Shown: positions 1 to 64,000 of the stretch, one piece after another
How positions within the stretch are numbered: position 1 is the first letter of the stretch
How the letters are laid out: each line of letters begins with the position of its first letter
NCBI GenBank assembly: GCA_029881725.1
Contig: JAOUMB010000007.1
Span: forward strand, 1-64,000
DNA length: 64,000 nucleotides
Reading direction: 5' to 3'
Origin: Nitrospirota bacterium
GTDB lineage: Bacteria; Nitrospirota; JACRHL01
Made by a program: the position numbers and the translations under genes
The notes under the pieces: model-generated
Told to the model about the DNA's origin: nothing
The model's input: the letters and a program-made list of their open reading frames with translations, nothing else
The model's database searches: none

Positions 1-785
1 CCAACGTTGGTGAGGGTGATCTCCGATCCTGGCACCAGGGTGGCGGCCACGATCGGGAATGCGGCACTGGAAATATCGCCGGGCACCACCACGTCGGCGG
101 GGGTGAGGGACTGTCCCCCTTCCACCGCCACGCTCAGGCCGTCGCGGGTCAGTTCCACCCCGAAGGCGGGCAGCATGCGCTCCGTGTGATCGCGGGACAG
201 GGACGGCTCCGTCACCCGGGTGGTGCCGCGGGCGGTAATTCCGGCCAGCAGCAGGCAGGTTTTGATCTGTGCCGATGCCACCGGAGAGGCGTAGTCGATA
301 CCCTTGAGCGGTTGCCCCTCGATGACGGCGGGCAGGTATTCCCCCTGATTGAGGCGCACGTCGGCACCCATGGTGGCCAGCGGCCCCGCCACCCGCCGCA
401 TGGGGCGGCGGCGCAGGGAATCGTCACCAGTGAGGGAGGAGCGGAACGGCATGCCCGAAAGCAGGCCCATCAGCAGGCGGGAGGTGGTGCCGGAGTTGCC
501 GCAGTCGATGACCTGATCCGGTCCGGAAAAGGCGCGCCACCCGGCGGAGCGGATGGTGAGGGTGCGGCGGTGGGTGGTAATTTCCACCCCCAGACGCCGG
601 AACGCGGCGATGGTGGCGCGGCAGTCCTCCGACGGCAGGTAGCCCTCCACCGTGCTGGTGCCGGTGGCCATGGCACCGAAAATGATCGCCCGGTGGGTGA
701 TGGACTTGTCACCGGGTACCGTAATGGTGCCGGTGAGGGGGCCGGACGGGTGGATGGTCAGGCGTTTGACCTTGCGGGCGTTCAT
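1..785 (-). CDS. aroA: 3-phosphoshikimate 1-carboxyvinyltransferase (EPSP synthase), partial, runs off the window start
   Basis: Minus-strand translation from 785 reads MNARKVKRLTIHPSGPLTGTITVPGDKSITHRAIIFGAMA..., the EPSP synthase N-terminus with GDKSITHR; overlaps the tyrA stop. Confidence 0.93.
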   Translation of the reverse strand, partial: MNARKVKRLTIHPSGPLTGTITVPGDKSITHRAIIFGAMATGTSTVEGYLPSEDCRATIAAFRRLGVEITTHRRTLTIRSAGWRAFSGPDQVIDCGNSGTTSRLLMGLLSGMPFRSSLTGDDSLRRRPMRRVAGPLATMGADVRLNQGEYLPAVIEGQPLKGIDYASPVASAQIKTCLLLAGITARGTTRVTEPSLSRDHTERMLPAFGVELTRDGLSVAVEGGQSLTPADVVVPGDISSAAFPIVAATLVPGSEITLTNV

Positions 786-1633
786 CGGGTTATCCGTTCG
801 CGCAGTGCGCGTGAGCGTGCGAAGGCAGCCAGCAGGGCATCGCCATCGCCGTTTTTGATTGCGGTTTCGAACCGTTCCAACTGGTCACGGTAAGCGGCGC
901 TTACCTTCAGTATGGCATCCCGGTTGGTTAAGAAGATATCACGCCACATTTCCGGGTTGGAGCCGCCCACGCGGGTAAAATCGCGCAGTCCCCCGGCGGA
1001 GTATTCCGCCGGGTCGCAGTCGTCGGTGGCCGCATCGCCCACCGCTTCCATCAGGCCGAAGGCCACCAGGTGAGGCAGGTGGGACACCCAGGCGAACACT
1101 TCGTCGTGTTGTTCCGGGGTCATGATTTCCAGCCGGGCCCCGGCGGCTTCCCACATGTCGGACACGGCCCGTACCGCGCCGATGGCGTTTTCCGGCAGGG
1201 GGCTGAGGATGCATGTGGCATTCTGAAACAGATCGGCCCGGGCTGCGGCCACGCCGGATTTCTCTCCCCCGGCGATGGGGTGGGCGGGCACGTAGCGGTC
1301 TCCCAGAAGGGGCGTCAGTTCCGCCACCAGATGGGTTTTGACGCTGCCGGTGTCGGTGACGATAGCGTCTTTTTTCAGATGCAACAGGCTGTCGCGCACC
1401 ACTGTGGCCATGCGCCGCACCGGGGTGGCCAGCACCAGAATGTCGGCGGCGGCGGCGGCGTCGGAAAGCGGCAGGGCCCTGTCGATGGCGCCTTTGGCGA
1501 TGGCTTCGTCCAGCGGTGCTTGATCAGCGCCGATGACCTGGGAGCATGCGCCGGAGGCGCGCAGGGCCATCCCGAGGGAGCCGCCGATCAGCCCCACCCC
1601 GACAATGACCACGGTTCCGAGGCGCCCACTCAT
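782..1633 (-). CDS. tyrA: Prephenate (arogenate) dehydrogenase
   Basis: MSGRLGTVVIVGVGLIGGSLGMALRASG... Rossmann GxGxxGGS; HPIAGGEKSG motif; ATGA overlap with hisC. Confidence 0.93.
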   Translation of the reverse strand: MSGRLGTVVIVGVGLIGGSLGMALRASGACSQVIGADQAPLDEAIAKGAIDRALPLSDAAAAADILVLATPVRRMATVVRDSLLHLKKDAIVTDTGSVKTHLVAELTPLLGDRYVPAHPIAGGEKSGVAAARADLFQNATCILSPLPENAIGAVRAVSDMWEAAGARLEIMTPEQHDEVFAWVSHLPHLVAFGLMEAVGDAATDDCDPAEYSAGGLRDFTRVGGSNPEMWRDIFLTNRDAILKVSAAYRDQLERFETAIKNGDGDALLAAFARSRALRERITR

Positions 1634-2748
1634 CCGGCGTGTCCAAGTGCGCTCATCACCTTGCGGAATACGGACTCGAAACGGTCCAACTCGCTGGGCA
1701 GGCCGACGGTGACGCGCACCCAATCCCCGTGGATGTGGCGCAGGATCACCCCTTCCCTGAGGCACGCGTCAAACACCTTGCCGCCGTCCATGCCCACGTT
1801 CACGTATACGAAGTTGGCCTGGGTGGGCAGGTATTCCAGCCCCAGTTCGCCGAAAAAGCGATACATGCGCGCCTTGCCCTCGGCGTTGATGCGGATGCTT
1901 TCGTCCACGTGGTCGGTGTCGTCCAGCGCGGCCAGTGCCGCCCGTTGGGCCAGTTCATTGGTGTTGAACGGTTGGCGCACCCGGTTCAGGTAATCGACGA
2001 TTTCCGGCGAGGTGATGCCGTAGCCGATGCGCAGGGCGGGGAGTCCGTACACCTTGGAGAAGGTTCGCAGGATCACCGTGTTGGGGCGGCTTCTCAAAAC
2101 CGCCACCGTGTCCGGGTAGTCGTCCGCGTCCACGTATTCCGCATAGGCCTCATCGAACACCACGATCAGGTCGTCCGGCACGCGGCTCAGCAGGTCCGCC
2201 ACCTGGGCGGCGGTGTTGTGGGTGCCGGTGGGATTGTTGGGGTTGCATACGAACAGCAGACGGGTGTCCGGTCCCACCGCAGCGGCCATGGCGGGCAGGT
2301 CGTGGGTAAAGTCCCTGAGGGGCACTTCAGTGATGCGCCCCCCGGCGGCGGTGGTGATCAACCGGTAAACCACGAAGGTCAGATCGGCGGCGACAACCTC
2401 CTCACCGGGTCCCACGAAGGTGCGGCACAGGAATTCGATGATCTCGTTGGAACCGTTTCCGAGGATGAAATGATCCGGCGACAGCCCCCACTTTTCCGAC
2501 AGGGCCTGTTTCAGGTAAAAGCCGCCGCCGTCCGGGTACCGGTGCAGATCGGCTTCGTCCAGCATCTCCCTGAGTGCGGCGACTGCCTTGGGGGAGGGCC
2601 CCACGGGGTTTTCGTTGGAGGCCAGCTTGATGACCTGGCTTACCCCCAACTCGCGCTGGAGTTCGGAGATCGGCTTGCCTGGCTTGTAGGGGACAATTCC
2701 GGCGATTTGGTCACGCACCCGCGGCATGGTCTCGGCTTTCCTTTTCAA
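1630..2748 (-). CDS. hisC: Histidinol-phosphate aminotransferase (start may be 2724)
   Basis: IKLASNENPVGPSPKA, CNPNNPTGT and RTFSKVYGLPALRIGYG motifs of PLP class I/II HisC. Confidence 0.93.
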   Translation of the reverse strand: MKRKAETMPRVRDQIAGIVPYKPGKPISELQRELGVSQVIKLASNENPVGPSPKAVAALREMLDEADLHRYPDGGGFYLKQALSEKWGLSPDHFILGNGSNEIIEFLCRTFVGPGEEVVAADLTFVVYRLITTAAGGRITEVPLRDFTHDLPAMAAAVGPDTRLLFVCNPNNPTGTHNTAAQVADLLSRVPDDLIVVFDEAYAEYVDADDYPDTVAVLRSRPNTVILRTFSKVYGLPALRIGYGITSPEIVDYLNRVRQPFNTNELAQRAALAALDDTDHVDESIRINAEGKARMYRFFGELGLEYLPTQANFVYVNVGMDGGKVFDACLREGVILRHIHGDWVRVTVGLPSELDRFESVFRKVMSALGHAG

Positions 2749-2815
2749 TTTGGACCGGGGGCGGCGTGCCCGCCTGGTTCGCAGCCCCGGTAAGGATTAG
2801 TAATCCCGGTGGGGA

Positions 2816-3895
2816 TCAGACTCCGTCTTCTTCGGCGCGGGGGTAGGCCCCGAGCACCTTCACCCACAAAGAGGACTCCTTCAGTTCCTTGAGGGCGGCG
2901 GACACCTCCGGCTGCTTTGGGTGGCCCGACATGTCGATGAAGAAAAGGTATTCCCACGGCCGCTGCCGGGAAGGACGCGACTCGATGCGGGTGAGGTTCA
3001 CGTTGTGGTTCTGGAACGGCGCCAGCATGCGCACCAGCGACCCGGCCTCGTCCTTGATGGACACCAGCGCCGAGGTCTTGTCGTTGGCGGAGGCCGGGCG
3101 GCGCTCCTTGGACAGAATCCAGAAGCGGGTGCGGTTGGTGGTGGTGTCCTCGATGTTTTTGGCCAGCGCTTTCAGCCCGTAGACTTCCCCCGCCAGGGCC
3201 GAGGCGATGGCTGCACTGGTGGACTCTCCGGCGGCGCGTTCGGCGGCGCGTGCGGTGCTGGCGGTCTCCACGCAGCGCACGCCGGGCATGTGCTGCTCCA
3301 GCCATCCCCGGCACTGGGCCAGCGGCTGCGGGTGTGAATAGATGACGGTGACGTCGCTGAGGGATTCCGAACGTGTAAGCAGGCAGTGATGGATGCGGTT
3401 GACCACCTCGCCGCACACGTTCAGGTCGGTATCGGCCACCAGATCCAGGGTGACGGTGACGCTGCCCTCGGTGGAGTTTTCCACCGGCACCACGCAGTAT
3501 GCGGCATCGCCCTTTTCCACCGCGGCCAGAACATCGCGGATGGAACCGCGCGGCTGAAAGTGGCAGGAGGAGCCGAAGTAGCCCAGCGCCGCCTGATGGG
3601 TAAAGGTGGCAAACGGCCCCAGATAGGCCACGCGGATGGGCCCCTCCAGGTTCAGGCAGGCGGAAATCACTTCGCGGAATACGGTGCCCACGGCGGCGGT
3701 GGGGAACGGCCCCGGGTTGTTCCCGGTGAGCCGCTCCAGAATCGCCTTTTCGCGCTCGGGCACGTGCAGCGGAGCGTTGTGGGTGTGTTTGACCGCCGCC
3801 ACCTGGAGGGCGATTTCTGCGCGCTGGTTCAGCAGACGCAGGATCTCGTCGTCGATGGCGTCAATCTGTTTGCGAAGTGGTGACAACTCTTCCAT
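2816..3895 (-). CDS. pheA: Bifunctional chorismate mutase / prephenate dehydratase (P-protein)
   Basis: N-terminal chorismate mutase (LRKQIDAIDDEILRLLNQRAEIA) plus VAYLGPFATFTHQAAL and an ACT domain ESRPSRQRPWEYLFFID. Confidence 0.95.
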   Translation of the reverse strand: MEELSPLRKQIDAIDDEILRLLNQRAEIALQVAAVKHTHNAPLHVPEREKAILERLTGNNPGPFPTAAVGTVFREVISACLNLEGPIRVAYLGPFATFTHQAALGYFGSSCHFQPRGSIRDVLAAVEKGDAAYCVVPVENSTEGSVTVTLDLVADTDLNVCGEVVNRIHHCLLTRSESLSDVTVIYSHPQPLAQCRGWLEQHMPGVRCVETASTARAAERAAGESTSAAIASALAGEVYGLKALAKNIEDTTTNRTRFWILSKERRPASANDKTSALVSIKDEAGSLVRMLAPFQNHNVNLTRIESRPSRQRPWEYLFFIDMSGHPKQPEVSAALKELKESSLWVKVLGAYPRAEEDGV

Positions 3896-3920
3896 GGGAG
3901 CCAGAATGGTACTGGTCCCA

Positions 3921-3951
3921 CCCCCTTTGATTCAAGATGAATCAAAGGGGG
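3921..3951. repeat. Perfect inverted repeat (14-bp arms, 3-nt spacer) between the TPR gene and pheA
   Basis: ccccctttgattca-aga-tgaatcaaaggggg. Confidence 0.85.
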
Positions 3952-3981
3952 GAGCACGTTTTTCAGGATTCGGAAGGGGGG

Positions 3982-6246
3982 TCAGCCTAAAGCGGCAAGA
4001 CGATTGGCCACGTCCCGATAGCTGATGTCCTGGGCGTAGACTTCCTCGAAGTGCTTTTTGGCCTCTTCCACCTTGCCCACCATCTCCAGCGCCGAGGCCA
4101 GTTCGTAGACCACGGCGGCCCACTCGTCCTCGGTTCCGTTCAGGCGTTTGGAGGCTTTTTCAAGCTGCCCCACGGCCAGATTGGTCTTGCCCTGCTCGGT
4201 GAAGCACTGGGCCAGGGCGATGCAGGCATCCGCAAAACGCTGGGTGCCCTTGACCGCCAACTGGAACTCGCTGATCGCTTCGTCCACCAGCCCCATCTCG
4301 CGATAGGCCAGCCCCAGGTCGTAGTGGGTTTCCGAGTCGTCGTCGGCCACTTCCTGCTGGATGCCGGTGCGGAAGGCGGAGAGGATCTCGGCGAACTGGG
4401 CCTCCTCGGAAACCTTCCGCCAGTTCTTGTCCCGTGTGCCCTCGTCCAGGGAGTCCTGGATATCGGAGGTCAGGTCCGAGAACTCGTCGGACAGGTCCAT
4501 GCCGCCGTCCGCCGAAGGCGCTGCGACTACCGGTTCCGGAGTGGCCGGGGATTCCGGGGTGGAGGACGCACCGAACAGGGAATCGATCTCTTCGTCCGAC
4601 GGCTCCGGCTGCGGAGCCGCCTTGGCCGGAGCGGCTTCCTCGGGCGTGTTCATGCGCGCCGACTTCATCTCGAACAGGTCTTCCACGTCGGCGGCGTCGG
4701 TACGCATGCCGGCCATGGCCTCCTGCGCCCCGGCATGGTTGGGGTCCGCGTCGAGGATTTTCATATACAGGGTGATGGCGTCGTCCTTGAGCCCCTGTGC
4801 CTCGTAGAACTTGGCTTCGGAAAAGGCCTCCTCGGCGTTGAAGTCGTCGGCGGGGGCCGTATCGTCGGTGTCCAGCGCGAACATGGCATCGGCGGGTTCT
4901 TCGGCTTCCGCCGGGGCCGCATCCTCCATGTCCAGCGCGAACATGCCGGCATCCGCCGCTTCCGCCTCGGGCTCCGGTTCGGGTTCCGGCGCGGTATCGG
5001 CGCCGGCGGAAACCGCGAACAGGTCGGAGGCATCGAAACCGGTGTCCGGTTCCGGGGCAGCCGCCGGAGCCGTGGCTTCGGCTGGAGTATCGTCCATTTC
5101 CAGGCTGATCTCGCCCGGGCCTGCCGCATCCGGCTCGTCGCCACCGTCCAGGGACAGTTCGCCGAAGCCGGCATCGGCCTCTGGCTCGGCGGCCGGGGCG
5201 GGGGTGTCATCGAAGGACAACTCGCCAAACCCGGCATCGGCCTCCGGCTCGGCGGCCGGGGCGGGGGTGTCATCGAAGGACAACTCGCCAAACCCGGCAT
5301 CGGCCTCCGGCTCGGCGGCCGGGGCGGGAGCGTCGTCAAAAGACAGCTCCCCGAAACCGGCTTCCTCCGCAGGCTCGGAAGCGGCTGCGGGCGCTTCGCC
5401 GAAGCTGAAGCCTTCCGAACCGGCATCGTCGCCGCCCATGGAAAATCCGGTTTCCGGCTGTCCCGGCGCGGCGGCTGCGGGAGCCGCTGCCGGTGCGTTT
5501 CCGTCAATGGCCGAATCCAGTTCCGCGAACAGGTCGTCGATGGACATTTCGCCTGCCACGCCGCCGCCCGCATCCCCGCCGCCCGCCGGGGTTTCCTGTC
5601 CCCAGGTGGCGATACGCTCCAGGCGGTCCTGGGCGCCCTTGCTGTTGGGGTCCAGGTCCAGCAGGTGGCGGCAGTAGCGCTCGGCTTCTTCCAGATTGCC
5701 GCGCTGCAAAAACAGGTCAATGGCGTTGAGGGTTTCCTCCACGGCCTGATCGGTGAACCCGAGTTCGAACAGTTCCGCCGCCAGTTGCAGGCGGTGCCGG
5801 GTGTTCACCGGGTCGAGAATGCACACCTTCTTGATCATGCCCAGGGCGTCATCGCGGTTTCCTTGCGACGACATCAGGCGCACCACCTTCAGGTAGGCCT
5901 CTACCGCGTTGCCCACCATGTCGCGGCGGGCGTTCAGGTCTCCCAGACGGATGTAGACTTCCGTCCGGTCCGGGTCCATCTTGACGATTTTCTTAAGGGT
6001 CGCAATCGCCTTGAGCGGGAAGCCCGCCTTCTCAAATGCGTGCGACGCCTTGAGAAAATGGTCGATGGACGCGACCATGTTCTTTTTCTTGAGGTATATG
6101 TCACCCAACGTGTTCAACGCGTTGGCCGCGTCGTTGTCGGTCGCGTCCGGGAGAAAGTTCTCCAGGGCGGTGATGGCCTTGTCGTATTGGCCCTTGCCGA
6201 GCAGACGTTTGGTGTTTTCCGATACCGCGGTGAAGTTAGTCGCCAT
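3982..6246 (-). CDS. Large TPR-repeat protein with an acidic Ala/Pro/Glu-rich low-complexity middle
   Basis: MATNFTAVSENTKRLLGKGQYDKAITALENFLPDATDNDAANALNTLGDIYLKK... N- and C-terminal TPRs; internal 21-aa repeats. Confidence 0.85.
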   Translation of the reverse strand: MATNFTAVSENTKRLLGKGQYDKAITALENFLPDATDNDAANALNTLGDIYLKKKNMVASIDHFLKASHAFEKAGFPLKAIATLKKIVKMDPDRTEVYIRLGDLNARRDMVGNAVEAYLKVVRLMSSQGNRDDALGMIKKVCILDPVNTRHRLQLAAELFELGFTDQAVEETLNAIDLFLQRGNLEEAERYCRHLLDLDPNSKGAQDRLERIATWGQETPAGGGDAGGGVAGEMSIDDLFAELDSAIDGNAPAAAPAAAAPGQPETGFSMGGDDAGSEGFSFGEAPAAASEPAEEAGFGELSFDDAPAPAAEPEADAGFGELSFDDTPAPAAEPEADAGFGELSFDDTPAPAAEPEADAGFGELSLDGGDEPDAAGPGEISLEMDDTPAEATAPAAAPEPDTGFDASDLFAVSAGADTAPEPEPEPEAEAADAGMFALDMEDAAPAEAEEPADAMFALDTDDTAPADDFNAEEAFSEAKFYEAQGLKDDAITLYMKILDADPNHAGAQEAMAGMRTDAADVEDLFEMKSARMNTPEEAAPAKAAPQPEPSDEEIDSLFGASSTPESPATPEPVVAAPSADGGMDLSDEFSDLTSDIQDSLDEGTRDKNWRKVSEEAQFAEILSAFRTGIQQEVADDDSETHYDLGLAYREMGLVDEAISEFQLAVKGTQRFADACIALAQCFTEQGKTNLAVGQLEKASKRLNGTEDEWAAVVYELASALEMVGKVEEAKKHFEEVYAQDISYRDVANRLAALG
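5168..5357. repeat. Three near-identical 63-nt direct repeats inside the TPR gene
   Basis: Encodes repeated GFGELSFDD(T/A)PAPAAEPEADA; nucleotide copies near-identical. Confidence 0.8.
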
Positions 6247-6447
6247 TATCTCCAGTCTCTCCCCGAGCAGATCCACCAGCTTAGTACAAGATCAATTTCG
6301 GCCAATTCCATGGCCGACTTGAGGGGGATTGATGGCAAGAAATTGACAGTGACCGGAAGGGAGTCCTAGAATTCGGCCCGATTTCCACCCAACGCGCTTG
6401 CAGGTTCTGTCCCGGATCTGCCGCTCACAACCATACAAGGGGGTGCC

Positions 6448-7119
6448 ATGCGCATCTGGACGATCCTTGCGGTCATGTTTCTGGCCGCGTGCACGCCAAG
6501 TGGCGGCAAGGCCGGTTTCTACAACGACGAAGGCATCGAGGCCCTGCGCCTGGATCGCTACGAGGACGCCCGTCTCAATTTTGAAAAGGCCCTGGAACTG
6601 AACCCGGAAGACGGCATCGTGTGGGGCAATCTGGGGGTCTCCCTGACTCGTCTGGAGCGGTATGAAGAGGCGGCGAAGGCCTATGAACGCTCCAACGAAC
6701 TGGCCCCGGGCGAGCCCATCACGGTGGCGGAACTGGCGGCGATTCACTACCGGCTGCGCCGCTTTGCCGAAGCGGAGGCGGGCTTTCGCGAGGCCCTGCA
6801 ACTGGAGGCGCGGGCGCCGGAGTTCCACAGTTCACTGGCCCTGGCCCTCAAGCAGCAGGGCAAGCATGAGGAGGCTGCCCGCGAACTGGAACTGGCCCTG
6901 CCCCATGCCAATAAACGGGGGCTGGTGCTGTATCACCAGGCCGCCTTCCTGATGTTGGAGGGAAAACCGGACCAGGCCTTGGCGGCGTTCACGGAATCGC
7001 TTCGCAAACACCCGCCGGGTGCCCGCGACAGCGTGGCCGACCCCGACTTTGAGCCGCTGCACGGCGATCCGCGCTATCAGGAACTGGTGCGCGATTGGTG
7101 GAAACAGGGCCAGCAGTGA
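6448..7119 (+). CDS. TPR-repeat lipoprotein
   Basis: MRIWTILAVMFLAACTPSGG lipobox, then several TPR units. Confidence 0.85.
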   Translation: MRIWTILAVMFLAACTPSGGKAGFYNDEGIEALRLDRYEDARLNFEKALELNPEDGIVWGNLGVSLTRLERYEEAAKAYERSNELAPGEPITVAELAAIHYRLRRFAEAEAGFREALQLEARAPEFHSSLALALKQQGKHEEAARELELALPHANKRGLVLYHQAAFLMLEGKPDQALAAFTESLRKHPPGARDSVADPDFEPLHGDPRYQELVRDWWKQGQQ

Positions 7120-7745
7120 CCCCGCCCGACGACGACAACCGACCCCTCACCGATGCGGAACTGGGGCCCGAGTTCTGGAACGGGCGCTATCTGACCAACG
7201 AAACCGGGTGGGACCTGGGGCAGCCCTCCCCCCCGTTTGTGGCCCTGCATGAGGCGGGGAGGATCGTTCCCTGTGATGTAGTGATTCCCGGCTGCGGCAC
7301 CGGGTGGGAGGTGGCCTGGCTGGCGGCCCGCGGTTACCGGGTGACCGGTATCGACTTCGCCCCCGAGGCGCTGGCCCGCACCCGCGCCCGGCTGGACGCG
7401 GAAGGGGCCGATGCGGAACTGGTATCCGCCAACCTGCTGGCTCCGCCGGAGTCCCTGTGGGGACGATTTGATCTGTTGCTGGAGCAAACCTGCTTCTGCG
7501 CCATCGACCCCATCCGGCGCGGCGACTATGTGACCGCCGCGTGGCGCATGCTGAGGCCGGGCGGGCGGCTGCTGGCCCTGTTCTACGCCCACGGCAAGCC
7601 CGGTGGTCCGCCATACCACACGGACCCGGAGGAGGTGGCCGGATGTTTTGGCGAGCGCTTCGAACTGCACACCCTGGAGCTCACCCGCCACTCCCACGAA
7701 CGCCGCCAGGGCGAGGAGTGGCTGGGGGAACTGGTGCGCCGCTAG
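7095..7745 (+). CDS. SAM-dependent methyltransferase, thiopurine S-methyltransferase-like family
   Basis: EFWNGRYLTNETGWDLGQPSPPF... VVIPGCGTGWEVAWLAARGYRVTGIDFAPEAL; start may be downstream of 7095 (overlaps preceding gene). Confidence 0.85.
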   Translation: MVETGPAVTPPDDDNRPLTDAELGPEFWNGRYLTNETGWDLGQPSPPFVALHEAGRIVPCDVVIPGCGTGWEVAWLAARGYRVTGIDFAPEALARTRARLDAEGADAELVSANLLAPPESLWGRFDLLLEQTCFCAIDPIRRGDYVTAAWRMLRPGGRLLALFYAHGKPGGPPYHTDPEEVAGCFGERFELHTLELTRHSHERRQGEEWLGELVRR

Positions 7746-7770
7746 AAGTCCAACGCACGGCCGGCGTGCC

Positions 7771-8181
7771 CTACTCCACTACGTTGTCGAGCAGGCTGTA
7801 CACAATGTCCTCCATGGACACGATACCGAGCAGCTCACCGTCCACCAGCACGATCGCCCGCTTCACGTCGAACTGACTCATCAGCCGCGCCGCGTACTTC
7901 ACCTTCAGGCCCGGGGTGACCGTGATCAGCGGCTTGCACATGATGTCGAACACGTTGGTCATGTCCAGTTGCCGTTCCTGGGTGACCACCTTCTTGACGA
8001 TGTCGTACAGGGTGACGATGCCGTAGGCGTCGTCCTCGTTTCTGCGGTTGACCACCAGGCTCTTGATGCCCTTTTCGCGCATGATCGTAAGTGCCTCGCG
8101 GACCGTGGCGATGCCGTCCACGGTGATCACCTCGCGCACCATGATGTCGCGTACCTTTTTGCCCATTACACTTCCTTCCAT
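7771..8181 (-). CDS. Tandem CBS domain protein
   Basis: VRDIMVREVITVDGIATVREALTIMREKGIKSLVV... and a second CBS half (FDIMCKPLITVTPGLKVKYAARLM). Confidence 0.9.
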   Translation of the reverse strand: MEGSVMGKKVRDIMVREVITVDGIATVREALTIMREKGIKSLVVNRRNEDDAYGIVTLYDIVKKVVTQERQLDMTNVFDIMCKPLITVTPGLKVKYAARLMSQFDVKRAIVLVDGELLGIVSMEDIVYSLLDNVVE

Positions 8182-8206
8182 CTCCGCTACGAACCCGCCA
8201 CCGGGG

Positions 8207-8554
8207 TCAGAAATAGTCGTCCTTCACCTCTTCCATCAGCACCTTGAGCTGCTTGTTCAGGCCACGCACTTCGTCCACCGGCATGGAAAAGGCCAGCCCG
8301 TTGCCGTCCTTGTGCATGTCTCCGGCCTCCTCGATGGCCGCCAGAATCTTTCCCGCACGCATGCGGTTGACCAGAAAAATTAGACAGTTGTATGGCGAGT
8401 CCAGGCTCAGGCCGAAAAAGGTGCTCTTTTCCACCACCCCTTCACCGCGGGTGTTGAGAATGCTCACCCCGGTGGCCCCTTCACTGCGTGCAGCGTGGAT
8501 CACCTGCTTTTCGTTTTGCGCGGGCACCATGGCAATGATTGCTGAGAATTGCAT
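8207..8554 (-). CDS. PII-like (GlnB-superfamily) small protein
   Basis: MQFSAIIAMVPAQNEKQVIHAARSEGATGVSILNTRGEGV... resembles P-II-like proteins; adjacent to DUF1538 genes. Confidence 0.7.
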   Translation of the reverse strand: MQFSAIIAMVPAQNEKQVIHAARSEGATGVSILNTRGEGVVEKSTFFGLSLDSPYNCLIFLVNRMRAGKILAAIEEAGDMHKDGNGLAFSMPVDEVRGLNKQLKVLMEEVKDDYF

Positions 8555-8556
8555 GG

Positions 8557-9315
8557 TTATGGTTCCTCCTTAGGGGAAGCACTGGCGGATCTACTCCGCA
8601 TTGTGCCCCAAAAACGGGCCAATGTTGCATAGCCCAGAACAGTAATGATGGGAAACAGGGAGGCGAAGGCGATCAGGCCGAAGCCGTCGACGATCGGATT
8701 GCGCCCCGGAATATTGGTGGCCAGCCCGAGTCCCAGGGCGGTGACCAGCGGAACGGTGACGGTGCTGGTGGTAACCCCGCCGGAGTCGTAGGCCAGGGCG
8801 ATGATCTCGCGCGGGGCGAATCGGGTCTGCGCCAGCACCAGCAGATAGCCGCCGATGATGTACCAGTGCAGCGGGTGGCCGCGCACAATGCGGAATACCC
8901 CCACGGCGATGCCCAGCGCCACGCCGAAGGCCACCGCGTTGCGCAGGGGCCACTGGCGCACGCCTCCGGTGGTGATCTCCTCCGCCTTCATGGACACGGC
9001 AATCAGGGCCGGTTCCGCCAGGGTGGTGGCGTAGCCCAGGGCGAACGCAAAGGCATACACCCAGCCCAGGTTCTGGGGCCGGGAAAACTGTAGGGCCATG
9101 GTTTCCCCCAGCGGGAACAGGCCCAGACTCAGCCCCTCCACGAACAGGTACAGCCCCAGCACCACCAGCACCAGCCCCGGAATCACCCGGTGCGGGTTGG
9201 TCAATGGCTTCTTGAAGTAGACGAACTGGAAGAATCCGATCACCAACACCACCGGCAACACGTCGCGGGTGGTGTTGGCGAGCCCTTCCAGTATCTGGGT
9301 CAGCAGGCCGTTCAC
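8557..9315 (-). CDS. DUF1538-family integral membrane protein (copy A)
   Basis: Hydrophobic; signature AYDSGGVTTSTVTVPLVTALGLGLATNIPGRNPIVDGFGLIAFAS shared with copies B and C. Confidence 0.82.
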   Translation of the reverse strand: MNGLLTQILEGLANTTRDVLPVVLVIGFFQFVYFKKPLTNPHRVIPGLVLVVLGLYLFVEGLSLGLFPLGETMALQFSRPQNLGWVYAFAFALGYATTLAEPALIAVSMKAEEITTGGVRQWPLRNAVAFGVALGIAVGVFRIVRGHPLHWYIIGGYLLVLAQTRFAPREIIALAYDSGGVTTSTVTVPLVTALGLGLATNIPGRNPIVDGFGLIAFASLFPIITVLGYATLARFWGTMRSRSASASPKEEP

Positions 9316-10061
9316 GGGGCAGTCTCCGGTCCCGGCCCGGCGGAAATCCGGCGGAAGCGGTCAGCCAGGGTGGCGTAGATCATCACCGAAATCAGTGGCC
9401 CCATGGCGGTGAAGGCGATCAGGCCGAAGCCGTCCAGGAGCGGATCCCGTCCCGGCAGGTTGGTGGCCAGTCCCAGCCCGAGGGCGGTGACCAGCGGCAC
9501 GGTTACGGTGCTGGTGGTGACCCCCCCGGAGTCATAGGCCAGGCCGATGATGTTTTTCGGCACCAGTCGGGTGAGCACCATCACCAGCAGGTAACTGCCG
9601 ATGATGTACCAGTGCAGGGGGTGCCCCTGGACGATGCGGAACACCCCCACGGTAAGGCCGCACGCGGCTCCCAGCGCCACCGCGTTGCGCAGCGGCCAGC
9701 GGCGGATGCCTCCGGTGGTGATTTCTTCCGCCTTCATGGCCACGGCGATCAGCGCCGGTTCCGCCATGGAGGTGGCATAGGCCAGACAAAAGGCGAACGG
9801 AAACACCCGGCTCAGGTGCTGCGGGTCGGAAAACTGCCGGGCCATGGTCTCCCCCAAGGGAAACAGGCCGATGCTCAAGCCCTCCACAAACAGGTACAGT
9901 CCCAGCACCACCAGAACCAGGCCGGGCAGCACCCGGCCCGGGTTGTTCAGCGGTTGGCGGAAATAGACGAACTGGAAGAACGCGATCACCAGGATCACCG
10001 GCAGCACGTCGCGCGTGGTGGCTGCCAGGCCCTCCAGAATATGCCGGGTGACTTCGTTCAT
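9312..10061 (-). CDS. DUF1538-family integral membrane protein (copy B)
   Basis: AYDSGGVTTSTVTVPLVTALGLGLATNLPGRDPLLDGFGLIAF; ATGA overlap with copy A. Confidence 0.82.
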   Translation of the reverse strand: MNEVTRHILEGLAATTRDVLPVILVIAFFQFVYFRQPLNNPGRVLPGLVLVVLGLYLFVEGLSIGLFPLGETMARQFSDPQHLSRVFPFAFCLAYATSMAEPALIAVAMKAEEITTGGIRRWPLRNAVALGAACGLTVGVFRIVQGHPLHWYIIGSYLLVMVLTRLVPKNIIGLAYDSGGVTTSTVTVPLVTALGLGLATNLPGRDPLLDGFGLIAFTAMGPLISVMIYATLADRFRRISAGPGPETAP

Positions 10062-10763
10062 CTAGTACACCCAGATGCCGTACAGCATGACCGCCAGAAT
10101 CGGTGTCAGGCTGGCGAAGGCGATCAGGCCGAAGCCGTCCACCAGCGGGTTGCGTCCTTCCACGCTGGAGGCCAGCCCCACCCCCAGAGCGGCCACCAGC
10201 GGTACGGTGACGGTGCTGGTGGTGACGCCGCCGGAGTCATAGGCCAGACCGATGACCTCACGGGGGGCGATGCTGGTTACCGCCACGATCAGCAGGTAGC
10301 CGCCGATGATGTAGTAATGGATGGGGTGCCCCAGGAGGATGCGCAGCACCCCAAGGGCGATGGCAAAGCCCACCGAGGCGGCGACCACACTGCGCACCAT
10401 GAACTGGTCCAGCCGCCCGGCGGAGATTTCCTGGGCCTTTTCGGCCACCGCCAGCAGAGCGGGTTCCGCCACGGTGGTGGCATAGCCGATGGTGAACGCG
10501 AATACCAGCAGCCACAGCAGGCTGCCCTTTCTGGCAAAGTCGTAGGCCAGCGATTCCCCCAGCGGGAACAGGCCCCGTTCCAGCCCCTGGGTGAACAGGA
10601 ACAGGCCGATCACCACCAGCACCATGCCCCACACCACTTCGCTCAGGTGCGGAAACGGCTGTCCCAGCACGGCCAACTGGAAAAATACGATTACCAGTAT
10701 GATCGGCAGTACGTCGCGCAGCAGTTCCACAAGCGCGGATGCAATTTTGCGCAGCAGGGGCAT
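10062..10763 (-). CDS. DUF1538-family integral membrane protein (copy C)
   Basis: AYDSGGVTTSTVTVPLVAALGVGLASSVEGRNPLVDGFGLIAFAS. Confidence 0.82.
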   Translation of the reverse strand: MPLLRKIASALVELLRDVLPIILVIVFFQLAVLGQPFPHLSEVVWGMVLVVIGLFLFTQGLERGLFPLGESLAYDFARKGSLLWLLVFAFTIGYATTVAEPALLAVAEKAQEISAGRLDQFMVRSVVAASVGFAIALGVLRILLGHPIHYYIIGGYLLIVAVTSIAPREVIGLAYDSGGVTTSTVTVPLVAALGVGLASSVEGRNPLVDGFGLIAFASLTPILAVMLYGIWVY

Positions 10764-10980
10764 TGGTGTTCCGGGTCACAAGAGGCCAGCACCAACGGTG
10801 CGGAAAGGACACTCTACCGGCTTCGGATCGGTGCGGCAACCGGGCGGAGGGCCGGAGGAGGTGGGAGTTTCCGCGCCGGCTGTACGGCAATGGACAACCG
10901 GCGAGCGGTGCCGGTATGCTGTCCCGATTGTTCAATTTGGATCTTCCGTGGCCCGGAGCCACGGCGTGAAAGGAATGCGG

Positions 10981-11226
10981 ATGGCAACGGTGCAGTGTTG
11001 CAAGTGCGGCCAGGAAAAGGACGCGATTTCGGGTCCGACCTATGGCGCGGCGATCGGCGAGGAGATCAAGCAGCGGGTATGCAACGCCTGCTGGCTCGAG
11101 TGGTTCAACGGCTTTGGCGTGAAGGTCATCAACGAGATGCAACTGGACATGCGCAAGCCGGAACACACCGCCATGCTGATCCAGCAGATGCGGGTGTTTC
11201 TGAACATGCCCAAGATCGAGGGGTAA
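10981..11226 (+). CDS. Fe(II)-trafficking protein YggX-like with an N-terminal zinc-ribbon-like Cys cluster
   Basis: MATVQCCKCGQEKDAISGPTYGAAIGEEIKQRVCNACWLEWFNGFGVKVINEMQLDMRKPEHTAMLIQQMRVFL; C-terminal part aligns by eye with YggX. Confidence 0.75.
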   Translation: MATVQCCKCGQEKDAISGPTYGAAIGEEIKQRVCNACWLEWFNGFGVKVINEMQLDMRKPEHTAMLIQQMRVFLNMPKIEG

Positions 11227-11274
11227 TCCCTTCGGTCTTTTCGGGGGACTTTCCCCGGGAGTGCATTTCCTGCG

Positions 11275-12180
11275 TCAGCGGGTGCGCACCACCACCACCG
11301 AACAACCGGCCTGACGCAGCACCTTTTCCGAGGTGCTGCCCATCAGAAAACGGCTCAGCCCGTGACGCCCCCGGGCCCCCACCACCAGCAAGTCGAACCC
11401 GCCCGCGCGGGTGTGATCGGCCAGCGCGGTGGCTGGGGCCCCTTCCAGCACCAGGGTGCTGACCTGGAACGGAGCGTCCGCAAGTAGCGCCGCCTCCCGT
11501 TCCAGGAACGCCAAGGCCTGCTCCTTCAGGGTGTCCTGCAACTTGTCCAGGTAGGTCCCGCTGCCGGAGAACTGGGTGGCAGCCAGCCGGCTTTCGGACA
11601 GGTAGCGGTCCTCCACCACATGGGTCAGGGTGAGGGAGCAGCCGGACAGCCAACGGGCGTGTTTGAGCCACTCCAGCACCTGATCACCGTCCCCCTTTTC
11701 GTCCAGTCCTACCAGTACCCGGCGATTCCCGATGCCTTTTTCACGGGCGATGACAACCGGGCACGGGGCGTACCGCACCACTTTTTGTGACACGCTGCCG
11801 ATGGCGTACTCGGGGGTTTTGTCCATGCCGCGTGCGCCCATTACCACAAGATCGGGGAGCACTTGGTCGATCACGGACAGAATTTCCTGAGCCGGGTGAC
11901 CGACCCGTGCGTGTGTGGTGACCTTCACACCCGGCGGGAGCATGTTGCGACACGCCTCCAGCCGCTCGGCGGCGCGCATCTCGTGCTCGTCCTCCATGCG
12001 CTCGCGGGCCATCAGATCCTGCTCTACAAAAACATCGGGAAACGGCACCATCGGTTCCGGCAGCGGCGTGGTCACATGCACCAGGTGCACATGCACGTCG
12101 CCCTGCTCGCGGATGTGGGCGATCAGGTCGCACCCCCATTGGGCATTTTTGGACCCGTCGGTGGCCAGGAGTATGTTCAT
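11275..12180 (-). CDS. Tandem universal stress protein (two USP domains)
   Basis: MNILLATDGSKNAQWGCDLI... VVMGARGMDKTPEYAIGSVSQKVVRYAPCPVVI and VVGARGRHGLSRFLMGSTSEKVLRQAGCSVVVV. Confidence 0.92.
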   Translation of the reverse strand: MNILLATDGSKNAQWGCDLIAHIREQGDVHVHLVHVTTPLPEPMVPFPDVFVEQDLMARERMEDEHEMRAAERLEACRNMLPPGVKVTTHARVGHPAQEILSVIDQVLPDLVVMGARGMDKTPEYAIGSVSQKVVRYAPCPVVIAREKGIGNRRVLVGLDEKGDGDQVLEWLKHARWLSGCSLTLTHVVEDRYLSESRLAATQFSGSGTYLDKLQDTLKEQALAFLEREAALLADAPFQVSTLVLEGAPATALADHTRAGGFDLLVVGARGRHGLSRFLMGSTSEKVLRQAGCSVVVVRTR

Positions 12181-12298
12181 ACAGACCTCCGTCCCCCCAA
12201 CAATATTCCCCCTCACCATTCACCTTACCGCTCAGGGAAGGCGGCGGCAACGATGAATGTCATATCGGGGGGAGAGCGAAAAGGACGCGGGCGGGAGA

Positions 12299-12892
12299 TT
12301 ACACCGCGTGGCGGCCCTCGATGGACTTGATGAGGCTCACCTCATCCGCATACTCAAGGTCCATGCCCACCGGCACGCCGTAGGCGATACGGGTGACCTG
12401 GATGCCCAGCGGCTTGAGTTCGCGGGTCAGATAGAGGGCGGTAGCCTCTCCCTCCACGGTGGGGCTGGTGGCCAGGATGACTTCCTTCACCTCCCCGTCG
12501 CGGACGCGGGCCACCAGTTTTTCGGGGCGGATGGTGGACGGGTCCATCACCTCCAGGGGCGAAAATACCTCGCTCAGCACGTGGTACAGCCCCCGGTAGG
12601 TGCCGGTGTGCTCGATCTGATACAGGGTGCCCGGGTCTTCCACCACCATAATGCGGGTGGTGTCGCGGCGGGGATTATTGCAGATTTCGCACGCCTCGGC
12701 ACTGGCCAGGTTGCCGCACCGGGCGCAGGCGCGGGCCCCGGCGCGGGCCTCGATGAGTGTCTCGCCCAGCTTGCGGGCCCGCTCCGGCTCCATGCGCAGC
12801 ACCGCAAAGGCGATACGCTGGGCGTTTTTGTGCCCTACACCCGGCAGCCGTGCGAATTCGCCAATCAGCCGCTCATAAACCCCTTTGCCCAT
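12299..12892 (-). CDS. recR: Recombination mediator protein RecR
   Basis: LIGEFARLPGVGHKNAQRIAF, C4 zinc finger CARCGNLASAEACEICNNP, Toprim VVEDPGTLYQIEHTGTYRGLYHVL. Confidence 0.97.
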   Translation of the reverse strand: MGKGVYERLIGEFARLPGVGHKNAQRIAFAVLRMEPERARKLGETLIEARAGARACARCGNLASAEACEICNNPRRDTTRIMVVEDPGTLYQIEHTGTYRGLYHVLSEVFSPLEVMDPSTIRPEKLVARVRDGEVKEVILATSPTVEGEATALYLTRELKPLGIQVTRIAYGVPVGMDLEYADEVSLIKSIEGRHAV

Positions 12893-12910
12893 CTGCGGCG
12901 GGAGGCGGTT

Positions 12911-13255
12911 CTAAAACAGGCCGGCCAGCGGATTGCCGCCGCCCAGGCCGGGCAGGTTCAGGCCGCCGGTGACCTTCTGCATCTCCTGCTCCATCTCCTG
13001 TTGGCCCTTGCGCTGGGCTTCGGCGATGGCGGCCAGAATCAGGTCCTGAAGCATGTCCACGTCTTCCGGGTCCACCACCTGCGGGTCGATGCGGATGGCG
13101 GTGATTTCCTGTTTGCCGTTGGCGGTGACGGTGACCATGCCGCCCCCGGAACTGGCGGTGACCTCCTTGCGGGAGGCCTCCTCCTGCACTCTGGCCATCT
13201 GCTCCTGCATCTGTTGGGCCTGTCGCATGATCTGGCCCATCATCTTCTTGGACAT
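12911..13255 (-). CDS. YbaB/EbfC nucleoid-associated protein
   Basis: MGQIMRQAQQMQEQMARVQEEASRKEVTASSGGGMVTVTANGKQEITAIRIDPQVVDPEDVDMLQDLILAA; between recR and dnaX. Confidence 0.95.
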   Translation of the reverse strand: MSKKMMGQIMRQAQQMQEQMARVQEEASRKEVTASSGGGMVTVTANGKQEITAIRIDPQVVDPEDVDMLQDLILAAIAEAQRKGQQEMEQEMQKVTGGLNLPGLGGGNPLAGLF

Positions 13256-13295
13256 CGGTCCTCCTTACGCAAAAAAAGGGTTGGCGGACACCGGG

Positions 13296-15239
13296 TTACG
13301 GCTCCGGCTTGTGCAGTTCCACCACCTCGCCCCCGAAGGTGTCGATTACGTCGCGAATGAACGGAAGCTCCATGGTGGCTTCCACCTCCTCCCGGTGACG
13401 GGCTTGTTCCTCGGCCTCGAACTGCTCGCCCAGGGTGGTGTGTCCGTCGCTTCCCGGTGCGGCGATGACAAACGCCACCGTCATTTCGCGCCCGGTGACG
13501 CGGCGGGCCATGTCGGTGATGAAGGCCAGGTTGTCCGGCCGGTTGACCATACTCAGCATCACCTCGTAGGCGGGCTGGAAGGCCACCTCCACCTTGTGCG
13601 GGGTGGCACTGTGCACCGCGCCCTGTTCCAGGTAGGAGGCCAGCGCCGGCCGGCGGGTTTTGATTTCGCGCACCACGGCGGTCCAGGCTTCACGGGGGGA
13701 GGCGCTGGCAGCGGAAACCATGGCCGGGTCGCTTACCATGGGGTGGGACGGTTCGAGTGCTTCGGGCGGACTCTGGCGGGGCGGGGTGGAAGCTCCCGCG
13801 ATCATTTCACGCGGCGCCTCCGCGGCTGGAGGGGTGAATTGTGAAGCCGCCGGAATCGTGGCCTGCGGTGCGGCGGCCTGCGGCGTGACGGCTTGCGGCG
13901 TGACGGCTTGCGGTGCGGCGGCCTGCGGCGTGACGGCTTGCGGCGTGACGGCTTGCGGCGCGACGGCTTGCGGTGCGGCGGCCTGCGGCGTGACGGCCTG
14001 CGGTGCCGAAGGTGTGGCGCCGGTCACCATTTGCCGGGGGGGCGAGGTGGGCAACGGACGTTGGGTCCGTGGTGGCAGGTCGGCACGGGCCGGAGCGGCG
14101 CCACCGGCGGCAGCCTCCAGACGGGCGGCCAGTTCAGTCAGGCTGACCAGCGCGCGGGCGTCGCAGGCGCGCACCAGCGCGGCCTCCAGCACAAAGCGGG
14201 GGGCGGCGGCCCGTCGGCTGCGATCCTGGGCTTCGGCCAGAAGGTCGAATACGGTATCCAGCATCTCCGGCGGCACGGATGCGGCCTGGGTGGAAAGTTC
14301 GGCCACGTCGTCCATGGACAGGTCGATGAGCGCCGCGGGGTCGTCCGCCACCCGGCACACCAGCAGGTTGCGGAAATGTTCCACCAGCCCGGAGGTGAGG
14401 GTGTTCAGGTCCTGTCCGGCCTCCACCAGGGCCTTCAGGCGCATCAGGGCGGCACCGGGGTCGGCGGCCAGGATGTCCCCCGCGAAGCCGTGCAGGGTGG
14501 GTTGCCCCACCACGCCGAGCATCAGGGAGATGTCTTCCGCCACCAGTCCGCCGCCGGAGAAGCTGACCGCCTGATCGAACAGGGAAAGGGAATCGCGAAG
14601 GGAACCGTCCGCAGCCTGGGCCAGCAGGGCCACGGCGCTTTTGGGGGCGTGGATGCCGTCCCGCGTGGCCAGCCCGGACAGGTGCCCGGCGATCTCCTCG
14701 CGGGATACGCGGCGGAAGGCGTGGTGCTGGCAGCGGGACAGGATGGTCTGCGGAATTTTGTGGGTTTCGGTGGTGGCGAACACGAACACCGCGTGGTCCG
14801 GCGGCTCCTCCAGGGTCTTCAACAGCGCGTTGAAGGCCTGGGTGGAGAGCATGTGCACCTCGTCGATGATATACACCTTGTAGCGGCCAGTGAGGGGCCG
14901 ATAGCGGATGTTGTCGGACAGGTCGCGGATGTTGTCCACACTGTTGTTGGAGGCCCCGTCGATCTCCAGCACGTCGGAGGCGTTGCCGGAGATAATCTGT
15001 GCGCAATGCACGCAGGTGTTGCACGGGGTGGGGGTGGGGCCGTGCTCACAATTGAGGGCGCGGGCAAAGATGCGCGCGATGGTGGTTTTACCCACCCCGC
15101 GGATGCCCGAGAACAGATAGGCGTGGGCGATGCGCCCGGAGGTGATGGCGTTGGTCAGGGTGCGCACGATGTGCGGCTGGCCGACCACCTCTTCAAAGGC
15201 TTGGGGGCGGTACTTGCGGGCGGATACCTGGTAGCTCAT
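13296..15239 (-). CDS. dnaX: DNA polymerase III subunits gamma/tau
   Basis: MSYQVSARKYRPQAFEEVVGQPHIVRTLTNAITSGRIAHAYLFSGIRGVGKTTIARIFARALNC, zinc motif CNTCVHC, IIDEVHML. Confidence 0.97.
   Translation of the reverse strand: MSYQVSARKYRPQAFEEVVGQPHIVRTLTNAITSGRIAHAYLFSGIRGVGKTTIARIFARALNCEHGPTPTPCNTCVHCAQIISGNASDVLEIDGASNNSVDNIRDLSDNIRYRPLTGRYKVYIIDEVHMLSTQAFNALLKTLEEPPDHAVFVFATTETHKIPQTILSRCQHHAFRRVSREEIAGHLSGLATRDGIHAPKSAVALLAQAADGSLRDSLSLFDQAVSFSGGGLVAEDISLMLGVVGQPTLHGFAGDILAADPGAALMRLKALVEAGQDLNTLTSGLVEHFRNLLVCRVADDPAALIDLSMDDVAELSTQAASVPPEMLDTVFDLLAEAQDRSRRAAAPRFVLEAALVRACDARALVSLTELAARLEAAAGGAAPARADLPPRTQRPLPTSPPRQMVTGATPSAPQAVTPQAAAPQAVAPQAVTPQAVTPQAAAPQAVTPQAVTPQAAAPQATIPAASQFTPPAAEAPREMIAGASTPPRQSPPEALEPSHPMVSDPAMVSAASASPREAWTAVVREIKTRRPALASYLEQGAVHSATPHKVEVAFQPAYEVMLSMVNRPDNLAFITDMARRVTGREMTVAFVIAAPGSDGHTTLGEQFEAEEQARHREEVEATMELPFIRDVIDTFGGEVVELHKPEP
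13861..14010. repeat. Array of ten 15-nt units inside dnaX (PQAxx pentapeptide linker)
   Basis: Units such as gcttgcggcgtgacg / gcctgcggtgcggcg repeat in register; encode ...PQAVTPQAAAPQAVAPQAVTPQAV... Confidence 0.9.
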
Positions 15240-15329
15240 CGTGTCCTCCCTCGGCCGGGCTCCGGGTTCAAACGGGGCGATACCGGCACAGGCATTTGAA
15301 TCGACCGTCGGGCGACCGGATGGGCCGGA

Positions 15330-15438
15330 GTGAGGGGCCGGGCGAACCCGCGGCACACCGGGAATCCCGCTTACCGCTGCTTCCTTCCGGACCTGACGGG
15401 GTTCACAGGCTCCGATTGCACGGGACCCAACCCCTCAC
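15330..15438 (-). ncRNA. ffs: Bacterial small SRP RNA (4.5S)
   Basis: Minus strand contains CCTGTGAACCCCGTCAGGTCCGGAAGGAAGCAGCGGTAAGCGGG with the conserved GTCAGGTCCGGAAGGAAGCAGC apical region; ends pair via gtgagggg/cccctcac; boundaries approximate. Confidence 0.92.
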
Positions 15439-15506
15439 GCCGACTCACCCGGGAAAAACGGGTGGGGGATTTGCCTGCCGAAAACACCTGACCCCCTGAC
15501 CATTGT

Positions 15507-15543
15507 GCCGCTTCCCCGTGTGTCTGAACGACGGGGAAGCGGC
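15507..15543 (-). terminator. Strong hairpin downstream of tRNA-Ser(GGA), possible terminator/processing element
   Basis: 13-bp perfect arms gccgcttccccgt / acggggaagcggc with 11-nt loop; no clear T-tract. Confidence 0.45.
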
Positions 15544-15557
15544 GCAACGGCAACAGG

Positions 15558-15648
<91 letters not shown>

Positions 15649-15704
15649 AGCAGGCAAAACAATATGTTGCAGGCAGACCGGCCACACACGCCGGGCACCT
15701 GAAG

Positions 15705-15793
15705 TGGCGGAGAGGGAGGGATTCGAACCCCCGGTGAGTTTCCCCACACCTGATTTCGAGTCAGGCACCTTCGACCAGCTCGGACACCTCTCC
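15705..15793 (-). tRNA. tRNA-Ser (anticodon CGA), CCA encoded
   Basis: GGAGAGGTGTCCGAGCTGG...CCTGACTCGAAATCAGG...GGTTCGAATCCCTCCCTCTCCGCCA. Confidence 0.96.
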
Positions 15794-15803
15794 GTGACCC
15801 CTT

Positions 15804-16301
15804 CTACAGCCGCCGCTGTCGGAAGAATTCGCGCAAAAGGTTACCACAACTCTCCCCTTTTATGCCGCTCAGAATTTGCATCCGGTGGTTCAATCTTTTG
15901 TCCGAGGGGATCGTGTACAGGCTTTCGCACGCTCCCGCTTTGGGGTCGGTACAGCCGTATACCAGCATGTCCACGCGGGCCAGAACCAGCGCCCCGGCGC
16001 ACATGGCGCACGGCTCGCAGGTGACCACCAGGGTGCAGCCCGACAGCCGCCATGCGCCCAGGGTTGCCGAGGCGTCCCTGAGGGCGATGATTTCCGCGTG
16101 GGCGGTGGGGTCGTTGTCCGCCTCGCGCCGGTTGTGGCCACGCCCAACGATTTTCCCTTCCTTCACCACCACGCAGCCGATGGGCACGTCACCGTGTGTG
16201 GCGGCGGCGCGGGCCTCGGCGATGGCGGCGTCCATCCATGGGGACCATTGGGCGGTCTGTTCATCCGTGGGGTTGGGGGTGTTTTCGGATGCGGACGGCA
16301 T
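15804..16301 (-). CDS. tadA: tRNA-specific adenosine-34 deaminase
   Basis: DPTAHAEIIALRDA and TCEPCAMCAGAL zinc deaminase motifs. Confidence 0.94.
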   Translation of the reverse strand: MPSASENTPNPTDEQTAQWSPWMDAAIAEARAAATHGDVPIGCVVVKEGKIVGRGHNRREADNDPTAHAEIIALRDASATLGAWRLSGCTLVVTCEPCAMCAGALVLARVDMLVYGCTDPKAGACESLYTIPSDKRLNHRMQILSGIKGESCGNLLREFFRQRRL

Positions 16302-16337
16302 GGGGCCATTATACGGCGTGGCACAGTCCGAAAATCG

Positions 16338-16365
16338 AAAAGGCCCGGGTTGCCCCGGGCCTTTT
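16338..16365 (-). terminator. Rho-independent terminator downstream of the cytochrome-porin gene
   Basis: aaaaggcccggg ttgc cccgggcctttt. Confidence 0.85.
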
Positions 16366-16391
16366 GACTGTGGATCCGGATGTTCCGGGTG

Positions 16392-17600
16392 TTACAGGCC
16401 GATCTGGAAACCGACGGTGAGGATGGTATCGTCACCCGCGGCGCCGCCGATCGAGTCCGGGTGCCCTTCGCCGTAATCCGCCATCACGTACTCGGCGGTG
16501 AGGTTCACGTTTGGCATTACATAGAACGACGCGGTGAGCACCGTTTCGGTGTCGGTTCCCGGCACCGCCATGCCCGCCGTTTCCGATTCCTTGGATTCGT
16601 ACCGGCCGGTGACCAGCACCCTGGGGGTGACCGGGTAGACGATCTCCGCCAGCAGGTTCTCCTGGGTGTTGCCGGTGGCGCCGCTCACGTTGTCCTGGGA
16701 GAACCAACCCAGCACCATCCAGGTGGGACCCAGACGCAGATTGGCATTCAAGTCCAGCATGGAGTAAGTATCCGTGGCCCCGGTGGCGCCGTCACCCGCA
16801 CGGGCGGTGGTGTAGCGGGCACCGATGGTCTGTCCGGCGATGTCGTAGGCGGCCCATGCATAGGCGCCGCCCAGCACGGCTTCGGCGTTTTCCTCAAAAT
16901 TGTTGCCGTAGCCGGTGGCGTAGCGCAGACCGGAACCCTCGCCCAGCTTCAGGTGGCCATTCAACTCCAGGCCGGAGTTGTCCTGCGACACCGGCGCCAG
17001 ATAACCGTGCTGGGTGGTCCGGCGCGGCTGGGACAGGTAGAAGAATTCGTTGCTCATCACACCCACGCGGGCGTTCAGCAGATTGTCCGGAAGGATGTCG
17101 CTGAACACCAGGAAGGTGCCGCCGGCACCGGCCTGGGCCACAGTGGTGGTGCCCAGTGGAGTTCCTCCGTTAAACACCTCTACTTCGTCGATGCTGAAGG
17201 CATAGTCGAAGAAGTAGGAGATGTTCGGCCCCAGATGTCCGCCGGAGAAGAATTCCAGGCTGCGGCGGTCGGCGTCGGTAATGGCGGTGACGCCTTCCGC
17301 CGGGATGTCGGTTTCGCGGCTTTCGAAGGTCAACTTGGTCATGGCGGCCAGCGGCAGGTTGTCGTTCAGCCACACCGGCTTGCCTTTCTGGCCCTGCATG
17401 CGGTAGCCGTTCTGCTTGAACGCCATGCCGAACTCATTGAGTTTTGGAAACTGCACATGGCAGGTGGTGCACGGCACCTTGTTGGCGCGGGCGAAGGCCG
17501 GAATGGCCTCGGCGGGGGTCGGCGCCAGCATCTGGATCATTCCCAGCCCGAACAGGGCCAGCGCGCCGAGCGCAAAAGTCTTGGATTTCATGGTTCCCAC
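16392..17600 (-). CDS. Outer-membrane monoheme cytochrome-porin fusion, Cyc2-like candidate (start may be 17591)
   Basis: Signal peptide ending ...PTPAEA, then IPAFARANKVPCTTCHVQFPKLNEFGMAFKQNGYRM (one CxxCH close to the mature N-terminus), then alternating beta-strand-like porin sequence to the C-terminus. Confidence 0.72.
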   Translation of the reverse strand: MGTMKSKTFALGALALFGLGMIQMLAPTPAEAIPAFARANKVPCTTCHVQFPKLNEFGMAFKQNGYRMQGQKGKPVWLNDNLPLAAMTKLTFESRETDIPAEGVTAITDADRRSLEFFSGGHLGPNISYFFDYAFSIDEVEVFNGGTPLGTTTVAQAGAGGTFLVFSDILPDNLLNARVGVMSNEFFYLSQPRRTTQHGYLAPVSQDNSGLELNGHLKLGEGSGLRYATGYGNNFEENAEAVLGGAYAWAAYDIAGQTIGARYTTARAGDGATGATDTYSMLDLNANLRLGPTWMVLGWFSQDNVSGATGNTQENLLAEIVYPVTPRVLVTGRYESKESETAGMAVPGTDTETVLTASFYVMPNVNLTAEYVMADYGEGHPDSIGGAAGDDTILTVGFQIGL

Positions 17601-17839
17601 TCCGTCCTGAATATGGATGCCGCCCGGCCCCCCTTCCCAAAGGAACCGCCCGGCACGGTACTTTTCTCCTTCCTGTCGGACGCGGGTTGTCCCGGTGTGA
17701 AGAAATAATTTTGTGTAACTGATTGAAAATCGTCATAAATTGACCTTTTTCAATGCAATTAATGGTCTGGCGTGGACCGGCCCCGGCAGGTATGCTGAAC
17801 CGCGCGGTCGGGTGCGCGAGCGATTCACCGGGAGAATGC

Positions 17840-18691
17840 ATGGAAGCCTTTTTCAATCAATATGAACAGCAGATCCGGCTGGGATGTTTTTTCGGCATCT
17901 TTCTGGCGGTGGCCCTGTGGGAACTGGCCGCGCCGCGCCGGGCGTTGACGGCCTCCAAGGCCGTGCGCTGGGGCAACAACATTGCGCTGGTGGTGGCGGA
18001 TACCCTGCTGGTGCGCTTCCTGTTCGGGGCCATCGGCGTGGGCACGGCGGCACTGGCGTCGGAGCGCGGGTGGGGGGTGCTGAATAATATGGACGTCGGC
18101 CCCACGGCGGCGGTGTTCGCCGCCATCGTGGTGATGGATTTCATCATCTACCTGCAGCACGTGATGTTCCACGCGGTGCCGATTCTGTGGCGGCTGCACC
18201 GGGTACACCATGCGGACGTGGACTACGATGTGACCCTGGGGCTGCGCTTTCACCCCATTGAGATCATCATCAGCATCGGCATCAAACTGGGGGCCATTGT
18301 GCTGGTGGGGGCACCGGTACTGGCGGTGGTGTTGTTCGAGGTGATCCTGAACGGCATGGCCATGTTTAACCACGGCAACATCCGTCTGCCGCTACCCATC
18401 GACCGGGTGCTGCGGCTGTTGTTTGTCACCCCGGACGTGCATCGGGTGCATCACTCGGTGGTGGTGAACGAGACCAACAGCAATTTCGGCTTCAACCTGT
18501 CCATCTGGGACCGCCTGTGCGGCACCTACCGTGCCCAGCCGGAAGCCGGGCACGAGGCCATGACCATCGGCCTGAGCGAGTTCCGGGAGCGGAAATACCT
18601 GCGCCTGGATCAACTGTTGGCGATTCCGTTTATTGGCGGCGTGGGGGGGTATGCGATTGGACGGGTGGGGCAGCAGGTGAAGAAGGGGTAA
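17840..18691 (+). CDS. Sterol desaturase / fatty acid hydroxylase superfamily membrane protein
   Basis: Histidine motifs FHAVPILWRLHRVHHAD and HRVHHSVV in hydrophobic context. Confidence 0.9.
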   Translation: MEAFFNQYEQQIRLGCFFGIFLAVALWELAAPRRALTASKAVRWGNNIALVVADTLLVRFLFGAIGVGTAALASERGWGVLNNMDVGPTAAVFAAIVVMDFIIYLQHVMFHAVPILWRLHRVHHADVDYDVTLGLRFHPIEIIISIGIKLGAIVLVGAPVLAVVLFEVILNGMAMFNHGNIRLPLPIDRVLRLLFVTPDVHRVHHSVVVNETNSNFGFNLSIWDRLCGTYRAQPEAGHEAMTIGLSEFRERKYLRLDQLLAIPFIGGVGGYAIGRVGQQVKKG

Positions 18692-18710
18692 CCTCTGGCG
18701 CAAATGACCG

Positions 18711-18746
18711 AAAAAAACCGGCCCCCCTGCGTGCAAAGGGGCCGGT
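18711..18746 (-). terminator. Rho-independent terminator of the HSP20 gene
   Basis: aaaaaaaccggccccc...ggggccggt; T-tract on the minus strand. Confidence 0.85.
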
Positions 18747-18770
18747 TGCGACGGGGTCACGCCCCTTCGG

Positions 18771-19226
18771 TTACGCGGCGGCGTCCACCAGTTTGGGCGC
18801 GGTGGTGCCAATGCCGATTTCGATGGTGCGCGGCTTCATGGATTCGGGCAGTTCGCGCTCCAGATTGATGGTCAGCAGGCCGTTCTCCAGGTCCGCCCCG
18901 GTCACCTTCACGTGATCCGCCAGGCGGAAACTTTGGTTAAAGCCACGCCGGGCGATTCCCCGGTGCAGGTATTCGCGCGCTTCCTCATGGGGACGTTCGG
19001 CGGTGACGGTCAACGCCTGCTCGCGCACCTCCAGCTTCAGGTCTTCACGGGAGAACCCGGCCACCGCCATGGTGATGCGGTAACGGTTTTCGCCGGTCAC
19101 CTCAATGTCGTAGGGTGGCCAGGACGGGGTACGGGCGGGCTCGGTCAGCGCCGAGTCCATCAGGCGCGCCAGACGGTCAAAACCGACCGTGGAACGGTAC
19201 AGGGGGGAAAAATCCAGATGGGTCAT
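18771..19226 (-). CDS. Small heat-shock protein, HSP20/IbpA type
   Basis: MTHLDFSPLYRSTVGFDRLARLMD... PPYDIEVTGENRYRITMAVAGFSREDLKLEVREQALTVTAER...YLHRGIARRGFNQSFRLADHV. Confidence 0.94.
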   Translation of the reverse strand: MTHLDFSPLYRSTVGFDRLARLMDSALTEPARTPSWPPYDIEVTGENRYRITMAVAGFSREDLKLEVREQALTVTAERPHEEAREYLHRGIARRGFNQSFRLADHVKVTGADLENGLLTINLERELPESMKPRTIEIGIGTTAPKLVDAAA

Positions 19227-19403
19227 GATGCATTCTCCTTGTGAGCAATGATCCGGCGCGATCCGGTGCACATCCGCCCCCGGTCGCGCGCACGGTTGTT
19301 TTTGCGGGCCCGAAATGGCACCCGCGGGAATGTTTTAATCACCTCCCGGTGGGCGTCAAGGGGGGAGCCGGACCGGTACAATAAAGGCGGGAGGCGTGAA
19401 TCC

Positions 19404-19739
19404 ATGCGCACGACATTCTGGTTGGGAGTGATCTTTTGCGCCGGATGGATGGCCGGGTGCGCCGGATTGGGCGCGCCGCCCGGACCGAGATCCACGGTGG
19501 TGGTGATTCCACAACCGGAGGGGCGCGCCTATGATTTCCTGGCCTATGTTTCCGACGCGGACCCTGGGATGGACGATGCCGACGCCCGCAGGCGCGCCGT
19601 CCGTCGCGCTATGAGCGGTCACTGCCATCCGGCCGAAATCATCGAGTTGTATGCCCATCCGGTCGGACCCCGATCGGGGGGCGGGGTGGTGCTTTCCTAC
19701 ACCGTTGCGGTCATCTGCCGTACTCCCGGTGAACGGTAA
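19404..19739 (+). CDS. Small lipoprotein, uncharacterised family (copy 1)
   Basis: MRTTFWLGVIFCAGWMAGCAG lipobox; shares QPEGR.Y...GHCHP..I.(E/D)LYAHPVG with 20748..21086. Confidence 0.8.
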   Translation: MRTTFWLGVIFCAGWMAGCAGLGAPPGPRSTVVVIPQPEGRAYDFLAYVSDADPGMDDADARRRAVRRAMSGHCHPAEIIELYAHPVGPRSGGGVVLSYTVAVICRTPGER

Positions 19740-20101
19740 CCGGTCGCGCGGTTTCCACCCACCACTGGATCACGGACAAATCTGCCCGCCTGTTCATCAA
19801 ATTCATGCCTCCCAGAGGAACTTTTCGCCTTTTTTCAGTGCCTTGTGATGGGGTGTTTGATCTCTGGTGTAACCACTTTAAAAACAGTGTGTTATGAGGA
19901 ATAAAAAATTGGAAAAGGGAGTTGACCGTCCTCGGGGAGGGGCGGTAGTGTGGAGTTTGGAGCGACCGGCCGGTTGCCGAAAATCAATACACATCCGCCG
20001 GAAAGGGGCTGTCTTTTTGGCCTCCTTCCGGTGCCTGTGCGACCGGAAACATTCGGGCGCGCCGCCCCCGTGCGGGGTTGTGTGCGAGAGGGGAGGTCGT
20101 T

Positions 20102-20581
20102 ATGAGTGAACGCTGCAATCGACTGATGGCTGGCACCGGAGCACTGGTGCTGGCCGGGTCTCTGGCGTGGGACGGGGCCGCCGCCGGAGCCCAGGAAATC
20201 CCGCCCATGGAGAAGCAGGCCGCGCCGTTCGGGCTGGAAAAGATCGACGTGGACGGGGTGCCCATGAGCCTGTACACCGAGGTGTGGGAGGGTGGTGGGA
20301 ATGGCACCACCACCGTGTTGCGGGTGATTGCCGGGGGGAGGGAGAAATTCCCCGGCAGGATTACCCTGGAAAAGGTGTGGTTTGTCAACGGGGAGCGGCG
20401 CGTGGTGGCGTCGATGCTGCCGGAGGTGGTTCCCGCGCCGGCCAACGAACAGATCCGCTGGGCCTCCGGGGTGGCCGATGCGGACGGAGACGGCGAGGTG
20501 GATCTGGTACTGCAACTGCGTGACGGAAGCACCCGCTACCTGCTGCGGGCCGCTGGCCAACCGGTACGCAGCCTGCCGTAG
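20102..20581 (+). CDS. Secreted protein with a DxDGDGxxDL calcium-loop-like motif, uncharacterised
   Basis: Signal-like N-terminus; GVADADGDGEVDLVLQLRDGSTRYLL. Confidence 0.7.
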   Translation: MSERCNRLMAGTGALVLAGSLAWDGAAAGAQEIPPMEKQAAPFGLEKIDVDGVPMSLYTEVWEGGGNGTTTVLRVIAGGREKFPGRITLEKVWFVNGERRVVASMLPEVVPAPANEQIRWASGVADADGDGEVDLVLQLRDGSTRYLLRAAGQPVRSLP

Positions 20582-20747
20582 CCCCCATCCCGCCACCAAC
20601 GCCCGGCGGTCTGGCGTTGGCCCGACGCACCGGGTGGTGGCGGGTGGGGAATAATCCGCAAAAACCGATGTATAGGGTTTCGTGCCCGAGGAAAAATAGG
20701 GTAGCATCCGGGCAGTGGTAGAACTGTTTCTCACGTAGGAGATGCAC

Positions 20748-21086
20748 ATGTCGGGACGTTTGTGGGCCGGTATGGGGTTGGTTGCCGCGGCGTTGATTGC
20801 CGCGTGCGGCGGGATGAATGTGTCGCTGGGACCCCCGGAGCCTACCACGGTGTTCGTCATCAAGCAGCCGGAAGGGCGGAAATACCATTATCTGGTGCAT
20901 GTGAGCAACGCCGACCGGAACATGGACGAACAGCGGAAACGCCACCGCAAGGTACGGGAGGCCCTGACCGGGCACTGCCACCCGGATCAAATCGTCGACC
21001 TGTATGCCCATCCGGTGGGGGTGCGGGAACAGACGGGTGCGCCGCTCCTGTCATACACCGTCGGCGTGGTGTGTGCGGAGCCCTAG
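20748..21086 (+). CDS. Small lipoprotein, uncharacterised family (copy 2)
   Basis: MSGRLWAGMGLVAAALIAACGG lipobox; paralog of 19404..19739. Confidence 0.8.
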   Translation: MSGRLWAGMGLVAAALIAACGGMNVSLGPPEPTTVFVIKQPEGRKYHYLVHVSNADRNMDEQRKRHRKVREALTGHCHPDQIVDLYAHPVGVREQTGAPLLSYTVGVVCAEP

Positions 21087-21147
21087 CTTGTAGGGTGCCG
21101 CCAGCTCCCACTCCGGATCAGGGATGGAGGTTTGCGAGCGCAGCGGC

Positions 21148-21624
21148 CTATGGATGGCACCCGGCCAGGTGCACCGGCGGGTCGTCCCCTTCCAGCGTTA
21201 GTTCCAGCCGCCGTTCGTCCCCCTGGGCGGGGATGATGCGGATGTGAAGGGTGTCCGGGGGTAGGTGCTCGCCGCCCCTTTCCGGCCACTCGATGACGGT
21301 CACGCCGGGGCCGTCCACCTCCTCGAACAATTCTAGGTGCTCCAGTTCCAGCGGGCTGTCTACCCGGTACAGATCCACATGATAGAGCGGCAGTCGTCCA
21401 TGGTGGATGGCCTGCAAGGTGAACGTGGGGCTGGTCACCTGCCGCGGGTCGATGCCCAGGCCGCGGGCGATGCCTTTGGTCAGGTGGGTTTTGCCCGCGC
21501 CCAACGGGCCGGAGAGCAGAATCACTTCGCCGCCACGGCAGGCTGCGCCCAGGGCCGCGCCAAAATCGGCGGTCGCCTCCGGACTGGTGGTGGAACGGGT
21601 GTGGACCCGGCTCACGGAACTCAA
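21148..21624 (-). CDS. tsaE: tRNA threonylcarbamoyladenosine biosynthesis ATPase
   Basis: LLSGPLGAGKTHLTKGIARGLGI, VTSPTFTL, LYHVDLYR. Confidence 0.95.
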   Translation of the reverse strand: MSSVSRVHTRSTTSPEATADFGAALGAACRGGEVILLSGPLGAGKTHLTKGIARGLGIDPRQVTSPTFTLQAIHHGRLPLYHVDLYRVDSPLELEHLELFEEVDGPGVTVIEWPERGGEHLPPDTLHIRIIPAQGDERRLELTLEGDDPPVHLAGCHP

Positions 21625-21643
21625 GTCAACTGGATCGGGTGAA

Positions 21644-22315
21644 TCAGGCGCCGGCGGTGGCCGTAACCGGGGTTCCGGGGGCGGTGGTGGAGGCTGTCTT
21701 CGCTGAGAATTCCTCCAGATGGATGGCCAGCGAGATCATGCGGCGGATTTCGCCTTCCAGCCGTTCCGGGTCCAGGTCCTTGGGGCCGCCGTAGGGACGG
21801 CCCACGGTCACCGCATCGGGGCCCATCACCACCTGCGGGTACCGGTGCAGGGCGGTCAGGAACGGGGAGACACCGCCGGTGGCGAACAGGGCGCGGGTGT
21901 GGGCCTCGTCGGTGGAATAGACGTAGCGGCCCGGCATCAGGTCGGGCAGGTAGTCCCCCGCCGCGTCGTTGAAGGAGCCCTTGTCCGGGGTTTTGGCGAA
22001 AAAGCCTTCCTGCATCACCAGCGTGGCGGCGGGCAGGCGGGTGGGGGTGGCCAGCAGCAGATAGACGATATCGGAGGTTTTGCGGTGCCCTTCGGAGAGG
22101 TGGTAGAACACCTCCACCGGACGTCCATCCACGGTAGCGGACATGTGCGGATAGTGCATGCGGCTGGGCTGGGTGACGGTGCCGTTCAGGCGTTCGGCGG
22201 CGGTGTGGAACAACTCGCCCATCTTCTTTTTGCCGCGGCTGCCGTAATACACCATGGAAGCCACCATGGCCACCAGCAGAATGGCCAGCATGATGACCAC
22301 GTTCACAAACGTCAT
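21644..22315 (-). CDS. Membrane-anchored hypothetical protein
   Basis: One N-terminal TM helix MTFVNVVIMLAILLVAMVASMVYYG, then soluble domain; family not recognised. Confidence 0.75.
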   Translation of the reverse strand: MTFVNVVIMLAILLVAMVASMVYYGSRGKKKMGELFHTAAERLNGTVTQPSRMHYPHMSATVDGRPVEVFYHLSEGHRKTSDIVYLLLATPTRLPAATLVMQEGFFAKTPDKGSFNDAAGDYLPDLMPGRYVYSTDEAHTRALFATGGVSPFLTALHRYPQVVMGPDAVTVGRPYGGPKDLDPERLEGEIRRMISLAIHLEEFSAKTASTTAPGTPVTATAGA

Positions 22316-22390
22316 GTCACATCCTCACAGGTCGGGAAACGGATTTTTCAGTACCGGATATTGTTTCACGAAAGTTCGGATCGGGCAAAT

Positions 22391-23980
22391 TTACCCCATG
22401 GGGGACACGGTGAGCACCGGCTCCGGCACGTCGCCATCCGCCAGTCGCGCCATGCTGCGCGGCACGCGGCGGGCCAGCACGCTGGCTGCAAGGCCCGCCG
22501 GGAAGCGTTTTTCGGTCCACAGATCGGCGGTCAGGCCGTGCAGGTAGACCCCCAGGCACGCGGCCTCGGCGGCCCCCATGCCCTGGGCCAGCAGGGCGCC
22601 GATCATTCCCGCCAGCACGTCACCGGTGCCGCCACTGGCCAGCGCCGGGCCGCCACTGGAGTTGATCCAGATGCCGCCGAACGGATCGGCAATGACGGTG
22701 TGCGCGCCCTTCAGCACCACCACCGCCTCCAGTTTGGAGGCCAGGTTCCGCGCCGAATGAATGCGGTCCTCCTGCACCTCCGCCACCGTGGTGTCCAGCA
22801 GCCGGGCCAGTTCACCCGGATGGGGGGTGACCACGGTGGGCACCGGGCGGGTGGGAAAGCCCTCCAGATGCCCCACCCAGGCGTTCAGGCCGTCCGCGTC
22901 CAGCACCAGCGGGCCGTCCACCTGCCGCACAAAGGCGCGCGCCAGTGTGAAGGCTTCCTCCGCCTGTCCCAGCCCGGGGCCGAACACGGTTACCGAGCGC
23001 TCCATGGAGGCTTCCACCAGTGGCTCCAGCGCCGCGGCGGATAGCCCTCCGGTGGCGGTTTCCGGCAGGGGCAGGGTCATGGCCTCGGTGAGCTTCTTTT
23101 CCATCACCGGGTTGTGGCGCTCGGGGATGGCGGCGGTGACCAGCCCGGCGCCGGTGCACAGGGCGCCGGTGGCGGCCAGGGCCACGGCACCGGTCATGCC
23201 GGTGCTGCCGCCGGCCACCAGCACATGGCCGAAGCTGCCCTTGTGGGAATCGGCGGGGCGGTCGGGCAGCCACAGGCTGGCAATCTGCGGGGTGATCAGG
23301 CGCACGTTGCCCGCGTGCTTGACCACCACGTCCTCCGGGATACCGATGTCGGCCACCACCAACTTGCCGGTGAGCGCGCCGCCCTCGCCCAGAAAATGGC
23401 CCAGTTTGGGGGCACCGAAGGTGACCGTCAGGTCGGCGCGCACGGCGCTGCCCATCACCTGACCGGTGTCGGCGTTGACCCCGGTGGGCAGGTCCACCGC
23501 CAGCACCGCCCGCCCGGACTGGTTCACCTTGGCCACCCAGGCGCCGATATTGCCCTTGAGCGGTTTCGACAGGCCGGTGCCAAGCAGGGCGTCGATCACC
23601 AGATCGGCTCCATCGATTTCCTGCGCCAGCCGCTTGCCGGTGATTTCGCTGGCGGGGAATACGTTGCCGCCCAGGTTGGCCCACACTTCCATGTGGGTGC
23701 GGGCGTCGCCCGCCAGATCGGTGGGGTGACCGGCCAGAAACACGTCCACGTCGTATCCGGCGTTCCGCAGGTGGCGGGCGGTCACGAAACCGTCGCCGCC
23801 GTTATTGCCGCTTCCGCACAGCACCACCACCCGCTGGCCGCCCTGTTCCTCCAGCCACGAGGCGGCGGCGGCCGCCGTAAGGGTGCCCGCATGTTCCATC
23901 AGAATCAGGCCGGGCAGGCCGATGGTTTCGATGGTTTCCTTGTCCATGGCCTGCATCTGGGCGGCGGTGACTGCGTACAC
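22391..23980 (-). CDS. nnrD: Bifunctional NAD(P)H-hydrate epimerase / ADP-dependent NAD(P)H-hydrate dehydratase
   Basis: MEHAGTLTAAAA, CGSGNNGGDGFVTARHL (YjeF_N) and TVVTPHPGELARLL, ASGGTGDVLAGMIGALLAQG (YjeF_C). Confidence 0.95.
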   Translation of the reverse strand: MYAVTAAQMQAMDKETIETIGLPGLILMEHAGTLTAAAAASWLEEQGGQRVVVLCGSGNNGGDGFVTARHLRNAGYDVDVFLAGHPTDLAGDARTHMEVWANLGGNVFPASEITGKRLAQEIDGADLVIDALLGTGLSKPLKGNIGAWVAKVNQSGRAVLAVDLPTGVNADTGQVMGSAVRADLTVTFGAPKLGHFLGEGGALTGKLVVADIGIPEDVVVKHAGNVRLITPQIASLWLPDRPADSHKGSFGHVLVAGGSTGMTGAVALAATGALCTGAGLVTAAIPERHNPVMEKKLTEAMTLPLPETATGGLSAAALEPLVEASMERSVTVFGPGLGQAEEAFTLARAFVRQVDGPLVLDADGLNAWVGHLEGFPTRPVPTVVTPHPGELARLLDTTVAEVQEDRIHSARNLASKLEAVVVLKGAHTVIADPFGGIWINSSGGPALASGGTGDVLAGMIGALLAQGMGAAEAACLGVYLHGLTADLWTEKRFPAGLAASVLARRVPRSMARLADGDVPEPVLTVSPMG

Positions 23981-24003
23981 GGATGTTCCCCTCGTTAAAA
24001 AGA

Positions 24004-24384
24004 TCAGTTGCCTTCCAGCACCACCTGGGCGGCGGACAGGTCGGTATCGTGGGTGATGGTGCAGTGTATCCGGGTAACGCCGATGGCTTGTGCCCGTTCG
24101 GCGGCTTTGCCGGACAGGGTGACCTCCGGCTTGCCCCGTTCATCGTGCCCCACCTGAATGTCGCGCCAGCCGATGCCGCCGGAAAACCCGGTGCCCAGCG
24201 CCTTCACCAGCGACTCCTTGACCGCCCACATGCCCGCATAGTGCAGCGGGGCGTGGGGCTTGGGGTCGCAATAGGCGCGTTCCGACTCGGTGAAGATGCG
24301 CTTTTTAAAGCGCTCGCCGTGTTTCCGGATGGCGTCCTCGATGCGGCTACGCTGCACCAGATCCATGCCCAGTCCCACGATCAT
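24004..24384 (-). CDS. acpS: Holo-[acyl-carrier-protein] synthase
   Basis: MIVGLGMDLVQRSRIEDAI..., GMWAVKESLVKALGTGF. Confidence 0.95.
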   Translation of the reverse strand: MIVGLGMDLVQRSRIEDAIRKHGERFKKRIFTESERAYCDPKPHAPLHYAGMWAVKESLVKALGTGFSGGIGWRDIQVGHDERGKPEVTLSGKAAERAQAIGVTRIHCTITHDTDLSAAQVVLEGN

Positions 24385-24385
24385 G

Positions 24386-25099
24386 TCAGTGCGGAATCAG
24401 CGCGCGCATGTCGCGCACCGCCCGGTCCAGCCCGTGGAACATGGCCCGCGCCATGATGCTGTGGCCGATGTTGAATTCGGTGATTTCCGGGATGCGGGTG
24501 AGCGGCTGGATGTTGTGATAGTCCAGCCCGTGCCCGGCGTTCACGCCCATGCCCAGCGCGGCGGCCAGCAGCGCGGCCTCCCGGATGCGCTCCAGTTCCT
24601 TGTCCTGCTCGGCCCCGTGCAGGTTGGCATAGTTGCCGGTGTGGATCTCCACAAAATCCGCCCCCGCGTCGCGGCACGCCTTGATCTGCTCTCCCGACGG
24701 TTCCACGAACATGGACACGATGATGCCCGCGTCTTTCAGCCTGGCGATGCGCGGGGTCAGGTCCGCCTGTTGCCCAGCCACATCAAGGCCTCCCTCGGTG
24801 GTCAGTTCGGCGCGTTTTTCCGGCACGATGGTGCAGATGGCGGGGCGCAGTTCGCATGCGATGCCGATCATCTCGTCGGTGGCGGCCATTTCCATGTCCA
24901 GCCGGGTTTTGACGGACTCGGCCAGCAGGCGCAGGTCGCGGTCCTGCACGTGGCGGCGGTCTTCGCGCAGGTGGGCGACGATGCTTTCGGCCCCGGCCAT
25001 TTCGCAGATGGCGGCGGCGGTGACCGGGTCCGGCTCCACGCCGCCCCGTGCCTGGCGCACGGTGGCCACGTGATCCACATTGACGCCCAGTTTGGCCAT
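24386..25099 (-). CDS. pdxJ: Pyridoxine 5'-phosphate synthase
   Basis: MAKLGVNVDHVATVRQARGGVEPDPVTAA; HTGNYANLH; AGHGLDYHN. Confidence 0.97.
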   Translation of the reverse strand: MAKLGVNVDHVATVRQARGGVEPDPVTAAAICEMAGAESIVAHLREDRRHVQDRDLRLLAESVKTRLDMEMAATDEMIGIACELRPAICTIVPEKRAELTTEGGLDVAGQQADLTPRIARLKDAGIIVSMFVEPSGEQIKACRDAGADFVEIHTGNYANLHGAEQDKELERIREAALLAAALGMGVNAGHGLDYHNIQPLTRIPEITEFNIGHSIMARAMFHGLDRAVRDMRALIPH

Positions 25100-25207
25100 T
25101 GGGTGTGCTCCTCGGTAAAACAGGCCGCCCCGATGGCGGCGGTGGGCATTATCGCACAGGTGGCCCGGTACCACCGTAATGACGACCTGCCCTTCCCCAC
25201 CACCTTG

Positions 25208-25241
25208 CCGTCAGCAAATATGGCCGTGCGCCGAGCACCCC
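25208..25241 (+). repeat. Dispersed REP-like repeat, copy A
   Basis: ccgtcagcaaatatggccgtgcgccgagcacccc. Confidence 0.6.
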
Positions 25242-25593
25242 TAGCAAGCTGCGGTTTAAACCAATGGATCGTGTGGTGTGTTATGTACATGAACTGGCTG
25301 TTTTTCATGAAAAATCGATTGTGATCCATTTCGCAGACTGATATAAATCTGCCCTGTTGTGTTGACACTTAACATTCGCGCGGGGTCGCGTGGGTGTGGC
25401 GGGTGCTGTTTCACGGACGGGATGGCCCTCGCAAAAAACCGGGCTGCCGGGGATTTTTGTCATTTCAGAAATTCCCGGCGAAACGTAACGAGTGGTCGCC
25501 ACCCGACGGGTCGGGCTGTTGCGGGGAAATTCCGCAGGGCTGGTGGGATTGGCGTGCCGTCCGGCTCATCTGTAATTGGGGTTTTAGAAAATC

Positions 25594-28395
25594 ATGAATC
25601 GTTTTTTTGTCGGGCTGTTTGCCCTGGTGGCGGGGTGCGTTTTGTCGTCCGGCCTGGCGTGGGCCAACACGGCGCCCACTCCGGCGGATGACGCCCCGGC
25701 GGCTACCCAGAACGCCAGCACCGTGCTGGATGTATTGAGCAACGACACCGATCCGGAGGGCGACGCCCTGACCGTGGTGTCCATCACCCAGCCGGCCACC
25801 GGCAGCGCCGTGCTCAACGCCGACGGTACCATCACTTACACGGTGGGTGACTGGTACGGCGGCGACAGCTTTACCTACACCGTGTCCGACCCCCTGGGTG
25901 CCAGCGCCACCGCGACGGTGAACGTGCAGGTGAATCCGCAACTTTATCCGGTGATGTGGGTGGGCACGGTAAACGTGACCACCAACACGGGCGGCTGGAT
26001 GGCCAAGAACGCCGGTGGCAACAACTGGAACGCCGGTGGCCGCTCCGGGCAGACCATCACCGGCGACGGCGGCATGCAGGTGACCGTGGGGGCGTGGACC
26101 TTCGTGATGAGCGTGGGCCTGTCGGCCAGCAAGACCAGCTACTCGGTCAATTCGCTGAACTACGGCTTCTACTTCGGCAACAGCGACACCGTGCAGGTTC
26201 GTGAGCCGGGAGTGTTGATCAACCTGCCCACCCGTGTGGCGGGAGAGGTGTTCCGGGTGGAGCGGCGGGGCAACAGCGTGGTGTACCTGCGCAACGGCGC
26301 GGTGATCCGCACCAGCCCCACCCCCTCCAGCGGCGCGCTGATCGTGGATGGCTCCATCTACACCCAGGGGCGCGGCATGACCGTCTACACGTATGCCATC
26401 AACCGGGATACCACGCCGCCGGCGATTTCCCAGGGCGCCATCGCCACCGACCCGCAAACGGTAATCGTGCGGTCGGCCACCGATGAGTATGCCCGGCACA
26501 CCGTCCGCTGGGGCGTGGCCTCGGCCACCGAAAACCAGAAGGTGGTCAACACGGGCGCCACGGGCCACGTGGACGCGCTGACGGGGCTGTCCGCGGACAC
26601 CACCTATACCTATCAGGTGGAGGCGACGGACGGCTGGGGCAACACGGCCATCAGCCCGGAGTGGCAGTTCACCACCGATCCGCAGTGGCCGGTGGAAGCG
26701 GTCACGTGGGCGGTAATCCCGGGGGCGGGGATCACCAAATATGCGTCGTCGAAGTCCATTTTGGCGGACGGGGGGGTGGAATTCATCGTTCCCGCCTCCA
26801 CCTCGTTCACCGTTGGCCTGGACAAGGGAATTTCCACGTCCAATTACTTCCACTACGGGTTCATCGTGGGGGGGTCGAGTTACCGGTTCTTCGATAACGG
26901 GTCCCTTTACAATACCTACCTCACCATCCCGAATCAGGGAGGTGGGACCAACACGTTCCGCGTGGAGCGGATCGGCACCGACATGGTGTATTCGATCAAC
27001 GGCGTGGTGGTGAGGATCAGCAGCGAACTGACCGGCACGGAATTGTATGGCGCGACCACGACAACGTCGCTCAGCGCCACAATGTCCTTCGACCACACGG
27101 CGCCGGTGGCGTCCGACCTGCCGGTGAGCACCGACGAGGACACCGCCGCGGCCTTTGCGCTGCCGGTGACCGACGCGGAAGGGGATGCCCTGACCTATGA
27201 ACTGGTCAGCGCCCCCGCCCACGGCGGCGTGGTGATTGCCGCGAACGGCACCGCCACCTACACGCCGGGTGCCGACTACAACGGCGCGGACAGCTTCAGC
27301 TACCGCGCCAGCGATTCGTGGTTCACCAGCAACACCGGCACGGTAAGCGTGACGGTGAACCCGGTCAACGACGCGCCGGTGATGGGCGCGCTGTCGGCCG
27401 CAGTGATCGACGAGACCGGCATGAGCGTGATCTCCGCGTCGGCCTTCGACATGGAGGGCGACGCCCTGACCTACGCCGCCGATTGCGATGGCAACGGCAC
27501 GTTCGAGTCGGGACTGGTCTGCTCCTACCCTGACAACGGCATCTATCCGGTGCCCGTGCAGGTGTCGGACGGCGCCCTGACCGACACCGGCGTGGTGGAG
27601 GTGACGGTGAACAACGTGGCGCCGGTCATCGTCGGCGTTGCCGCGCCCATTGTGCCGCAGTACCTGTCCAATCCGGTAACGGTGTCGGTGGGCTTTGGCG
27701 ACGTGAGCCCGGCGGACACAACCTTCACCGTGTCCTACATCTGGGATGAGGACAACCCGGCCTCGCCGGTGGACACCTTCACCGGTGTTACGGCCGCGTG
27801 GGATGCCGCCTCCGGCATGGTGCTGGGCAGCCACAGTGCTTCCCACACCTATGCGGAGAACGGCGGCTATTCCGTGGAGGTGGTGGTGACCGACAAGGAC
27901 GGTGGCGTGGTGTTGCAGCAGCACTACTTCATCACCGTCTACGACGAGAGCCAGGGGCACATCACCGCGGGCGGTTGGTTCAGCGACATCACCGGCACGG
28001 TGCGGTTCGGCTTCGCCAGCGTCTACCCGCTGGGGCAGACCACCTCCACCATGCACGGCGACATCCACCACGATGCGCTGGGCATCGACTTCCACATGAA
28101 CCCCAATGTGGAATGGGTGGTGCTGGCCAACGACGAGTCGCGCTTCACCGGTACCGGCTACATGGAGACCGACCCCACCACGGAGTTGAACTTCATGCTG
28201 TCGATGATCGACGCCGATCAGCCCAACGCCAAGGCGCCGATTGATGCCATTCGCGTGAAGATCTGGCAGGTGCTGCCTGATACCAGCGAGGTGGTGCTTT
28301 ACGACTCCCAGCCCGGCGAAGGGAACTCTGTTGATCCCACCGCCGTGCTGGATGGCGTAACCGGCGACGGAGCCACCAGCATCAGCCGCAACTAG
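25594..28395 (+). CDS. Large secreted protein with cadherin-like/Big-type and PKD-like repeats
   Basis: Signal peptide ...GLAWA; LDVLSNDTDPEGDALTVVSITQPATGSAVLNADGTITYT; second cadherin-like domain near 27100-27360; internal duplicated FRVERxGxxVVYxxNGxVxR domains. Confidence 0.85.
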   Translation: MNRFFVGLFALVAGCVLSSGLAWANTAPTPADDAPAATQNASTVLDVLSNDTDPEGDALTVVSITQPATGSAVLNADGTITYTVGDWYGGDSFTYTVSDPLGASATATVNVQVNPQLYPVMWVGTVNVTTNTGGWMAKNAGGNNWNAGGRSGQTITGDGGMQVTVGAWTFVMSVGLSASKTSYSVNSLNYGFYFGNSDTVQVREPGVLINLPTRVAGEVFRVERRGNSVVYLRNGAVIRTSPTPSSGALIVDGSIYTQGRGMTVYTYAINRDTTPPAISQGAIATDPQTVIVRSATDEYARHTVRWGVASATENQKVVNTGATGHVDALTGLSADTTYTYQVEATDGWGNTAISPEWQFTTDPQWPVEAVTWAVIPGAGITKYASSKSILADGGVEFIVPASTSFTVGLDKGISTSNYFHYGFIVGGSSYRFFDNGSLYNTYLTIPNQGGGTNTFRVERIGTDMVYSINGVVVRISSELTGTELYGATTTTSLSATMSFDHTAPVASDLPVSTDEDTAAAFALPVTDAEGDALTYELVSAPAHGGVVIAANGTATYTPGADYNGADSFSYRASDSWFTSNTGTVSVTVNPVNDAPVMGALSAAVIDETGMSVISASAFDMEGDALTYAADCDGNGTFESGLVCSYPDNGIYPVPVQVSDGALTDTGVVEVTVNNVAPVIVGVAAPIVPQYLSNPVTVSVGFGDVSPADTTFTVSYIWDEDNPASPVDTFTGVTAAWDAASGMVLGSHSASHTYAENGGYSVEVVVTDKDGGVVLQQHYFITVYDESQGHITAGGWFSDITGTVRFGFASVYPLGQTTSTMHGDIHHDALGIDFHMNPNVEWVVLANDESRFTGTGYMETDPTTELNFMLSMIDADQPNAKAPIDAIRVKIWQVLPDTSEVVLYDSQPGEGNSVDPTAVLDGVTGDGATSISRN

Positions 28396-28448
28396 CGGGC
28401 ATGGCCCGCTCCCGTATCCACCAGGATATGGGACCACTGGAAGGCGAC

Positions 28449-28480
28449 AGGCCTCCACCCCGGTCACGGGGTGGGGGCCT
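28449..28480 (+). terminator. Hairpin terminator after the secreted protein
   Basis: aggcctccaccccg / cggggtgggggcct followed by cctttcc. Confidence 0.6.
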
Positions 28481-28526
28481 CCTTTCCACTTGATTTCAAA
28501 GAACAACAATTGCCCTGTGCCCTGTC

Positions 28527-28608
28527 CACGCCAGTGGATATCGCCGTGCGCGGAGCACCCCACGGAACGGTACCGTCACGCCAGTGAGTATCGCCGTGCG
28601 CGGAGCAC
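28527..28608 (+). repeat. Dispersed REP-like repeat, copies B and C (direct, 50-nt period)
   Basis: cacgccagtggatatcgccgtgcgcggagcac and cacgccagtgagtatcgccgtgcgcggagcac. Confidence 0.75.
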
Positions 28609-28915
28609 ATGCCGATCGCGGGGGCGATTCTGGCGCCAGCGGTCCCATGCCCGGCTGCGAATCGGGCGATTTTGGCGTATCTGGCCCATGTGGCTTGAAT
28701 TCGATTCGCAAAAACAAGCGGTTACGAACCTGGTTCGCCATCGCCCAGGGGTGGGGGCGGGGGAGCGGAAGAGGGCCAATCGTGCGAATCCGCTTCGCAA
28801 ACGGCAAAGCTAAACCGTGACCCACGGTGGCACGCCGGTCATAACCGGCTGATGTTGCGATGGTTTTGGCCGTTTGTGGGCGGGGCGGGTTGGTTTCGCA
28901 AAAAATCGGCATGAA

Positions 28916-29206
28916 ATTCAGAACCGGTTGTTTTTGCGGGACAAAACGCGATTGTGGTTGCGAAGTGAAACACGGTGAAAAATAACGGTTATCGCGCTCA
29001 GAACCGGTTGAAAACGTTGGAAAAATATGGATTTGTGGTGGCGTTTCGCACCGTGGGTTTCGCATGTTCACGGTGATCCCGGAACGGAATATCAAGGGGT
29101 TCTGAGGGTGGGTAGCACGATCCGGGCGGTTGAAACGGGGAATTTTTGGAGAAATTTCAGAACCCGTTGAAAGTGTGGGAAAAAATTGGCTTTGTGGTGG
29201 TGGCGC
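28916..29206. repeat. Three diverged direct repeats in an AT-richer intergenic stretch
   Basis: ttcagaaccggttgtttttgcggg.. / ctcagaaccggttgaaaacgttggaaaaatatggatttgtggtgg / ttcagaacccgttgaaagtgtgggaaaaaattggctttgtggtgg. Confidence 0.65.
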
Positions 29207-29406
29207 GCGCACGGCGGTACGGGCTGTCGGAATGAGCATCCGCCGCGGATGGTGATGGCCTGGGGAGCAGGTGCTTTGGCTCCCTCACGGTTGGATCAGG
29301 GGGAGAGCAGGCGGATGATATGTAAAGTAATTCAATGTGTTACGACGGTTTCAGCCCCCCTCCCCAGCCGTTTCCCGCCACCGGACCCAATTGCCGCGCC
29401 AGCCAC

Positions 29407-29460
29407 GATCGCCGTGCGCGTAGCACCCGTGGTCGTGGAACCCGTGCGCGTAGCACTCGC
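29407..29460 (+). repeat. Dispersed REP-like repeat, copies D1 and D2
   Basis: atcgccgtgcgcgtagcaccc and cccgtgcgcgtagcactcgc. Confidence 0.65.
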
Positions 29461-29518
29461 ACGAGGCTAAGTTACCGGTGCGTTAACGGCTAGTAAGACA
29501 GATTATTACCGAACGGTA

Positions 29519-29543
29519 ACAAAAAAACCGGGGCCTCGCCGGT
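29519..29543 (-). terminator. Possible terminator of the TfoX-like gene
   Basis: aaaaaaaccgg...ccggt on +; reads ACCGG...CCGGTTTTTTT on -. Confidence 0.45.
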
Positions 29544-29647
29544 ATGCACGGCCCGGAAGGGGCTGGCCCATGGAAGCCCCTGTGGGAGGAGGGAAGGGGG
29601 CCGCGCCACGGGAAGGCGGGCGGATGGGGTGGCCTGCGTGGTGGATG

Positions 29648-29974
29648 CTATTTTGGCGGCAGGGTTTGGGCGAAGTTCACCCCGGCCCGGACCCAGCTTG
29701 CCAGCGCGGTGTCCTCGGAAACCCCTTCCGGGGCCACCATCACCCACCCCTTCATGGACTTTCCGGTGATGTTGAATTCCCGCACGTGGTCGTGGGACAG
29801 GGCGCCGTAGTACCGTTCCGGCCCCACGCGCACGATGAGGCTGTCCCTGAACACCCCGCAGGCGATGTGTCCGTTCACGGTAAACCCCACCCCGCCCATC
29901 ATCTTCAGTTCGGTCACCGGCTGGCCGGAAAGCACCTCCGCCAGCCGGGTGTAAAGGCCCTTGTCGTACGCCAT
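29648..29974 (-). CDS. TfoX N-terminal domain family protein
   Basis: LAEVLSGQPVTELKMMGGVGFTVNGHIACGVFRDSLIVRVGPERY... Confidence 0.85.
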   Translation of the reverse strand: MAYDKGLYTRLAEVLSGQPVTELKMMGGVGFTVNGHIACGVFRDSLIVRVGPERYYGALSHDHVREFNITGKSMKGWVMVAPEGVSEDTALASWVRAGVNFAQTLPPK

Positions 29975-30110
29975 GACCGCCCTCCGCCCAAAGCTAAAAA
30001 ATGGCGCGGGCGGGGGGTGAAGTCAAACGGGGTTTACCGGCAGGATATAAGCCGTCTCAGGGTGCCGGGATTGTGCACCGCAGGCTCAAATCGCGTAACG
30101 GGTACCGTGG

Positions 30111-31280
30111 CTATCTGGAAGTGGCCGCCGTCTCCGCCGGTCGCCGTGCGGCCACCAGTGCCAGGCCCAGCGCGATGACCGCCACCGCCGCGTTGGCGGC
30201 GAACAGGGCGGGGGCGCCCAGGGATTCGTACCAGGTGCCGCTCAGGTACATGCCCACGGTGAGCCCGGCGCCGAAACTGAGGGATGAATACAGGCTTTGC
30301 CCGGTGGCGCGCAGGTGCTCCGGCACCATGCGGTGGGTGTGGGTGACCGCCGCCACGTGAAACAGGCCGAAGGTGGCCGCGTGCAGCAGTTGCGCGGCGA
30401 TCAGCCAGCCAAGCTGGTGGGTGACGGCCAGAATTCCCCAGCGCAGCACGGTGAGCGCGAGGGCCGCAATCATCAGCCGCCGGGTGCCGAAACGGGACAG
30501 AATCGGCCCCGAATACATCAGCGCCGTCACCTCCGCCCCCACCGCCACCGCCCACAGCAGTCCGATGGTGCCGCGGCTGTAGCCCAGGTCTTCCAGCCAC
30601 ACGCTGTAAAAGCCGTACAGGGTGCCGTGACTGCCCTGCATCAGCATGCACACGGCATAAAAGGCCAGCACGTGGGGGGTGGACAGGAGCGCCCACAGGC
30701 CACCGGTGGGGGCGCCCTCCGGTTTTGCCTCGCTGTCGGGCAGCAGCCACATGCTCCACAGGTTGAAAGCGAGAAACGCCAGCACCGCCCACAGCACCAC
30801 GCGGCTGCCGGTCTGGTCCAGAACCGGACCCATCCCCAGCGAGGCGGCGATAAAGCCCACCGAGCCCCACATGCGCACCTTGCCATAGTCGATTTTCAGC
30901 CGGTCCACCATTTCCATGGCGGTGGCTTCCACCAGCGGCAGGATGGAACTGGTGCAGATGGAGTAAAGCACCATCACCAGCACGATGCCCCAGAAATCGC
31001 GCACCAGCAGCATGGCGGCAAAGGTGACCAGCGCGCCAATGCCCGCCCCGCGCAAAAACGGGCGGCGGGTGCCGTGGTGGTCCGCCAACCGCCCCCAGAT
31101 GCCGGGGGCCACCGTCTTCACCATCGGGTTGATGGCCATGATGATGCCGATTTCGTAGGGGGTCAGCCCCAGGTCCTTCAGGTACAGGGTCAGGTACGGC
31201 AGGATCACGCCGATCAGGCCAAAGTACCCCAGGTAAAACCCGGCCAGATTGCGAGGCTGCCCGCCCAGTCCTATGCGCAC
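30111..31280 (-). CDS. MFS transporter (MFS_1-like), probable GTG start at 31280
   Basis: 12-TM-like sequence, FYLGYFGLIGVILPYLTLYLKDLGLTPYEIGIIMAINPMVKTVAPGIWGRLADHHGTRRP; upstream in-frame extension is the repeat. Confidence 0.88.
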   Translation of the reverse strand: MRIGLGGQPRNLAGFYLGYFGLIGVILPYLTLYLKDLGLTPYEIGIIMAINPMVKTVAPGIWGRLADHHGTRRPFLRGAGIGALVTFAAMLLVRDFWGIVLVMVLYSICTSSILPLVEATAMEMVDRLKIDYGKVRMWGSVGFIAASLGMGPVLDQTGSRVVLWAVLAFLAFNLWSMWLLPDSEAKPEGAPTGGLWALLSTPHVLAFYAVCMLMQGSHGTLYGFYSVWLEDLGYSRGTIGLLWAVAVGAEVTALMYSGPILSRFGTRRLMIAALALTVLRWGILAVTHQLGWLIAAQLLHAATFGLFHVAAVTHTHRMVPEHLRATGQSLYSSLSFGAGLTVGMYLSGTWYESLGAPALFAANAAVAVIALGLALVAARRPAETAATSR

Positions 31281-31347
31281 GGCGATATCCGCTGCGCAGG
31301 TGCTCCGCCCAGTGCTCCGCCCAGTGCTACGCGCACGGCGATAGTTG
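31262..31347 (-). repeat. Dispersed REP-like repeat, copies E1 and E2, with 12-nt tandem gctccgcccagt between them
   Basis: cgcccagtcctatgcgcacggcgatatcc and cgcccagtgctacgcgcacggcgatagttg. Confidence 0.7.
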
Positions 31348-31467
31348 CTTCGCAAGGGGTGGCGAGTCTGCGGCTGGAGCGGGAACCCCCGTACATGGCG
31401 CATGGTGGAGGTCCGTCGCCTACCGGTTGCCGGTTACCCATGCGGATACCGAAACCCGCCGTGCGGG

Positions 31468-31875
31468 TTAGATGGAGGGGGTGTTTACGCGGGGTTTGCG
31501 GGCGCGGGGGGGGTGATTGCGGGAGTAGTCGCCCATGAGCGGCGTGGTGATGGCCAGCACGCGCCCGAATTCGTGTTCGGTCAGGTTGCCCACAAAGGTG
31601 CCGTCGGTCTGGTACAGCTCGGCGGGGGACGAGGAGGTCCAGATGACCATTACCGGGCGCTTGCCCGAAAACAGCAGCAGGGCGTCCGGGTCGTAGCCGA
31701 CCGCGTTGACCGTGGGCAGTTTTTCGAGCAGTTCCAGCTTGGCGGTGGTGGCGGGGTCGGTGCGGGCCTGCGACGGCAGGACGCCGCCGTAGTTGAGGCC
31801 GAGAATGACCGCAACGGTCAGCAGCAGTGCTGCCACCTGCGGTCCTCCTTCGTGATGGAATCGTGCCAGTCGCAT
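31468..31875 (-). CDS. Small membrane-anchored hypothetical protein
   Basis: VAALLLTVAVILGLNYGGVLPSQA TM/signal, then soluble domain; family not recognised. Confidence 0.65.
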   Translation of the reverse strand: MRLARFHHEGGPQVAALLLTVAVILGLNYGGVLPSQARTDPATTAKLELLEKLPTVNAVGYDPDALLLFSGKRPVMVIWTSSSPAELYQTDGTFVGNLTEHEFGRVLAITTPLMGDYSRNHPPRARKPRVNTPSI

Positions 31876-31938
31876 ACCTGCCTTTCGTATCGGCAGGACG
31901 GACGCTCCGCTTAAACGGGAGGTTAACGGTGGGCAATG

Positions 31939-33231
31939 TCACCGGCGGCTGGTGATCGGTTGATAATCGCGCTCGGTGGGGCCAGTGTACAACTGGCGGG
32001 GACGGCCGATCACGGAGTCCTTTTCCTTGATCATTTCCATCCAGTGGGAAATCCACCCCACGGTGCGCCCCAGGGCGAACATGACGGTGAACATGTTGGT
32101 GGGGATGCCGATGGCCTTGAGGATGATGCCGGAATAGAAATCCACGTTCGGATACAGCTTGCGCTCGATGAAGTAGTCCTCCTTGAGGGCCTTCTCCTCC
32201 AGGCGCATGGCCAGTTCCAGTTGGGGGTCGTCGATGCCCAGGGAGTCCAGCACCTTGTGGCAGGCATCGCGGATGATCACGGCGCGCGGGTCGAAGTTTT
32301 TGTACACCCGGTGGCCGAAGCCCATCAGGCGGAACGGGTCGTCCGCGTCCTCGGCGCGGTCGATGACCGTATCCACGTTTTCGATGCCGCCGATCTGGTC
32401 GAGCATTTTCAGCACCGCCTCGTTGGCGCCACCGTGAGCCGGTCCCCACAGGGTGCCGATGCCGGCGGAGATGCAGGCGAACGGGTTGGCGCCGGAGGAG
32501 CCTGCCAGACGCACGGTGCTGGTGCTGGCGTTCTGCTCGTGATCCGCGTGCAGGATGAATATCTGGTCCAGCGCCTTGGCCACCACCGGATTCACCTCGT
32601 ATTCCTCGGCGGGCACGCCAAAGGTCATGCGCAGGAAGTTTTCGGCATAGCCCAGCTTGTTGCTCGGATAGAGGAACGGCTGTCCGTGGAAGAACTTGTA
32701 GCTCCAGGCGGCGATGGTGGGCATCTTGGCGATCAGGCGGTGGGCGGAAATCTCCCGGTGTTCCGGGTTATGGATGTCCAGCGAGTCGTGATAGAACGCG
32801 GACAGGGCGCCCACCACGCCGACCATCACCGCCATGGGGTGGGCGTCGCGGCGGAAGCCGTTGTAAAAATTCTTGAGCCCCTCGTGGATCATGGTGTGGC
32901 GGGTGATGCTTTCGCGGAATCCGGCGAACTGCTCCGCGGTGGGCAGCTCCCCGTACATCAGCAGGTAGCACACCTCCAGATGGGAGCTGTGTTCGGCCAG
33001 CTGCTCGATGGGATAGCCCCGGTACAGCAGCACGCCCTTTTCACCGTCGATGAAGGTGATCTTGCTTTCGCAACTGGCGGTGGCGAGAAAGCCGGGGTCG
33101 AAGGTGAACACGCCGGCCTGACTGTACAGCTTGCGGATGTCCACCACTTTGGGGCCCAGGGTGCCGGGATACACCGGCAGTTTCACCTGCTTGCCGTCCT
33201 CCAGGTGGAGGGAGTAGCTCTCCTCGCTCAT
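31939..33231 (-). CDS. gltA: Citrate synthase (type II)
   Basis: [70 protein letters not shown]. Confidence 0.97.
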
Positions 33232-33534
33232 CGGGTATTCACCTTCCGTGTGTTTCCCGCCCGCTCGTGTGGGCGGCGCCAGATGTCCCAAACCGGGGGG
33301 GCCGTTCCGTAGCCCCGGTCCGCCGGTTCTTCTTTTTCGACGGGTTGCGCCCCGTGCATGAGTCATTTTGCCCGCAGCCGCTCATCTCCGCCAGTCCCAC
33401 GGGAGGAATTTACGGCGGGCGGGGGCTTTTAACGCCCGTTCGGCGGGCAATCTCCTTTCGAACCGGCGCGCAACACGGTATGCTTACTCTTTTCCCTGCT
33501 GAACGCGGGGCCTGTCTGTAAGGAACCCCACCGC

Positions 33535-36500
33535 GTGATTTTTCCCGAAAATGTTTTCCGCGTCACCACCCTTCGCAAACGGTTCGGCGACGTCTATCTG
33601 GGGCGGGGCGTGCGCCTGTTCCAGGGGGGAAAGGTGCGTCTGGAGGAGGAGTCCGCCGGGCAGGTGACCCTGTTTGTGAATGACGGCGCTGGGTCCATGG
33701 TGCAGGTGACCCTTACCGATGGCGAGGTGCAGAGTACCTGCCCCTGTTCCCGCCGCAGCCGGTGCGAACACCGGGCGGCGGCCATGCTGTGGCTGGCCGA
33801 GCGGCAGCGCAGTGGCGGCGTGGCGGCGCTGCCGTGGCAGGTGGCCCTGCACCGGGGCATGGGCCGCATGGAGAGCGCGGCGGCCCTGCGCTCGTCGCGC
33901 CCGTGGCTGGTGTTCCGCCTGGAACTGGAGGATGACGGGGCGCCGCTGATTACCCCGGAACGGGCGGAAGTGACCACCCGTGGCCTGCGCCGCACGCCGT
34001 TTCCGCTGGTGGCCGGATGGACCTCCGACCCGCTCGATCCGCGCCCGGAATTTATCACCGCGGATGACATGCTGCTGTGCCGCCGCCTGCGCCAGTGGCC
34101 GCAGGAGAAGGGCACCCGCGCCCGGTCCTCCGCGCGCATGGCGCCGCCCACCGGCGAGCGGCACGGGCTGCTGCGCGAGATGGCCGCGCGCGGAATCCTG
34201 TATCTGGACGATGCGGAAACCCCGTTGACGGAAGGGCCGTCCCACCCGCTGGCGCCGGAGGTGACGCCGCTGGGCGACGGCGCCTACCGGTTGCACGTGG
34301 GACCGCATCCGGGGCAGGTGATTGCCGCCGAGCCGCCCCTGTATCTGGCCGGGGACCGCATCGGGCCGCTGCTGACGCCGTTTTCCGGTGTGCTGATGGC
34401 CGACCTGGCGCGCCGCCCGGTGGACATTCCCGCCGCCGACATGCCCGAGTTCGCCGCCCAGTGGCTGCCCCGGCTGACCGCCCGCGGGCCGGTGACCCTG
34501 CCGCCGGAACTGGTGCCGAAAGTGGTGGAGGGGGAAGCGCCGGTGGCGGTGCTGACCCTGTCGGACGGGGGCGGAGAACTGCTGCTGCGGCTGGAATTTG
34601 CCTATGGGGAGGCCCCCCCGGTGGGCGCCGGCGCCACCGGCGATCCGCTGGCGGTGGTGGACGGCCGCCCGGTCTCCTACCGGCGCGACCCGCAGGCGGA
34701 GACGGTGCTGGCCCTGCGTCTGGCCACTCCCGCCACCCTGGGCATGGCCGCACCGGTGCCGGTGGAGTTGGGGCTGTGGGCCCTGTCCGGCGACGATGCC
34801 TGTGATTTTCTGCTGCTGGAACTGCCCACCCTGTCGGCGGAGGGGTGGCGTGCTTTTGGAGAGGCCTCGCTGGCCGAGCACCGGGTGTACCGGGGCAGCG
34901 GCCGGGTGAACACCCGGGTGCGCTCCGGCATCGACTGGTTCGACCTGGAGGTGAGCACCGATTTCGACGGCACCGAGATGCCCGCCGCCACCCTGCTGGC
35001 CGCCGCCCAGGCCGGGCGCCGGTATGTGGCGTTGCCGGACGGCCGGGTGGCGCGGATTCCGGACTGGATCCGCAGCCACGCGCCGGAACTGGAGGAGGCG
35101 GGGCTGGATAAGGACGGCCCGGCCCGTCTTACCCGTTTCCAGATGCCCCTGCTGACCGGGTTGACCGGGGATTCCGACCTGACCGCCGACGATCGTTTTC
35201 ACCATGCGATGGAGCGGTTGCGGGGCCTGTCCGGCCCGCCGGAGGCGCCGGTTCCGGCGGGACTTCAGGCCACCATGCGCCCCTATCAGCGGGAGGGACT
35301 GAGCTGGCTGGAATTTTTGCGCTCCTGCGGTTTCCACGGCATCCTGGCCGACGACATGGGACTGGGCAAGACCCTCCAGGTCATCGCCCTGCTGCTGCTG
35401 GAGAAGGAACGCGGCCACGCCACCCTGCCGTCCCTGGTGGTGGTACCCACCAGCCTGATCTTCAACTGGGTGCACGAGCTGAAACGCTTTGCCCCGTCCC
35501 TCACCGTCGCCGTTTGGCACGGGCCGGACCGCTACCGCTCCGAGTCGGAGCTGCCCAAGGCCGATCTGGTGCTGACCAACTACGCCCTGGTGCGGCAGGA
35601 CATGGACCTGCTGGAGGGCATGGGGTTCCACTATCTGATACTGGACGAGGCCCAGTACGTGAAAAACCCGGATTCCCAGGTGAGCCGCGCGGTGCGCGCC
35701 CTGACCGCCCGTCACCGGCTGGCCCTCACCGGCACCCCGATGGAAAACCACCTGGGGGAGGTGTGGGCCCAGTTCGCCTACCTGATGCCCGGACTGCTGG
35801 GCAGTCACACCCACTTCCGGCGCCGCTTCGGCGGGCCCATCGAGCGGGGCGATGTGGAGGCCGCCGAGGCGCTGTTTGCGCGGGTGCGGCCGTTCATTCT
35901 GCGGCGCACCAAGGGGCAGGTGGCCCAGGACCTGCCCGAGCGGGTGGAGACCACCCTTTTCTGTCGCCTGGAGGGGGAGCAGATGGCCCTGTACGAACAG
36001 GTGCGCGACCGGCTGCGGGCGCAGGTGGCCGAGGCCATCGACAAACGTGGTCTGGCGGCCTCGCGGCTCACCATCCTGGACGCCCTGCTCAAGCTGCGCC
36101 AGGTGTGCTGCCACCCGGAACTGCTGCCCGCTTCCGTTTCCGGCGGCATCACCCAGTCGGCCAAGATGGACCTGTTCATGGAATTCGTCACCGAGGCCAT
36201 CGAGGAGGGGCACCGGGTGCTGGTGTTCAGCCAGTTCGTGACCATGCTCAAGATTCTGCGGCGGCGCCTGGACGCGGTGCAGGTGCCGTACGCCTATCTG
36301 GACGGGCGCACCCGCGACCGGGAGGCCCGGGTGCGGGCGTTTCAGGAGGACGCCTCCATCCCGCTGTTCCTGATCAGCCTCAAGGCGGGCGGCACCGGCC
36401 TCAACCTGACCGGGGCCGACTATGTGGTGCACTTTGACCCGTGGTGGAACCCGGCGGTGGAGGCCCAGGCCACCGACCGCACCCACCGCATCGGCCAGAC

Positions 36501-36675
36501 CCGCAAGGTGTTCTCCTACAAGCTGATCGCCGAGGGCACGGTGGAGGAGAAAATCCTCGCCCTGCAGGAAAAGAAGCGCGCCCTGGCCGGGGCCCTTTTG
36601 GGAGAGGGCAAGGACCTGGGCGGACAGCTTTCGGTGGATGACCTGGAGCAGATTCTGGGCGCCCTGGCATCGTGA
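33535..36675 (+). CDS. SNF2-family DNA/RNA helicase with N-terminal SWIM zinc finger (GTG start)
   Basis: SWIM CPCSRRSRCEHRAAAML; MRPYQREGLSWLEFLRSCGFHGILADDMGLGKTLQVIA; DEAQ; LTGTPMENHLGEVWAQF; THRIGQTRKV. Confidence 0.95.
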   Translation: MIFPENVFRVTTLRKRFGDVYLGRGVRLFQGGKVRLEEESAGQVTLFVNDGAGSMVQVTLTDGEVQSTCPCSRRSRCEHRAAAMLWLAERQRSGGVAALPWQVALHRGMGRMESAAALRSSRPWLVFRLELEDDGAPLITPERAEVTTRGLRRTPFPLVAGWTSDPLDPRPEFITADDMLLCRRLRQWPQEKGTRARSSARMAPPTGERHGLLREMAARGILYLDDAETPLTEGPSHPLAPEVTPLGDGAYRLHVGPHPGQVIAAEPPLYLAGDRIGPLLTPFSGVLMADLARRPVDIPAADMPEFAAQWLPRLTARGPVTLPPELVPKVVEGEAPVAVLTLSDGGGELLLRLEFAYGEAPPVGAGATGDPLAVVDGRPVSYRRDPQAETVLALRLATPATLGMAAPVPVELGLWALSGDDACDFLLLELPTLSAEGWRAFGEASLAEHRVYRGSGRVNTRVRSGIDWFDLEVSTDFDGTEMPAATLLAAAQAGRRYVALPDGRVARIPDWIRSHAPELEEAGLDKDGPARLTRFQMPLLTGLTGDSDLTADDRFHHAMERLRGLSGPPEAPVPAGLQATMRPYQREGLSWLEFLRSCGFHGILADDMGLGKTLQVIALLLLEKERGHATLPSLVVVPTSLIFNWVHELKRFAPSLTVAVWHGPDRYRSESELPKADLVLTNYALVRQDMDLLEGMGFHYLILDEAQYVKNPDSQVSRAVRALTARHRLALTGTPMENHLGEVWAQFAYLMPGLLGSHTHFRRRFGGPIERGDVEAAEALFARVRPFILRRTKGQVAQDLPERVETTLFCRLEGEQMALYEQVRDRLRAQVAEAIDKRGLAASRLTILDALLKLRQVCCHPELLPASVSGGITQSAKMDLFMEFVTEAIEEGHRVLVFSQFVTMLKILRRRLDAVQVPYAYLDGRTRDREARVRAFQEDASIPLFLISLKAGGTGLNLTGADYVVHFDPWWNPAVEAQATDRTHRIGQTRKVFSYKLIAEGTVEEKILALQEKKRALAGALLGEGKDLGGQLSVDDLEQILGALAS

Positions 36676-36851
36676 TCCGTATTTTTGCCTAAACCGGGCA
36701 AACCGGTTAACGTAAGGTCTGGGGTTCGGGGTCCGTCGAGGGGGACGGTCCGGGTGGGGTCCGAGTGCGTTCAACTCAGGCACACAGGGGTGCTCATGGC
36801 CCTTCCACCCATGGAAGTCCAGCCGTGACGCGCGACCGCGAGGGGGAGGGA

Positions 36852-37844
36852 GTGACGTCCAGACACCGTGCGCGCGGCGGCGCCCGATTGCGTGTGGCCG
36901 CCTTTGCGCTTTTTTCCGGCCTGCTGTTCGGGCTTTCCGGCTGTCACGAGGAGGAGGTCGGTGCCCTGCGCGTGGGCACCAACGTGTGGCCCGGTTACGA
37001 ACCCCTCTATCTGGCCCGCGGACTCAACTATCTCGGCCATCGGGTGCGGCTGGTGGAATACGCTTCCGCCACCCAGGTCATGCGCGCCTTCCGCAACGGC
37101 GCCATCGATGCCGCGGCGCTCACCCTGGATGAATCGCTGCAACTGATCGATCACGGGCAGAACGTGGAGGTGGTGCTGGTGATGGACCAGGCCCCCGCCG
37201 CCGGGTCCATCGTGACCCATGGGAAACGGGCCAGCGTTGCCGCTCTGAAGGGGGGCCGCGTGGGGGTGGAGGGGACCGCCCACGAAGGGTATCTGCTGGC
37301 CCGTGCGCTGGATCAGGCGGGCTTGTCCGTGGACGACGTGCACATCGTACCGTTGACCGCCGAGGAGCATGAACGGGCCTTCATCGAGGGCCGCGTGGAC
37401 GCGGTGGTGACCGTGGAGCCGGAGCGCGGGCGCCTGCTGGAACTCGGTGCCGTGCCGGTATGGAACAGCGCGGAAATTCCGGACCCGATGCCCGGACTGA
37501 TGGTGGTGCGCAGCGAGGCCCTGCCCCGCTACCGGCACCACCTGAAAACGCTGCTGGACGGCTGGTTCCGCGCCGTGCGGTATCTGCACGAGTACCCCGA
37601 TGACGCGGCGGAGCGCATGCAGCGCCGGCTGCGGGTGCCGCTGGAAACCATGCCCGGCCTGCTGCAAACGGCGGTGTACCCGGACCGGAACGAAAACCTG
37701 CGCCTGCTGGACGACACGGATTCGCCGCTGCACCGTGCCGCCGGGACCGTGGCCGGACACATGACCGCCTACCGCCTGATGGTGCGCGAGGGCGCCACCG
37801 GAGTGCGCCTGAACGCCGCGCTGCTGAAGGACATGCGGCCATGA
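36852..37844 (+). CDS. NitT/TauT-type periplasmic substrate-binding lipoprotein (start uncertain)
   Basis: LLFGLSGCHEEEVGALRVGTNVWPGYEPLYLARGLNYLG...; ATGA overlap with the downstream kinase. Confidence 0.85.
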   Translation: MTSRHRARGGARLRVAAFALFSGLLFGLSGCHEEEVGALRVGTNVWPGYEPLYLARGLNYLGHRVRLVEYASATQVMRAFRNGAIDAAALTLDESLQLIDHGQNVEVVLVMDQAPAAGSIVTHGKRASVAALKGGRVGVEGTAHEGYLLARALDQAGLSVDDVHIVPLTAEEHERAFIEGRVDAVVTVEPERGRLLELGAVPVWNSAEIPDPMPGLMVVRSEALPRYRHHLKTLLDGWFRAVRYLHEYPDDAAERMQRRLRVPLETMPGLLQTAVYPDRNENLRLLDDTDSPLHRAAGTVAGHMTAYRLMVREGATGVRLNAALLKDMRP

Positions 37845-40420
37845 CGACACCCCGCAAACCGGACGGGCGGGCACGCCGCCTGCGGGATGCCTTCAAGCTG
37901 CCGCTGCGGGTGGCGGTGCCGCTGGTGCTGCTGGTGTTCGCGGGGATCACCGGATTGTACGGGCTGCGCCACTACACCGACATCGCCTATCACCAGGTGG
38001 AGGAAATGTCCCTGCGCGGCCTTCGGGTGGACATGGACCGCCTGCAGGAAACCCTGGAATTTCTGCTGCGCGAGGGCAACCTGGAGCAGGTGAGCCACGA
38101 AATGACCGCGCTGGCTTCCGATACGGAACTGCTGGAGGGCTACCTGCTGGACGACTGGGGAGAGGTGGTGGCGGGCACCCGCCTGGACCGCAACGGGGTT
38201 TCCCTGGCGGAGATGCTGGGCAGTGCCCGGGAGGCGGACCGGGAGTTGCGCGCCGGTGTGGTGGAGCGGGCGCTGGACAGCCTGTCCGGGATTGTCTACG
38301 TGACCCCGGACGGCAGCCGTGTCGGCGGCGCCTATCCGGTGTTCTGGACGGCGGCGGCGAGCGAGTTGCGGCCGTCCCGGGTGGGGGTGCTGTTCATCGA
38401 GAAGGATCTCTCCGCCATCAAGGCGGCGGAGCGTGGCCGGGTGGAGAACCAGGTGTTGCGCACCAGCGCGTTTCTGGTGTTGCTGGCCGGCGGCCTGTGG
38501 CTGTTCTTCGACTATGCGGTCACCCGCCGGGTGGCGCGGCTGGTAGGTGCCACCAGCCGGCTGGCGCGGGGGGATCTTTCCGCCCGCACCGGCGTCAGCG
38601 GGAGGGACGAGATCGGCCGGGTGGCCATCGCCTTCGACCGCATGGCGGAGCAGCTTCAGCAAAGCCGCGATCAGTTGGTGGAGAGCGAGGCCCGCGTGCT
38701 GCTGCTGCTCGATTCCGCCGCCGAGGCGATTTTCGGACTGGATGCGGACGGCTACTGCACGTTCTGCAATCCGGCCTGTCTGCAGGCCCTGGGCCTGGAA
38801 CACGCGGGCCAGATGCTGGGCCGCAAGGTGCACGACCTGATGCATCACAGCCACATGGACGGCACCCCCCACCCGGAGGACGATTGCCGGATCCAGCAGG
38901 CCCTGCGCACCGGCCAGCCGGTGCATGTGGACGACGAGGTATTCTGGCGCGCCGATGGCACCGGCTTTCCGGTGGAGTACTGGTCGCACCCCATCCGCCG
39001 CCGGGGGCGGGCGATGGGCTCGGTGGTCACCTTCCTGGACATCACCAACCGCAAGCGCGCCGACGACGCCCTGCGCAAGGCGAAGCAGGAACTGGAACAG
39101 CGGGTGGAGGAACGCACCGGCGAACTGACCGATACCAACCGCCGCCTGACCGCCGAAATCGTCGAGCGCGAGCGGGTGGAACTGGCGCTGATGCAGGCCA
39201 AGGAGGAGGCGGAAACCGCCAACCAGGCCAAGAGCGAATTCCTGTCGCGCATGAGCCACGAACTGCGCACCCCCATGAACGCCATTCTCGGGTTCGCCCA
39301 GATTCTCGAATCGGACCCGTCCGAGCCGTTGTCCGACAACCAGTCGGAGAGCGTGAGCGAAATCCTGCGCGCCGGATATCACCTGCTGGAGTTGATCAAC
39401 GAGGTGCTGGACCTGTCCCGCATCGAGGCCGGGCGCATGGACATGTCCTTCGTTTCCATGCCGGTGGGGGAGGCGGTGTCCGAGGCGCTGCATCTGGTGG
39501 AGCCGCTTGCGGACCAGTTCCGGGTTTCCCTGTACGACCGCACCGGTGCGCTGGGGGAGGAGAACATCTGGGTGGATCCCACGCGCATGCGTCAGGTGCT
39601 GCTCAACCTGCTGTCCAATGCGGTCAAGTACAACCTGCCGGAGGGGACGGTGTCGGTGTATTGCGAGCGGCGCCCGGAGGGCATGCTGCGCGTCACCGTG
39701 GAAGACACCGGCGAAGGTATTGCCGAAAGCCAGCAGCGGCGCCTGTTCCAGCCGTTCACCCGGCTCACCGACGACTATACCCGGGTGGGTGGCACCGGCA
39801 TCGGCCTGACCATCACCCGCCGCCTGACCGAATTGATGTACGGCCACATCGGCTTCGAGAGCAGTGCCGGGGTGGGCTCCCGCTTTTTTGTGGACCTGCT
39901 GCTGGCGGATGCGCACCCCATGCCGGAGGGGCCCCTGCAGCCGGAGGCCGTGGACGGGGCCGAACCCGAAACGGTGACCGCAACCGGGACCGGTTCCGTG
40001 CCGACGGGGTCCGCCCCCACCTACAACGGGCGGCGTACCGTGCTGTATATCGAGGACAACCAGGCCAACATGGAACTGGTTCGGCGCATCCTGGAGCGGC
40101 GCGACGACCTGGAACTGGTGGCGGCGGACAGCGCCGGGGAAGGGCTGCGGGCCGCGCAGGCCCGGCGCCCGGACGTGGTGCTGCTGGACATCGGCCTGCC
40201 GGACCTGGACGGCTTCGAGGTATTGCGCAGGTTGCGCGCGGCCCAATCCACCCAGGACGTGCCGGTGCTGGCCTTCAGCGGCGACACCCTGCCGGAGGAC
40301 GTGGCGCGCGGCATGGAAGCCGGCTTTTTCCGCTACCTGCCCAAGCCCACCAGCATCGACGTGCTGCTGGAGGCCATCGACGAGGCCCTGGCGGTGAACG
40401 GCCCGCTCACCAGGGGCTGA
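37841..40420 (+). CDS. Hybrid sensor histidine kinase (HAMP-PAS-HisKA-HATPase-REC)
   Basis: FLSRMSHELRTPMNAILGFAQIL; N-box QVLLNLLSNAVKYN; GGTGIGLTI; REC VLYIEDNQANMELV...VVLLDIGLPDLDG. Confidence 0.94.
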   Translation: MTTPRKPDGRARRLRDAFKLPLRVAVPLVLLVFAGITGLYGLRHYTDIAYHQVEEMSLRGLRVDMDRLQETLEFLLREGNLEQVSHEMTALASDTELLEGYLLDDWGEVVAGTRLDRNGVSLAEMLGSAREADRELRAGVVERALDSLSGIVYVTPDGSRVGGAYPVFWTAAASELRPSRVGVLFIEKDLSAIKAAERGRVENQVLRTSAFLVLLAGGLWLFFDYAVTRRVARLVGATSRLARGDLSARTGVSGRDEIGRVAIAFDRMAEQLQQSRDQLVESEARVLLLLDSAAEAIFGLDADGYCTFCNPACLQALGLEHAGQMLGRKVHDLMHHSHMDGTPHPEDDCRIQQALRTGQPVHVDDEVFWRADGTGFPVEYWSHPIRRRGRAMGSVVTFLDITNRKRADDALRKAKQELEQRVEERTGELTDTNRRLTAEIVERERVELALMQAKEEAETANQAKSEFLSRMSHELRTPMNAILGFAQILESDPSEPLSDNQSESVSEILRAGYHLLELINEVLDLSRIEAGRMDMSFVSMPVGEAVSEALHLVEPLADQFRVSLYDRTGALGEENIWVDPTRMRQVLLNLLSNAVKYNLPEGTVSVYCERRPEGMLRVTVEDTGEGIAESQQRRLFQPFTRLTDDYTRVGGTGIGLTITRRLTELMYGHIGFESSAGVGSRFFVDLLLADAHPMPEGPLQPEAVDGAEPETVTATGTGSVPTGSAPTYNGRRTVLYIEDNQANMELVRRILERRDDLELVAADSAGEGLRAAQARRPDVVLLDIGLPDLDGFEVLRRLRAAQSTQDVPVLAFSGDTLPEDVARGMEAGFFRYLPKPTSIDVLLEAIDEALAVNGPLTRG

Positions 40421-41663
40421 TCAGCCGCGCCCGCTGCACGGGGCTCAGGGGCAGCGGACCCATGCCGGCGATGTCGGCGGTGACTTGGCGGCGCAGTGCG
40501 GGATTTCGGGCCAGCCCCTTGAAGCTGCGGTCGCGCAGCCACACCAGCAGCGGGTTTTTGGCATTCCAGAACAACACCAGTTCATCCCCCAGCGCGCGCA
40601 GGGCCTCCGCCTGCGGACGGCGTTGCCGTTCCCAGCGGTGCAGCCGCGCCGGGCTCGGGGCGTTCCCGGCCAACAGGTCGGGGGTGATCGCTTCCGCCAG
40701 CGCCTCCGCGTCCACCAGCGCCAGGTTGCGCCCCTGGGCCACGTGGGGGTTCACCGAATGGGCGGCGTCTCCCAGCAGGGCCGCGCCGGGTGCATACCAG
40801 CGGCCGGTGGAGACGCGGATGCACGGAAAAAACTCCAGTTCCCTCCAGCCGCCCACCGCAAGGGCCGCCTCCCCCAGGGGGGGATGGATGGCGCGCATGC
40901 GCTCCGCCAGCCAGCGGGTGTCCCCGGCGGCACGGCGCGCGGTGTATTGCGCCGGACTCAGCAGATAAAAGAAGTAGAGGGCGTCCTTCGACACCGGAAA
41001 CAGCCCCAGGATTTCCCCCCGGCCCAGGTAGTAGCAGCCGTCCCGGTTGAATCCGGCCGGGCGCGGCAGCAGGCCGGTCAGGTACCCCTCCGGATAGGTG
41101 ACCGTGCGGCCGCCCACGGGCAGTTCCCGGCGCACCCGCGAAAAGGCCCCGTCGGCCCCGGCCACGAAGCGGGCGGCCAGCGTGTGTTCCGCGCCGTCCA
41201 CGAGCACCCGCACCCCGGTCACCCGTTCCCCGTTCCGGCACAGGCCGGAGACCCGCGCTCCGGCGTGTAGCGACACGGTGGGCAGTGCGGTGGCCGCCTC
41301 GCGCAGCACCGTGTCCAGTTCCCCGGGCAGCAGCACCAGGGTGGTGGGGTGGGGGTGGTCCAGTTCGGAATAGTCGAAGGTGGCCAGCGGTCCGTGCCCG
41401 ATGCGCAAAAAGTGGTAGCGCACGGTTTCGGCGCAGGGGCGGGCGGCCAGGGTGTCCAGCAGCCCCATGCGGGCCAGCACCGCCAGCCCGTTGGGTTGCA
41501 GAATCTCGCCACGGGGCGCGGGGGCTGGCTCCGGCTGGCGCTCCAGCACGGTCACCGGAATGCCCCGGCGGCCCAGCAGCACCGCCACGGCCAGCCCGGC
41601 GGTGCCGCCGCCCACCACGGCCACGCCGGTGGTGTCAGGCAGGGGGCGGCTGGGGCTCATCAC
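40407..41663 (-). CDS. FAD-dependent monooxygenase, UbiH-like fold
   Basis: VAVVGGGTAGLAVAVLLGRRGIPVTVLERQ; ALLGDAAHSVNPHVAQGRNLALVDAEALAEAI; convergent 14-nt overlap with the kinase gene. Confidence 0.88.
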   Translation of the reverse strand: MMSPSRPLPDTTGVAVVGGGTAGLAVAVLLGRRGIPVTVLERQPEPAPAPRGEILQPNGLAVLARMGLLDTLAARPCAETVRYHFLRIGHGPLATFDYSELDHPHPTTLVLLPGELDTVLREAATALPTVSLHAGARVSGLCRNGERVTGVRVLVDGAEHTLAARFVAGADGAFSRVRRELPVGGRTVTYPEGYLTGLLPRPAGFNRDGCYYLGRGEILGLFPVSKDALYFFYLLSPAQYTARRAAGDTRWLAERMRAIHPPLGEAALAVGGWRELEFFPCIRVSTGRWYAPGAALLGDAAHSVNPHVAQGRNLALVDAEALAEAITPDLLAGNAPSPARLHRWERQRRPQAEALRALGDELVLFWNAKNPLLVWLRDRSFKGLARNPALRRQVTADIAGMGPLPLSPVQRARLISPW

Positions 41664-41683
41664 GGGGGGGGCGGCGGGCCGCG

Positions 41684-42502
41684 TTACCCGCTTTTCACGC
41701 AGCGGAAGCCCACGTCGTTGAGCCGCCCCTGGGGGGCCAGGAACAGGCGGAACGAGGCGCGGGAGTTGTTGGCCACCACATCCAGAAAGGCGGCCCGGTC
41801 GGGAAAGTGGCCGGGATTGGCCCAGGAGTTGCCGCGCAGCACCCGGTATTTTTCGCCGAATTTCTCATCTTTGAAGGGATTGCCCGGATACGGCTTGTAC
41901 CAGTCGGCGGTCCACTCCCACACGTTTCCGGCCAGGTCCTGAATGCCGTAGGGGCTGTCGCCACGCGGAAAACTGCCCACCGGCACGGTACCGTTGCGGG
42001 CCACGTTGGCGGCGTCCGGGTCGAAGTCGTTGCCCCAGGGATAGATGAGCCCGGAGGAGCCGCGGGCGGCCTTTTCCCATTCGGTTTCGGTGGGCAGCCG
42101 CTTTTTGCCGTCCCAGACGCAGAAATCCCGCGCCTCGAACCAGGTCACGTGGGTCACCGGGTGGGTCGCCAGATCGGCGGAGGGGGCGTTGCCCTTCCAG
42201 TGGGGTGGCGCCCGGTGGCCGGTGGCGGCCACGAATTCCGCGAAGCGTGCGTTGGTCACCTCGGTGCGGTCCATGTAGAAGCGCGGCAGCATCACCGAGC
42301 GCTCCGGCCGCTCCGCGTCGAACCAGGTGATCATCAGCCCCAGTTCCTCGGCGCGGCCTTCCGTGTCCACCACGTCGGTGCCCATCACGAACGGGCCGCC
42401 GGGTACCTCCACCATGCCGGCGGGCGGCTTTTTGCAGCCGGTGGCGGTCAGCAGGCACAGCACCAGGGTGAGGGGGAGCATGCCCTTAATGGCAGGGTTC
42501 AT
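41684..42502 (-). CDS. FGE-sulfatase domain lipoprotein 1 (lacks the CxxxxC pair)
   Basis: LLTATGC lipobox; [44 protein letters not shown]. Confidence 0.9.
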   Translation of the reverse strand: MNPAIKGMLPLTLVLCLLTATGCKKPPAGMVEVPGGPFVMGTDVVDTEGRAEELGLMITWFDAERPERSVMLPRFYMDRTEVTNARFAEFVAATGHRAPPHWKGNAPSADLATHPVTHVTWFEARDFCVWDGKKRLPTETEWEKAARGSSGLIYPWGNDFDPDAANVARNGTVPVGSFPRGDSPYGIQDLAGNVWEWTADWYKPYPGNPFKDEKFGEKYRVLRGNSWANPGHFPDRAAFLDVVANNSRASFRLFLAPQGRLNDVGFRCVKSG

Positions 42503-43509
42503 GGGCGGGCCTCCGGTGTTTCTGGGTTGGATGCGGCGGGGGCGTCGGCGGCGCAGCGGAAGCCGAAGGAACTGTTTTTGATTTTCGGGGTAAAGCGGCT
42601 GCGGTTGAAGCTGGGCGCGGACAGGCCGCAGCCGTAGCTCAGGCAGTCGTACCAGGAGCCGCCGCGCAGCACGCGGTTTTTTTCGCCGTAAAAATTGTTG
42701 GGGAACTCGTTGCCCGGATACGGCTGATACCAGCTGTCGGTCCACTCCCACACATTGCCGGACATGTCGAACAGGCCGTAGGGGCTTTTGCCGGAAGGGA
42801 ACGACCCCACCGGCATGGTGTGGCCCGGATCGTTCATCGAGGCCCACCGCTGGGGGGTGTTGGCGCGTTCGAGTTCAAAGTGGTTGCCCCACGGGAACAC
42901 GTTGCCGTCGGGGCCGCGCGCGGCCTTTTCCCATTCCAGCTCGTTGGGCAGGCGCTTGCCTTCCCAGCGGCAGAAGTCGTCCGCGTCGAACCAGCTGACG
43001 AACACCACCGGGTGCTCCTCCCGCCCCTCGGGGATCATGCCGTTCTTCCAGTGGCGGGGCGGGTTCACGGTTCCGCCGGAAGCGGTCACGTAGCGGCTGT
43101 AGCGGCGGTTGGTGACCTCGTACAGATCGATGTAGTAGGCGGGCAGTTCCACCACGTGTTCCGGGGTTTCGTCCAGGTTGCCCTCCCCCTCGGTGATCTC
43201 GCGCCCGTCGTTGCCGATGATGGCGGGGCCGGCGGGAATCCGCGCCATGTTGGACAGGTCGGGGCCGTGCACCGGGCCGGGGCGGGCGGGGCCGGCGTCC
43301 GCCGCGCGGGACAGGGGCGCCTCGTGGCTGCCCCCGTGGCATTCGGCGCACTCCCCCTGGGCCGGACGGACCGGGGTGGCGGCCCCGTCCGGGCCGTGGC
43401 AGGCGCCGCACGCCTCGGTGGACACCTCGGTGAACGGGGTGCCCGGCGGCAGCGCGGCGGCGGGGGCGGCCCACAACAGGGCGGCCATCAGGACGGCGAT
43501 GCGGCTCAT
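42499..43509 (-). CDS. Periplasmic di-CxxCH cytochrome region fused to an FGE-sulfatase domain (protein 2, keeps CxxxxC)
   Basis: Signal [24 protein letters not shown] and [70 protein letters not shown]. Confidence 0.9.
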   Translation of the reverse strand: MSRIAVLMAALLWAAPAAALPPGTPFTEVSTEACGACHGPDGAATPVRPAQGECAECHGGSHEAPLSRAADAGPARPGPVHGPDLSNMARIPAGPAIIGNDGREITEGEGNLDETPEHVVELPAYYIDLYEVTNRRYSRYVTASGGTVNPPRHWKNGMIPEGREEHPVVFVSWFDADDFCRWEGKRLPNELEWEKAARGPDGNVFPWGNHFELERANTPQRWASMNDPGHTMPVGSFPSGKSPYGLFDMSGNVWEWTDSWYQPYPGNEFPNNFYGEKNRVLRGGSWYDCLSYGCGLSAPSFNRSRFTPKIKNSSFGFRCAADAPAASNPETPEARP

Positions 43510-44348
43510 TGCGGCGTGCTCATCTCCACCGATTTGGCGCAGCGCACGCCGGAGTCGCGGAAGCGCCCCTTGGGGTCGAAGGAGAAGCGGTAGTTGGCGC
43601 GGGAGGTTTCGCGGATGACGATTTCCAGTTCATCCGGCGGAAAGTGGCCCGGCGAGCCGTAGGAGTTGCCGCGGATCACCTTGAAGCGTTTGCCGTAGTT
43701 TTCGGACTTGTGGGTGCTGCCCGGGTAGGGGGCGTACCAGTCGCGGGTCCATTCCCAGGCATTACCGATCATGTCCTGCACCCCGTAGGGGCTGGCTCCG
43801 GCGGGCAGGGAGCCCACTGGCAGCTTGCGTCCGCCCTCGGCGCCGGTGGCCACGTTGGCCCGGGATGCGTCGAACGTGTTGCCCCACGGGAACAGGTTGC
43901 CGTCCGGGCCGCGCGCGGCTTTTTCCCACTCGGCTTCCGACGGCAGGCGCTTGCCGAAGAACAGGCAGGCGAACTGGGCCTCGTACCAGTTCAGGCCGGT
44001 CACCGGCTCGTCGTTGGTGCCGTCCGGCGGGCGGTTGTCGTTCCAGCCGTGGGGCGGCGCCACCGGCAGGTCGGTGCCGTTGAGGAATTGCAGGTACTCC
44101 GCGTTGGTCATCTCGAACGTGTCGATGTAATAGGCGGGCAGTTCCACCGTGCGCCGGGGGGTGGCGTCCGAATACCAGGTGTAGGGCAGTCCGTGCTCCG
44201 AGGCTTCCCCTTCATCGGTTTTGTCGGTGCCCATCACGAAGGGGCCGGCGGGAACCAGCACCATGCCGGCGGGGGTGGCGTCGGCCATGCCGGAGGGGGT
44301 GGTGCATCCGGCCGCGAGCACACACAGGAGGGCTATCAATCGCTTCAT
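43506..44348 (-). CDS. FGE-sulfatase domain lipoprotein 3 (lacks the CxxxxC pair)
   Basis: [15 protein letters not shown] lipobox; [54 protein letters not shown]. Confidence 0.9.
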
Positions 44349-45808
44349 TCGGAAAAACCGTACTCCTTCCAGCGCCGGGTGACCCGCTCGACGACCTCGT
44401 CGTCCATGCGGATCGGTCTGCCCCACTCCCGGTGGGTTTCCGGCGGCATTTTGTTGGTGGCGTCAATGCCCATTTTGCTGCCCAGCCCGGCCTCCGGGCT
44501 GGCGAAATCCAGATAGTCGATGGGGGTGTTTTCCACCAGCAGGGTGTCGCGGGCCGGGTCCACCCGGGTGGAAATGGCCCACATGACGTCGTCCCAGCTT
44601 TTCACATCGATGTCGTCGTCCACCACGATGATGAACTTGGTGTACATGAACTGGCGCAGCACGCTCCACAGGCCGAACAGGATCCGCTTGGCGTGGCCCG
44701 GGTACTGCTTTTTGATGGAGATCACCGCCATGCGGTAGCTGCACGCCTCCATGGGCAGGTGCAGGTCCACCACCTCCGGGAACTGCTGCTTTAACAGCGG
44801 CACGAACACGTCGTTGAGGGCCAGCCCGAGCATGGCCGGCTCGTCCGGCGGACGGCCGGTGTAGGTGCTCATGTAGATCGGGTTTTTGCGGTGGGTGATG
44901 GCGGTGGCGGTGAACACCGGGAATTTTTCCACCTGATTGTAGTACCCGGTGTGGTCCCCGTACGGCCCCTCGTCCGCGTGCTCGGTGAGGGACACGTGCC
45001 CCTCGATGACGATCTCCGCCGTGGCGGGCACCTGCAACGGCACGGTTTTGCAGTCCACCACCTCGATGCGCTTGCCCCGCAGCAGCCCGGCGAAGTGGTA
45101 TTCCGACAGGGAGTCCGGCACCGGCGTGACGGCGGCGATGGTGGTGGCCGGTTCGCAGCCGATGGCGATGGCCACCGGAATCGGCTCCGGCTTCTTCTCG
45201 CCCCATGACTTGTGGTCCAGCGCCCCGCCCCGGTGGGCCAGCCAGCGCATGATGGCGCGTTTTTCGTCCAGCACCTGCATGCGGTAGATGCCGATGTTGG
45301 TGCGTCCGCCGTCCGGCCCCTGGGTGACCACCAGCGGCCAGGTGATGAGCGGCGCCGGTTCCCCCGGCCAGCATCCCATAACCGGAATTCGGGACAGGTC
45401 GATGCGGTCGCCGGTGAGCACCACCTCCTGACAGGCGGCGCGGGACACGCTTTTGGGCGGCATGTTCATCATCGCCTTGACCATGGGCAGCTTGTCCATG
45501 GCGTCCTTCATCCCCTTGGGCGGCTCCGGCTGGCGCAGGGCGGCCAGCATCTCACCCACCCGGCGCAGGCCGCCCGGCTCGATCTCCAGCCCCATCTCGA
45601 TGCGCCGCACGGTGCCGAACAGGTTGATGAGCACCGGCTTGTCGTACCCCTTGGGGTTTTCGAACAACAGCGCCGGGCCCCCGGCGCGCAGCACCCGGTC
45701 GCCGATCTCGGTCATCTCCAGGTGCGGGTCCACCTCGGCCTTCACCCGGTGCAGTTCCCCTTCCTTCTCCAGCCGGGTGAGGAATTCGCGCAGGTCGGAA
45801 AACGGCAT
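44345..45808 (-). CDS. ubiD: UbiD-family (de)carboxylase, 4-hydroxy-3-polyprenylbenzoate decarboxylase-like
   Basis: [22 protein letters not shown]...; [39 protein letters not shown]. Confidence 0.93.
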
Positions 45809-46704
45809 CAGGCGGCTCCCGTCGGGTTGAGATCCACCAGCAACGCGGCCAGCAGCGCCGCCCCCACCCACACGTGGGCCTTGAACAGCTCAAACGCCCG
45901 GGCGCGGTCCAGCCCCCGCCGCACTTGCGCCCCCTGCCACGCGCCGTAGGCCAGCACGCCGGTCAGCGAGGCGAACCACACCGCTCCGGCCCCGTGCAGC
46001 CAGCCGGCGATGCCCAGCAACAGACAGGTGGCGGCGATGCAGCCGATGACCCAGATCCAGGCGGCCGCACCGAACAGGATGGCGGAGGAGTTCACCCCCA
46101 CCTTGCGGTCGTCGTCGATGTCCTGAATGGCATAGATGGTGTCGTAGCCGATGGCCCAGAAGATGGTGGCGGCAAACAGCAGGGCGGGGGCCAGCGCCAC
46201 TTCGCGGGTGACCGCCGCCCAGGCCATGAAGGCCCCCCAGCCGAAGGCCATGCCCAGAAATGCCTGCGGCACCGATACGAAGCGCTTGGTGAACGGGTAC
46301 AGCACCGCGAGGCCGAGCCCGGCCCCGGAAAGCAGGATGGTGAGCCGGTTCAGGTGCAGGATCAGCAGCAGGCTGACGCCCACCAGCAGGGCGAACACCA
46401 CCAGCGCGGTGGCCACGCTCAGGCGGCCGTCGGCCAGCGGGCGGGTGCGGGTGCGCGCCACCAGCGGATCGATGCGCCGGTCGGCGATGTCGTTGATCAC
46501 GCACCCGGCGCTGCGCATCAGGAACGCGCCCACGGTGAAAATGGCCACCAGTTGCCAGTCCGGGCGACCGCCGGAAGCCAGGGTCAGCGCCCACAGGGAC
46601 GGCCACAGCAGCAGCAGGGTGCCGTACGGCTTGCCGACGCGCATCAGGTCGAGCACGGCACGCAACGTCTGCCGCACTCCCCGGGCGCGTCCGGGGGCTG
46701 GCAT
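45808..46704 (-). CDS. ubiA: UbiA-family prenyltransferase, 4-hydroxybenzoate polyprenyltransferase-like
   Basis: [73 protein letters not shown]. Confidence 0.95.
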
Positions 46705-46993
46705 GGCACTGGAAGGGGTGGGATTCACGAGCGGATCACCAAGGCGGATCACAACCTGCGTATTAAAGGGAAAAAGGTCCGGAAAGGGTACGTTTCCGGC
46801 GTCCCGCGAGTCAAGGCACGGGGGGTGCGGGAGGGGCTTTTCAAATCGTTGAAAATCCCTGCTGACGCACGTTCGGAGTGGGGTTATATTGATCGCACCT
46901 TTCACCCCATGGAACCCTTATGCGGCAGCGGATCCCGATGACCTCTCACCACCCCTTCCGGGGCCGCCGCGGCGCGTCCCGTCCGGAGGCGGC

Positions 46994-48715
46994 ATGATCC
47001 GCTTCCGGCATCTGTTCGGCATCGCCCGTGAGCTGGATCGCCAGCACGTGGAGGAGATGCGCGCGATCTATGTGAAGGCGTTCCCGTACCTGCCCGAGTA
47101 CGTGGACAAGCTGATCGGCTGGCTGGAGCATGGGGCCCCCGCCGGGGTGGAGCCGGTGCTGCTGCTGTCCCTGAGCGCGCACAAGGTGACCGGCTTTGCC
47201 TGGGTGCTGTATTTTCCCGACCGCCGGCTGGGGTACCTGGATTACCTGGCCAGCGATCCGGGCAGTTCCGCGCGGGGCATCGGCGGGGCCTTGTATGAGG
47301 CGCTGCGCGAACTGATGCAGCAGAAGGGGGCGCGCGGCCTGTTTCTGGAAGTGCCCCACGACGACCCGAAACTGCTGCGGGAGCCGGAGCGGGCGCCGCT
47401 GAACCGCAAGCGGCTGCGGTTTTACGAGCAGTACGGCGCCTTTCCGGTGGAGCATACCGCCTTCGACTGCACCGCCACCGCCGCCAACGAGGGGTGGATG
47501 ACCCATCTGGTGTTCGATCCGCTGGACCGTTCCCGCCCCCTGCGCGCCGCCGCCGCCCGCCGCTTTGTGCGGGCCCTGTACCGGCGCAAGTACGACCTGG
47601 ACCCGAAGGACCCGGTGCTGGCGGGGGTGATTGCCTCCTTCATCGATGACCCGGTGCGCCTGCGGTCTCCCCGTTACGTGCAGCCGGAGGTGGCGATGCG
47701 GGCGGTGCCCAAGCGGCTGGCGCGCATCAAGGTGGTCACCACCGAGCGCCATTGGCTGCACCACATGAAGGAAAAGGGGTATGTGGAACGCCCGGTGCGC
47801 ATGGAGGCGGTGCTCAAGGGGCTGGAGGGCATCGGCATGGAAAAGGTGGCGGCGCGCCACTATGGCGAGTCGCCCATCCGGGCGGTGCACACGGCGGCGC
47901 TGGTGGGGTATCTGGCCCGCGCCTCGGCCCGGCTGGACCCCAAGCAGCTGATCTATCCCACCGTGTTTCCGTTGCGGCGGCGGCAAAAACCGCCCCGCTC
48001 CTTCGAGATGCGCGCCGGATATTTTTGCCTGGACACCTTCACCCCCCTTGGCCACAACACCTATCGGGCCGCCCGTTCGGCGGTGGACGCGGCCCTTACC
48101 GGCGCCCGGCTGGTGCTGGACGGCGAGCGCTTCGCCTATGCCCTGTGCCGTCCTCCCGGCCACCACGCGGAGCCGGGGGCCTGGGGCGGCTTCTGTTATT
48201 TCAACAACGCCGCCATTGCCGCCCACTTTCTGTCCGCCCACGGCAAGGTGGCGTTGATCGACATCGACCACCACCACGGCAACGGCACCCAGGAGATCTT
48301 CTATCGCCGCAGCGACGTGCTGGTGATCAACCTGCATTGCAGCCCGGACCATGCCTATCCCTACTTCAGCGGCTTTGCCGACGAGCGCGGGGAGGGGGAG
48401 GGCAAGGGCTTCAACCTGAACTATCCGCTGCCGCCGGGTACCGGTGACGACGCCTACATGCGGGCCCTGGGGGATGCGGTGCACCACATCAAGCGGTTTG
48501 CGCCGGAGTTTCTGGTGGTGTCGCTGGGCTACGACATCATGCGCGGGGATCCCACCGGCACCTTCACCATCAGCGGCGGCGGCATGCGCTCCATCGGGCG
48601 GCGCCTGGGGGGGGTGAACCTGCCCACCCTGCTGGTGCAGGAGGGGGGGTATTCGTTGCGCAACCTGCGCATCGGTTCGCGGGCGCTGGCGGCGGGCCTG
48701 ACCGAACGGTGGTGA
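46994..48715 (+). CDS. GNAT-like acetyltransferase N-terminal domain fused to a histone deacetylase/acetylpolyamine amidohydrolase domain
   Basis: GNAT-like DYLASDPGSSARGIGGALYEALRELMQ; HDAC RPPGHHAEPGAWGGFCYFNNAAIAAHFL, VALIDIDHHHGNGTQEIFY, SLGYDIMRGDPTG. Confidence 0.88.
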   Translation: MIRFRHLFGIARELDRQHVEEMRAIYVKAFPYLPEYVDKLIGWLEHGAPAGVEPVLLLSLSAHKVTGFAWVLYFPDRRLGYLDYLASDPGSSARGIGGALYEALRELMQQKGARGLFLEVPHDDPKLLREPERAPLNRKRLRFYEQYGAFPVEHTAFDCTATAANEGWMTHLVFDPLDRSRPLRAAAARRFVRALYRRKYDLDPKDPVLAGVIASFIDDPVRLRSPRYVQPEVAMRAVPKRLARIKVVTTERHWLHHMKEKGYVERPVRMEAVLKGLEGIGMEKVAARHYGESPIRAVHTAALVGYLARASARLDPKQLIYPTVFPLRRRQKPPRSFEMRAGYFCLDTFTPLGHNTYRAARSAVDAALTGARLVLDGERFAYALCRPPGHHAEPGAWGGFCYFNNAAIAAHFLSAHGKVALIDIDHHHGNGTQEIFYRRSDVLVINLHCSPDHAYPYFSGFADERGEGEGKGFNLNYPLPPGTGDDAYMRALGDAVHHIKRFAPEFLVVSLGYDIMRGDPTGTFTISGGGMRSIGRRLGGVNLPTLLVQEGGYSLRNLRIGSRALAAGLTERW

Positions 48716-48898
48716 CCGGCTGCGGCTGAAGGGCATCACATCCTGAGCAAAGGGGCACCCCGATACGGCTTTTGTGGTATCCTTGCCCCCATTCCAACCG
48801 GATCGTTTCGCTGTTTTCTGACCCGTTTCGAAACCGATGTTTTACGTGTACACCGGCCGTTCCACTCTCATTTTCCACCCTGAAACCGGAGCCGCCCC

Positions 48899-49600
48899 GT
48901 GACCATCGGCATCGTTGTATTTCCAGGTTCCAACTGCGACCACGACGTTCACCACGTGATTACCGCCGTGAGTGGCGGCGAGGCCCGCTTCCTGTGGCAC
49001 AAGGACACCGACCTGAGCGGCATCTCCGCCGTGGTGCTGCCGGGAGGCTTTTCCTATGGTGACTACCTGCGCTGCGGAGCCATTGCCCGGGTCAGCCCGA
49101 TCATGGGCGAGGTGAAACGCTTCGCCGCCCAGGGGCGTCCGGTGGTCGGCATCTGCAACGGCTTTCAGGTGATGGTCGAGTCGGGCATCCTGCCCGGCGC
49201 GCTGGTGCGCAACCGGGACCTGCGCTTCATCTGCCAGCCGCAAACCCTGGTGGTGGAGCAGACCGACTCCCCCTACACTTCCGGCTACGCCCCCGGGCAG
49301 GTGGTGAACTTTCCCATCGCCCACGCGGACGGCAACTATTCGGCCAGCCCCGACACCCTCAGGATGCTCGAAAGCGAAGGGCGGGTGGCATTCCGCTACG
49401 CCGCCGCGGACGGCACCGTTAGCGATGCCACCAACCCCAACGGCAGTGCCGGCAACATTGCCGGCATCTTTGGCGACACCCGCAACGTGCTGGGCCTGAT
49501 GCCCCACCCGGAACGCAACGCCGAGGCGGCGCTGGGCGACGGCGCCGGACGTGCATTCTTCGACGGGCTGGTGGCCCACCTGCAGGGAGCTTCCGCATGA
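48899..49600 (+). CDS. purQ: Phosphoribosylformylglycinamidine synthase subunit PurQ (GTG start)
   Basis: [49 protein letters not shown]. Confidence 0.97.
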
Positions 49601-51858
49601 GCGTGTATCTCAACCCCGACGAGCCGGAGGTCACCGCCGGGCTGGGTGCCGAATTCGGCCTCACCGCGGACGAATACAAGACCGCCTGCGAGATTGTCGG
49701 GCGCACCCCCACCTGGACCGAACTGGGTATTTTTTCGGTCATGTGGAGCGAACATTGCTCCTACAAAAGCAGCCGCGTGCACCTGAAGCGGCTGCCCACC
49801 GAGGGGCCGCAGGTGGTGCTGGGGCCGGGCGAGAACGCCGGTGCGGTGGATATCGGCGACGGCCTGTGCGCGGTGTTCAAGATGGAATCCCACAACCACC
49901 CGTCGTTCATCGAGCCGGTGCAGGGGGCGGCCACCGGCGTGGGCGGCATCCTGCGCGACGTGTTCACCATGGGCGCGCGCCCGGTGGCGCTGCTCAACAG
50001 CCTGCGCTTCGGTTCCCTGTCCCGCCCCCAAAATCGCTACCTGTTCTCCCATGTGGTGGAGGGCATCAGCCACTACGGCAACTGCGTGGGCGTGCCCACC
50101 GTGGGCGGCGAGGTGTACTTCAACGACATCTACAACCAGAATTGCCTGGTGAACGCCATGTGCGTGGGCATCGCCCGTTCCGACCGGCTGTTCATGGGGG
50201 TGGCCAAGGGGGTGGGCAACCCGGTCATGTACGTGGGCGCCAAAACCGGACGCGACGGCATCCACGGCGCCACCATGGCCAGCGAGGAGTTCGGCGAGAA
50301 CGAGGAAAAACGCCCCACGGTGCAGGTGGGCGACCCGTTCACCGAAAAGCTGCTGATCGAGGCGTGCATGGAACTGATGGCCCAGGACCACATCGAGGGC
50401 ATCCAGGACATGGGCGCCGCCGGTCTTACCAGTTCCTCCTGCGAGATGGCCAGCCGCGCCGGCACCGGCATCGAGATGATTCTGGACGACGTGCCGTGCC
50501 GCGAGGAGGGGATGACCCCCTACGAGATGATGCTCTCCGAGAGTCAGGAACGCATGCTGCTGGTGGCCCGCCCCGGCCACGAGGACGCGGTGCGGGCGAT
50601 TTTTGAAAAATGGGACCTGGAAGCGGCGGTGGTGGGCAAGGTGACCGACGACGGCATGCTGCGCCTCAAGTTCCAGGGCAACACCGTGTGCGAGATCCCG
50701 GTGCACCCGCTGGCGGAACAGGCCCCCCGCTATGAACGCCCGATGGCGGTGCCGGAATACCTGGACGCGTTGCAGGCCTTCGACCCCCACTCCCTGGCCG
50801 AGCCGAAGGATTTCAACGAGGTGCTGCTGGCCCTGCTGGCCGCGCCCACCATCGCCAGCAAGGAATGGGTGTTCGGCCAGTACGACCACATGGTGCAGGT
50901 GAACACCGAGGTGCCCCCCGGTTCCGACGCGGCGGTGCTGCGCATCCGCGACGAAAACGGCAACGACACCGGCCGTCACCTGGCCATGACCACCGACTGC
51001 AACAGCCGCCACTGCATGCTCAACCCCTATACCGGGGCGGCACTGGCGGTGGCCGAATGCGCGCGCAACATCGTCGCCTCCGGCGGCCGCCCGCTGGGTA
51101 TCACCGATTGCATGAACTTCGGCAACCCGGAGCGGCCGGACATCATGTGGCAGTTCGCCATGGCCGTGGAGGGCATTTCCGACGCCTGCAAGGCGCTGGA
51201 CGCCCCGGTGGTGTCGGGCAACGTGTCGCTGTATAACGAAACCCTGGGGCAGGGCATCTACCCGACTCCCACCATCGGCATGGTGGGCATTGTGGAAAAC
51301 GGGCGTTCCCCGGTCACCGCGTCGTTCAAGGACGACGGCGACATCATCGTGCTGGTGGGCACCACCGCCGACGACCTGGGCGGCTCCGAATACCTGGCCG
51401 TGTGGCATTCCCGCGAGCAGGGCCTTCCGCCCCAGCTGGATCTGACCCGGGCCCGCGCTACCAACGACGCGGTGCTGAAGCTGATGGACACCGGCTGCGT
51501 GAAAAGCTGCCACGATCTGGCCGAGGGGGGACTGGCGGTGGCCCTGGCGGAGTCCGCCATCGGCGGCCGCATCGGCTGTCAGGTGGGCATCGAGTCCAAC
51601 GGCCTGCGGCGGGATGAAGTGCTGTTTTCGGAAAGCCCGTCCCGCTTCATTCTGACCGTCAGCCCCGCCAACCGGGACGTGATGACGGAAACCCTCACCG
51701 AAAGCGGGGTGGCCTTTGCCGAACTCGGGTGGGTGCGGGGCGACCGGATCCAGATGGGCATCGATCGCAAGCTGACCGTGGACGTGGCGCTGGCGGCCGC
51801 CGCCGACACGTTCAAAAACAGCATTGCGAAAACCCTGGAAGGGGGCGCCGGATCGTGA
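49597..51858 (+). CDS. purL: Phosphoribosylformylglycinamidine synthase subunit PurL
   Basis: [68 protein letters not shown]. Confidence 0.97.
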
Positions 51859-53294
51859 GCGGATGCGAATTCACCCTGGAGGAACTGCGCCACGACAAAC
51901 CGCGCGAGGAGTGCGGCGTGGTGGGGGTGTTCAACCACCCGGAGGCGGCCAACCTGGCCTATCTGAGCCTGTATGCCCAGCAGCACCGGGGCCAGGAGGG
52001 GGCCGGCATCGTCAGCTACAACGCCGAGGACGATGAGTTCCACACCATCAAGGGGCAGGGGCTGGTGCCGGACATCTTCAGCCACGCCAAGCTGCAGAAG
52101 CTGCCGGGCAACTTCGCCATCGGCCACAACCGCTATTCCACCGCGGGCGGCGCCGGGCTCAAGAACGTGCAGCCGCTGGTGGCCAAATCGGCCCTGGGTA
52201 CCATCGCCATGGCCCACAACGGCAACCTGACCAACGCGGACCTGCTGCGCGAGCAACTGGAGGAGCAGGGGGCCATCTTCCAGTCCAGCATCGACAGCGA
52301 GGTGCTCCTGCACCTGATCGCCCGCTCCCGCGAAAAGAGTTTTCCCCGCCGCATCATCGACGCCATCGCCCAGGTGAAGGGTGGGTTTTCGCTGATCTTC
52401 CTCACCGAAGACAGCCTGGTGGGAGTGCGCGACCCGCACGGTTTCCGCCCCCTGTCCCTGGGGCGCTTCCTGGACGGCGGGTATGTGCTGGCCTCGGAAA
52501 CCTGCGCCTTCGACCTGATCGGCGCGGAGTTCGAGCGCGACATCCGCCCCGGCGAGATGGTGGTCATCAACGGCAGCGAGGTGTCCAGCTGCATGCCGTT
52601 CCAGATTCACGAGGGGGCATTCTGCATTTTCGAATACGTCTACTTCTCCCGCGTGGACAGCAAGATCGGCGGCAACACCGTGTGGACCGTGCGCAAGAAC
52701 CAGGGGCGGTTCCTGGCGCGGGAAACCCCGGTGGAGGCCGACGTGGTGATCCCGGTGCCGGATTCCGGTGTGGCCACCGCCATGGGGTTCGCCGAGGAGT
52801 CGGGCATCCCCTATGAGATGGGGCTGATCCGCAATCACTACGTGGGGCGTACCTTCATCGAGCCGCAGAGTTCCATCCGCCACTTCGGGGTGAAGATCAA
52901 GCTGAACCCGGTGCGCGAGGTGATCGAGGGCAAGCGCGTGGTGGTGGTGGACGATTCCATCGTGCGCGGCACCACCAGCCGCAAGATTGTGGAGATGATC
53001 CGCCGGGCGGGCGCCCGCGAGGTGCACATGCGCATCGGCTCGCCGAAGATCATTTCCCCCTGTTTTTACGGCATCGATACCCCCACCCGCGAGGAACTGA
53101 TCGGCTCCTCCAACAACGTGGAGGAAATCCGCCAGCACCTGACCGCCGACACCCTGGGCTACCTGAGCGAGGAGGGGCTGCTGGCCGCGTCCCCCAAGCT
53201 GGGCGGCTATTGCACCGCCTGCTTCAGCGGCAACTATCCGGTCAATGTGGTGTTCGACAAGCCGGAGCAGGGCGGCCTGTTCCAGGGCGGATAG
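51855..53294 (+). CDS. purF: Amidophosphoribosyltransferase (GTG start)
   Basis: [61 protein letters not shown]. Confidence 0.97.
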
Positions 53295-53346
53295 GCCCGC
53301 ATTTCATTTTTTGTCGCGGGGTCCGGTCTCCGGGAGAGGGAAGTCC

Positions 53347-54453
53347 ATGGGCGATACGCCTGACCATTCTGATCAGTCACTGCCGCCGGGAAAGCCGTTG
53401 AGCAACCCCGGCAAGCGCCATCATCGGCGACGGGAGGATCCGGCCGAGGCCGCACGCAAGTGGGATGCGCTGATGGCGCGTCTTGCGGAGCTGGAAGCGG
53501 CCCCCAACGGCGACCTGCTGCGCGGCCTGCTGAACACCGTGTGCCGCTTCTTCGAGGGCGATGCGGAACGGCGCGACCTGAAGCTGGCCCACTATGCGCT
53601 CAAGGAGAGCCGTCAGGCGCTGGAGGTGTTTGCCCAGTACCGGCACGTGCCCAAGATCAGCATCTTCGGCTCGGCGCGCACCGAATCGGACCACCCGGAC
53701 TATGTGCTGGCCCGTGACTTTGCCCACCGCATGGCGACCCACGGCTACATGTCCATCACCGGCGCCGGCGGCGGCATCATGGAGGCGGCCAACCTGGGCG
53801 CCGGTCGCGAAATGAGCTTCGGGGTGAACATCGACCTGCCGTTCGAGCAGTACGCCAACGAATTCATCGACGGCGACCCGAAGCTGGTGCAGTTCCGCTT
53901 CTTCTTCACCCGCAAACTGTATTTCATGAAGGAGAGCACGGCCCTGGCCCTGTTCCCCGGTGGCTACGGCACCCTGGACGAGGGGTTCGAGGCGCTCACC
54001 CTGATCCAGACCGGCAAGAGCACGCCGATGCCCATCGTGCTCATGGAGCATCCGGGCGGGGAGTACTGGTCCGACTGGCTGGAGTATGTGGAGAACCGCC
54101 TTCTGGCGCGCGGCATGATTCACCGCAACGACCTGGACCTGTTCCGCATCTGCCACACGGTGGAGGAAGCGGTGGAGGAGGTGTTGCGCTTCTTCCGCGT
54201 GTTCCATTCGGCGGTGCGCACCCGCGACGGGGTGGCCATCTGGCTGTGGCGGGCGCTGGAGGATGAGGAACTGGAGCAGCTCAACGAGTCGTTCGAGGAC
54301 CTGCTGGGCGGCGGCAAAATCCGCCAGCCCATCTCCCCCGGCATGCAGGTGTCCGACACCGAGACCGACGTGATGAGCTTCATCGAGGTGCCCATGGACC
54401 ATCGCCACCAGGGGCGCCTGCGCCAGTTGATCGACGCCATTAACCGGCTGTAA
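53347..54453 (+). CDS. LOG family (TIGR00730-like) protein
   Basis: ISIFGSARTESDHPDY; GAGGGIMEAANLGA; FPGGYGTLDEGFEALTLIQTGK. Confidence 0.92.
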   Translation: MGDTPDHSDQSLPPGKPLSNPGKRHHRRREDPAEAARKWDALMARLAELEAAPNGDLLRGLLNTVCRFFEGDAERRDLKLAHYALKESRQALEVFAQYRHVPKISIFGSARTESDHPDYVLARDFAHRMATHGYMSITGAGGGIMEAANLGAGREMSFGVNIDLPFEQYANEFIDGDPKLVQFRFFFTRKLYFMKESTALALFPGGYGTLDEGFEALTLIQTGKSTPMPIVLMEHPGGEYWSDWLEYVENRLLARGMIHRNDLDLFRICHTVEEAVEEVLRFFRVFHSAVRTRDGVAIWLWRALEDEELEQLNESFEDLLGGGKIRQPISPGMQVSDTETDVMSFIEVPMDHRHQGRLRQLIDAINRL

Positions 54454-54464
54454 GCCCGCGCGTC

Positions 54465-55121
54465 GTGGCCAGTGCAAAACAAACCGGGAAGGCGGGCCGG
54501 AAAAAGGCCGCCCCGGTGGCCGAGGTGCTGCGGGTGCTGGCGGAACTGTACCCGGACGCCGAGTGCGCGCTGACCTATCGCAATCCGTATGAACTGTTGA
54601 TCGCCACCATCCTGTCCGCCCAGTGCACCGACGCGCGGGTGAACATGGTGACCCCGGCGCTGTTCGAAAAATTCCCCACCCCCGAGGCCATGGCGGCGGC
54701 GGACCTGGACGACATTGTCGAACTGGTCCGCTCCACCGGCTTTTTCAACAACAAGGCCAGGAACATCCTGGCCTGCTGCCGCGACATCGTGACCCGCCAC
54801 GGCGGTGAAGTGCCGGGCACGCTGGACGACCTGGTAAAGCTGGCCGGTGTGGGCCGCAAGACCGCCAACGTGGTGTTGGGCAATGCCTTCGGCGTGCCGG
54901 GCATTACCGTGGATACCCATCTGGGACGGGTTTCCCGCAGGCTGGGGCTGACCCGGAATGAAGACCCGGTAAAGGTCGAGTTCGACCTGATGAAGAAGAT
55001 TCCCAAGGACCAGTGGACGCTGTTTTCCCACCGGGTGATCCACCACGGCCGCGCCCTGTGCGCCGCCCGCAAGCCAAAATGCGAGGTCTGCCCGCTTTCG
55101 GGGGTGTGCCCGGCGGCGTAG
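54465..55121 (+). CDS. nth: Endonuclease III (GTG start)
   Basis: NPYELLIATILSAQCTDARVN; LPGVGRKTANVV-like LAGVGRKTANVVLGNAFG; VDTHLGRVSRRLGL; Fe-S CAARKPKCEVCPLSGVC. Confidence 0.97.
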   Translation: MASAKQTGKAGRKKAAPVAEVLRVLAELYPDAECALTYRNPYELLIATILSAQCTDARVNMVTPALFEKFPTPEAMAAADLDDIVELVRSTGFFNNKARNILACCRDIVTRHGGEVPGTLDDLVKLAGVGRKTANVVLGNAFGVPGITVDTHLGRVSRRLGLTRNEDPVKVEFDLMKKIPKDQWTLFSHRVIHHGRALCAARKPKCEVCPLSGVCPAA

Positions 55122-55253
55122 GGGGATCAGGTCCGGTAAGCGGATTACCGGGATGTCGGTCCCGAAAAATAGCCGAAAAATTATCCCGCGCCTTCTGGAC
55201 ATCCGTTTTGGCGCGTTGTACCGTGAACTATATACACGATTTTTGTTGCGTGG

Positions 55254-55898
55254 ATGGGAGGTATGGTCATGGGGAATTCAGGTACACGGGTTCGAAGGGG
55301 GTGGGCGCGGGTTCTGGTTGCTGGCGTGGCGGTTCTGCTGCTCGCGTCGTGCGCCTCAAAATTTCGCTCGACTCCGTCGGAATTGACGGAAGTCAGGTCG
55401 AACGAGGGGGTGGTGGTGGGCTCGTTTTATCTGGAAACGGAATCAGCACCAGAGAAGGAGAGAGCACTGGCCTTTCTTGGGGGAGCCAAAGCCGGGAAAC
55501 GAGGATTTACGGTTTCTGTCGTCCGTATTCCGGATACCCGGATGGGGGCCCTGTGGAAGATGCTAACCGGGGATGCTGATTATACTCTGGACGTGGAACC
55601 GGGCCAGGAACGTGTTTTCGTCAAAAAACTTCCGGTCGGTCACTATCGGGTTTCCAGTATTTCCACGCAATGGGGCAACGGCTCCTTGTCGTACAGTCCA
55701 AATCTGCAGTTTTCCGTGCTGCCCAACCAGACGACCTATATCGGAAAGAGTATCACCCGCATGCCGTATCGCATCCGGGGGGGAAGCCAGGTGGACCAGC
55801 GGGTGGAGGATGAGCAGGAAAAGGCCATGGTGGCGCTTGCGGAAGGCTTTCCCACTCTTCCCGGACCGGTGGTCACAGAGTTGATGCGGCAGCGGTAG
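55254..55898 (+). CDS. Lipoprotein, uncharacterised (start may be downstream)
   Basis: VLVAGVAVLLLASCASKF lipobox; lower-GC than neighbours. Confidence 0.75.
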   Translation: MGGMVMGNSGTRVRRGWARVLVAGVAVLLLASCASKFRSTPSELTEVRSNEGVVVGSFYLETESAPEKERALAFLGGAKAGKRGFTVSVVRIPDTRMGALWKMLTGDADYTLDVEPGQERVFVKKLPVGHYRVSSISTQWGNGSLSYSPNLQFSVLPNQTTYIGKSITRMPYRIRGGSQVDQRVEDEQEKAMVALAEGFPTLPGPVVTELMRQR

Positions 55899-55971
55899 CG
55901 GAAGGGGGATTTCCCCCGGAGGGAGAGGCTACCCGTCCACCGGCGTTCGCTCCCGGAGCCGGTCCGTACCC

Positions 55972-56691
55972 CTAGTAGCGGACGTTCAGCCCGACCGTGG
56001 GGCCGGAAAACCGCACGCTGAGGTCCGAGGAGAGGTTGGCGTGCTCGTAGATGTAGTTCCACCAGCGCCACCCGGCAAAGGCTTCGGCTCCGGGGGTGAT
56101 GGTGGCCACCGCGCGCACTTCCGACTCGCCGAACAGGGTGATCAGGTCGGAATGTCCCCCCAGGCCGCCCAGCATGCGGGCGCGCAGTCCCACCGGGCCG
56201 GTGTGCGGGATAAGCCCCATCTCGAAGCCCAGCATCAGCTGCCCGGAGCCGTCGTCGCGGTGGCCGCGGGTGCCAGTACTTACCTCGCGCACGATGGCGT
56301 CCATCTCGATCCAACTGAAGCCGAGCAAGGTACGCATGGCCAGTCCCGGGGATGTTCCGGGGCCGAAGGACGAGGTGGCCAGCAGGGCGTGCCAGTCGCG
56401 CAGGTCCACTTTGGTGACCACCGTGTCCGGGCCGATGGTGTTCAGGCCGCCAAAATCCACGTTGTATCCGGGGGGGACGTCGGTGGAGAAGGTGCCGCCT
56501 CCCTGACTGACGCCGAATTCCCAGGCTGCGCCGCCGGGTCCTTTGCCCGACACCGGCACCGTGGCGCGCAGGGTGGGGAAAAAGACGTCCCGATCCTGGC
56601 CGTTCAGGTCCAGATCGGTTACACAGGCGCTCAGCGTGGCCAGGATGGCCACGGCGACGATCCGTCCAGATTTGCGCCCCGGAAGTTGCAT
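55972..56691 (-). CDS. Lipoprotein/beta-rich outer-membrane-like protein, uncharacterised family (copy 1)
   Basis: ILATLSACVTDLDLNGQDRDVFFPTLRATVPVSG...AEAFAGWRWWNYIYEHANLSSDLSVRFSGPTVGLNVRY. Confidence 0.78.
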   Translation of the reverse strand: MQLPGRKSGRIVAVAILATLSACVTDLDLNGQDRDVFFPTLRATVPVSGKGPGGAAWEFGVSQGGGTFSTDVPPGYNVDFGGLNTIGPDTVVTKVDLRDWHALLATSSFGPGTSPGLAMRTLLGFSWIEMDAIVREVSTGTRGHRDDGSGQLMLGFEMGLIPHTGPVGLRARMLGGLGGHSDLITLFGESEVRAVATITPGAEAFAGWRWWNYIYEHANLSSDLSVRFSGPTVGLNVRY

Positions 56692-56801
56692 GCCCCCCGC
56701 CTCCATTGCTCCCTTATGAAGCATGGCACCGGGACGGGCCGCTTTCAAGGCCTCTTCCCGACGTGCAAATGTGCGCCATAAGCGGCGCCGGGCCAAACGC
56801 T

Positions 56802-57518
56802 TTAATAGCGTATGTTCAGCCCCAGCGTGGGCCCGGAAATCTGGGTATCCAGTTCGGACAGGAAGTCGGAGTGCAGGTACGAATAGCTCCACCACCGCCA
56901 CCCGGCAAAGGCTTCCGCGTTGGGGGTGAAACGGGCCACCCCGATCAGCTCCCCCTCGCCAAAAAAGGTGATCAGGTTGGAATGCCCCCCCACGCCGCCC
57001 ACCATTCGTCCGCGCCAGCCCAGAATCCCCGAACGCGGAATCACCCCCATCTGCATGCCGAGCAGGAACTGTCCCGTACCGTCGTCCCAGTAGGTGGGTC
57101 CGCCGGGAGAGGCTGTGTTCAGCGTGACGTCCATTTCGACCCAGTTGAAGCCCACCATTACCCCGCCCGCCATTCCCGGCGGGGTGTTCCCGTCATAGGA
57201 GGCCGTGGAGAGCGTCGCCTGCCACACCCGCAGGTCGATGTCGGTGGTCACGGTGTCGGCGCTCCCCCCGGTGTTCAGGCCACCAAAGTCGACCGTGGAG
57301 CCCGGCGGCACGTCGTTGGAAAACGACCCGCTGCCCTGGGACACGCCGAACTCCCATTCGCCCCCGCCGCCGGACATGGGCACCGTGGCGCGCAGGGTGG
57401 GAAAGAACGCGTCCCGGTCCTGGCCGTCCAGGTCCACGATGTCCGTGGCGCAGCCGCTCAGCCCCGCCAGCAGTGCCAACGATGCACCCAGGGTGACAAT
57501 GTGTGTGCGGATGGTCAT
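56802..57518 (-). CDS. Lipoprotein/beta-rich outer-membrane-like protein, uncharacterised family (copy 2)
   Basis: LLAGLSGCATDIVDLDGQDRDAFFPTLRATVPMSG...AEAFAGWRWWSYSYLHSDFLSELDTQISGPTLGLNIRY. Confidence 0.78.
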   Translation of the reverse strand: MTIRTHIVTLGASLALLAGLSGCATDIVDLDGQDRDAFFPTLRATVPMSGGGGEWEFGVSQGSGSFSNDVPPGSTVDFGGLNTGGSADTVTTDIDLRVWQATLSTASYDGNTPPGMAGGVMVGFNWVEMDVTLNTASPGGPTYWDDGTGQFLLGMQMGVIPRSGILGWRGRMVGGVGGHSNLITFFGEGELIGVARFTPNAEAFAGWRWWSYSYLHSDFLSELDTQISGPTLGLNIRY

Positions 57519-57587
57519 GCGGTCTCTCTCGCGAGTGGTGATTCCTCGCCGGGAGCATGCCATGCGGCGGAGCGCCCTTTCAAGGGC

Positions 57588-59858
57588 TCAGGCGGTGCGG
57601 CACCAGGTGCGCCACATCTCCCGCAGGGCGTGTTCGAAATCCTGGGCAAAGGCATCCCCATCGCACAAACGGGAGGATGCCATGCGGTCGCGCAACTCCC
57701 GGTGCAGGGTGGCAAGCCGCTCCGGGTCGGCGGCCAGGGCGGCGGCCAGTTCCACATAGGCATCGGTGGATGGGGCGATCAGATCTTCCAGGTCCATATT
57801 TTTGAGCAGGCTGACCCCCACCCGGCCCATGTGGCTGGTGCCCTCCAGGGTAATCACCGGCACCCCCATCCACAGGGCCTCGCAGGTGGTGGTGGTGCCG
57901 TTATAGGGAAATGTGTCCAGTGCGATGTCCATCAAGTGATAGGCCCCCAGGTGGCCGCTCACGCCGGGAAACCACGCCCGCAGATCGAGGCGGTCCGGGT
58001 GGATGCCGTGCCCGGCGAACATCTCCTGGCACCGTTCCCGTCCGGCTTCCGTGGTGAACGCCCGGGATTTCATCAGCAACCGGGAACCGGGAACGGCACT
58101 TAGCACCCGGGCCCACACCTCGGCCACTTCCGGGTTGAACTTGGAGAAGTTGTTGAACGAGCCAAAGGTGACATGGCCGTTCTTTCGCATTGGCGGCGGG
58201 CCTGGCTCCGGTGCGGCGGCAGGCGGGGAATAGCAGAGAAAGGAGTGGGGCAGGCGGACCAGTTGTTCCGAACAGTGCCCGTCATGTTCCGGCGGGTCGG
58301 CGTGGATGTCCGTAATCCGGTAGTCCATGGCCCGCAGCCCGGTGGAGATGGGGCTGCCGAGATAGGTCACCTGCACTGGCGCGGGGCGGTGGGCAAAAAT
58401 CTCCACCCGGCTTCTGTGGGTGTGGCCCGCCAGATCGATCAGGATGTCCACCCGGTCCTTGCGGATGGCCGCGACGGCCTGTGCGTCGCTCATGGGGCCG
58501 ATGTCCACCCAGTGGTCGACCATGCCGCGCAGGCGGCGGGTGCTCTCGTCCGGTTTGGGCAGGTGCGCGTAGCAGTGGATTGACAGCTTGCCGGGATCGT
58601 GTCGCGCAAATATTTTTTCGGCGAAGTAGGCCACCGAGTGGGTGCGCAGATCGGGGGAGACAAAGCCGACCGTCAGGCGCCGCTCCGCCGCGCGGGAGTT
58701 GGGGTGGGCGACCGTGTCCGGGTCCGGCAGGCCGCGCTCCATGCGTTCCGCCAGCCGCCGGACGGAGCGCAGCACCCCGTCCGGCCCCAGATCGGTGCGG
58801 TAGCACTCCATCATGGTTATGTCGCACCGGGCCTTGTAGTTGTCCGGCTCCATTTCGAGAACCTTCTGGTAGCAGGCGATGGCCTCCCGTTGATGGGTGA
58901 GGCGTTCATAGACGGTGGCCTTGGTAAACCACGCCTGAACATCTTCCGGATGCGTGGCGAGCACCTGGTCAGCCTGCGCCATTGCCTTGGAATAATCATC
59001 CAGTTCGACCCGGGCGGCGCTGAGGAGGGCGCGGGCGGAAATGTTCTGGGGATCCGTTTCCAATACCTGCTCCAGGGTATCCGCGGACCTGGAAAAATCG
59101 CGGGCGTCGAACAGCGCCCGACCCAGGGTCTCGCGCCAGGAGATATCCTCCGGGTTTCGCTCCACGGCATTACGAAGGTGTTTGATGCCGGTGACATGGG
59201 AGCCGGACAGGCACAGCATCCGCCCCAACTGGTAGTGGGCGATGGCGGATTCGGGCGCCAGGGTGACGGCCTGCTGCAACTGGCGGATACTATCCGCATG
59301 GCGCCCCAACTCACCCAGGGTCAGGCCCAGCGCAATGTGCGCCTGCACCATGGTGGGAGCCAGTTGGACGGCGGTGGCAAACGCCTTCTCCGCCTGCGCC
59401 AGGTCGCCGGCTTCCATGCAAACGCGGCCCAGGTTCAGGTGGGCCTCGGGAAAGGCGGGGCGCAGCGCCACCGCATGCTTAAAGGAGACGGCGGCATCGG
59501 CGCCATGCCCCTGCGCGGACAGCACCATTCCCAGCCAGAAATGGGCCAGCGGGTTGTCGGGGGGGTGGGTCAGTTCGTGCCGGAAGGCATCCGCCGCATC
59601 GTCCAGCCGGCCCGCATGGAAGCAGGCGATACCGTATGGCATGCGGAGTCCGGGCTGGTCGGGCAGGTTCCGGATGCCGGTGCCGAGCAAGTCAACGGCT
59701 TGGGCGGCGGCCCCGCGCTGCAACAGCAGCACCCCCAACTGGTAGCTGGCCGCCGGGTGGCCCGGCTGCCGCTCCAGAATCGTGCGGTACAGGGTTTCGG
59801 CGGCCTCCGTCTGCCCGGCGCGCTGCAACTGCAGCGCCTGTTGCAGCGTGTCGGCCAC
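57588..59858 (-). CDS. TPR-containing O-GlcNAc-transferase/SPINDLY-like glycosyltransferase (GT41-type)
   Basis: N-terminal TPR array; RRLTVGFVSPDLRTHSVAYF; DILIDLAGHTHRSRVEIFAHRPAPVQVTYLGSPISTGLRAMDYRITD; FNNFSKFNPEVAEVWARVLSAVPGSRLLMK; DTFPYNGTTTTCEALWMGVPVITLEG. Confidence 0.93.
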   Translation of the reverse strand: MADTLQQALQLQRAGQTEAAETLYRTILERQPGHPAASYQLGVLLLQRGAAAQAVDLLGTGIRNLPDQPGLRMPYGIACFHAGRLDDAADAFRHELTHPPDNPLAHFWLGMVLSAQGHGADAAVSFKHAVALRPAFPEAHLNLGRVCMEAGDLAQAEKAFATAVQLAPTMVQAHIALGLTLGELGRHADSIRQLQQAVTLAPESAIAHYQLGRMLCLSGSHVTGIKHLRNAVERNPEDISWRETLGRALFDARDFSRSADTLEQVLETDPQNISARALLSAARVELDDYSKAMAQADQVLATHPEDVQAWFTKATVYERLTHQREAIACYQKVLEMEPDNYKARCDITMMECYRTDLGPDGVLRSVRRLAERMERGLPDPDTVAHPNSRAAERRLTVGFVSPDLRTHSVAYFAEKIFARHDPGKLSIHCYAHLPKPDESTRRLRGMVDHWVDIGPMSDAQAVAAIRKDRVDILIDLAGHTHRSRVEIFAHRPAPVQVTYLGSPISTGLRAMDYRITDIHADPPEHDGHCSEQLVRLPHSFLCYSPPAAAPEPGPPPMRKNGHVTFGSFNNFSKFNPEVAEVWARVLSAVPGSRLLMKSRAFTTEAGRERCQEMFAGHGIHPDRLDLRAWFPGVSGHLGAYHLMDIALDTFPYNGTTTTCEALWMGVPVITLEGTSHMGRVGVSLLKNMDLEDLIAPSTDAYVELAAALAADPERLATLHRELRDRMASSRLCDGDAFAQDFEHALREMWRTWCRTA

Positions 59859-59867
59859 CGGGCGCGG

Positions 59868-61655
59868 TTAGTCTACCGCCTCGCTCTTGATGTACAGGTC
59901 CCGCAACTGCCGGTCCGAGACCCTGGAGGGGGCGTCCGTGAGCAGGCAGGTGGCCTTCTGGGTTTTGGGGAAGGCGATCACGTCGCGGATGGAGGTGGCG
60001 CCGGTCAGCAGCATCACCAGCCGGTCGAGGCCGAAGGCCAGCCCGCCGTGGGGTGGCGCGCCGCTCTCCAGGGCATTCAGCAGGAAGCCAAATTTTTCGG
60101 CGGCCTCGTCCGCGTCGATGCCGAGCAGGCCGAGCATCTTGCGTTGCAGGTTCATGTCGTGGATACGGATCGATCCGCCGCCGATTTCGGTGCCGTTCCA
60201 CACCAGGTCGTAGGCCAGGGAGCGGGCCTTGGCCGGCTCCGTTTCCAGCAGGTCCATGTCGTCCGGGTGGGGGGCGGTGAACGGGTGGTGCAGGGCCACG
60301 TGCCGCTTCTCGTCCCCGTCGTACTCCAGAAGCGGAAAATCCACCACCCACAACAGCTGGTCGCCCGCGTTCTCCAGCAGGCCGAGCCGCTCCGCCACGT
60401 GCAGGCGCAGGTTGGCCAGGGTGTCGTTGACCACCTGCGGGGCATCCGCGATGAACAGCATCAGGTCGCCCGGTTCCGTGTCCATGGCGTCCTGCATCTT
60501 TTGCAGGGTCTCCGGGGTGAAGAACTTGACGATGGGGCTTTCCAGGCCGTTGGGGGTCACCTTGATCCAGGCCATGCCCTTGGCCTTGTAGGTTTTGCAG
60601 AACTCGGTCAGGTCGTCCAGTTCCTTGCGGGAGGAATCGGCCAGGGTTTTGGCGTTGATGCCCTTTACCTTGCCGCCGCCGGCCAGGGCCCCCTTGAACA
60701 CCATGAAGTCACACCCTTCCGAAACGATGTCCGTCACGTCCACCAGTTCCAGGCCGAAACGGGTGTCGGGCCGGTCGGTTCCGAAGCGGGAAACGGCCTC
60801 GTCGTAGGTCATGTGCGGCAGGGGAGAGGGCAGGTTGACGCCTTTCACCTCGTGGAACACGGCGCGGATCATGCCCTCGGTGAGATCCATGACCGTTTCC
60901 CGGTCCACAAAGCTCATCTCCAGGTCGATCTGGGTGAATTCCGGCTGCCGATCGGCGCGCAGGTCCTCGTCGCGAAAGCAGCGGGCGATCTGGTAGTAGC
61001 GGTCCATGCCGGCCACCATCAGCAACTGCTTGAACAGTTGGGGTGACTGGGGCAGGGCGAAGAAACGTCCCGGGTTGGTGCGGCTGGGCACCAGATAGTC
61101 GCGGGCGCCCTCCGGGGTGCTCTTGGTCAGGAACGGGGTTTCCACCTCGACAAAGGCGCGGGTGTCCAGATATTCACGCACCGCGCGCACCACCCGGTGG
61201 CGCAGCATCAGGTTGCGCTGCATGGCCGGACGGCGCAGGTCCAGGTGGCGGTGGGCCAGACGCACCGCCTCCCCGGCTTCCGTGTCGTCGGAGATTTCCA
61301 GCACCGGGGTTTTGGCGGTGGACACGATCTTCAGGGTGCGGGCGACCACCTCCACCATGCCGGTGGCCAGGGACGGGTTTTCAGTTTCCTTCGGGCGGTG
61401 GCGCACATCGCCTTCCACCTGAATGACGTATTCCGAGCGCAGGGAGTGCGCCACGTCGTGGATTTCGGCGGAGTCGTCCGGATTGAACACCACCTGGGTG
61501 ATGCCGTAACGGTCGCGCAGATCCACGAAGATCAACCCGCCGTGGTCCCGGCGGCTATGCACCCAGCCGCACAGGGTAACGGTCTGGCTGTCGTGGTCTT
61601 CGCGCAGTTCACCGCAGGTATGCGTGCGCCACTGGGTGGACAGGGATTCGTTCAT
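59868..61655 (-). CDS. aspS: Aspartyl-tRNA synthetase
   Basis: [93 protein letters not shown]. Confidence 0.98.
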
Positions 61656-62464
61656 CCGCCCTTCCTCGTTCGGGTTTTCTTTTTCGGTTTTGGAGGGGAC
61701 TCGGCCGCCGTGGGGCGGCGGGGCCGTGCCGGTTTCCGTTCCTTGCCGGATGCCATGCGATCCAGCCGTTTGATCTCGGCCTCGGTCAGGGTCCGTGCAT
61801 CGCCTGGGGACAGGTCGCCCACGGTCAGGAAGCCGTACCCCACCCGCCGCAGCTTGAGCACCGAGTGGCCCACATGATCAAACATGCGCCGGATTTGCCG
61901 GTAGCGGCCCTCGTGCAGGATTACCTCCAGCCAGGCGTTGGTCTTGGTGGTTTCCAGGAGTTTGACCTCGGCGGGGGCGGTGCGGCCGTCCTCCAGAGGC
62001 ACGCCGCGGACCAGCAGGGCCAGGGCGCGCTCCCCCGGGACTCCTTTGGTTTTGACCAGATAGCGTTTGGGAATGCCCCCCTTGGGGTGCATCAGCTTGT
62101 GGGCCAGTTCACCGTCGTTGGTGACAATGATCAGCCCCTCGCTGTCCAGGTCCAGACGTCCCACGGTAAACAGGCGCTGTTGCAGGTGGGAGAAAAAGGA
62201 CACCACGGTGGGGCGGTCCGCATCCGGTTCGGAGGTGCACAGCACGCCACGCGGCTTATAGAACAGGTAGTGGACCTTGTGTTCCTGGCGCAGGGCCACG
62301 CGGCGTCCGCGCACTTTCACGTGGTCGCACGCCGGGTCGGCCTTGTCGCCAAGACTGGCCACCTTGCCGTTTACCGTCACCACGCCCTCGGCAATCCACG
62401 CCTCCACCTGGCGGCGTGAAGCAATCCCGGCGCGGGACAAAAGCTTTTGAATTCGTTCCTGCAT
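61652..62464 (-). CDS. rluB: 23S rRNA pseudouridine synthase (RluB-type)
   Basis: [70 protein letters not shown]. Confidence 0.92.
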
Positions 62465-62711
62465 AAGCCGACTATTGTATCTGTAAATCACTCCCCAAAT
62501 CAGCAAGTTGGGCAGGAATTCGCAAAAATGTTCAATATGAGGGCTGTTTGCGGTGGTGGTTCCCCGCTGGCCAGCACCGCGCGAGTGCTTTTTCCGGCTG
62601 TTGGAGCCGCGAATTTGGTTTGAATCAGGGCCCGGAGAGGGCTGTGTCGACCTGGGTTGACCGTTCCCCCATTCGAGGCCCATGGAAGGTGATTGCCCAG
62701 CCCTGCCTCAC

Positions 62712-62744
62712 CCGTCAGCAAATACGGCCGTGCGCCCCGCGCAC
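62712..62744 (+). repeat. Dispersed REP-like repeat, copy F
   Basis: ccgtcagcaaatacggccgtgcgccccgcgcac, nearly identical to copy A at 25208. Confidence 0.6.
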
Positions 62745-62754
62745 CGCACCGCAC

Positions 62755-62791
62755 AAAAAAAGGGCCGGAGGCGCGATGCCTCCGGCCCTTT
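62755..62791 (-). terminator. Rho-independent terminator of tpx
   Basis: aaaaagggccggaggc gcgat gcctccggcccttt; T-tract on -. Confidence 0.9.
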
Positions 62792-62808
62792 GATTTTTTT
62801 CGGACCGG

Positions 62809-63345
62809 TTACGCGTTCGCGGAAGCGGCGGCGGCGCCAGCGGTGCGGGCGGCGGCCAGAGCGGCATCGTAGTTCGGATGCTCGGTCATCTCCGGAACGA
62901 TCTCCTTGTAGACGATCGTGTTGTTGGCGTCCACCACGAAGATGGCGCGCATGTCCAGGTTGTGCTCCTTGATCAGCACGCCGTACTTCTGGCCGAAGTC
63001 GCGGGTGTTGTAGTCGGACAGCACTTCCACGTTCTGGATGCCGGCGGTCTCGCAGAAGCGGTTGACGGCGAACGGCAGGTCCATGGAAACGGTGAGGATC
63101 TTCACGCCGGACAGGGCCGAGGCTTCCTCGTTGAAGCGACGGGTCTGGGCGTCACACACCGGGGTGTCCAGGGACGGAACGGAGGAAATGATGCGCACGG
63201 TGCCGTTGTAGTCGGCGCTGCTCACATCGGCCAGGCCCTTGCGGGCGGTAAATTGCGGGGCGGCGTCGCCCACATTCAGTTCCGGACCCAGCAGGGTCAG
63301 CGGGTTGCCCTTCAGGGTCGCTACGCCGGTACGCTCTTGAGCCAT
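62809..63345 (-). CDS. tpx: Thiol peroxidase (atypical 2-Cys peroxiredoxin)
   Basis: IISSVPSLDTPVCDAQTRRFNEEA; VNRFCETAGIQNVEVLSDYN. Confidence 0.95.
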   Translation of the reverse strand: MAQERTGVATLKGNPLTLLGPELNVGDAAPQFTARKGLADVSSADYNGTVRIISSVPSLDTPVCDAQTRRFNEEASALSGVKILTVSMDLPFAVNRFCETAGIQNVEVLSDYNTRDFGQKYGVLIKEHNLDMRAIFVVDANNTIVYKEIVPEMTEHPNYDAALAAARTAGAAAASANA

Positions 63346-63486
63346 GATTAAACTCCCCAACAAAATCGGGTTTGAAAAAAAACCACCGAGGAACCCCCCC
63401 GGAAGCTGTACATGATGTTTGGAATACCCATCATAAGGCCCGTTTTCCCGGCTGCGCAAGGGGGCAGGTGCCGCCTTTTTTCCTGT

Positions 63487-64000
63487 TTATGACAGCGCGA
63501 ACAGAATCACCCCGCCCAGGGCCATCCGGTAGCCCACGAACACCCCCATGGAGTGGCGCTGGATGAAGCGCAGAAAATAGCGGATGCACAGGTAGGCAAA
63601 CAGGGCCGACAGCGCAAAACCTGCCGCCATGGGCAGCAGGTTTTCGCCGCCGTTGCCGGAGGTGGCCCACTCGGCCAGCTTGAGCACGCTGCTTGCCGCG
63701 ATGACCGGGATGGACAGCAGAAACGAGAACCGGGCGGCCGCCTCGCGGGTCAGCCCCAGGGCCAGCCCGGCGGTCATGGTGATGCCGGAACGCGATACGC
63801 CGGGCACCAGAGCCAGCGCCTGGGAGACGCCCACCAGCAGGGCGTCACGCCAGCTGAGGCTGCCGGTTTCCCGCCGGTGGGTGCCCATGCGGTCGGCGGC
63901 CCACAGCACCAGTCCGAAGCCGATGGTGGTGGCGGCAATCACCCGTGGATCACGGGCGATGGTCTCAATCAGTCCGCCGAAGGCCAGCCCGGCCAGCACC
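63487..64000 (-). CDS. uppP: Undecaprenyl-diphosphatase UppP/BacA, partial, runs off the window end
   Basis: DALLVGVSQALALVPGVSRSGITMTAGLALGLTREAAARFSFLLSIPVI. Confidence 0.95.
   Translation of the reverse strand, partial: VLAGLAFGGLIETIARDPRVIAATTIGFGLVLWAADRMGTHRRETGSLSWRDALLVGVSQALALVPGVSRSGITMTAGLALGLTREAAARFSFLLSIPVIAASSVLKLAEWATSGNGGENLLPMAAGFALSALFAYLCIRYFLRFIQRHSMGVFVGYRMALGGVILFALS

Follow-up and report, generated by a model that had tools for sequence, protein, structure and literature searches.

The closest described systems to the gene reported here are the fused monoheme cytochrome-porins of the Cyc2 type. Cyc2 function in Cluster 1 has been validated in Mariprofundus ferrooxydans PV-1 (PMC8406198). 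Keffer et al. 2021 describe a Cyc2 signature composed of AXPXFAR[Q/K][T/Y], CXXCH and PXL, set a minimum length of 365 aa for a fused monoheme cytochrome-porin, and treat the role of proteins beyond Cluster 1 as uncertain, particularly for Cluster 3 (PMC8406198). Cyc2-like genes serve as iron-oxidation markers in metagenomes. Here, we analysed a gene of this type in a 64,000-nucleotide stretch of DNA, hereafter the window, that belongs to a Nitrospirota genome of 2.96 Mb (126 contigs, 98% complete). A sequence-only reading of the window had proposed a Cyc2-like protein and a possible marker of Fe(II) oxidation.

The open reading frame given by that reading, 16392-17600, was recovered with a different start. 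Position 17600 is a GTG located three codons upstream of an ATG at 17591, which is the likely start; the GTG would add three residues. The gene had also been described as monocistronic, with its own strong terminator, and both points were borne out: the hairpin at its end folds with -26.8 kcal/mol (z -6.9), tadA comes after this terminator, and a divergent fatty-acid-hydroxylase-like gene is found upstream. Two tRNA-Ser genes with anticodons GGA and CGA (window 15558-15648 and 15705-15793, minus strand) lie between dnaX and tadA, and the ORFs called over them are spurious. An antisense ORF of 442 aa (16380-17708, plus strand) overlaps the heme-porin gene. The idea that the heme-porin gene is an artefact of this ORF was rejected, the conservation being on the minus strand; the antisense ORF is a GC-rich shadow.

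Table 1 Features of the heme-porin gene, in window coordinates
Feature	Coordinates	Strand	Details
Fused monoheme cytochrome-porin gene	16392..17591	(-)	399 aa, ATG start 17591, TAA stop
Intrinsic terminator hairpin with U-rich tail	16333..16369	(-)	Palindromic, usable from either strand
Signal-peptide-like N-terminus, residues 1-29 (MKSK...APTPAEA)	17505..17591	(-)	By eye from sequence
AIPAFAR, residues 29-35	17487..17507	(-)	First part of the Cyc2 signature AXPXFAR[QK][TY]; AN follows, not [QK][TY]
Single heme c site CTTCH, residues 41-45	17457..17471	(-)	Read from sequence
Conserved VQFPKLNEFGMAFKQNGYR segment after the heme site, residues 46-64	17400..17456	(-)	Subfamily alignment
Predicted beta-barrel, residues 82-399	16395..17348	(-)	Low-confidence AF2 model, ~15 strands

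The genomes sampled include three others of the same family, the next nearest being related at phylum level only. Two of these three encode an orthologue that aligns with the heme porin from end to end, the identities being 72% and 51-56%. Because both orthologues keep PAFARANKVPCTTCHVQFPKLN exactly, together with this full-length identity, sequence conservation confirms the gene as genuine and not a chance reading frame. The 72% orthologue is flanked as in the window, with dnaX/ybaB and tadA downstream and the fatty-acid-hydroxylase-like gene upstream. No second copy was found in the window genome. Pfam, NCBIfam and PDB sequence searches with the heme porin returned no convincing match, and a plasmid search gave distant matches only, confined to the heme region and the first strands.

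The N-terminus, MKSKTFALGALALFGLGMIQMLAPTPAEA, is signal-peptide-like when judged by eye, as the sequence-only reading had stated, and the sequence quoted in that reading, HVQFPKLNEFGMAFKQNGY, is present in the protein. The APTPAEA that ends the signal-like stretch is followed by IPAFARANKVPCTTCHVQFPKLNEFGMAFKQNGYRMQG and then by ~320 residues predicted mostly as beta strand, which agrees with the long barrel-like remainder proposed earlier. CTTCH is the only CxxCH in the protein. This single site had been placed about 14 residues into the mature protein; with a putative cleavage behind AEA, C41 is residue 12. Compared with the published signature, the heme porin, at 399 aa, is longer than the 365-aa minimum, carries one N-terminal CxxCH behind a signal-peptide-like stretch (by eye), and has a PXL downstream of the heme site. 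This motif, PKL, is located three residues after CxxCH, as compared to four in the Cluster 1 rows. The AXPXFAR[Q/K][T/Y] element is incomplete, since AN occupies the [Q/K][T/Y] position in the window protein and in both same-family orthologues. Across the window protein's subclade this position is variable (KY, EH, LH). As regards a distal heme ligand, the subfamily has no invariant His, Met or Lys apart from the His of CxxCH and the initiator Met.

In pairwise comparison, similarity of the window protein to Cluster 1 Cyc2 is detectable in about the first 150 residues only, and its closest counterparts in other Nitrospirota align along most of the protein at 30-37% identity. When the profile of its own subfamily was aligned with that of Cluster 1 (hhalign), the match reached 99.5% probability (E 3e-22) over 342 columns, which indicates that the barrels of the subfamily and of Cluster 1 are also homologous. 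At the level of sequence profiles, the homology between the window protein and Cyc2 thus spans almost the entire sequence, and the label of fused monoheme cytochrome-porin is therefore right. The Cyc2-like architecture put forward in the sequence-only reading holds, with the full-length profile match, the single heme site, the PxL motif and a porin-like fold match.

The structural part of this architecture was approached by modelling. An AF2 prediction using an alignment of Cluster 1 Cyc2, only ~20% identical to the protein, gave a model with a mean pLDDT of 51, a pTM of 0.51 and ~15 strands. Residues 270-306 have no resolved strands in this low-confidence model, and the strand total would be ~16 if a hairpin formed there. 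Foldseek with this rough model retrieved general bacterial porins as best matches (E 3e-9 to 1e-6, TM about 0.45), and single-sequence prediction of the heme porin gave no usable model. From the modelling, a closed barrel is likely.

To place the protein relative to Cyc2, Cluster 1 references were taken from a species-genome scan (Gallionella, Sideroxydans, Sideroxyarcus and several Nitrospirae), and a gammaproteobacterial rus-operon reference (L135) was found via rusticyanin, with genes for COX1, CtaA and SCO1 close by. The IQ-TREE phylogeny comprised 75 proteins, including Gallionellaceae and leaving out Zetaproteobacteria (M. ferrooxydans PV-1) and Leptospirillum Cyt572. In this tree, the 28 Cluster-1-like rows form one clade with a support of 100/100, and the rus-operon protein groups with plasmid-borne homologues from Ralstonia, Caballeronia, Ideonella and Methylocystis, also at 100/100. 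The window protein belongs to a third assemblage, inside a clade of Nitrospirota proteins (100/99), hereafter the starred clade. Placement in Cluster 1 is rejected both by the tree and by the AU test, in which the three own-family proteins were constrained with Cluster 1 (p 8.4e-8). Membership of the rus-operon, Cluster-2-like group also fails: the starred group is separate in the tree, and the joint constraint holding own-family proteins, Cluster 1 and Cluster 2 together was rejected as well. In addition, two genomes (G048 and G068) each encode a protein from the subclade of the window protein (L024, L025) alongside a Cluster 1 Cyc2. In two more (G010 and G041), the protein found alongside a Cluster 1 Cyc2 belongs to the third assemblage but is more distant (L008, L038). 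Because both kinds coexist in single genomes, Cluster 1 Cyc2 and the window protein's kind are paralogues and not alternative names for one gene. The sequence-only reading had taken a position outside all Cyc2 clusters as the outcome that would count against it; the protein falls outside Clusters 1 and 2, in a tree drawn without the Cluster 3 protein Cyt572. Overall, the phylogeny assigns it to a Cyc2-like subfamily that is centred on Nitrospirota and distinct from Clusters 1 and 2.

The genes surrounding the heme porin in its relatives are informative. In three starred-clade Nitrospirota loci (L066, L142 and L146), the order is Rieske, cytochrome b with a fused cytochrome c, cytochrome c, and heme porin. 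A cytochrome c directly precedes the heme porin in four other loci of the clade (L065, L139, L143 and L150), directly follows it in L151, and lies one gene further on in L067. A partial literature search revealed no evident published description of the Rieske-cytochrome b/c-cytochrome c-heme porin order in Nitrospirota. Closer to the window, one same-family genome (G001) has a diheme cytochrome c ~2.4 kb upstream of its heme-porin gene, with an old-yellow-enzyme-like gene in between. The window genome encodes a 47% identical copy of this diheme cytochrome elsewhere, on contig C90, and its heme-porin gene, like that in the genome of the 72% orthologue, has no redox neighbour.

The earlier reading had pointed to other Fe or extracellular electron transfer (EET) genes and a cbb3 oxidase as things to look for in the genome, and these were found in part: the genome encodes multiheme cytochromes of the EET type as well as a cbb3-like oxidase. 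The cytochrome inventory covers only part of the genome, read by regions. The cbb3-like oxidase subunit I scores best with cbb3 models, below their curated cut-offs, and the genome also encodes two cytochrome b genes and cytochrome c assembly proteins. Several multiheme and heme-motif proteins were observed besides. A 1092-aa cytochrome with 36 CxxCH motifs and a lipoprotein-type N-terminus is encoded on contig C59 (L233:3235-6510), with a 68% identical copy in G002. A PCC3-like locus on C108:34174-39000 (L201, L283), with counterparts at G001:C1:27963-32622, G002:C513:4914-10009 and G003:C54:13161-18127, has the order membrane protein, 21-heme cytochrome, second multiheme cytochrome. Its membrane protein carries two WX3HX13H motifs and SGXXG, features that the literature gives for the inner-membrane component of a putative conduit, PCC3 (PMC5566968). 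Both cytochromes occur in 4/4 genomes of the family, and three of these showed the membrane protein as well; the stretches examined contained no porin that would belong to the locus. Arguably, this locus of giant multiheme cytochromes is a better lead than the heme porin. Finally, a secreted-looking protein with two close CxxCH at its N-terminus, followed by an FGE-sulfatase domain, is encoded in the window (42502-43509, minus strand).

From these observations, the heme porin, which belongs to the wider Cyc2-like superfamily, probably conducts electrons across the outer membrane through its single heme, with Fe(II) as one candidate substrate. This reading is based on homology, the single heme site, the porin-like fold match, the subfamily phylogeny and the cytochrome or bc neighbours in relatives; we infer from them the localisation, heme attachment, electron transfer, its direction and the partner. 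The diheme cytochrome c near the heme-porin gene of G001, and the cytochrome c assembly, cbb3-like oxidase and cytochrome b genes of the window genome, also speak for it. Against it count the absence of redox neighbours in the window genome and around the 72% orthologue, the low confidence of the model and the lack of an invariant candidate for the distal heme ligand. The protein would be exported, after which heme would be added by the cytochrome c maturation proteins of the genome. A porin of ~16 strands would then be inserted in the outer membrane, with the short N-terminal heme domain on the periplasmic side or inside the pore. Single electrons would be exchanged between a small soluble redox partner, which would have access to the pore, and a cytochrome c in the periplasm, and would go on to the respiratory chain.

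Among the other explanations, one has the porin working outward or with a donor other than Fe(II). Its single heme could serve Mn(II), reduced sulfur or redox-active organic molecules, or could dump electrons outside, a proposal that we regard as possible but well short of probable. Mn(II) oxidisers and nitrifiers are among the Nitrospirota that have Cyc2-like proteins (PMC9040806), the bc-linked operons of the relatives permit either direction of flow, and multiheme EET-type cytochromes are encoded in the same genome; however, nothing direct points to any particular substrate. A donor or acceptor other than Fe(II) is about as likely as Fe(II) itself, or a little more so. In a functional Cyc2-type Fe(II) oxidase, dissolved Fe2+ would enter the pore and reduce the heme, and a periplasmic cytochrome would carry the electrons to a cbb3-type oxidase. 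The homology and architecture shared with Cyc2 and the cbb3-like oxidase of the genome are consistent with this, as is the fact that a verified iron oxidase, Cyt572, belongs to Cluster 3 of the literature, a broad group where such Nitrospirota homologues may belong (PMC8406198, PMC7029218). On the other hand, neither Cluster 1 nor the rus-operon group includes the protein, its signature is broken at [QK][TY], the window gene has no Fe-oxidation operon neighbours, and the published authors hold function outside Cluster 1 to be uncertain (PMC8406198). We consider Fe(II) oxidation possible but rather unlikely for this protein. A porin whose heme serves a non-respiratory purpose, such as dealing with peroxide or metals or opening and closing the pore by redox state, is improbable. 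In its favour, the gene is monocistronic beside housekeeping genes, a heavy-metal-resistance-like protein and a reductase are encoded downstream of the heme porin in L065, and the two to four heme porins carried by several Nitrospirota genomes suggest varied roles, but the recurrent cytochrome c and bc neighbours of the subfamily point to electron transport.

The heme-porin gene alone is not a marker of Fe(II) oxidation. The earlier proposal of an iron-oxidation marker like the Cyc2 of neutrophilic Fe oxidisers is not supported for a protein outside Cluster 1 and the rus-operon group, with a broken signature and a paralogous relation to Cluster 1 Cyc2. Since the heme porin resembles Cyc2 yet sits on a branch of its own, paralogous to it, an annotation as an iron oxidase would over-call metabolism. 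The recurring Rieske-cytochrome b-cytochrome c-heme porin order in other Nitrospirota offers a concrete, testable pathway for the branch. Tentatively, the subfamily might form a distinct Nitrospirota outer-membrane route, completed from pore to quinone by a bc-type complex and a cytochrome c dedicated to the single-heme porin, in parallel to Cluster 1 Cyc2, with which it coexists in some genomes; the lineage of the window would have kept the porin and would draw its partners from elsewhere in the genome.

Compared with known systems, the heme porin has the same general architecture as Leptospirillum Cyt572 of Cluster 3, a likeness taken by description only (PMC8406198, PMC10654088). With Cluster 1 Cyc2, it shares a signal-peptide-like N-terminus, AxPxFAR, a single CxxCH, PxL, a length of ~400 aa, a predicted porin-like barrel and full-length profile homology. 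It differs by AN where Cluster 1 has Q[T/Q/M/V], by three residues instead of four from CxxCH to PxL, and by its separate clade (AU p 8e-8). Like the rus-operon Cyc2 (Cluster-2-like, Acidithiobacillus type), it is a fused monoheme cytochrome-porin, but it belongs to a clade separate from the L135 reference and its gene has neither rusticyanin nor oxidase neighbours. The Nitrospirota heme porins encoded beside Rieske/cytochrome b and cytochrome c share its starred clade, with 30-32% identity over most of the length; in contrast to theirs, the window gene stands alone, without a bc or cytochrome c neighbour, and its motif reads AN in place of EH or LH.
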